Shown in pieces: positions 1 to 32,541 of a stretch of 32,541 bases of DNA; the first letter of the stretch is position 1; each line of letters starts with the position of its first letter. The notes beneath the pieces are model-generated. The model was not told the DNA's origin and did not search any database. It was given only the letters and a program-made list of their open reading frames with translations. Location: the IMG/VR virus record IMGVR_UViG_3300009164_000211, positions 1 to 32,541 of that record, one strand, 5' to 3'. Source of the DNA: a virus. The position numbers and the translations under genes were made by a program.

Positions 1-1293
1 CATGCAGACAGTCGCAACTGTGACAAAGTCATAGTCAACGAAAGTGCTGGTAAAGAACCAGAGCAGTATATTTTCCGCAATCTCAACGTCAACTTGATGA
101 GCCTGAATGTAACGCAGATTCAGCCCGGCGCCAATGGAGCCAGTCCCTACAGTCAAGCACCCAGCGTGTTAGGCGCCACTACTCCACGCAATAGTCAAAA
201 CGGCTTTGGAGGCGGTGGCGGTCAAGGCGGTAGATTTGACAAGAGCCAACAGCAAACCGCAGTCAGCGCAGAACACGTGGTTCACATCAGTCTCAGCGAA
301 GGCTTGGATGCCAACTGGCCATTTGGCTTTAGTATTTTAGAAAACGTATTCAAGACATTCAAACAAAAAGAACTCATCGAAGACGCCATCATTATCTATC
401 GTGTGCAACGTGCGCCTGAACGTAGAGTGTTCTATGTTGACGTGGGCAACTTGCCCAGCCACTTGGCCATGCAGTATGTTGAACGTGTGAAAAATGAAAT
501 TCATCAACGTCGTATTCCCAGCATGACTGGCGGCAGTCAAAACATCATGGATGCCACCTACAACCCCTTGAGCATCAACGAAGACTACTTCTTCCCACAG
601 ACTTCTGAGGGCCGTGGCAGTAAAGTTGACACATTGCCTGGCGGCGAAAACCTTGGACAAATTGATGACTTAAAGTTCTTTACCAACAAGTTATTCCGAG
701 CCTTGCGTATCCCCAGCAGTTACCTGCCCACTGGTGCAGACGACTCAGCGGCCAGCTACAACGACGGCAGAGTTGGCACCAGTTTAATTCAAGAACTGCG
801 GTTCAACAAGTACTGCGAGCGTTTACAAAACCTAGTAATTCCCAGCTTAGACCTAGACTTTAAAGTATTCTTAAAGAAGCGTGGTGTCAACATCGACACC
901 TCATTGTTTGAATTAAAGTTCACTTCTCCGCAGAACTTCAGCGCATTCAAGACTGTGGATGTGGACAGCAACCGAATTAACAACTTTGGCAGCATGACAG
1001 CATATCCGTTTATCAGCAAGCGTTGGGCCATGGAACGTTATCTAGGCTTGAGCCAAGAAGAGATCATTGCCAATGAAGCCGCTTGGAAACGTGAGAACAA
1101 GAGCATGTTGCCCGGCGACACAGAGGATGCAAATCTACGAGCTGTGGGAGTGACTCCAGGTACAATTGGTTCAGACACTGACCTTGCAGCCAGCCTGGAC
1201 ACAGAAGGAGCACCAGGGGCGGAGCCGGGAGCAGAACCAGGCATGCCAGCAACCAATGCACCGGCTGCACCAAATCCGACAACTCCGGCTTAA
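1..1293 (+). CDS. 20: Portal vertex protein gp20 (3' part, 5' end outside window)
   Basis: The reading frame is open from the first base, so this is the C-terminal 430 residues of a longer protein (T4 gp20 is 524 residues). It is the dodecameric portal at the unique head vertex: it nucleates the prohead, docks the terminase and passes DNA. The stretch RAPERRVFYVDVGNLPS, followed by a VDTLPGGENLG segment and a helix with LFRALRIPSSYLP, is the core signature of T4-type portals. A glycine-rich linker (GFGGGGGQGG) lies before the HVVHISLSEG strand. The tail is rich in Pro, Ala and Gly and probably disordered. It is followed by the core, protease, scaffold and capsid genes in T4 order. An in-frame ATG at position 94 is internal, because upstream codons still read as portal-like sequence. 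Identification is firm; only the N-terminus is missing. Confidence 0.95.
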   Translation, partial: HADSRNCDKVIVNESAGKEPEQYIFRNLNVNLMSLNVTQIQPGANGASPYSQAPSVLGATTPRNSQNGFGGGGGQGGRFDKSQQQTAVSAEHVVHISLSEGLDANWPFGFSILENVFKTFKQKELIEDAIIIYRVQRAPERRVFYVDVGNLPSHLAMQYVERVKNEIHQRRIPSMTGGSQNIMDATYNPLSINEDYFFPQTSEGRGSKVDTLPGGENLGQIDDLKFFTNKLFRALRIPSSYLPTGADDSAASYNDGRVGTSLIQELRFNKYCERLQNLVIPSLDLDFKVFLKKRGVNIDTSLFELKFTSPQNFSAFKTVDVDSNRINNFGSMTAYPFISKRWAMERYLGLSQEEIIANEAAWKRENKSMLPGDTEDANLRAVGVTPGTIGSDTDLAASLDTEGAPGAEPGAEPGMPATNAPAAPNPTTPA

Positions 1294-1296
1294 ATA
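1289..1296 (+). promoter_or_regulatory. Possible late promoter CTTAAATA
   Basis: TAAATA-core element overlapping the portal stop codon. T4 late initiation lies 6 nt past the element, which would give +1 near 1302 and a 14-nt leader with AGGA almost at its 5' end. That geometry matches the other short-leader late promoters in this window. On its own the match is weak. Confidence 0.4.
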
Positions 1297-1315
1297 GCAT
1301 ATAGGATAAACGACT

Positions 1316-1561
1316 ATGAAATTGTACGACCTTTTTGAATCAGCTGAAAATACCATCAACCCACACCAGGACGATGGTAGGTATGACGCCGCGGAAGATC
1401 AACAGGTGCGTAAATTTAAAGACACACGTAAAAGCAGACTTACGTTAGAAGGCATCAATAAACTACGACGGATCCATGAAGTGCGACAAGTGGAACTTAA
1501 AAAACAAAATGATTTTTTAAGTACCATATATGCTGCCGCCCCAGCCGAACCTGGCATGTAA
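1316..1561 (+). CDS. Small prohead-core-like protein (81 aa), gp67/gp68 position
   Basis: Short charged protein lying between the portal and the acidic core protein, where T4 carries its small prohead core genes. It begins MKLYDLFESAENT and has a basic central helix (KFKDTRKSRLTLEGINKLRRIHEV) ending in an Ala/Pro tail. Residues 6-9 read LFE|S, which fits the T4 prohead protease rule (L/I)xE|(A/G/S), as expected of a core component cut during maturation. An AGGAT Shine-Dalgarno precedes the ATG. It may have its own late promoter overlapping the portal stop, and it is followed by a terminator. The assignment as core protein rests on position and cleavage motif; I do not recognise the family from sequence alone. 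Confidence 0.6.
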   Translation: MKLYDLFESAENTINPHQDDGRYDAAEDQQVRKFKDTRKSRLTLEGINKLRRIHEVRQVELKKQNDFLSTIYAAAPAEPGM

Positions 1562-1584
1562 CTTATCCGCTAGTTTAACTTCCG

Positions 1585-1611
1585 GGCCTTTTAGACTAAA
1601 AGGCCTATTTT
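1585..1611 (+). terminator. Intrinsic terminator after small core gene
   Basis: Arms GGCCTTTTAG (1585-1594) and CTAAAAGGCC (1596-1605) are perfectly complementary; in practice an 8-bp stem with a 5-nt loop. The tail TATTTT follows at once. It separates the portal unit from the unit starting at the next late promoter. Confidence 0.75.
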
Positions 1612-1625
1612 CATGCCTGTTTGAT

Positions 1626-1633
1626 ACTAAATA
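1626..1633 (+). promoter_or_regulatory. Late promoter ACTAAATA
   Basis: T4-late-like element just after the terminator. The nonamer ACTAAATAT recurs exactly at 12287-12295 before the giant fibre gene. Predicted start near 1639, giving a 54-nt leader that carries a small TAGG/CCTA stem (1659-1670) and an AAAGGAG Shine-Dalgarno. Confidence 0.6.
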
Positions 1634-1692
1634 TCTAATCTACTAATAACTAAAAATGTAGGTCCACCTAGCCCTTAAAGGAGTTTTATAAA

Positions 1693-2406
1693 ATGACTGA
1701 GAAATTTGAACAATTACTGGAGTTCGTAGTAAACGACGAAATGGAAAAAGCTGAAGAGCTATTCCATGCCATTGTCGTTGAAAAGAGCCGCCAGATTTAT
1801 GAAGGATTAATTTCTTCAGAAGCAGAAGAAGTTGGCGGCGATGACGTTGACCATTTAATCGATGCTATCTCTGATGATGAAAACAATATTGCCGAGGAAG
1901 GCGATGATGAAGAAGCTGAGGAAATCCCAGCTCACGGCGCAGAAGATGACATGTCAATGCCAATGTCTGCCCAACCAGAAGAAGGCGACGCAGACAACGC
2001 AGACGTTGAAGCTCGCCTAGATGATATCACTGATGCACTTGCACAATTGAAAGCGATGTTTGCTGACAAATTGGCCGGTGAAGACGGTGACGAACACCAC
2101 GCAGAACCCGATGGCGACGAAATAGGACCCATGGATGCTGAACTAGCAGGCATGGACTCAGAAGAGCCAAAAGAAGAAAGCGTACTAGAATACAAAGAAC
2201 CTGCACCAAAGCCTGTCCTATCAGACAGTCCTGGCAATTCTAAATTACCGGTTGCTAAGAAAAACGACATGGGCGGTACTGTAAAAAATACCGCACAAGG
2301 TAGCAGTGAAGAAAAAGGCCGCTCAGCACCAAAAGTAGGCAGCTTAACATCAGCTAACACTGAGTATAAGTTATCTAAAGTTAGTGCTCCTAGTAACAAG
2401 GCCTAA
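1693..2406 (+). CDS. Acidic prohead core protein, gp67-like
   Basis: Residues 1-40 form an amphipathic region (FEQLLEFVVNDEMEKAEELF, then a VVEKSRQIYEGLI segment) like the start of T4 gp67, a small acidic prohead core peptide. A very acidic, low-complexity stretch follows to about residue 165. The remainder, to residue 237, is Lys/Ser/Pro-rich and looks disordered. IYE|G at residues 35-38 fits the gp21 protease site. T4 gp67 is only 80 residues, so this is about three times longer, mostly through its tail. In T4 the core proteins help shape the prohead and are largely degraded. It has a strong AAAGGAG ribosome site and lies just upstream of the protease gene. The gp67 link is by architecture and position, not by clear residue identity. 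Confidence 0.7.
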   Translation: MTEKFEQLLEFVVNDEMEKAEELFHAIVVEKSRQIYEGLISSEAEEVGGDDVDHLIDAISDDENNIAEEGDDEEAEEIPAHGAEDDMSMPMSAQPEEGDADNADVEARLDDITDALAQLKAMFADKLAGEDGDEHHAEPDGDEIGPMDAELAGMDSEEPKEESVLEYKEPAPKPVLSDSPGNSKLPVAKKNDMGGTVKNTAQGSSEEKGRSAPKVGSLTSANTEYKLSKVSAPSNKA

Positions 2407-2412
2407 TAAATC

Positions 2413-3051
2413 ATGGCAGCGATACTCCGCGAACACTTAACCTTTAATCAGGCAGGGATTACCATGGAGAGCATAGATGCTCCCGATGGTAAGACTAAAA
2501 CCCTGTACCTTAAAGGTATCTGCATTCAGGGAAACAAAAAGAATCTCAATGAGAGAATCTACCCTGCTGTGGAGATTCAGCGGGCAGTTGAAGCTATTCG
2601 TACCCAAATTAAAAGCGGATTCTCGGTTCTAGGTGAACTAGACCATCCGCCGGATCTCAAGATTAATCTTGAGCGTGTTACCCACACTGTGGATGACATG
2701 TGGATGGATGGTGATGACGGGCACGGAAAGCTAAAAATACTTCCCACCCCAATGGGTAACATTGTTCGAACTATGTTTGAAAACAATGTACACTTGGGTG
2801 TCAGTAGTAGAGGAGCTGGAGAGGTAGATGATTCTACCGGTAAAGTTTCAGGATTTGAAATTTTAACAGTAGATATAGTTGCTCAACCAAGCGCACCTAA
2901 TGCATATCCCACTGCAATTTATGAAGGACTCATGAACATGCGGAATGGACATTCAGTATTAGAAGTAGCGGCTGAAGCAACGTTTAACCCAAAGATTCAA
3001 AGATATTTGAATCAAGAGATTACACGTTTAATACGTGATCTCAAGCTATAA
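2413..3051 (+). CDS. 21: Prohead core protease gp21
   Basis: Maturation protease of T4-type proheads, a serine protease of the herpesvirus-assemblin-like fold. It cuts scaffold, core and capsid proteins after (L/I)xE. Family landmarks are visible: LYLKGICIQGNKKNLNERIY near residues 31-50, the catalytic-histidine strand GELDHPP (His78), the serine motif GVSSRGAG (Ser131/132) and the downstream VDIVAQPSAPNAY with Asp154. At 212 residues it matches T4 gp21. IYE|G at residues 169-172 could be a self-cleavage site. The start at 2413 is preferred because residues 1-35 resemble the N-terminus of T4 gp21; an alternative ATG at 2464 has the better Shine-Dalgarno (AGGGA) but would remove that region. 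It sits directly before the scaffold gene. Confidence 0.93.
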   Translation: MAAILREHLTFNQAGITMESIDAPDGKTKTLYLKGICIQGNKKNLNERIYPAVEIQRAVEAIRTQIKSGFSVLGELDHPPDLKINLERVTHTVDDMWMDGDDGHGKLKILPTPMGNIVRTMFENNVHLGVSSRGAGEVDDSTGKVSGFEILTVDIVAQPSAPNAYPTAIYEGLMNMRNGHSVLEVAAEATFNPKIQRYLNQEITRLIRDLKL

Positions 3052-3062
3052 GGAAACATGCG

Positions 3063-4148
3063 ATGTTAGATGCAATCAAACAACTAGTAGATAGCACCAT
3101 GCTTTCAGAAGATACTCGGACCGCAATTAGTGAAGCCTGGGAATCAAAAGTACGTGAAATACGTGAATCAGTAGAAGCAGAAATGCGTTCAGAATTTGCC
3201 CAGCGTTATGAGCATGACAAGAGTGATCTTGTTACTGCACTTAACACCATGGTAACTGAAAGTCTTGAAAAAGAACTTACTACTGTCAACGAAGAACGTG
3301 CCGCTTTGGTTTCCGAACGTCATGCAGTCAAGGCGTCTTTAAAGGAGCATGCAAAGAAGTTAGAGAATTTCACTCTCGAACGTCTCGCTAACGAAGTTAA
3401 GGAATTTAAAACAGACCGTGATGCTTATCGCAACGACATGGTTAAACTTGAGAGCTTTATTGTTAAGGCTCTTACTCGTGAATTAGGCGAGTTTGCCACA
3501 GACAAACGTGAAGTTGTCGAAGCAAAAGTTAAACTTGTTGCAGAAGCTAAAGGCCAAATTGCACAGTTAAAACAGGAGTTCATTAAAAAGGCTGCTGGAT
3601 CTGTGGAATATGTGGTCACGGAAAGTCTTAAAAAGGAATTGAGTCAGCTAAAAGAAGATGTAGAAGCTGCTCGTCAAGCCACATTTGGCACACGTCTTTT
3701 CGAAGCGTTTGCTCGTGAGTTTGCCGGGAGTCACTACAGTGAGACTTCAGAAATTAAACGTCTGAAGGGTCAATTAGCTGAATCAGTAGGCGCTCTACGA
3801 TCTGCAAAGCGAGTACTAGAATCAAAAGATGCAACCATTGCCACTAAGGTAAGGGAAGTAAAAGTGATTACAGAATCAGCTGAGCGTTCAAAGATCATGG
3901 GAGAGCTACTAGGCTCACTTGGAAAAAAGCCAAGAGCTATAATGGAAGATCTTTTAAACAACACACCAAACGTGAAGTTAAAAGAATCTTTTAATAAGTA
4001 TTTGCCTGCCGTTTTGAACAATGACAACTCTGTCAAACAGAGAGAAACATTAGTTGAAACAAGACAGGAAATGACTGGCAATAAGCCAGTGAAAGAGGAC
4101 CAGACAGCGGAAATTATTGATATACGCAAGCTGGCAGGACTAAAGTAA
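3063..4148 (+). CDS. 22: Prohead scaffold (core) protein gp22
   Basis: Main internal scaffold of the T4-type prohead, 361 residues, almost wholly helical and highly charged, with extended heptad-like coiled coil from about residue 40 to 280. The segment FGTRLFEAFAREFAG (about 208-222) is typical of cyanophage-type gp22. Four sites fit the prohead protease rule: ISE|A (22-25), LFE|A (212-215), LAE|S (238-241) and ITE|S (269-272). This agrees with the known destruction of gp22 during T4 maturation. The start is the ATG at 3063 after AAGGAAAC; an ATG 5 bases upstream is out of frame. It lies between protease and capsid genes with 11- and 13-nt gaps, so the three are probably one transcript. Confidence 0.92.
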   Translation: MLDAIKQLVDSTMLSEDTRTAISEAWESKVREIRESVEAEMRSEFAQRYEHDKSDLVTALNTMVTESLEKELTTVNEERAALVSERHAVKASLKEHAKKLENFTLERLANEVKEFKTDRDAYRNDMVKLESFIVKALTRELGEFATDKREVVEAKVKLVAEAKGQIAQLKQEFIKKAAGSVEYVVTESLKKELSQLKEDVEAARQATFGTRLFEAFAREFAGSHYSETSEIKRLKGQLAESVGALRSAKRVLESKDATIATKVREVKVITESAERSKIMGELLGSLGKKPRAIMEDLLNNTPNVKLKESFNKYLPAVLNNDNSVKQRETLVETRQEMTGNKPVKEDQTAEIIDIRKLAGLK

Positions 4149-4161
4149 AAGGAAACTAAAA

Positions 4162-5358
4162 ATGTCAACACTTCTTGAAAATCGCTGGAGCGAAACCAAA
4201 GAGGCACTGCTTGAAGGACTAACCGGCACCAAGCGTAACAACATGGGCGTGATTATGGAAAATACTCGTAAGTATTTGGCAGAATCCGCTTCAGCAGGTG
4301 CTACCTCCGCAGGCAATATCGCCACTTTAAACCGTGTGATTCTACCAGTCATCCGTCGTGTTATGCCCACTGTTATTGCTAACGAAATCGTTGGTGTACA
4401 GCCCATGACCGGCCCAGTTGGCCAGATTCACACTCTACGTGTTCGTTATGCGAACACATCAACAGGCGTAGGTAGCCCCGACTCCAGCACATCCGCTGGC
4501 GAAGAAGCCCTAAGCCCGTTCAAAATCAGCATGTCTTACTCAGGTACAGCACCTGGCCAAAGCGCATCTGACTACAAAGCCGGCACAACTGCTTCATTAG
4601 AAGGCAGTGGCGGTAATAAGATTAGCGTACAGATTCTAAAGCAATCCGTAGAAGCTAAGACACGTAAGCTATCAGCTCGTTGGACTTTCGAAGCTGCTCA
4701 AGACGCACAATCACAGCACGGTATTGATATCGAAGCTGAGATCATGGCTGCTTTGGCACAAGAAATTACAGCGGAAATCGATCAGGAAGTATTAGGTTCA
4801 CTACGTAGCCTAGCACCAACTGAAGAAACATATGATCAAGCTAACGTTTCTGGCACAGCTACATTCGTTGGTGACGAGCACGCCGCATTGGCAGTTCTAA
4901 TCAACCGTACAGCAAACAAAATTGCTAGCCGTACACGTCGTGGCGCAGGTAACTGGGCAGTTGTAAGTCCAACAGCTCTAACAATCCTACAAAGCGCAAC
5001 AACTTCTGCTTTTGCTCGCACTACAGAAGGCACGTTCGAAGCTCCTACAAACACTAAGTTTGTTGGTACATTGAACAACAGCATGAAGGTTTATGTGGAT
5101 GCTTATGCAGGTGATGCACAGGCAGTTCTAGTTGGTTACAAAGGTTCAACAGAGACAGATGCAGCGGCATTCTATTGCCCATACATTCCTTTGATGAGCT
5201 CAGGTGTGATCCTAGATCCAAATACATTCGAGCCAACAGTTGGTTTCATGACACGTTATGGTTATGTTGAGTTAACAAACACAGCATCATCACTCGGTAA
5301 TGCCGCTGACTACTTGGGCGAAGTTGCTATCACTAGCGGTTCACTAAGCTTCAGCTAA
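4162..5358 (+). CDS. 23: Major capsid protein gp23
   Basis: Head shell subunit with the HK97 fold. Recognisable T4-type blocks are VILPVIRRVMPTVIANEIVG and GVQPMTGPVGQI near residues 60-95, the IDIEAEIMAALAQEITAEID helix and the terminal FYCPYIPLM and PTVGFMTRYGYVEL motifs. The site LAE|S at residues 39-42 fits gp21 cleavage and would remove the first 41 residues, leaving about 357. The precursor is 398 residues, clearly shorter than T4 (521), which suggests a reduced insertion domain. The ribosome site is AGGAAA. It is followed by the strongest terminator in the window. No separate gp24 vertex gene follows, so vertices may be formed by gp23 itself or by a gene elsewhere. Confidence 0.95.
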   Translation: MSTLLENRWSETKEALLEGLTGTKRNNMGVIMENTRKYLAESASAGATSAGNIATLNRVILPVIRRVMPTVIANEIVGVQPMTGPVGQIHTLRVRYANTSTGVGSPDSSTSAGEEALSPFKISMSYSGTAPGQSASDYKAGTTASLEGSGGNKISVQILKQSVEAKTRKLSARWTFEAAQDAQSQHGIDIEAEIMAALAQEITAEIDQEVLGSLRSLAPTEETYDQANVSGTATFVGDEHAALAVLINRTANKIASRTRRGAGNWAVVSPTALTILQSATTSAFARTTEGTFEAPTNTKFVGTLNNSMKVYVDAYAGDAQAVLVGYKGSTETDAAAFYCPYIPLMSSGVILDPNTFEPTVGFMTRYGYVELTNTASSLGNAADYLGEVAITSGSLSFS

Positions 5359-5386
5359 TCTCTAATAAGATTAGAAGCGACCTACG

Positions 5387-5421
5387 GAAAAGCCCGGTTT
5401 TATACCGGGCTTTTCTTTTTT
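5387..5421 (+). terminator. Strong intrinsic terminator after gp23
   Basis: Twelve-base arms GAAAAGCCCGGT (5387-5398) and ACCGGGCTTTTC (5404-5415) with a 5-nt loop, followed by TTTTTT. The T run leads straight into the next late promoter. Confidence 0.92.
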
Positions 5422-5429
5422 AATAAATA
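5422..5429 (+). promoter_or_regulatory. Late promoter AATAAATA
   Basis: T4-late-like element directly abutting the T tract of the gp23 terminator. Predicted start near 5435 gives an 11-nt leader, AGGGA almost at its 5' end, then the ATG at 5446. Confidence 0.7.
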
Positions 5430-5445
5430 CAAAGTAGGGAATACA

Positions 5446-6255
5446 ATGAGCCAAAAATCTAGACATAGCGGAGATGTAGAAATTGTATCGTTGGGCACAG
5501 GCGCCAACGATGGTGCTGCCAACGGCACAATCACCCTACGACCCAATGTAGTAGTAACTGGTAACCTGACAGTTCAAGGTACAACCAGCTCAATCAATAC
5601 CACAGACACCACGATCAAAGATCGAATCATCACACTCAACAGTGGTGAAACGGGTGCAGGTATTACATTAAACACATCGGGTATTGAAATTGATAGAGGA
5701 ACTAGCCCTAAGGTTGCCTTTCAATACAACGAATCAAAACAAGCATTTGAATTTGTAACTGCATCCGCCACTGGCGTTGATTTAGTTATGAATGCTAAAA
5801 CAGTTACAGGTTTAGCTGAGCCAATTGCGGCCAGCGATGCAGCCACAAAGGCCTATGTTGATGGAGTCACAGCTGGAGTTTCCACATCCGGAATAAGCGA
5901 AGATGACACCAGTGTTATAGTTCATGACTCGGGCAGTAATGGCGTAGTAGATGTCACAGTCGATGGAAGTCCATCGGCACAATTTAATAGTGCAGGTTTA
6001 AAGTTAATCGATTCCACTACAATATCTACTAATACTTCTAAGAATTTAACGTTAGCTCCTGCTACTAAAATTTTGGAAGTCAGTGCCAGTACATTGTTTA
6101 AGTATCAATCACCTGCACCAGGTAGTGATGCTGGTGGCGTTTTAATTTATTCTACTAATTCAGGAACTGGTACGAAATTAAATTATAAACATTCAGCAAG
6201 CACCGGGGAACTTGTCAGCAAGTCCCAAGCAATAATTTATGGATTAATATTTTAA
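5446..6255 (+). CDS. Short fibre-like virion protein (269 aa)
   Basis: Thr/Ser/Gly-rich beta-type protein from the family of repetitive T4-like cyanophage fibre proteins. After a short N-terminus (GDVEIVSLGTGANDG) it carries the shared GNLTVQGTTSSINTTDTTIK module (about 45-65), then IEIDRGTSPKVAFQYNESK and the AEPIAASDAATKAYVDG motif (about 125-141) common in trimeric fibres. The C-terminus is short (SKSQAIIYGLIF). First gene of a probable three-gene translationally coupled group, since its stop overlaps the next start (TAATG). Likely a minor tail or whisker fibre; the receptor-binding part, if any, is not recognisable. Confidence 0.6.
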   Translation: MSQKSRHSGDVEIVSLGTGANDGAANGTITLRPNVVVTGNLTVQGTTSSINTTDTTIKDRIITLNSGETGAGITLNTSGIEIDRGTSPKVAFQYNESKQAFEFVTASATGVDLVMNAKTVTGLAEPIAASDAATKAYVDGVTAGVSTSGISEDDTSVIVHDSGSNGVVDVTVDGSPSAQFNSAGLKLIDSTTISTNTSKNLTLAPATKILEVSASTLFKYQSPAPGSDAGGVLIYSTNSGTGTKLNYKHSASTGELVSKSQAIIYGLIF

Positions 6256-6566
6256 TGGCAATCGCACAAACAACATTGACAACTTCAATAGCCAGCATTT
6301 ATACCAGTACTGGTGTAAGTGCAGTTACCACCATGTTCTTTCTAAATAACAGCGGCGCAACAGTGACATTCTCAGTGTTGTTAAAAGCAGGAGCAGGCAC
6401 AGGCACCCTGGCAGCCAATGGAATTCTTAAAGAAATTTCTTTAATTGCCGGAGATACTTACATTTTCAATTCAGAAAAAATAATATTAGACACTGGCGAT
6501 CAGATTCAAGCAGTGGCCAGTGCCGGCAGTGCCGTTGTTACAACTATCAGCTATGTGGGCTTATAA
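6255..6566 (+). CDS. Small beta-rich putative virion protein (103 aa)
   Basis: Compact 103-residue protein with alternating hydrophobic strands (VTTMFFLNNSGATVTFSVLL, TYIFNSEKIILDTGDQIQAV), which looks like a single beta-sandwich domain. Similar small proteins occur beside tail fibre genes in many phages, where they decorate or trimerise fibres, but no specific family is claimed. It starts on the A of the upstream stop codon and ends in the same way against the next gene (TAATG at both ends), so the three genes are probably made in fixed proportion. No signal peptide or membrane segment is seen. Confidence 0.55.
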   Translation: MAIAQTTLTTSIASIYTSTGVSAVTTMFFLNNSGATVTFSVLLKAGAGTGTLAANGILKEISLIAGDTYIFNSEKIILDTGDQIQAVASAGSAVVTTISYVGL

Positions 6567-7102
6567 TGGCATATTTTGTAAAATTAAAACAATTTTTAAC
6601 CACACCAGTTAAAGTTGGATCACTCACTCAGCTCGAGTATGGGTCTCCGCAGGCATCAGGAACTGCCGCCACTACTTCGATTAACTTACCAGCGGGCACC
6701 ACAGCAGAGCGCCCAGTGGCGCCAAGTCTTGTGTTGGGCGCACTACGCTACAATACTTCTATTAGTTCTTTAGAATATTATGACGGTTCAGCCTGGCAAG
6801 CATTAAAATATGTGCCATCAACAACTCCGCCAGAAGGCAATGTTAAAGCAGTTATTACCAAGGATACTTTTACTACTACCTCAGGCGGTACAGTATATGG
6901 TCCATTGACTATAACGCCAACTAGCATTAATGGATTGCTGGTATACATGGACAACGTTATCCAAGAACCTACACAAAACTTTACGTTGTCCAACAGCTCC
7001 GGCACATTGACCGGTACACTCAACTATATTAAATTCGACTCACCTGGCACGCTCAACGGCAAGCGTTTAGTGGTCATGCATGGCTTCGACTTGTTAATAT
7101 AA
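6566..7102 (+). CDS. Fibre-associated virion protein (178 aa)
   Basis: Contains two modules that recur at the ends of larger fibre proteins here: an ERPVAPSLVLGALRYNTS segment followed by LEYYDGSAWQAL (about 50-80), and a strand-rich domain (LLVYMDNVIQEPTQNFTLSN) corresponding to the GVVQIP...Y.ISG.TLTF unit of the 465- and 2300-residue proteins. It ends KRLVVMHGFDLLI. It is thus a detached version of a fibre C-terminal region, possibly an adaptor. Coupled to the gene before it by TAATG; the next unit begins after a separate late promoter. Confidence 0.55.
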   Translation: MAYFVKLKQFLTTPVKVGSLTQLEYGSPQASGTAATTSINLPAGTTAERPVAPSLVLGALRYNTSISSLEYYDGSAWQALKYVPSTTPPEGNVKAVITKDTFTTTSGGTVYGPLTITPTSINGLLVYMDNVIQEPTQNFTLSNSSGTLTGTLNYIKFDSPGTLNGKRLVVMHGFDLLI

Positions 7103-7117
7103 TTCATCATTGCTTAC

Positions 7118-7125
7118 TATAAATA
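7118..7125 (+). promoter_or_regulatory. Late promoter, exact T4 consensus TATAAATA
   Basis: Exact match to the T4 late promoter element. Predicted start near 7131, leaving a 41-nt leader that begins with a GAAA-capped hairpin. Confidence 0.8.
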
Positions 7126-7132
7126 TAAGCTA

Positions 7133-7148
7133 CAGTCCGAAAGGACTG
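7133..7148 (+). promoter_or_regulatory. 5' leader hairpin with GAAA tetraloop
   Basis: CAGTCC and GGACTG form a perfect 6-bp stem closed by a GAAA (GNRA) loop, starting about +3 of the predicted late transcript. There is no T tract, so it is not a terminator. A role in mRNA 5'-end stability or translation is inferred. Confidence 0.6.
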
Positions 7149-7171
7149 AATATAACTTTGGTGAATAAAAT

Positions 7172-10100
7172 ATGGCTATAGGGCGAGTTAGTGGTTTAAT
7201 GCTCAAGTCGAACCTGGAACGCCAGGGCATCGACTTATCATTTGAAACTGATCTATTATATCTTGATGTAACTAATAATCGAATTGGCGTTCGAAATAAC
7301 GCCCCCACCAAAACTCTGGATATCACCGGCGATGCAGCCATCAGCGGCACAGTCACAGTCACCACAGAAATCAGGTCAGGCAATTTAAGCCTGAGCTCCA
7401 ACACACTCAGCAGTACAAATGTAAACGGTAACATTCTTGTTCGCCCCGACGGCACCGGCAAAGTAATAATCGGTACCGCAACAGATGCCGGCAATTACAT
7501 GTTGCAGGTAGAAGGTAACATTCGTGCCACAGGTAACATTGTTGCCAACGGAAACATCATACTTGGTGATTCCAACACAGACAGCATCACAGTCAATGCA
7601 GACTTTGCCACAGGTCTAACGCCAGACTTAGATGATACGTATTCTCTAGGTTCATCCACTAAAAGATGGCAAGGCGTGTTTTCCACAATCTATGGCGGCT
7701 CAAATCAGAACATTGTTCTAAGTCCTTCGGGCACAGGTAAAGTATCCATCGCAGATAATACCAAACTGTCAATTGGTGGCGGCACCAGTGGCTATGTGTT
7801 GACCACTGACGGCAATGGCGTACTGACTTGGTCCAGCGTGTCGTCCCTATCAGCCGCAGTGGTTGGCAACACCGTGACACTGGGTGCGCCAACAGACGCT
7901 AGTTTAACTAGTCCCGGTGCAACCAATGCCTGGACCACTGCAACAACAGTGACAGATGCCATTGACGACTTAAATGAAATGATGTTGAACGTTGCCAAAG
8001 GCACGTTTGTTGGCAATGTCGACTTTACTGCTACGACTCTAGCAGGGCCCAGCCCTGTGACCACTACATTTACTGCAACCTACAGCGGCACACCCACTAC
8101 CTATCTATGGAATTTTGGTGACGGCACAACTGCATCAACTGGGCCCACAGTCACTAAGACATATACACAGTCAGCTGGCGGACAATATACAGTATCAGTG
8201 ACAGTCAGTAATAGTGGCGGGTCCGGCACTGGTAGTACTGGTACTAAGTCTAGAACTAATTATATTACACTGTACACACCAAACCCCACAGCAAGTTTTA
8301 CTTTAAACAAGACAGCAGTGGACACCGGTGGTGCAGTGTTGTTGACCAACACCAGTACCAATGCTGACAGTTATGTAATTTACTGGGGCGACGGATCAAC
8401 TGACACAGTTTCATCTAACAGTGTGGCAGGCGGAGTGGGTGGCGGCACAATTAGTCACACCTATGCGGTGACAGGCACGGCTGACACTAGGTATCAGCCC
8501 TATATTATTGCCACTAGTTCAACAGCCGCAGCCGCTCCAGATGTGGTGTCGGTGACCAGCAGTACACAAAATGTCTATGTGTATAAAACACATTCACCAT
8601 CATACACTTATACCACTCTAACTGGCAACAACGATTACTCGTTGTCGCCCAATGGCTGGAATGTGACATTTACTAACACAACTGCCGCAGGAGTGGGAGC
8701 AACGTCTACTTTCAGCGGCAACAAATACCGATGGGATTGGGGTGATAGTACATACACCGATGTCAACAGCGGCAGTGGCAGTGCAGGCGACAGAAGTGTG
8801 GCCATTGCACATAAATTTAGCTTGACTGATCCAGCAGTGCAACAAACATTTACTGTTACCTTAAAGGTCTATAATGGCCATGCATCAAGTCCGTTCAGCT
8901 CGACTACGCAGACTGTGACAGTTAACCCAGATCCACAGGCGGTGTTCTCTGGAGCAGCGGTAACAGCGTCTGACAGAACTGGCGACTCTACTCGCACTGG
9001 TTATTACTTCACCGACTTAGCTGGAGTCAATCGTGCAATAATGCGATTCACCAACAGTTCATTGAACACCAACAGTTATAAATGGACTTGGGGTGACACC
9101 ACAGACAGCGGCACACTGGCCGAAGGTGTAGCAGGTACGCCTACAGGTGGCACATTGGATCACACGTACACAGCCACTGGCACATACAACGTGGCACTAT
9201 TATCAACTGGAACATACAGTGAGAGTGCGTCCGACGATACAAAAACACAAACTGGATATATTTCAATATTGGCCGCACCAGCGGCACCAGCCGGATTGAG
9301 CAGTAAAACATTGTCAATGAGCACAGCCAGTGTGGGTACAAGTCCATATTTGGCGGCCCTGGCCACAGATAACTCGGGCACTGCACCCTCAGCGGGCGTG
9401 GCCGTGACACGTTACCTCAGCGGCACAGTGGCTACCAACACTGTGGCCGATGTGTACAATGCCTACACTGGCACGTTGTCAGCGGAATTTAACGGCGTGG
9501 CCGACGGCAGCAGAGCAATGACCAGTGGCGACGATGCTGGTACGTATACAAACCTAGTCATCTCGCAAGACCGTGATGCACATGCGGCTGATCCGGCCAC
9601 TTATCCCACTAACTTCTACAAAGTGTTTAGTGCAAATCATACCAAGGCATTGGCCGGAGTTAGTGTTGGGTATAATGATATCAGGTTGACTCACTCTACC
9701 ACTGGTAATACTAATAAAGTGGCTTTTGTCAAAGATGATGTAACAGTGGTGCCAACAGTTGACTTAGCAGTTGCAACATTGGCCACTGGCACTGCTGGCA
9801 CACTGAGATATATTTCAGGTGTGCCGTACTTTAACACTGGTAGTCCCACAGTTACGTTGACTGGTGCAAGTTTATATGACTGGATCGGCCAAACATATCA
9901 AAATACAACAACACCATTCCAAATTGAGCCCAGCGGAACAAATGCTGAAAGCACAACTGGCAATGTTGTGGCCAGCCAAACAAAAACATATGCAACCTTG
10001 GATGGCGCCACAACATTCCTCAGCAGTGGTATACCCAAGGCCAACACTGGCAAGAACAGTGGGTCTCCCTACGCTATAGGAGTGCAAACCATCAACGTTG

Positions 10101-10867
10101 CACCAGCCAGCACTGCGGCAGTGCAGACAATTAAATTTAGAGCCACCAACGTCAACGGCAACGGCAATTATGCCACACACAGTAAAAATATTCAAGTGTT
10201 TACTGCAACCCCCAGCGGATTTGTAGAAGATAATATTGGTTGTAGTTCGTCATTGGGTGCAACATACACAGATGCAGCCAAGCGTATTTTAATCACTGGT
10301 GCCAGTGGAGCAAACCCTGCATACAACAGTGCAACAAATTATTATACCAGCAGTTTGTTTAGCGGTGCAGTAACAGTGGCCGGCACAGACGAATCAATTG
10401 TTCGTTGGAATCAGTTAAAGCACTTTGCCACTGATCTAAGCGGTTACTTGCCAGTTGGTCCGGACTTGGCCACAGGCCGCAGTGGCACTCAGTACTTCCG
10501 TGGTGCATTCCGTAGAACAAACGTTGCAAGTTTTTACGTTACTATTACAGGTAAGATCAGCGGATTTAAGATTGCCGCACCTGGTACTACCATCGACAGC
10601 ACTAGCTCAACCAATGGTTGGTTAGATGCCACAGTGCAGTATGCAGGCGCAGGTGTGCCGGGTGCAAACACAGGCGCAGGCGGCAACGGCAGCAACGGCT
10701 GTGCGTTAACCGGTGCAGACAGAATTTCAACAGGGTCAGTTATTAGCGGCACGACTTATAGATTAACTTTAGGTAGTGAAAATTTATCCAATGCTACAGG
10801 AGGACAATTACTGTTTAGCATTGCCCTTGCTTCCGGCGATTACATTACTTCGTTGAGTTTTAGCTAA
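7172..10867 (+). CDS. Large PKD-domain fibre/virion protein (1231 aa)
   Basis: The N-terminus GRVSGLMLKSNLERQGIDLS followed by FETDLLYLDVTNNRIGV is a conserved head of T4-like cyanophage structural proteins. A strand-repeat region with NTLSST...GNILVRPDGTGKV and LDDTYSLGSSTKRWQGVFST follows, then TVTDAIDDLNEMM. Four PKD-type Ig-like domains come next, each marked by a WGDG/FGDG-like turn: WNFGDGTT near 313, IYWGDGST near 402, WDWGDSTY near 521 and WTWGDTTD near 637. The last 500 residues are a non-repetitive module with YFRGAFRRTNVASFYVTITG, NGWLDATVQYAGAGVPGAN and an end LASGDYITSLSFS. PKD domains are known in carbohydrate- and surface-binding proteins, so adhesion is plausible. Translation of the next gene is coupled by TAATG. 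Confidence 0.75.
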   Translation: MAIGRVSGLMLKSNLERQGIDLSFETDLLYLDVTNNRIGVRNNAPTKTLDITGDAAISGTVTVTTEIRSGNLSLSSNTLSSTNVNGNILVRPDGTGKVIIGTATDAGNYMLQVEGNIRATGNIVANGNIILGDSNTDSITVNADFATGLTPDLDDTYSLGSSTKRWQGVFSTIYGGSNQNIVLSPSGTGKVSIADNTKLSIGGGTSGYVLTTDGNGVLTWSSVSSLSAAVVGNTVTLGAPTDASLTSPGATNAWTTATTVTDAIDDLNEMMLNVAKGTFVGNVDFTATTLAGPSPVTTTFTATYSGTPTTYLWNFGDGTTASTGPTVTKTYTQSAGGQYTVSVTVSNSGGSGTGSTGTKSRTNYITLYTPNPTASFTLNKTAVDTGGAVLLTNTSTNADSYVIYWGDGSTDTVSSNSVAGGVGGGTISHTYAVTGTADTRYQPYIIATSSTAAAAPDVVSVTSSTQNVYVYKTHSPSYTYTTLTGNNDYSLSPNGWNVTFTNTTAAGVGATSTFSGNKYRWDWGDSTYTDVNSGSGSAGDRSVAIAHKFSLTDPAVQQTFTVTLKVYNGHASSPFSSTTQTVTVNPDPQAVFSGAAVTASDRTGDSTRTGYYFTDLAGVNRAIMRFTNSSLNTNSYKWTWGDTTDSGTLAEGVAGTPTGGTLDHTYTATGTYNVALLSTGTYSESASDDTKTQTGYISILAAPAAPAGLSSKTLSMSTASVGTSPYLAALATDNSGTAPSAGVAVTRYLSGTVATNTVADVYNAYTGTLSAEFNGVADGSRAMTSGDDAGTYTNLVISQDRDAHAADPATYPTNFYKVFSANHTKALAGVSVGYNDIRLTHSTTGNTNKVAFVKDDVTVVPTVDLAVATLATGTAGTLRYISGVPYFNTGSPTVTLTGASLYDWIGQTYQNTTTPFQIEPSGTNAESTTGNVVASQTKTYATLDGATTFLSSGIPKANTGKNSGSPYAIGVQTINVAPASTAAVQTIKFRATNVNGNGNYATHSKNIQVFTATPSGFVEDNIGCSSSLGATYTDAAKRILITGASGANPAYNSATNYYTSSLFSGAVTVAGTDESIVRWNQLKHFATDLSGYLPVGPDLATGRSGTQYFRGAFRRTNVASFYVTITGKISGFKIAAPGTTIDSTSSTNGWLDATVQYAGAGVPGANTGAGGNGSNGCALTGADRISTGSVISGTTYRLTLGSENLSNATGGQLLFSIALASGDYITSLSFS

Positions 10868-12264
10868 TGGCAGTCAGTGACACACAAAAATTAGACTATA
10901 CGTGGAAGAAGTTAGGTTACGGCCTTACTAAAACCGACACGACTGCAAATAAAGAAGCGTATAACGAGGCTATTGCTAGTCCGTTATTATTACGTGGCGA
11001 CAAAGTTTGGCAACAAGCTGGTACTATACCAACAGTCCAGCCTAGTTCTTCAGCAGGTGTTGTAACGGTTTACAAAGATGGTTCAGCCACTCCTACAGTA
11101 GAATGTACAGAAGACATTACTGCAACGGCAAGACGTACATGGAAAACCGGCTTAACAGACTGGATTCCAGTTGAATTTGGTTCAACATATCAAATTAAAG
11201 TTTATATTGATAGTGCCAGTGCAGCCGCACCCCAGACCACAGGCACCCAGGCTTTTGCCGCAGGCGCATCATTGGTTGCCGCGGATCAATGGTTCTTTGA
11301 TTATCAGTCTGGTGTACTACATTTTCTAGACACAAACTTACCTAGCGGTTTAACATCTGGTAAGAAGATTTATATTGTCGGCGCCCGCTATACAGGCCTA
11401 TTTGGTGTCGGCGGTGGCACAGGCGTCGCCAGCGACTTAGCTAATTTCCATTTTGAAGATAACACAGTTTCTACCACTAATACCAACGGGTCAATCATTC
11501 TTGACCCGGCTGGCAGCGGAACAATTATCCTTAATTCCAAAGTTGGCGTCAACAGTGCATCTGCCCCAGCATATAGTTTAAGTGTTATAGGCACAGATGC
11601 CATTTTGGTGCCTGTGGGTACATCTTCAAATCGACCAGTAACAGTAACAGATGGTCTAATTCGATACAATACTACAACAGCAGATTTCGAAGGATATAGT
11701 AATGGGTCCTGGAAATCCATAGGTAGTACGGTCACTGCGTCTTTAGAAAGTTTCACCGGCGACAGTGTCACCACAGCTTTTACTTTAGCTAGCGTAATAG
11801 ATCAAAATCTTGCAATAGTTACGCTCAGTGGTGTTTTACAAAATCCCGGAGATAGCTATTCCGTCACAGGAAATGTCCTGACTTTCAGCGAAGCACCAGG
11901 TACAGATTTAGAAATTAGAGTTAGGGCGTTTGGCAGTATATCGGCATTAACTGCTAGTATTAGTTCAAATACCATAGAGTCTGTTACTTCTAGTGGAAAA
12001 ATAATTGACGCCTGGCCATATAATTCTAAAAATAGTGCAGATTATTTTATTCAAGCTACCAACACCACTGGCGAACTTCAGAACATTAAGATGCAAGTGT
12101 TGACCAATGGCACCACAGTAGTTAAAAATGAGTACGGGCATTTGGAAACATCAACTAATTTAATGGGGTTGAGTGTGGCGTTAAATGCAGGACAAGTAGA
12201 GGTCACAGCCTCGGCCACAGCAGGTAATACCTTGACAATAAAATGGTCAAGAACTCTACTGTAG
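10867..12264 (+). CDS. Fibre/virion protein with type-1 C-terminal domain (465 aa)
   Basis: Starts MAVSDTQKLDYTWKKLGYGL, a head typical of T4-like cyanophage virion proteins, followed by a compact region (DKVWQQAGTIP, RTWKTGLTDWIPVEFG, WFFDYQSGVLHFLD). It then carries modules shared with the 2300-residue protein: NTVSTTNTNGSIILDPAGSG, the SSNRPVTVTDGLIRYNTTT unit with FEGYSNGSWKSIG, and the GVLQNPGDSYSVTGNVLTFS unit. From about residue 380 it ends in the type-1 C-terminal domain (IDAWPYNSKNSADYFIQATN ... TNGTTVVKNEYGHL) found in two other fibres here. It begins on the stop of the PKD gene, so the two are probably partners in one fibre or at the baseplate. Confidence 0.7.
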   Translation: MAVSDTQKLDYTWKKLGYGLTKTDTTANKEAYNEAIASPLLLRGDKVWQQAGTIPTVQPSSSAGVVTVYKDGSATPTVECTEDITATARRTWKTGLTDWIPVEFGSTYQIKVYIDSASAAAPQTTGTQAFAAGASLVAADQWFFDYQSGVLHFLDTNLPSGLTSGKKIYIVGARYTGLFGVGGGTGVASDLANFHFEDNTVSTTNTNGSIILDPAGSGTIILNSKVGVNSASAPAYSLSVIGTDAILVPVGTSSNRPVTVTDGLIRYNTTTADFEGYSNGSWKSIGSTVTASLESFTGDSVTTAFTLASVIDQNLAIVTLSGVLQNPGDSYSVTGNVLTFSEAPGTDLEIRVRAFGSISALTASISSNTIESVTSSGKIIDAWPYNSKNSADYFIQATNTTGELQNIKMQVLTNGTTVVKNEYGHLETSTNLMGLSVALNAGQVEVTASATAGNTLTIKWSRTLL

Positions 12265-12286
12265 TAATAACAATATATCAATCAAA

Positions 12287-12294
12287 ACTAAATA
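12287..12294 (+). promoter_or_regulatory. Late promoter ACTAAATA
   Basis: Same ACTAAATAT nonamer as before the gp67-like gene. Predicted start near 12300, giving a 61-nt leader for the 2300-residue fibre gene. Confidence 0.65.
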
Positions 12295-12301
12295 TGAGCA
12301 A

Positions 12302-12330
12302 CAGGAAAAGAGATGGTACTCTTTCTCCTG
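12302..12330 (+). promoter_or_regulatory. 5' leader hairpin before giant fibre gene
   Basis: CAGGA+AAAGAG (12302-12312) pairs with CTCTTT+TCCTG (12319-12330) with one bulged C and a 6-nt loop, 11 bp in all. It starts about +3 of the predicted transcript. A TTTTT run at 12336-12340 lies 5 nt beyond the stem, so weak attenuation is possible, though a terminator just after a promoter would be odd. Confidence 0.55.
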
Positions 12331-12360
12331 ACGGATTTTTACATCAAAAGGAAGCAATAA

Positions 12361-15300
12361 ATGGCCATCACACGAATTAAAACGGATAACATCACTGACT
12401 TAGCTGTTACCGGTGGAAAGATCGCAAATTCTACGATCACTGGAGGCAAACTTGCTTCTAACTTAACATATGGATCAGACTTGATTGTTAGCGGTAACTT
12501 AACAGTCAATGGTACAACAACTACAGTGGCTTCGACTACTGTAACAGTTGCTGATCCGCTCTTATATCTTGCTTCCACTCAAACAGGCGCAGCAGCCATT
12601 GATGCTGGCTTTGTGGTAGAGCGTGGCAGCGACACCAACGTTGCTTTTATCTGGGACGAAAGTGCAGACCAGTTTGTGGCAATTAACACAACTGATACCG
12701 CCACAACCAGCGGCAATGTTGCTATTTCAAGCTATGCAAACTTTCAAGTAGCTACATTGACAGGCAGCACAGTTAATGGCGGAAACCTTCGCTTAACTGG
12801 CAACACAATTAGTTCAACTGATGGCAACGGCAACATTACATTGTCACCAGACGGCACTGGCGCTGTTCTTATCAACAGCGCCAACGATTTCAAAGTTGGT
12901 AAATTAACATCCGGTCGTGTGGTTGTTGCTGGTGCAAGTGGCGCATTATTAGATTCAAGTGCATTGACATTTAACAGCTCGACTGGTGCACTGGCTGCTA
13001 CATCTGTCAAAGGCGGCGATTTAACTCTTTCTACAACATACATTACCAGTGCCACTAACATTGACCTAAGCGCCAATGCAGGCGCAGGCACCATTGATAC
13101 ACACGGTTCGGTGATTACCGGACTAGGTACTCCCACAGCAAACTCAGACGCAGCCACAAAGAACTATGTTGACAATGCAGTCAGCGCAGGTGGCTCAACT
13201 ATCGGTCAAGACAATTCTGAAGTTACTGTTACAGACGACGGCAATATTGCTGGTAAAGTTGAAATTATCACCGACGGTGTGCTAAGAGCAACATTTAATG
13301 CCAGTGGATATACATCTACCCAAGCATTGGCTTCCGGTAATGTTAAAATTGATACCAACACGATCAGCACAACAAACACCAACGGCGACCTAACACTAGA
13401 TCCCAACGGTACAGGTAAAGTAGTCGTTGCCGCAGGCAACAGTTTACAAGTTAGTTCATTGACAGCAGGCCGTGTGGTATATGCTGGCACTGACGGCGTG
13501 TTAACAGACGAATCTGATTTAACATATAATGCCTCAACCAATACATTGTCAGCAGGTACATTTGCTGCCGCAACTGGTGTTACTATTGCTGGTCTAACAA
13601 CTGGCCATGTTCTTATTGCTGGTGCTAGTGGTGCAATTTCATCAGACGCTGATTTAACCTATACCACAGCTACTGATACATTGAGTGTAAAAAATCTAAC
13701 AGTTGCTACTAGCGTAACTTCGTCGTCGTTGACATCTGGACGAGTTGTACTAGCTGGCACGGCTGGCGTATTACAAGACAGCGCAGGCATTACCTACAGT
13801 GGCACTACAGTGACCACAGGTGCATTGACACTGAGCAGTGGCGCAGGCTACGGCACAGGTGCATTGACAGCAGTCAGTGCAACAGTCAGCGGTTTAACAT
13901 CTACCAGAGTATTATTTGCTGGTGTAGGCGGCGCAGTCAGTGACGCTTCAAACTTTACATATGCCACTAACTTACTAACTGTGCCTGGCGCAACACTAAG
14001 TGGCACATTAACTGCCAACAACGTAGACGTTGGCACATTGACAGCAGGTCGTGTTACATACGCCGCCGCAAGTGGTAGACTGACAGACGAAGCAGGCTTT
14101 GAATACGATGCCGCAACAAACACACTGTCAGTTGGTGCGTTGACACTGGGATCAGGGCTAACAGTAACTACACTGGGTGTAACTACACTGGCTACTTTGG
14201 CCAGTGCAAAAGTATCAGACTTGACTGCTGGTAGAATTACATTTGCTGGCACAGCAGGTGCGCTAGTCGATGATGCAGACTTAACATACAACAGCACTAC
14301 CAACGTGTTATCAGCAGTTAGCTTCAGTGGTACTAACGTGACCACTACCAATGCAACACACAGTTCATTGACAGCAGGTCGTGTTACATTTGCTGGCACA
14401 GCTGGTTTACTATCTGATGCAAGTACACTAACATTCAACAGCGGCACAGGCGCATTGACTGCCACATCTTTCGTTGGTAACTTAACTGGCCAAGTTAGCA
14501 CATTGAGCAACCATACCACTGATAACTTGTCTGAAGGTGCTACCAACAAGTACTTCAGCAACACCTTGGCTAGAGGCGCAGTCAGTGCCACTGGTTCATT
14601 ATCATACAACAGCACCACTGGTGTGTTTAGTTACTCCACTCCAAACACTGATGGTATTACACAAGGTGCTACCAACAAGTACTACAGCGATAGCTTGGTA
14701 GACTCACACCTAAGTGGCGGCACTGGTGTAAGTTACGCTTCGGGCGTAATCAGCATTGGGCAAGCAGTTGGTACTTCCAGCAACGTGACATTCGGTACTG
14801 TGACAGCTGACCTTAAGGGTGATGTTTATTCCAGCAACGGCCTAGTTAAAATTCTTGACAATGGCACAGATGGCACAGACGCTCAGGCCAACGTATTAGT
14901 AACTAAGTCGGCGCAAACAAGCATTACCAGCCTTGGTACCTTAACTGGACTGACAATGTCCGGCGCAATTGCCATGGGCACCAGCAAGATCACTGGCATG
15001 GGCGACCCAACACTGGCACAAGATGCTACCACTAAGAAATATGTTGATGACGCAGTTGCCGCAGGTGGTGCCACACTTACAATTGGTGATGGTACAGCCA
15101 CTGACTCCATTATTGTTGGTACTAACACACTGGTATTTGAAGGCACTGCCAACAACATCACAACCGCAGTTACAGACAATAAAGTTAAATTTAGCTTCCC
15201 AACTGACATTACTATTGCTGGTGTATTGACACAAACTGGTAACTTAAACGTTGCCACTAACAAGTTCAACGTTGTTGCCGCAAGTGGTAATACATCTATT

Positions 15301-18300
15301 GCTGGTACACTGGGTGTGGCCAGCGACCTTGCAGTTGCTACTAACAAGTTTACTGTAGCAGCCAGTTCTGGTAACACACTAGTTGCTGGTACATTAGATG
15401 CCACAGGTAACTTTGCAGTTGCCACCAACAAGTTTACTGTAGCAGCCAGTTCAGGCGACACCGCAGTTGCTGGTAGCTTGTCTGTTACAGGCAACTTAAC
15501 AGTCAACGGAACAACTACTACAGTTAACAGCACAACGATGACTGTTGATGATCCTGTCATTACAATTGGTGGTGACACAGCTCCTGCCAGCGATGACAAC
15601 AAAGACCGCGGTGTTGAATTTAGATATCACAATGGCAGTGCAGCCAAAGTTGGTTATTTTGGTTACAACGACTTAACTGGTAGGTTCACATTTATTCCTG
15701 ATGCAACAAATACCAGCGAAGTATTCACTGGTACAAAAGGTAATATTGATATTAACGATGTTTACATCAATGGCACAGCATCCACAGGTACTGGTGGCGT
15801 AGTCAGAGCAACAAGCCCAACATTGGTAACTCCAGCATTGGGTACACCTAGCAGTGCTACATTAACCAATGCAACTGGCTTGCCAGTGGCCACTGGTATC
15901 AGCGGCCTAGGCACAGGTGTTGCTACATTCTTGGCTACTCCAAGCAGTGCTAACTTAGCCACTGCGGTGACAGACGAGACAGGTTCGGGCGCACTGGTAT
16001 TTGCCATTAGCCCAAGTTTGGTTACACCAACAATTGGTTCAGCTGGTGCTAACTTCAGCGGTTCAACCAGCGGTACAGTTACATTGGTTGCCAATGCTGT
16101 GGCAGGTACTACTACAATTACACTACCAGCTTCAACTGGTACATTGATTACCACAGGCGACACAGGTAGCATTACCAGTGCAATGATTGCCAACAGTACC
16201 ATCGTCAACGAAGACATTAGTGCTACTGCGGCCATTGCCTACGGTAAACTAGCGTTAACTGGTGCAATTCTCAACGCTGACTTAGCTGGTTCAATTGCTG
16301 ATACTAAACTATCAACAATCAGTACAGCTGGTAAAGTAAGCAACTCTGCCACAACAGCCACTAGCTCAAACACTGTAAGTACCATTGTTCTACGTGACGC
16401 CAGCGGTAACTTTGCGGCAGGTACAATCACTGCCGCATTAACTGGCAACGTAACTGGTAACGTAACTGGCCAAGTCAGTACATTGAGCAATCACACTACT
16501 GACAACTTGTCAGAAGGCGCCATCAACAAGTACTTCAGTAACACAGCAACACGAGGTGCAGTCAGTGCCGCAGTCAGTGGAACTGGCTATGGCAACTTAA
16601 CTTACGACAGTGCAACAGGTGTGTTTACCTATGCTAAGGTCACAGATACTAACATTCGTGGAGCACTGAGTGCTGGCACAGGCGTATCTTACGACAGCGC
16701 CACTGGTGCAATTAGTATTGGACAAGCAGTTGGCACAGCCAGCGCAGTAACATTCAGTAGTGTTACTGCTACATTAAATTCTGGTGTAACAGCCGGCCAA
16801 GTATTATATTCCACAGGTGCCAACGGACAAGTAACAGGTGAAGCGGCTTTTGCATACAATGCCACAACAGACACACTGTCTGCGGTGAACATTTCAGCAA
16901 CTGGTATTACTTTATCAGGTATCACAGATACACGAGTACCGTTTGCCACAACAGGTGGACTGCTTACCAGCGATGCTGATTTTGCATATAATTCTACAAC
17001 AGACACACTGTCTGCCAAGAACCTAGCAACCACAGGCACTGCCACAATTGGTATAGTGGCTGCGACTACACTTAAAGCCAGTACTTTAACCAGCGGTCGT
17101 GTAACATTTGCCACAACTGCTGGCGAACTGACAGACTCTAGCTTGTTGACATTCAACAGTGGAACCGGTGTAGCAGGTGCAACTAGCTTTGCTGCCACAG
17201 GAGACATATCAGGTGCAACACTAAAAGGCACTGGTTTAACCAGCGGTCGTGTTGCGTTTGTCACTGGCGGCGGCGCAATTACTGATGCTTCAAGTCTAAC
17301 ATTTAACAGTGGAAGTAGTACTCTAACTACCACTAACCTAAGCGTTGGTACAGAAGCTGTGTTGGCCACTGCAAAAGTCACAGCATTAACTAATGGTCGT
17401 GTGGTGATTGCAGGAGCCGCAGGCGTCCTAGCTGATACTACAGCACTGTTGTTTGATGCAGGCACAGGCGCATTAACAATCACTGGTTCGGCGCAAGTTG
17501 ATAATATCAACTTAAACGGCAACACAGTTAGTGTAACTGACACCAACGGAATATTGTACCTTGCACCTAACGGTACTGGCACAGTTGATGTCAGCAGTAA
17601 GAAAATCACTAACTTGGCTGCTCCGGCAGCAGATACCGATGCCTCTACTAAGAAATATGTTGACGACAAATTTGGCACAGCGATATCATCAATCAGTGCC
17701 AACAACACCAGTGTAGCTATTACAGACAACAACGTTGCGGCAGGTGATGTCAGTGTTACAGTTGACGGTGTACTAGCTACAAAGACTACTACTTCAGCAT
17801 TTACTTCTTACAATACAATTGTTGTTGACAACTTGACATTAGATGGTAACACAATCAGTACCACAGACGTCAACGGTGACTTGACATTAGATCCTAACGG
17901 CAGCGGCTCTGTGGTTATTGCAGCTGGTTCTAACTTTAAGATCAGTGACTTATCAACTGCCAACAGAGTATTATACACAGGTGCATCTGGACTAGTAACT
18001 TCTAAGACAGGATTTACTTTTGCTCCAAGCACTGATACATTATCAGCACCAAATTTTGTAGCAAGTACATCATTGACAATCAGTGCAATTACTGCCAACA
18101 GAGTATTATACACTGCCGCAGACGGCTTGGTTACTTCTTCATCCAACTTAACATGGGATGGCAGTACAGAGACAATCACTGGTACATTGAATGTAACTGG
18201 CCAAGGTAACATTGACAACATTAGAATTGATGGCAACACCATTAGTTCTACTGACACAGACGGCGCAATCAACGTTGCACCCAACGGTGTTGGCGCAATT

Positions 18301-19263
18301 GTTCTCAACAGTGCTGGCGGCAGCAACAATGTACAAATCAAGACATCCGGCAATGCCAACACATTGTTTGTCAAAGCAAGTTCGGATAACATTGGTATTA
18401 AGACAGCAACTCCCAATGCTGGAGCCGCAGTTCACATTAATTCCACTGACTCGATGATTGTTCCAGTTGGTAATACAGCACAACGTCCAGCTGCACCAGC
18501 AACTGGTATGTATCGTTTCAATACTACCACAAGTAAGTTAGAAATTTATGACGGTACATCATGGGTATCACTTGGTGCAAACCAAACTACCACAGTATCT
18601 AGTGAAACATTCAGCGGTGACAGCACCACTGTTAACTTTACACTGGCACAGACTATGACTACTGCGGCTGCAATGGTTAGTATTAACGGTGTTGTACAGA
18701 TTCCAAGTACAGCATACAGCATCAGCGGTACAACGTTGACATTTACTGAAGCACCACTAAGTGGCGATACAGTTGAAGTTCGTCAGATTGTAACAACTAC
18801 ACAGAATACCACAGTTATTGGTAATGCTGGCGGTTCATCGTTGCTAGCATATGATGCATCAGGCGATACATTTACTACTACTGTGCTAAACAACACCATT
18901 ATGTTAGTGGGTGCAGATGGTATTGACTTACGTAGTGGCGCTGCAATTATCTGTGGTGATACTGCAACCAGCGTAGGTACTAGTGCAACAGTGGTAGACA
19001 GCTTTGCTAAAGCAACATACCGTGTAGCAAAATATGTTTGCCAAGTTACTAACAGTGGCCTAGGTGAATACTCTGCTTGCGATTTGTTAGTTGTACACAA
19101 CGGCACAACAGCAACAGTGACAGAATTTGCTGAAGTAAAAACTGGTGCTAGTTCACTAGGTAGCTTCTCAGCAACAATTAATGGTAGTAACGTTGAAATT
19201 AAATTCACCGGCGCTAACACAGGAAACACAGTTAAGGTAATGCCTACATACATCAAGGTATAA
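12361..19263 (+). CDS. Giant repetitive fibre protein (2300 aa)
   Basis: Very long Thr/Ser/Ala/Gly-rich protein, probably a trimeric tail or whisker fibre. The head ITRIKTDNITDLAVTGGKIA is followed by a first GNLTVNGTTTT module (about 45). A repeat of about 38 residues, with pattern LTxGRVxxAGxxGxLxDxxxLTYNSxTxxLS, occurs 15 times between residues 181 and about 1940. Interspersed are two NHTTDNLSEG.NKYFSN units, three DA(A/S/T)TK.YVDD motifs, a second GNLTVNGTTTT module with DDNKDRGVEFRYHNG (about 1044-1125), LVTPALGTPSSATLTNATG and five GNT(I/V)S.TD.NG units. Near the end come a MYRFNTTTSKLEIYDGTSW unit, a GVVQIPSTAYSISG unit and the type-1 C-terminal domain (VDSFAKATYRVAKYVCQVT). Start ATG follows AGGAAG. 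Long open frames on the opposite strand are composition shadows. Confidence 0.8.
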   Translation: MAITRIKTDNITDLAVTGGKIANSTITGGKLASNLTYGSDLIVSGNLTVNGTTTTVASTTVTVADPLLYLASTQTGAAAIDAGFVVERGSDTNVAFIWDESADQFVAINTTDTATTSGNVAISSYANFQVATLTGSTVNGGNLRLTGNTISSTDGNGNITLSPDGTGAVLINSANDFKVGKLTSGRVVVAGASGALLDSSALTFNSSTGALAATSVKGGDLTLSTTYITSATNIDLSANAGAGTIDTHGSVITGLGTPTANSDAATKNYVDNAVSAGGSTIGQDNSEVTVTDDGNIAGKVEIITDGVLRATFNASGYTSTQALASGNVKIDTNTISTTNTNGDLTLDPNGTGKVVVAAGNSLQVSSLTAGRVVYAGTDGVLTDESDLTYNASTNTLSAGTFAAATGVTIAGLTTGHVLIAGASGAISSDADLTYTTATDTLSVKNLTVATSVTSSSLTSGRVVLAGTAGVLQDSAGITYSGTTVTTGALTLSSGAGYGTGALTAVSATVSGLTSTRVLFAGVGGAVSDASNFTYATNLLTVPGATLSGTLTANNVDVGTLTAGRVTYAAASGRLTDEAGFEYDAATNTLSVGALTLGSGLTVTTLGVTTLATLASAKVSDLTAGRITFAGTAGALVDDADLTYNSTTNVLSAVSFSGTNVTTTNATHSSLTAGRVTFAGTAGLLSDASTLTFNSGTGALTATSFVGNLTGQVSTLSNHTTDNLSEGATNKYFSNTLARGAVSATGSLSYNSTTGVFSYSTPNTDGITQGATNKYYSDSLVDSHLSGGTGVSYASGVISIGQAVGTSSNVTFGTVTADLKGDVYSSNGLVKILDNGTDGTDAQANVLVTKSAQTSITSLGTLTGLTMSGAIAMGTSKITGMGDPTLAQDATTKKYVDDAVAAGGATLTIGDGTATDSIIVGTNTLVFEGTANNITTAVTDNKVKFSFPTDITIAGVLTQTGNLNVATNKFNVVAASGNTSIAGTLGVASDLAVATNKFTVAASSGNTLVAGTLDATGNFAVATNKFTVAASSGDTAVAGSLSVTGNLTVNGTTTTVNSTTMTVDDPVITIGGDTAPASDDNKDRGVEFRYHNGSAAKVGYFGYNDLTGRFTFIPDATNTSEVFTGTKGNIDINDVYINGTASTGTGGVVRATSPTLVTPALGTPSSATLTNATGLPVATGISGLGTGVATFLATPSSANLATAVTDETGSGALVFAISPSLVTPTIGSAGANFSGSTSGTVTLVANAVAGTTTITLPASTGTLITTGDTGSITSAMIANSTIVNEDISATAAIAYGKLALTGAILNADLAGSIADTKLSTISTAGKVSNSATTATSSNTVSTIVLRDASGNFAAGTITAALTGNVTGNVTGQVSTLSNHTTDNLSEGAINKYFSNTATRGAVSAAVSGTGYGNLTYDSATGVFTYAKVTDTNIRGALSAGTGVSYDSATGAISIGQAVGTASAVTFSSVTATLNSGVTAGQVLYSTGANGQVTGEAAFAYNATTDTLSAVNISATGITLSGITDTRVPFATTGGLLTSDADFAYNSTTDTLSAKNLATTGTATIGIVAATTLKASTLTSGRVTFATTAGELTDSSLLTFNSGTGVAGATSFAATGDISGATLKGTGLTSGRVAFVTGGGAITDASSLTFNSGSSTLTTTNLSVGTEAVLATAKVTALTNGRVVIAGAAGVLADTTALLFDAGTGALTITGSAQVDNINLNGNTVSVTDTNGILYLAPNGTGTVDVSSKKITNLAAPAADTDASTKKYVDDKFGTAISSISANNTSVAITDNNVAAGDVSVTVDGVLATKTTTSAFTSYNTIVVDNLTLDGNTISTTDVNGDLTLDPNGSGSVVIAAGSNFKISDLSTANRVLYTGASGLVTSKTGFTFAPSTDTLSAPNFVASTSLTISAITANRVLYTAADGLVTSSSNLTWDGSTETITGTLNVTGQGNIDNIRIDGNTISSTDTDGAINVAPNGVGAIVLNSAGGSNNVQIKTSGNANTLFVKASSDNIGIKTATPNAGAAVHINSTDSMIVPVGNTAQRPAAPATGMYRFNTTTSKLEIYDGTSWVSLGANQTTTVSSETFSGDSTTVNFTLAQTMTTAAAMVSINGVVQIPSTAYSISGTTLTFTEAPLSGDTVEVRQIVTTTQNTTVIGNAGGSSLLAYDASGDTFTTTVLNNTIMLVGADGIDLRSGAAIICGDTATSVGTSATVVDSFAKATYRVAKYVCQVTNSGLGEYSACDLLVVHNGTTATVTEFAEVKTGASSLGSFSATINGSNVEIKFTGANTGNTVKVMPTYIKV
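12901..18190 (+). repeat. 15 diverged copies of a ~38-residue fibre repeat
   Basis: In-frame repeat recognisable by (L/I)T.GRV..AG..G.L.D followed about 8 residues later by LT(Y/F)NS.T..L. Copies start near codons for SGRVVVAG, AGRVVYAG, TGHVLIAG, SGRVVLAG, STRVLFAG, AGRVTYAA, AGRITFAG, AGRVTFAG, AGQVLYST, DTRVPFAT, SGRVTFAT, SGRVAFVT, NGRVVIAG, ANRVLYTG and ANRVLYTA. Eight lie in the first block (to about 14480) and seven in the second (from about 16780), separated by an unrelated central region. Confidence 0.8.
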
Positions 19264-19266
19264 TTT
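19259..19266 (+). promoter_or_regulatory. Degenerate late-promoter-like element TATAATTT
   Basis: Two mismatches to TATAAATA, overlapping the stop of the giant fibre gene. Supported mainly by spacing: the hairpin that follows starts 8 nt after it, as at the two better hairpin-bearing promoters. Confidence 0.3.
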
Positions 19267-19273
19267 AACTATT

Positions 19274-19295
19274 GGGAGGGGGTAGTGCCCCTCCC
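19274..19295 (+). promoter_or_regulatory. GC-rich hairpin in front of 824-aa fibre gene
   Basis: GGGAGGGG (19274-19281) and CCCCTCCC (19288-19295) form a perfect 8-bp stem around a 6-nt loop. No T tract follows, so it is not a standard terminator. It could be a 5' leader hairpin or a 3' end-protecting structure for the upstream message. The GGAG ribosome site of the next gene lies downstream and stays free. Confidence 0.6.
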
Positions 19296-19320
19296 GTAAC
19301 GCCAACGTGGAGAATGAAAC

Positions 19321-21795
19321 ATGGCAAATTCGAATTTTTTTGTAAAAAATGGTCTAACAGTAGGCACATTTGAAGTTAACGCAAGTAACGGTAACGTAAC
19401 TGCCGGTACGGTTAACAAGGTAACTGTTACTGCACCAGCAACTGGCTCAACATTGACCATTGCTGATGGCAAGACATTGACAGCAAGTAATACATTGACC
19501 TTTACTGGTACTGATGCCAGTAGTGTGGCATTTGGCGCAGGTGGTACTGTTGCCTATGCAGGCGGCGCATTAGGTACACCTACAAGTATAACACTAACCA
19601 ATGCAACTGGTCTTCCGATCAGTACAGGTGTTAGTGGATTAGGAACTGGCATTGCCACTTTCTTGGCTACTCCAAGCAGTGCAAACTTAGCGGCTGCAAT
19701 CACTGATGAATCAGGTGCCAGCGGTACTGTAGTATTTTCAGGTAGTAAGCTAAACGTATTTGCCGCAACTAGTTCCAGCGAACTAGCTGGTATTATCAGT
19801 GATGACACTGGTACAGGCGCATTGGTATTTGGTACAAGCCCAGCAATTACCACTTCATTGACCACAGGCAGCACAAGTTTTGCACTATTGAACACAACTG
19901 CTACCACAGTCAATGCATTTGGTGCAGCCACAACATTGAACATGGGTGCAGGCACTGGTACTACAACAATCGCCAACGATTTAGTAGTCAGCGGTAACTT
20001 AACAATTAACGGTACAACAACAACCATTAATGCTACAACTGTTTCCACAGACGACATTAATATTACTTTAGGTGACGGTGCTAGCCCAACAGACGTAACT
20101 GCCGCAGGCGGTGGTATTACACTTAAAGGCGCCACTGATAAATCTATTACATGGAGTGCAGCCAATGGTTGGACTTCTTCAGAAATATTTAATATTGCCT
20201 CCGGTAAGACATTTAAGATCAACGGTACTGATGTTTTAAGCGGTACAACTTTAGGTTCGGGTGTTACTAGTTCTAGTTTAACAACAGTTGGAACCATTGG
20301 TTCAGGTACATGGAATGGCTCAGTAGTTGGTGCAACATACGGCGGCACTGGTGTAAACAACGGCGCCAATACATTAACGCTGGCAGGTAATGTAACACAT
20401 GCTGGCTCATTTACTCAAACATTTACTGCCACTGGTAATACTTCATTGACATTGCCAACCACTGGTACACTTGCTACAACCAGCAATAAACTCAGTGCAT
20501 TTGCTGCAACAACATCGGCTGAACTTATTAGTGTAATCAGTGATGAAACTGGCAGTGGCGCACTAGTATTTGCTACAAGTCCAACATTGGTTACTCCAAC
20601 ATTGGGCGTGGCCAGTGCTACATCTGTCAACAAGGTTGCCATTACTGCACCAGCAACAGGTTCAACATTGACCATTGCTGACGGCAAAACACTGACAGCC
20701 AGCAATACTTTGACATTCACTGGTACTGATGCCAGCAGTGTGGCTTTCGGCGCAGGTGGTACAGTATTATACTCAGGTGGCTCATTAGGTACACCATCGG
20801 GTGGTGTTGCAACCAACTTAACTGGCACTGCTTCAGGTCTGACTGCCGGTAACGTAACAACCAATGCCAACTTAACTGGCCATATCACTTCAGTAGGTAA
20901 TGCCGCAGTACTTGGATCATTTACTTCTGCTCAACTCTTGGCAGCTTTAACTGATGAAACAGGCACTGGTTCCGCTGTATTTGCCACAAGCCCAACACTA
21001 GTTACACCAACATTGGGTGCGGCCAGTGCTACTTCTGTCAACAAAGTTACAATCACTGCACCTGTGACTGGTTCTACTCTAACTATTGCTGATGGTAAAA
21101 CACTGACAGCCAGCAATACGCTGACTTTCACTGGTACCGATACAAGTTCGGTGGCATTTGGCACAGGTGGTACAGTTGCATACACAGCCAACAAGTTAAG
21201 TGTATTTGCCGCAACATCAAGTGCTGAACTAGCTGGCGTAATCAGCGACGAAACTGGTAGTGGCGCATTAGTATTTGGTACAAGCCCAACTTTTACAACA
21301 CAGATTACAACTCCTGTGATTGTCAAGAGCGGAACAACTGGCGTAGGCGATATTGGTCAAAGTGCCAACACATACGCCACAGTTTATGCCACAACATTCA
21401 GTGGTGTGTCAACAACTGCAAAATACGCTGACTTGGCAGAAAAATATTCAGCAGATGCAGACTACGAGCCGGGCACAGTACTACACTTTGGCGGTGACGC
21501 CGAAGTTACATTATGTGACGCTGACATGAGCTCTAGAGTAGCAGGTGTGGTAACAACTGCCCCAGCTCACTTGATGAACAGTGCATTAGAAGGCGTAACA
21601 GCATCAATTGCTCTACAAGGTCGTGTTCCATGTCGAGTTGTTGGCCCAGTGTCCAAAGGCGACATGATGGTCAGTGCTGGCAACGGCGCAGCTCGTGCAG
21701 AAGCTAATCCAAAGATGGGCTCAGTAATTGGCAAATCACTGGAGAATTTCACTGGTGAGACTGGCATTATTGAAGTAGCAGTCGGTAGACTGTAA
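19321..21795 (+). CDS. Fibre protein with type-2 C-terminal domain (824 aa)
   Basis: Repetitive fibre protein beginning MANSNFFVKNGLTVGTFEVN. Three copies of a TGSTLTIADGKTLTASNTLT ... FTGTD.SSVAFG.GGT unit lie near residues 40, 447 and 584. Between them run copies of LSVFAATSSAELAGVISDE followed by TGSGALVFGTSPT, and a GNLTINGTTTTINATTVSTD module near 223 is followed by a segment of its own (WSAANGWTSSEIFNIASGKT). From about residue 700 it ends in the type-2 domain: AKYADLAEKYSADADYEPGT ... SRVAGVVTTAPAHLMN ... GRVPCRVVGPVSKGDM. The type-2 domain resembles C-terminal chaperone/peptidase-like fibre domains (Peptidase_G2-like), which I cannot prove here. The next 825-residue fibre has the same domain at the same position. 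Followed by a terminator. Confidence 0.78.
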   Translation: MANSNFFVKNGLTVGTFEVNASNGNVTAGTVNKVTVTAPATGSTLTIADGKTLTASNTLTFTGTDASSVAFGAGGTVAYAGGALGTPTSITLTNATGLPISTGVSGLGTGIATFLATPSSANLAAAITDESGASGTVVFSGSKLNVFAATSSSELAGIISDDTGTGALVFGTSPAITTSLTTGSTSFALLNTTATTVNAFGAATTLNMGAGTGTTTIANDLVVSGNLTINGTTTTINATTVSTDDINITLGDGASPTDVTAAGGGITLKGATDKSITWSAANGWTSSEIFNIASGKTFKINGTDVLSGTTLGSGVTSSSLTTVGTIGSGTWNGSVVGATYGGTGVNNGANTLTLAGNVTHAGSFTQTFTATGNTSLTLPTTGTLATTSNKLSAFAATTSAELISVISDETGSGALVFATSPTLVTPTLGVASATSVNKVAITAPATGSTLTIADGKTLTASNTLTFTGTDASSVAFGAGGTVLYSGGSLGTPSGGVATNLTGTASGLTAGNVTTNANLTGHITSVGNAAVLGSFTSAQLLAALTDETGTGSAVFATSPTLVTPTLGAASATSVNKVTITAPVTGSTLTIADGKTLTASNTLTFTGTDTSSVAFGTGGTVAYTANKLSVFAATSSAELAGVISDETGSGALVFGTSPTFTTQITTPVIVKSGTTGVGDIGQSANTYATVYATTFSGVSTTAKYADLAEKYSADADYEPGTVLHFGGDAEVTLCDADMSSRVAGVVTTAPAHLMNSALEGVTASIALQGRVPCRVVGPVSKGDMMVSAGNGAARAEANPKMGSVIGKSLENFTGETGIIEVAVGRL
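19418..21190 (+). repeat. Three in-frame copies of the TGSTLTIADGKTLTA unit
   Basis: Copies of roughly 150 bp near 19418-19575, 20630-20792 and 21042-21187, highly similar at nucleotide level (for example ATTGCTGATGG(C/T)AA(G/A)AC), interleaved with SDETGSGALVF units. The high DNA-level similarity suggests recent duplication or gene conversion within the gene. Confidence 0.75.
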
Positions 21796-21802
21796 AATTA
21801 AA

Positions 21803-21838
21803 AGAACCCCACTATTTCATATAGTGGGGTTTTCTTTT
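21803..21838 (+). terminator. Intrinsic terminator after 824-aa fibre gene
   Basis: AACCCCACTAT / ATAGTGGGGTT stem with loop TTCAT, followed by TTCTTTT. A-rich upstream and T-rich downstream arms could make it work in both directions. Confidence 0.9.
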
Positions 21839-21852
21839 GATTGAACAAATCC

Positions 21853-21860
21853 GTTAAATA
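21853..21860 (+). promoter_or_regulatory. Late promoter GTTAAATA
   Basis: TAAATA-core element directly after the terminator. Predicted start near 21866, leader 17 nt. It is flanked by the inverted repeat CCGTTA/TAACGG (21851-21871), which may be chance. Confidence 0.5.
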
Positions 21861-21882
21861 CAACATAACGGATTGTGAGAAA

Positions 21883-23460
21883 ATGGCCTTAACTAAACCT
21901 CGTGCCCACCAACTAGCTGACATTGTAGTCAAGACTTCGTGCAGGGCCGTGACCGTCGCAAACGTCAATCTCAACGCCGCCCCCAATACAGCAGACGGCG
22001 TTTCATTACTAGTAAACAATCGAGTATTGGTCGCTGGACAAACTACACAGAGTCAAAATGGTGTATATCGCATCTCCACCTTGGGCACAGGCGCCAACGG
22101 GGTATGGATCAGGGCTACCGATGCAGACGACTCTGTTGAAATTGTCACTGGACTAATACTATATGTCAGTGAAGGAACTCTGTATAAAGACACACAGTGG
22201 AAATTGACCACTGATGATCCAATCGTATTGGGTACATCAGCATTGGTGTTCGAGCGTGTGACTTCTGGCACAATAACCAGTGTCAGTGGAGGCAATGGCA
22301 TCAGCGTCACAGGCGTAGGAGATGTAACTGTTGCAATAAACTCTGTGGTGGCCACAGTCACAGGCACAGAAACTTTAACCAACAAAACTCTAACTAGCCC
22401 AGTAATTGGCAGTATTGTCAACACTGGGGTATTGACTTTGCCCACCAGCACTGATACATTGGTAGGTCGTGCCACCACTGATACCCTAACCAACAAGACT
22501 TTGACAAGTCCCGTAATCAGCGTCATTGTTAATTCGGGTACGCTGACCCTGCCAACAACTACAGATACACTAGTCGGTCGTGCTACAACTGATACCCTGA
22601 CCAACAAAACATTAACTAGTCCGACGATCAGTACAATTACAAACTCCGGTACGCTGACCTTGCCCACCAGCAGTGATACATTGATAGGCCGTGCCACCAC
22701 TGATACTTTAACCAACAAAACATTAACCAGCCCTGTTTTGTTGACATCGGCAACCACGTCCAGTGCATCATTTGATTTACTCAACACCACTGCCACCACA
22801 GTCAATGCATTTGGTGCAGCCACAGCATTAACTTTAAGCGCAGGCACTGGCACAACAACGATTAATAATAATTTAACAGTATCTGGTAATTTAACAGTCA
22901 GCGGAACTACCACAACAATCAACAGTACTACATATGTGGTAAGGGACCCTGTGGTAGTACTGGGCGGCACAGCAGCCTCGGATGATAACAAAGACCGTGG
23001 CATACAGTTTAACTGGCATGACGGAGTAGCAACCAAGACTGGCTTTTTTGGATTTGATGACAGTACTGGCTACTTGACTTTTATTCCTGATGCAACAAAC
23101 ACCAGCGAAGTATTCAGCGGAACATTGGGTACTATAGATGCCAACGGCTATCAAATAAACTCAATCGGTAATTTAAGTGCTGGATCAGCGCAGGGCACAG
23201 GCACAGTCACCGTGGACAGTTGGGCAATTGGCACATATCGTAGCGCCAAATACGAATATCAGATCACTCAGGGCTCTAGCTATCAAGTGGGAGAACTTAG
23301 GTTATATCACGATGGTACCACTGCGACGATAAATGAATATGCAACCATGGGAAGTTTAGGAACGTTTTCTGTTACTATCACTGCCGGCAATGCAGTTTTA
23401 AGTTGTGTAGTGTCGAATTCTTCGACGATAAAATTTATTAAAAGATTGATAGTAATATAA
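21883..23460 (+). CDS. Tail fibre protein with tandem repeats and type-1 C-terminus (525 aa)
   Basis: The N-terminal 120 residues form a well-known phage fibre domain: VTVANVNLNAAPNTADGVSL, VNNRVLVAGQTTQSQNGVYR, WIRATDADDSVEIVTGLILY and DTQWKLTTDDPIVLGTSALV. Four tandem TDTLTNKTLTSP units follow, then the GNLTVSGTTTTINSTT module with DDNKDRGIQFNWHDG and PDATNTSEVFSG. It ends in the type-1 domain (VDSWAIGTYRSAKYEYQIT ... YHDGTTATINEYA). The start is the ATG at 21883 (MALTKPRAHQ), not the in-frame TTG 42 bases upstream, because that TTG lies upstream of the predicted transcription start. Its stop overlaps the start of the next gene (TAATG), linking it to the enzyme cassette. Confidence 0.82.
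   Translation: MALTKPRAHQLADIVVKTSCRAVTVANVNLNAAPNTADGVSLLVNNRVLVAGQTTQSQNGVYRISTLGTGANGVWIRATDADDSVEIVTGLILYVSEGTLYKDTQWKLTTDDPIVLGTSALVFERVTSGTITSVSGGNGISVTGVGDVTVAINSVVATVTGTETLTNKTLTSPVIGSIVNTGVLTLPTSTDTLVGRATTDTLTNKTLTSPVISVIVNSGTLTLPTTTDTLVGRATTDTLTNKTLTSPTISTITNSGTLTLPTSSDTLIGRATTDTLTNKTLTSPVLLTSATTSSASFDLLNTTATTVNAFGAATALTLSAGTGTTTINNNLTVSGNLTVSGTTTTINSTTYVVRDPVVVLGGTAASDDNKDRGIQFNWHDGVATKTGFFGFDDSTGYLTFIPDATNTSEVFSGTLGTIDANGYQINSIGNLSAGSAQGTGTVTVDSWAIGTYRSAKYEYQITQGSSYQVGELRLYHDGTTATINEYATMGSLGTFSVTITAGNAVLSCVVSNSSTIKFIKRLIVI
22369..22740 (+). repeat. Tandem 111-bp in-frame repeat
   Basis: The LTNKTLTSP unit begins at 22369, 22480, 22591 and 22702, exactly 111 bp (37 codons) apart; the fourth copy is truncated after LTSPVLL. 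Full units also share a TLTLPT.(T/S)DTL(V/I)GRATT tail. Confidence 0.92.
22885..23130 (+). repeat. Shared fibre module (also 15490-15736 and 26851-27101)
   Basis: About 82 codons running from GNLTV(N/S)GTTTT through DDNKDRG, FIPDATNTSEVF to a final G. The other copies are in the 2300- and 825-residue genes. A 32-base block at 23086-23117 is identical to 27058-27089, so the similarity is at DNA level and not only in protein. Confidence 0.85.
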
Positions 23461-24302
23461 TGTTAGGAAAAACTTACAAAGACTATGCAGGTGAAAGCAT
23501 AGCAACCAGCATCATTTTTAGAAATGGCACAAGAGAACAAGAATCTGTTTTTTACAAAATGGATTACGAGCCCAACTCTTGCCCCAACGCCATAGTCTGC
23601 GGCAATGGCAGGACCAGAGAAAAGTTCTTTAAGATGCTGGAACTGGTGGATGCCGCCGGTGGTTATCTAAGAAAAAATAAACCTGAGGTCTACGCCTGTA
23701 ATGCGGCCTACACTGAAACTACCAAGCCACACAATGTAGTAATTGGAAATCCATTGATGGCAGACGAGTTCTATAAAACCAGCTCAAATTATCCAAATGC
23801 TGTATATTTGCCCTGGGCGCAGTGGGTAAAATATAAAGACAGCACCCCCGCCCCTAGACTAATACCAAATCACTACACAGGCGGCAGCACCGGTAAGTCT
23901 GCATTGTACTTGGCCGCTTGGCATGGACACACTACCATTTATATGTTGGGGTTCGATTTACAGCCAGAAGAAGGTCGCAATAATAATATCTATGCAGGAA
24001 AACATCCACTATATAGTGGTATAGATGATCACGTCAGTGATGCAGTATGGATTGCAGATTGTTTGCAAGTATTCCGTGCTTATCCTGATGTAAAATTTGT
24101 TAGAATTGTCCCCACCGTTTGGGATGAGGATGAGAAAAAATCAATAGTTATAAATTTCAATTGCCCAGACGAATGGGCAGATTGTGATAACTTTAGGCAA
24201 CTAGACGTAGAAACATTTAAACAGGAGATAGATTTTGGACCAGTCAAAGATCACACGAGGAAACAGTTACGATACCGATCAGCTGGCCCGAGAGTTTCTT
24301 GA
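23460..24302 (+). CDS. GT42/DUF115-like Rossmann protein, putative glycan enzyme (280 aa)
   Basis: Pattern of a sialyltransferase-like (GT42) or DUF115/MptE-like nucleotide-binding fold: NAIVCGNGRTREKF at about 43-56 (the GNG loop), VYACNAAYTE at 77-86, and TGGSTGKSALYLAAWHG followed by TIYMLGFDL at about 140-167, then NNNIYAGKHPLY. Related proteins with GNG, CNA and YLxGFDL motifs occur in T4-like marine phages. Members of GT42 transfer sialic-type sugars from CMP-sugars; DUF115/MptE-like members include pyrophosphokinases, so the exact reaction is open. It overlaps the fibre gene before it (TAATG) and the methyltransferase after it (68 bp), so the three are probably co-made. GSTGKS is not a true Walker A, as the glycine spacing is wrong. 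Function in fibre or cell-surface modification is inference. Confidence 0.5.
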   Translation: MLGKTYKDYAGESIATSIIFRNGTREQESVFYKMDYEPNSCPNAIVCGNGRTREKFFKMLELVDAAGGYLRKNKPEVYACNAAYTETTKPHNVVIGNPLMADEFYKTSSNYPNAVYLPWAQWVKYKDSTPAPRLIPNHYTGGSTGKSALYLAAWHGHTTIYMLGFDLQPEEGRNNNIYAGKHPLYSGIDDHVSDAVWIADCLQVFRAYPDVKFVRIVPTVWDEDEKKSIVINFNCPDEWADCDNFRQLDVETFKQEIDFGPVKDHTRKQLRYRSAGPRVS

Positions 24303-25008
24303 TTTATTAGATGAATCAATGTGGGAAGACCAGCTCTTGGATGTGCTGGATGTGGGCTGTGGGGATGGTATACAAGCCGAGTGGTGGGCATCACGTAGGC
24401 CACCGGACGATGAAGATCGTTATGATATAAAACCTTCGGTGGAATGTCACGGCGTTGATTTGTTTCCTCCGTCTTCGGACCTGGTCAACAAGTTTTATTA
24501 CAAGCAAGAAGACTACCACAATTTATCTTTTAAAGATTCACAATTTGACATTGTATGGAGTCATTTTAGTCTAGAATACAGTGCTACTCCATTCAAAGCC
24601 TTGGCAGAATGGCGCAGAGTATCCAAGCCCGACGGGCACTTATACCTAACTGTTCCAGGAAGTTTTAAGAAAAAGTTTGGCAGAATACACACCGGGATCA
24701 AACCAGGACAGCAGAGTTGGTTTACTGTGCCCATACTGATGTACATGCTGGCCTACACCGGATGGTTGCCCAAGCATAGTTTCTTTGAGCAAGACTTTAA
24801 AACCGGGGTCATACGTGGATTAATTGCGGCCAATCCCGAACAATCCACGGCCGTAGACCCAGTCACTACAAATTTATATGAAATGGCTGAAAAAGGTCTG
24901 TTCGACCAGTGGTGTAATGCAATGATCAATGACACTGGCACATTTGACGAGTCCAGACTAGTGACAACTTGGGTCACAGGAAAACAACTGGATTACCGAT
25001 CACTTTAA
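24235..25008 (+). CDS. Class I SAM-dependent methyltransferase (257 aa)
   Basis: Rossmann-type methyltransferase: motif I VLDVGCGDG at residues 37-45, an acidic motif II (HGVDLF, Asp75), a motif IV-like FDIVWSHFSLEY at 104-115 and KPDGHLYLTVPG at 131-142. The C-terminal 100 residues probably hold the substrate site and are not recognisable. I chose the TTG start because AGGAG lies 7 nt upstream, while the first ATG (24319) has no ribosome site and would begin only 8 residues before motif I. The TTG start overlaps the preceding gene by 68 bp. The closest style is the methyltransferase family often found in sugar or lipopolysaccharide clusters; no DNA-methylase motif such as DPPY is present. 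Its substrate may be a glycan, a small molecule or fibre protein. Confidence 0.75.
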   Translation: MDQSKITRGNSYDTDQLAREFLDLLDESMWEDQLLDVLDVGCGDGIQAEWWASRRPPDDEDRYDIKPSVECHGVDLFPPSSDLVNKFYYKQEDYHNLSFKDSQFDIVWSHFSLEYSATPFKALAEWRRVSKPDGHLYLTVPGSFKKKFGRIHTGIKPGQQSWFTVPILMYMLAYTGWLPKHSFFEQDFKTGVIRGLIAANPEQSTAVDPVTTNLYEMAEKGLFDQWCNAMINDTGTFDESRLVTTWVTGKQLDYRSL

Positions 25009-25020
25009 TATGTAGATTCA

Positions 25021-25028
25021 AATAAATA
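25021..25028 (+). promoter_or_regulatory. Late promoter AATAAATA
   Basis: T4-late-like element 13 nt after the methyltransferase stop. Predicted start near 25034 gives a 14-nt leader beginning with TGGAG, so the ribosome site is at the very 5' end. Confidence 0.7.
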
Positions 25029-25047
25029 TTGTTTGGAGCTAAAATAA

Positions 25048-27525
25048 ATGAGTTATACACTAAACAAAACCGACGGATCTGTACTGCTGACGTTAGCAGA
25101 TACCACAGCCAATACAACATATGGTGTGTCATTTTTTGGCGCCAATTATGAAGCATGGGGAGAAAGATTCAATGAAAACTTCATTGCTCTCCTAGAGAAT
25201 TTTGCAAACAACACTGCACCCAGTACCACTTCAGTCAAAGGACAGATATGGTATGACACCAGCATCGACGGATTAAAAGCCTACGACGGCTCCGCATACA
25301 TTCAATTGGCCGGTTTTGTAAAAAGTTCAACCAGTCCCACAGGTCAGCTGGGCAGACTTTGGCTAGACAGCGACGACGACAGAATGTACATCTACAACGG
25401 CAGCGCATTTAAATCCATTACCCCAGGAACAATTGCATTGACCGGTGATGTCACCGGCAGTGGCACAATGAATGCCACCACTGGAAATTATAGCATTGCA
25501 GTGACATCGGTTGCGGCAGCCACCAATAGTTTTACTACAGTAGCAGTGTCCGGTCAAAGCAACGTCGTTGCAGATTCAGGTAGTGATACTCTTACCTTGG
25601 TGGCTGGCACAGGTACTACACTTACCACCGATGCCACCACAGATACTATTACATTTGCAGTAGACACATCGGCGGTGGTGACAAATTCAAATACGTTGAC
25701 TATCTCGGGCACTAAAACATTTTCTGGTACATTAAAGGCCACCGGTAGTATTGAATTAGGCGGTGCAACCAAGGCAATCTATGCAGATTTATCGCCCAGC
25801 GCCAATGCTGGTATTAGATACAGTAGCCCGCAGTGGGAATTATCACACGATGGCAGCACATGGGCAAGGATTGCCACGGGCTCGGTGCCTCCAGTCAATG
25901 CACAATATATTACACTGGCCAACGACAGTACATTATCAAATGAGCGAGTATTAACTGCTGGCACCGGAATTAGTTTAACCGACGCAGGGGCAGGGTCCAC
26001 AGTTACATTGGCCAACACAGGTGTCACAGCTTTGACAACCAGTAGTGGATTAAGTACAAACACCAGTGCAACAGGTTCAGTTTCTATTACCAACACCGGC
26101 GTCACTAGCTTTAACGGCAGTGCTGGTGCAATTACAAACTATGCGTTTGGTAATATTATAGTGTCAGGCCAATCAGATATTGTGGCAGATTCGGGCAGTG
26201 ATACTCTTACATTAGTTGCTGGCAGCAATATTACATTGACCACCAACGCCACCACTGATACAGTTACCATTGCCGCAGGCAGCGCAATAACATATGGCAT
26301 TAGCTCAGAAATAAATGGGGCAGGTGCCGCATTGCGTTTAACGGGAAGTAACTCCACCACAGACAATGTGGTGTTTGCCAGCGGTTCTGGTATTACCATT
26401 ACTAGAACTGATGCCGATACAATTACCATTGCCACCAGCGGTAGTAGTGGTATCACTTCTGCCTACACCGCAATAAGCGATGGTTCAAACAATGCCGCAG
26501 CCGTCGGCACTGATACAATTAAATTTAGAGGCGGCACAGGTGTTACTGCAACAGTTGGCAGTAACGATGCTACCTGGGGCGACAATGTACAAATTAGCGT
26601 ACAAGACGGCAGTACAACTCAAAAAGGTTTAATTCAATTATCCGATGAAGGTTCAAGCACCAGTACATCGTTGGCCGCCACGGCAAACTTGGCCAATACA
26701 AAGCTATCCAAGAGTGGCGGCACAGTAACCGGCGCAGTGACAATCAGCGACGCCACAGCCAGCACTACCGCCACCACTGGTGCATTAATTGTCACCGGCG
26801 GAGTAGGCGTGGGCGGCAATGCCTATGTGGGCGGCAACCTAGTGTTAACTGGTAACCTTACAGTCAACGGCACAACCACTACAATAAATGCAACCACTAC
26901 CACAGTAGACGATCCGGTGTTTACCATCGGTGGGGACACTGCTCCTGTCAGTGATGACAACAAGGATCGTGGCATAGAATTTAGATATCACAACGGTACA
27001 GCAGCCAAAGTTGGATTCTTTGGTTATGATGACAGCACTGGTAGATTCTCTTTTATACCTGATGCAACAAACACCAGCGAAGTATTCAGTGGCACAGTCG
27101 GCGATGCAGAGTTTGGCACAGTTTATGCCAAGGCAACATCTGCACAATACGCTGACTTGGCAGAACGCTACGAAGCAGATGCATTCTATGAGCCGGGCAC
27201 GGTATTAGTAGTCGGCGGAGAAAAAGAAGTTACAATATGTAGTTCAGTTGGTGACATTAAACTGGCCGGTGTGGTGTCTACCAAGCCTGCTTATCTTATG
27301 AACAATGGCGCAGGCAGCGACGTTACGCACCCAGCTATTGCATTAAAAGGTAGAGTACCAGTAAAAGTGTTTGGTGCTGTACACAAAGGTGATCTGTTGA
27401 CTACCAGTGCCTATGCAGGTCATGCAGAACTAGCATCTGCAGAAACTTCACCAATGGCCATCATTGGTGTAGCACTGGGCACTAATGTAAGTGGTGCCGG
27501 TGTAATCGAAATAATGATCAAGTAA
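25048..27525 (+). CDS. Fibre protein with type-2 C-terminal domain (825 aa)
   Basis: The head MSYTLNKTDGSVLLTLADTT, then YGVSFFGANYEAWGERFNEN and FIALLENFANNTAPST ... GQIWYDTS, is a conserved N-terminal domain of T4-like cyanophage and pelagiphage structural proteins. Two SGQS(N/D)(V/I)VADSGSDTLTLV units (near 170 and 373), VQDGSTTQKGLIQLSDEGSS and TTGALIVTGGVGVGGNAYV follow. Then comes the GNLTVNGTTTTINATTTTVD module with DDNKDRGIEFRYHNG, and from about residue 700 the type-2 C-terminus (AQYADLAERYEADAFYEPGT ... LAGVVSTKPAYLMNN ... GRVPVKVFGAVHKGDL). It equals the 824-residue fibre in length and in the position of that domain although their N-terminal parts differ. Its 3' end overlaps the convergent Nudix gene by 8 bp with no terminator between. 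Confidence 0.82.
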   Translation: MSYTLNKTDGSVLLTLADTTANTTYGVSFFGANYEAWGERFNENFIALLENFANNTAPSTTSVKGQIWYDTSIDGLKAYDGSAYIQLAGFVKSSTSPTGQLGRLWLDSDDDRMYIYNGSAFKSITPGTIALTGDVTGSGTMNATTGNYSIAVTSVAAATNSFTTVAVSGQSNVVADSGSDTLTLVAGTGTTLTTDATTDTITFAVDTSAVVTNSNTLTISGTKTFSGTLKATGSIELGGATKAIYADLSPSANAGIRYSSPQWELSHDGSTWARIATGSVPPVNAQYITLANDSTLSNERVLTAGTGISLTDAGAGSTVTLANTGVTALTTSSGLSTNTSATGSVSITNTGVTSFNGSAGAITNYAFGNIIVSGQSDIVADSGSDTLTLVAGSNITLTTNATTDTVTIAAGSAITYGISSEINGAGAALRLTGSNSTTDNVVFASGSGITITRTDADTITIATSGSSGITSAYTAISDGSNNAAAVGTDTIKFRGGTGVTATVGSNDATWGDNVQISVQDGSTTQKGLIQLSDEGSSTSTSLAATANLANTKLSKSGGTVTGAVTISDATASTTATTGALIVTGGVGVGGNAYVGGNLVLTGNLTVNGTTTTINATTTTVDDPVFTIGGDTAPVSDDNKDRGIEFRYHNGTAAKVGFFGYDDSTGRFSFIPDATNTSEVFSGTVGDAEFGTVYAKATSAQYADLAERYEADAFYEPGTVLVVGGEKEVTICSSVGDIKLAGVVSTKPAYLMNNGAGSDVTHPAIALKGRVPVKVFGAVHKGDLLTTSAYAGHAELASAETSPMAIIGVALGTNVSGAGVIEIMIK

Positions 27526-27949
27526 GACTATCAAGTATCTTAGATAAGCGATCAACTGTATCTTCTTCTTTGAGACTAGAATAAACCCCAGGGTGCATGG
27601 GCCTTGGAAATTTCTCTATCGGTACCCAACAATATCCGCAATGTTCTTCATTTAGTGTGGGAATGAATTCTTGCTCTACGATGTAGACATAGGTGTAAAA
27701 TGCAAAATTACCGTCTTCGCTGACATAATGGTCCAGCGGTATGGGATTCAGTTTAAATTTTATACCAATTTCTTCCAGTGCTTCACGTTCTAAAGTTTGT
27801 ATAGGAGTCTCGTCGAGTTCCTTCTTACCACCTACAATGCCCCAGTGATATCCCCAACGCTGGTTGCCTTGCCGCAGTAGAAACAGAAATCGTCGAGTAG
27901 ATTTTGAATAAACAAATGCACCATGGCTGATTATGTTACTATTCGCCAT
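27518..27949 (-). CDS. Nudix hydrolase (143 aa)
   Basis: Complete Nudix box G-x5-E-x7-REuxEExGu at residues 41-63 (G41, E47, R55-E56, E59-E60, G62), preceded by a WGYHWGIVGGKKE strand. The family hydrolyses nucleoside diphosphates linked to another group: oxidised nucleotides, ADP-ribose, NADH, Ap4A, nucleotide sugars or capped RNA. The motif does not tell which. The start is MANSNIISHG, 7 nt after GAGGA, inside the end of the gp15 gene (19-bp overlap); an upstream ATG at 28003 lies deeper in gp15 and would add 18 basic residues unlike the family. Last gene of the leftward neck operon, so probably expressed late, which is unusual for a nucleotide-pool enzyme. T4 also encodes a Nudix protein (NudE), at a different locus. 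Confidence 0.9.
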   Translation of the reverse strand: MANSNIISHGAFVYSKSTRRFLFLLRQGNQRWGYHWGIVGGKKELDETPIQTLEREALEEIGIKFKLNPIPLDHYVSEDGNFAFYTYVYIVEQEFIPTLNEEHCGYCWVPIEKFPRPMHPGVYSSLKEEDTVDRLSKILDSLT

Positions 27950-29472
27950 TGGCCATCCTCGTACAGCCCTTCCCAGCTTCGCACCCAGTCTACGCCGTTC
28001 CATTTAAATTGTTGTCCGGTGCTGGCATTGGTTACATAGTTTAGTGCCTCAGTACCGGCCGCTCTAAAACTTACTACCCATCGTGTGCCGTTGTACTGAA
28101 TGATGTCATATTTGTAGGCCACTAGGTCTTGACTGCCTGAGCCCTTCCACGCATCCGCACCATCGGTGTTCATCAAGTCGCCGATATCTTCTAACAGCAT
28201 GTATCGTTGTCCGGTGGCCCTTACTGGTAGTCCGTGTCCGGGACCCTTTTTCAAAGGGTTTACAAAATTATTGACAGCCGCCAAGGTGTTGCTAGGTATG
28301 GTATCTGCATCAACAGTATATATTAATAAACTAGTGTCAGTGGCATCTCTTGCAACAGTTAATACCACTTCATCGGTAGTTAATCCTTGTTTTAAAAATA
28401 TTCTCGATAGTCCGTCGTGAATGGAGCCAAAGCCGGCATTTAACGACCCCCAACTAATTGGATCACCGGGCCGAGCAACAACTGTGCCTTCTATGCCTTG
28501 ATCATAAGCACCTAGTTCCTGAGACAGTAATTGTATCTTACCACCTATTACTAGAATATCATAATTTTGAGATAGTGTACCACTGCGTTTTTTGTAAACT
28601 ATTTTCTCTGTCAACTCATTGCTAAGTTTGTTATCTTCTGTTCTTGACGGAGTATTTTCCACTACCAACGGAGACATCAACGAAGTTTCGCTGGCAATGT
28701 CAGCAAGAGTAGAGCCGCCATTAGAATCTGTTAAGTTAAAGTCTGCGTCAGTAAATCCTGCTTCGATTAAATCAGTCCTTAGTGAGCCACTGGCATCAAA
28801 TAATTGTGTAATCACATTGGTAATAACACCCAGTTTTTTAACCTTAGCTGGAGTGCTTAACCATATGGGCATTTCGAATGTCAACGTGGCAACGTCTATA
28901 GTATCCTCTGGGCCTACTGGCACACTTCTACTGCTCCACATAACTTCTTCTAAGTTGATGTAACTCAATGAGCCCCAGTCTAGGTAATTGTCAGTGCTTT
29001 GTATCTCAAAGCTGGGATTAAACAGTACTAGAATTTGTTCTAGTAACTGCATCTTTTGGTCAGCGTTGGAACAATAGATGTCAGCTTTAACAGTGAGGTC
29101 GTAGGGCGCAGGCATCAAACGTTCAACTGTAAAACGGTCTCCAGGTTGATCGGTGTAATTGCCGTCAACATCTTTTTTACGCATTTGCACACTGACATTT
29201 TTAACAAAGTTAGGCTCTTGCATGCGTTCACGACTATACTTTAATGCAGTGATATAGCAAGCAATCTGCGGCACAGTGATTAATGTGTTACTGCTATTGT
29301 TGCGAAGAATGGCAGCCGCTTGTCTGCTGGGGTCTCCGTAGGTAGCTGGCACAACACGAAATACTTCAGCGCCTGCGTCGTCTCGGCCAAACTTAACTGG
29401 GAAGCCGCTCATGACACGAATAAACTGAGCAAGGAATCTGCGAATTTGACCGCTGTAAAAATATTGACTCAT
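27931..29472 (-). CDS. 15: Tail sheath stabiliser/completion protein gp15-like (513 aa)
   Basis: T4 gp15 caps the finished tail tube and sheath and joins the tail to the head. The N-terminal third aligns by eye with it: MSQYFYSGQIRRFLAQFIRV against T4 MFGYFYNSSFRRY, then a FRVVPATYGDPSR segment like T4 IRVPITYA, YDLTVKADIYCSNADQKMQL and LEQILVLFNPSFEIQ, and ATLTFEMPIWLS. The C-terminal 270 residues have no T4 equivalent (T4 gp15 is 272 long). They end with YNGTRWVVSFRA and GQQFKWNGVDWVRSWEG, small W-rich repeats of the type seen in cyanophage neck proteins. Separated from gp14 by only 3 nt and overlapping the Nudix gene. Assignment is good for the N-terminus; the role of the extension is unknown. 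Confidence 0.8.
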   Translation of the reverse strand: MSQYFYSGQIRRFLAQFIRVMSGFPVKFGRDDAGAEVFRVVPATYGDPSRQAAAILRNNSSNTLITVPQIACYITALKYSRERMQEPNFVKNVSVQMRKKDVDGNYTDQPGDRFTVERLMPAPYDLTVKADIYCSNADQKMQLLEQILVLFNPSFEIQSTDNYLDWGSLSYINLEEVMWSSRSVPVGPEDTIDVATLTFEMPIWLSTPAKVKKLGVITNVITQLFDASGSLRTDLIEAGFTDADFNLTDSNGGSTLADIASETSLMSPLVVENTPSRTEDNKLSNELTEKIVYKKRSGTLSQNYDILVIGGKIQLLSQELGAYDQGIEGTVVARPGDPISWGSLNAGFGSIHDGLSRIFLKQGLTTDEVVLTVARDATDTSLLIYTVDADTIPSNTLAAVNNFVNPLKKGPGHGLPVRATGQRYMLLEDIGDLMNTDGADAWKGSGSQDLVAYKYDIIQYNGTRWVVSFRAAGTEALNYVTNASTGQQFKWNGVDWVRSWEGLYEDGQWRIVT

Positions 29473-29475
29473 AGT

Positions 29476-30987
29476 TTAATCTGCCTGTGGTTTCAAAAGA
29501 TCATTTAAGTTCTGTCGTTGTGTAACAGTTTCGCCACCGTCTGCAACGTGTGTGTTTGTGTTATTAACAAACGAACCTTTTAATGTTTGTCTTTCTGCAT
29601 TATTAGTTAGCGTCACTCGTTGTTCGGTTTCATAATGTGACCACACAGAGCCAGTCCATCTAAACAATCTTGCTGGTAAAAAGTCTGTGCGTTTAAAGAA
29701 ATTTCCCTTTGTTGGATTTGCCGGAAAACTAGTACCGAATCCCATGGGCGCCCCGTTGGGAGCAATGGCATCGCTGACCAAGTACCCTGCGGTATATCCT
29801 TGACCACGAGGTGTGCCATAAAGGGTAGTTTCCAATGCAGTGCCAGTGCCTGACCCAGCGCCAGTTGCTTCAAATGTAATGTCGCCGATTATGCCCTTTA
29901 TAATGGTGCCAGCCGCTACTAACTGACTGGTGCTCACAGTGTAAGTTCCAATGCCACCAGTGCCAGTGCCCAGTGCAGTGACATATGTTCCTGCAACAAT
30001 TTGATCTCCGGTTGTTAGTCCCGGGGTCAAGTATGTACCAACTCCGATGACTCCAGATGCCACAGAACTAACAGTTAACCTTGTGCCAGCAACTCCACTG
30101 CCATTATCTATTTTTCCAATCACGGATGCAGTGGCCTCTGCGCCTATTGATACGAAATTGGTAGTACCCAACGACACAATTTTATAAGTGTGACCTTTGA
30201 CAAACGAACCAGCAACTGTTGGAGTACCGTCATTGTTGTCAATGACATTTGGTTGACCGGTGGAGGTAGTTGGATTAATCCAGAACATGCTGGTGTCATA
30301 GCCGCTTTTAGGCACGTCAACTTCGGCCTGTGCAACAACTGCATCGTTGACTTCTTTAACTTTATTGTAATTGCTGAGATGGTTAAACAAATCATCCGGA
30401 TTAGACCCATTGCCAAGTATGCCTTTAAATTCTTGACTATCGACCAGCGGACCAACTTTGACTCTCCACACATGCGGAAACCAAGTGGGACTATAACCTT
30501 CACTAGATCTACTGGCATCTTGAATTACATAAAATCTTTTCAATGCCTTGGCCACATCATTCAATGCAAATGGATCTTTGAGATTGGGAAATTCAATGAC
30601 ATCACCACTCATCAAAGGGCGTCCAATACGTTCAACCATGTCGTTGATATGGAAGTTGACAAATATAGTGTCGTTGGCTAAAAATAATCCAAATTGGCTT
30701 AGATCGAAATCAACATCATTTTGATTGTATATTCCACGAAGCTCATATAAATCTTTGCTGTATTTTCTATCTCGATTTTCCAACAACAATAAATCTTGGA
30801 TTCTAGATACACTGGCATCACCAGTTGGTTGAGCTGGACCTGTGCTGTCGGCTGGGTCAGTTTCTGCTCCCAAATATTTGTGGACAATGAGTCCGACACC
30901 GCCAACATAGAAGAATTCCCGGCTTTGGCGGTCGTGCCAGTAGTAATCTTTGCTATATTCTGGGCGCCAAAGGCTTAGTCGGGGCAT
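29476..30987 (-). CDS. 14: Neck protein gp14-like with inserted modules (503 aa)
   Basis: T4 gp14 forms part of the head-tail neck. Matching features are FGLFLANDTIFVNFHINDMV (about 99-118) and MSGDVIEFPNLKDPFALND (126-144), corresponding to the T4 stretch around KEPKEGDLIYFP, then FYVIQDASRS and PHVWRVKVGPLVDSQEF. The C-terminus GYLVSDAIAPNGAPMGFGTS followed by LPARLFRWTGSVW and KGSFVNNTNTH is like cyanophage gp14. At 503 residues it is twice T4 gp14 (256); most of the extra sits at residues 258-386, where two phage beta modules are nested. First gene of the leftward operon, with a late promoter and GGAG ribosome site upstream. Confidence 0.82.
   Translation of the reverse strand: MPRLSLWRPEYSKDYYWHDRQSREFFYVGGVGLIVHKYLGAETDPADSTGPAQPTGDASVSRIQDLLLLENRDRKYSKDLYELRGIYNQNDVDFDLSQFGLFLANDTIFVNFHINDMVERIGRPLMSGDVIEFPNLKDPFALNDVAKALKRFYVIQDASRSSEGYSPTWFPHVWRVKVGPLVDSQEFKGILGNGSNPDDLFNHLSNYNKVKEVNDAVVAQAEVDVPKSGYDTSMFWINPTTSTGQPNVIDNNDGTPTVAGSFVKGHTYKIVSLGTTNFVSIGAEATASVIGKIDNGSGVAGTRLTVSSVASGVIGVGTYLTPGLTTGDQIVAGTYVTALGTGTGGIGTYTVSTSQLVAAGTIIKGIIGDITFEATGAGSGTGTALETTLYGTPRGQGYTAGYLVSDAIAPNGAPMGFGTSFPANPTKGNFFKRTDFLPARLFRWTGSVWSHYETEQRVTLTNNAERQTLKGSFVNNTNTHVADGGETVTQRQNLNDLLKPQAD
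29830..30216 (-). repeat. Nested pair of phage beta modules inside gp14
   Basis: The outer module has the pattern GSFVKGHTYKIVSLGTTNFV ... TFEATGAGSGTGTA (residues 261-280 and 371-384), widespread in phage virion proteins, where its two halves are normally only a few residues apart. Here they are separated by a second common module, TRLTVSSVASGVIGVGTYL ... TALGTGTGGIGTYTVSTSQL (residues about 296-362, positions 29902-30102). Confidence 0.7.
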
Positions 30988-31006
30988 AAGTATTCTCCAA
31001 TATACT

Positions 31007-31014
31007 TATTTATT
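31007..31014 (-). promoter_or_regulatory. Leftward late promoter AATAAATA for neck operon
   Basis: TATTTATT on the + strand. Predicted start near 31001 gives a 14-nt leader, TTGGAG close to its 5' end, then the gp14 ATG at 30987. It lies 2 bp from the -35 box of the rightward sigma70 promoter. Confidence 0.7.
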
Positions 31015-31016
31015 GG

Positions 31017-31045
31017 TTGACATGGTGACCCTAAGAGTATATAAT
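31017..31045 (+). promoter_or_regulatory. Perfect sigma70 consensus promoter
   Basis: TTGACA (31017-31022), a 17-bp spacer and TATAAT (31040-31045): both hexamers and the spacing are ideal. Expected start about 31052, leader about 28 nt with GGAGG at 31067-31071. Such promoters in T4-type phages drive immediate-early genes. Confidence 0.9.
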
Positions 31046-31079
31046 AACGACATAGACAATATTTTTGGAGGTAATTCAT

Positions 31080-32321
31080 ATGGCACGAGCCCAAACTGCT
31101 CAGAGAAAAGTCCCTACTAACCAAGTGGGTATTAAACTAACGCAGATCAAATTGACTGCATTGGATATAAAATACAATGGCGACGAGCCAACATGGCCTG
31201 AGAATTTTGAGTTTGAAGAACCCGGACCCAAGTCAAACCGCACTTACAACATCGAAATCATGCGTGGATTGAACTGGCTCAACTATGCCGCAAATTCTGA
31301 GCAACGTGGCTTCCTTGAGGACTTCATCAAAGTCAAGCGTCCCGAGACAATCAAAGAAGACATGGCCCTGCTGAAGAAGGTGCCCGACAAGGTCATCAGT
31401 CGAACGTATGCACACATGGCTCGAATGAGTGTGCGTGGGTTCCCTTTCGCTGAACAAGACTTTGCTAAAATTTGGCAAGCGGTAGTGGACGCTTTTGAAA
31501 AAACTAAAAACGAACATGCGGCCAATGAAGCAACAGAAAAAGCCAAAGAGTTGGCCAAGGCTGTCAAAGCGGCCCAGCCCACTATCCAAGAACGTATTTT
31601 GACGCAGGCTCGCAGTTACATAGGTGACATCATTGACCCGGCAATTGATGAAATTGTCAGCACCGGAGCAACAACCATTCGGGCAAACCTTGCAGGGCAG
31701 GGTTTTGGTCAACCGCAATACAAACGTATTATTGAACTCATTACCCCGGAGTTCAACGAGTTCAAAGAAGCACTGCTAGTTAAACAAGACAAGTCACTCA
31801 AAGATGACAACAGCGAACAACTGCGTGAAGGTTATCAACACATGAGTATTAAAACACTCAAGACATTGATTGCGTTCCTTGATGAAATTTGTAGCACTGC
31901 ACAAAAACAAATCATCCAAAAGAAAGCCAACACCGTTCGCAAAAAGAAGCCCACCGATGTCAACAAGGTTGTGGCCAAGTTTAAGAAGCTCATGGAATTC
32001 CCAGAGCTCAAACTCAAAGGCGCTAATCCTGCAGATTGCATTGGTGTAACAGATGTGTGGGTGTACAACAGCAAGACCAAGAAGCTGGGTGTGTATCGGG
32101 GACAATACACCGGGTGTGTGGGCATTAAGGGCAACAGCTGGGTTGGCTTTAGTGAAGCAACCAGCGTTCAAAAGACGCTAAGAAAGCCACTGACTCAGAT
32201 GGCAGAATTTCAAACCCTGGGCAAGAACCAATTGAAGAAGTGGTTTGACAGCATCAAGAGTGTGGAGCATCGTATGAACGGACGTGGCAACGAATATACA
32301 TTGATCATGCGAACTGTCTAA
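31080..32321 (+). CDS. Unrecognised charged protein, probably early (413 aa)
   Basis: I do not recognise a characterised family. It starts MARAQTAQRKVPTNQVGIKL, with an ideal GGAGG 8 nt upstream; a TTG 15 bases earlier overlaps that site and is unlikely. Residues 40-130 include NIEIMRGLNWLNYAANSEQR and a basic helical segment. Residues 135-190 are Ala/Lys/Glu-rich helix, probably coiled coil. The region 285-320 (KKANTVRKKKPTDVNKVVAK, then FKKLMEFPELKLKG) is strongly basic, followed by DVWVYNSKTKKLGVYRGQ and SVQKTLRKPLTQMAEF. Similar C-terminal motifs (WVYNxKxxKLxxY, KTLRKP) occur, as I recall, in conserved hypothetical proteins of T4-like cyanophages. The basic stretch suggests nucleic-acid contact. 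Expression from a sigma70 promoter sets it apart from its late neighbours. Confidence 0.7.
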   Translation: MARAQTAQRKVPTNQVGIKLTQIKLTALDIKYNGDEPTWPENFEFEEPGPKSNRTYNIEIMRGLNWLNYAANSEQRGFLEDFIKVKRPETIKEDMALLKKVPDKVISRTYAHMARMSVRGFPFAEQDFAKIWQAVVDAFEKTKNEHAANEATEKAKELAKAVKAAQPTIQERILTQARSYIGDIIDPAIDEIVSTGATTIRANLAGQGFGQPQYKRIIELITPEFNEFKEALLVKQDKSLKDDNSEQLREGYQHMSIKTLKTLIAFLDEICSTAQKQIIQKKANTVRKKKPTDVNKVVAKFKKLMEFPELKLKGANPADCIGVTDVWVYNSKTKKLGVYRGQYTGCVGIKGNSWVGFSEATSVQKTLRKPLTQMAEFQTLGKNQLKKWFDSIKSVEHRMNGRGNEYTLIMRTV

Positions 32322-32325
32322 ATTA

Positions 32326-32333
32326 GGTAAATA
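32326..32333 (+). promoter_or_regulatory. Late promoter GGTAAATA before gp13
   Basis: TAAATA-core element just after the stop of the early-type gene. Predicted start near 32339, 12-nt leader with GAGGA near its 5' end, then ATG at 32351. Allows late expression of gp13 apart from the early promoter. Confidence 0.5.
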
Positions 32334-32350
32334 CCATAACGAGGACATTT

Positions 32351-32541
32351 ATGGCAGACCCAAGACAAGAAGTATATGACTATATCCGGTTGCGTCTCGG
32401 CGATGGCATGGTAGATGTTGAGCTTGATCCAGCGCACTACAACAGTGCCTTGGAACAAGCAATAGATGTGTACCGCCAACGTGGCGCAAACAGCACAGAA
32501 GAAAGTTATGCGTTCTTAGAATTGCAACCTGAAACTGTGGA
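32351..32541 (+). CDS. 13: Head completion (neck) protein gp13, 5' part
   Basis: The first 63 residues are visible; the gene runs off the window. T4 gp13 joins gp14 at the neck after DNA packaging. The segment LRLGDGMVDVELDPAHYNSA followed by LEQAIDVYRQRGANSTEESY is the characteristic start of T4-like cyanophage gp13. ATG follows GAGGA by 5 nt. In T4 gene 13 is directly before 14 and 15 in the same direction. Here gp14 and gp15 lie on the other strand with an unrelated gene between, so the neck block has been rearranged. Confidence 0.85.
   Translation, partial: MADPRQEVYDYIRLRLGDGMVDVELDPAHYNSALEQAIDVYRQRGANSTEESYAFLELQPETV

Follow-up and report, generated by a model that had tools for sequence, protein, structure and literature searches.

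The closest described systems are the GT42 enzymes Cst-I and Cst-II of Campylobacter, in which a histidine serves as general base (His188 in Cst-II and His202 in Cst-I; PMC4202792), and the Maf proteins (PF01973), whose Maf_flag10 domain resembles Cst-II and which O-glycosylate the serine and threonine residues of flagellin and accept CMP-KDO (PMC11339370). Virion proteins of mycobacteriophages also carry glycans, and the targets named in the account given in PMC12619734 are capsid and tail tube subunits (Freeman et al. 2023). That work concerned isolated phages, whereas the modification proposed here is of the fibres of uncultured jumbo phages.

The stretch of DNA that was analysed (the window) comprises 32,541 nucleotides, positions 1 to 32,541 of the IMG/VR record IMGVR_UViG_3300009164_000211. 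The sheath-completion protein encoded in the window is 33–34% identical to its homologues in the Pseudomonas jumbo phages Paride and PA5oct, and the order of neck, sheath-completion and NUDIX genes is common to the window and Paride; the window is therefore regarded as a genome fragment from an uncultured jumbo myovirus that is a distant relative of Paride and PA5oct. The source is a giant (jumbo) phage from freshwater. The original prediction for this DNA described a glycosyltransferase-like gene and a methyltransferase gene embedded between two fibre genes, coupled by a TAATG stop/start and a 68-bp overlap. Both flanking reading frames matched phage structural or fibre PHROGs, and the coupling and the overlap were confirmed in the sequence. 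The features of the locus are given in Table 1.

Table 1. Positions of the features of the fibre locus in the window.
Feature	Position	Strand	Basis
Upstream fibre gene	21841..23460	+	PHROG structural/tail fibre matches
TAATG stop/start coupling, upstream fibre/GT42-like gene	23458..23462	+	Sequence; L001 and L002 have the same -1 arrangement
GT42-like glycosyltransferase-fold protein, 280 aa	23460..24302	+	AlphaFold2 model, Foldseek, 112-sequence family alignment
GNG donor-site motif, residues 48-50 (Cst-II G8-N9-G10)	23601..23609	+	Relative in L170 in register with Cst-II
CN motif, residues 80-81 (Cst-II C30-N31)	23697..23702	+	Cst-II register and family alignment
YMLGFDL motif, residues 161-167 (Cst-II YLSGIDF)	23940..23960	+	Cst-II register and family alignment
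Residues 177-185: Tyr178 and Tyr185 near-invariant, residue 177 Ile/Val	23988..24014	+	Column counts
AGGAG, ribosome-binding site of methyltransferase, inside GT42-like gene	24223..24227	+	Sequence
68-bp overlap, GT42-like/methyltransferase reading frames	24235..24302	+	Sequence; identical length in L002
Class I SAM-dependent methyltransferase, 257 aa, TTG start, DVGCGDG	24235..25008	+	PF08241 E 2.8e-16, above cut-off
Downstream fibre gene with Phage_fiber_2 repeat	25048..27525	+	PF03406 and PHROG matches
NUDIX hydrolase, convergent; right border of fibre slot	27518..28003	-	PF00293 E 2.4e-14
Tail-sheath stabiliser/completion protein, lineage marker	27931..29472	-	phrog_11196, phrog_227; 34% to Paride

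The final base of the upstream fibre gene's stop codon is also the first base of the GT42-like reading frame; the true start of the fibre gene is probably the ATG at 21883 (MALTKPRAHQ...), as in the homologue in contig L002. The order fibre, GT42-like, methyltransferase, fibre, followed by the convergent NUDIX and sheath-completion genes, was found in the window, in a near-identical contig (L001) and in L002, where the copies of both genes are 65–72% identical to those of the window and the methyltransferase retains its TTG start and the exact overlap. Comparison of the window with L002 gave a dN of 0.26 for the GT42-like gene and 0.21 for the methyltransferase, with dS at about 2.6 or saturated; as dN is far below dS, both are working genes under purifying selection. 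The two reading frames also stand far above chance expectation and, judged from their sequence, are real, selected genes. Most members of the GT42-like family end with D-L/V/I-stop at the position of window residues 258–259, exactly at the methyltransferase start, so that the overlap represents a 21-residue C-terminal extension of the GT42-like protein into the second gene.

Profile searches with the first protein of the pair gave weak matches, to PF01973 at 16.8 bits (cut-off 34.6), to phrog_30607 (8e-9), which has no recorded function, and to the alpha-2,3-sialyltransferase group phrog_4603 (5e-4). When 37 members of its family were tested, phrog_30607 matched 24 and phrog_4603, weakly and partially, matched 8. 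The CST-I profile PF06002 did not match the window protein at E up to 0.1, and matched 4 of the 37 members with a best E of 0.00086. The AlphaFold2 model, built on 88 sequences, had a pLDDT of 87.7 and a pTM of 0.87. When this model was compared with the PDB using Foldseek, the top four matches were Cst-I and three Cst-II entries, all with a probability of 1.00 (E 1.2e-4 to 3.2e-3, TM about 0.44, identity 16–18%), followed by epimerases and others at lower probability; among viral models it matched uncharacterised phage proteins and two annotated as MptE-like. Ankyrin-type matches to PDB sequences on the stretch ALYLAAWHGH were discarded as uninformative chance matches. The GT42/DUF115-like assignment first proposed is supported, Cst-I and Cst-II being the only confident structural matches and PF01973 and PF06002 giving weak matches in the family. 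The protein belongs to the same structural superfamily as the Maf/MptE-like proteins, and flagellin and the acceptor proposed below are both filament proteins; unlike Maf, it scores below the PF01973 gathering threshold and matches none of the other Maf domains.

The family was gathered by scans seeded with the sheath-completion protein and then with the family itself, which gave 107 distinct complete members; the family scan found at least 562 relatives, hundreds of them in IMG/VR. Nearly all are metagenomic fragments. Three relatives lie on contigs from bacterial MAGs with a phage-like gene order, and therefore no cellular origin was found. A search of cultured phages at E 1e-5 gave no family match and, beyond that threshold, weak matches in HTVC008M and Mosig. 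No paper describing the family was found in a partial collection of the literature. The family is accordingly large, unstudied and almost absent from cultured phages. The MptE-like fusion type of L011 showed no significant similarity to the family on profile comparison and was kept separate from it.

The motifs named in the original prediction (GNG, CNA at residues 80–82 and YMLGFDL) are all present, and the fold and the GNG, CN and G-hydrophobic-D motifs are shared in register with Cst-I and Cst-II. A relative in L170 matched Cst-II and Cst-I directly among PDB sequences, the motifs GNGPS, RCN and SG...GID falling into register. The family alignment contained 112 sequences, of which 94 are long and 18 belong to a short, degenerate clade. 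Asn49 and Asn81, equivalent to Asn9 and Asn31 of Cst-II, are conserved in 92–93 of the 94 long members; by this alignment the donor motifs are constrained in the long members. In contrast to the Campylobacter enzymes, the window protein has an extra N-terminal beta extension of about 40 residues, next to its 21-residue C-terminal one, and 88 of the 94 long members have Val or Ile in column 177, the position aligned with the catalytic histidine, with no conserved His nearby. Residue 177 is presumed to correspond to Cst-II His188 from an alignment by eye of NIYAGK with SHYIGH in a short loop where the register is uncertain. The protein is described as GT42-like because the modelled fold and the motif register agree, and since the aligned position has no catalytic His it is not filed as a proven GT42 sialyltransferase.

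The linkage of the family to fibre genes was measured with a content of 26% or more Gly, Ser and Thr as fibre marker, a crude composition criterion; such open reading frames are common in these regions. Of the 103 distinct members that have 300 bases or more of upstream sequence, 90 lie directly behind a G/S/T-rich frame, against a background of 27.5% of all frames of at least 150 aa in the same loci, and in 91 of the same 103 the upstream frame ends within 25 nt or overlaps. At the end of the fibre operon, a convergent NUDIX gene adjoins the family member in 101 of 107 distinct members, the exceptions being the window, L001 and L002, where the methyltransferase and second fibre gene intervene, and three core paralogues. 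Loci with sufficient room that were fetched through the sheath-completion protein only, and so without reference to the family, carried a GT42-like gene within 4 kb in 41 of 67 cases, and the linkage is therefore not made by the query. Fibres with two or more types of C-terminal domain lie upstream of the gene, which therefore does not track a particular one. By gene order, the linkage to fibre genes extends over more than 100 uncultured phages. Beside the fibre genes of these relatives the GT42-like gene recurs, but the pair as such was found only in the window, L001 and L002. The relatives in HTVC008M and L170–L172 are not next to fibre genes; their neighbours are sugar and dioxygenase genes.

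The second protein is a class I methyltransferase, as proposed, sharing the PF08241 domain with a score of 60.4 bits, well above the curated cut-off of 21.2, and DVGCGDG at residues 39–45. It was not found in relatives outside its own small clade, searches for clues to its substrate gave no informative relative, and its closest solved structures are diverse methyltransferases.

Comparison of the gene content across relatives indicates that the fibre slot is a variable modification island. The slot of L011, L017, L200–L206 and L208 contains fusions of MptE-like (PF01973 E 7e-20 in L011 and 6e-19 in L204), Methyltransf_23 and FkbM domains with a 2OG-oxygenase-like gene; the loci L204, L205, L206 and L208 also have a GT42-like family member after them, and L204 (E 1e-104) and L208 add a tryptophan-halogenase gene. 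The slot of L022 and L078 carries FkbM, radical-SAM/SPASM and DUF6445 genes. From the fusions and neighbouring genes it follows that the slot repeatedly combines glycosyltransferase-like with methyltransferase functions. In L170 a PF02348 cytidylyltransferase gene is separated from the family member by about 5.4 kb. A search for such a CMP-sugar synthetase in 18 records found PF02348 in one, a jumbo record; a phage-made donor is thus not general, and elsewhere the donor would come from the host.

The reading that we favour, at somewhat less than even confidence, is that the pair forms a Maf-like cassette for the glycosylation and methylation of fibres. The GT42-like protein would be translated from the terminal part of the fibre mRNA, presumably late, and its GNG/CN/GFD pocket would bind an activated sugar, probably CMP-linked. 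Transfer of the sugar would take place in the cytoplasm, onto the Ser/Thr-rich fibres, much as Maf glycosylates flagellin, and the overlapping methyltransferase, a clade-specific addition, may afterwards methylate the added sugar or the fibre itself. The cassette would probably serve to change the fibre surface, in adsorption specificity, stability or shielding. The confident fold match to GT42 only, the motif register of the L170 relative with Cst-II, the near-invariant donor residues, the fibre linkage, the position of the motif-intact paralogue, the slot partners, the cytidylyltransferase genes in L170 and one jumbo record, the Maf analogy and the purifying selection were counted for this reading; the Val/Ile at the GT42 base position, the degenerate clade, the rarity of PF02348, the relatives in HTVC008M and L170–L172, the commonness of G/S/T-rich frames and the lack of an informative relative of the methyltransferase were counted against it.

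The 18 members of the short clade, mostly of about 221 aa, have a single origin with 100/98 support; L069 falls inside the clade and L166 outside. Almost throughout the clade, the Asn of the donor site, the CN pair, Gly145, Tyr178 and Tyr185 have disappeared, whereas Tyr9, Glu12, Tyr78, Tyr116, Pro136, His157, Gly164, Asn244 and the fibre slot are retained, and part of the family must therefore act without GT42-type catalysis. A second copy was found in 8 of the 9 short-clade contigs with at least 9 kb upstream (7 of 8 when the look-alikes G002 and G003 are counted once), 9–15 kb from the copy in the fibre slot and with no N-terminal extension. The second copies inspected start with an intact GNG...GCN and share a conserved junction of a MGRPLKIKK-type gene and a G/S/T-rich gene; the paralogue is adjoined by two virion- or fibre-like genes and in L028 lies near a TPR protein with a weak GT9 domain. 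All seven long-type records with at least 30 kb upstream contain a single copy. The short clade is one lineage, so that the link between short form and second copy is a correlation and not a set of independent replicates; it may mean that the roles have been divided between a pseudoenzyme at the fibre genes and an active partner. A broader version of the favoured reading, which we consider doubtful, extends this to the whole slot as a fibre-modification island, where a GT42-like enzyme with a non-His base is exchanged for, or joined by, modules of the methyltransferase, oxygenase, halogenase and radical-SAM types, and one clade has a dead subunit in the fibre operon and a separate, motif-intact copy.

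Late modification of the host surface glycan (LPS or capsule), blocking superinfection or aiding release, is unlikely. Adjacency to fibres would then stem from shared receptor specificity, GT42 enzymes do act on lipo-oligosaccharide (PMC4202792), and the relatives in L170–L172 and HTVC008M are clustered with epimerase, cytidylyltransferase and 2OG oxygenase genes; however, an enzyme of the host surface would not be expected in last place in a virion operon, joined to it by stop/start coupling, the slot also houses halogenase and radical-SAM genes in relatives, and the degenerate clade is hard to account for by host-glycan chemistry. An equally improbable alternative is that the protein helps to assemble fibres or is itself a minor component of the virion, its glycosyltransferase fold having been exapted; the N-terminal extension would then grip the fibre, and catalysis would be absent or vestigial. 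The absence of the GT42 catalytic His across the family is consistent with this, as is the short clade, which has one origin and where Tyr9, Glu12, His157 and Asn244 persist without the donor motifs. A scaffold alone would not need the donor-site residues, which hardly vary among the 94 long members (the window protein is one of them) despite their divergence, and the motif-intact second copy in 7/8 independent short-type contigs against 0/7 long-type records also speaks against this alternative.

The view that the genes are neutral or selfish cargo, inserted between fibre modules at a hot spot of recombination, would fit the highly variable content of the slot and the missing gene in L010, a fairly close relative by its sheath-completion protein, but is very improbable given the purifying selection and the deep conservation of motifs and position. 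Least probable of all is a role in DNA or nucleotide hypermodification, or tRNA or cofactor metabolism, which the inclusion of the pterin diphosphokinase MptE in PF01973 and the nearby NUDIX hydrolase might suggest and which was rejected on fold and gene context, the PF01973 match being far below its cut-off, the confident fold matches GT42 only and the linkage to fibre and not replication genes.

Phage fibres determine host range, and their chemical modification by phage-encoded enzymes is hardly documented. The fibre linkage of this large family suggests that phages carrying it chemically decorate their own fibres. If true, the family would reveal how adhesins are varied or shielded by such phages in ways other than a change of sequence, and the degenerate clade would be a natural experiment on pseudoenzymes, in which the donor site has been lost and the position kept.

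Several fibre genes of the window share a module of approximately 90 residues with the consensus TTTxNSTTxxVxDPVxxxGGxxAxDDNKDRGIxFxxHDG..., the copies being about 59–70% identical, and this recurrence represents domain shuffling among the fibres. The neck protein was longer than that of the related locus L002 (503 versus 371 aa), the extra length being a G/T-rich insert of approximately 130 aa (KGHTYKIVSLGTTNFVSIGA...). This insert is similar to modules of the fibre or decoration type. The NUDIX hydrolase ORF and the tail-sheath completion gene share up to 73 bp, and the pair is kept throughout the lineage, including Paride. In the jumbo-phage contigs L204 and L208 the fibre-proximal slot holds a gene for a PF04820 tryptophan halogenase, the L204 copy matching with E 1e-104.

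Coordinates of the features described
Feature	Position	Strand	Remark
~90-aa module copies	window 15433-15771, 22828-23160, 26836-27102		in several fibre genes
NUDIX hydrolase ORF and tail-sheath completion gene	window 27518-29472	-	
Neck protein	window 29476-30987	-	503 aa
Tryptophan halogenase gene	L204 6054-7670; L208 6054-7670		PF04820
TPR gene	L028 18680-19879; L188-L197 first ORFs		

In the related loci L028 and L188-L197, the motif-intact GT42-like paralogue adjoins an MGRPLKIKK-type gene, from which a TPR gene is divergently oriented. The TPR gene is reminiscent of TPR-containing protein glycosyltransferases, and the L028 copy carries a weak GT9 domain.

Three contigs (L170, L171 and L172) from metagenome-assembled genomes labelled Rickettsiales, Verrucomicrobia and Pelagibacter carry a sugar/dioxygenase cluster that includes a GT42-like gene. 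Their gene order is phage-like, and they are probably phage contigs within bacterial bins.
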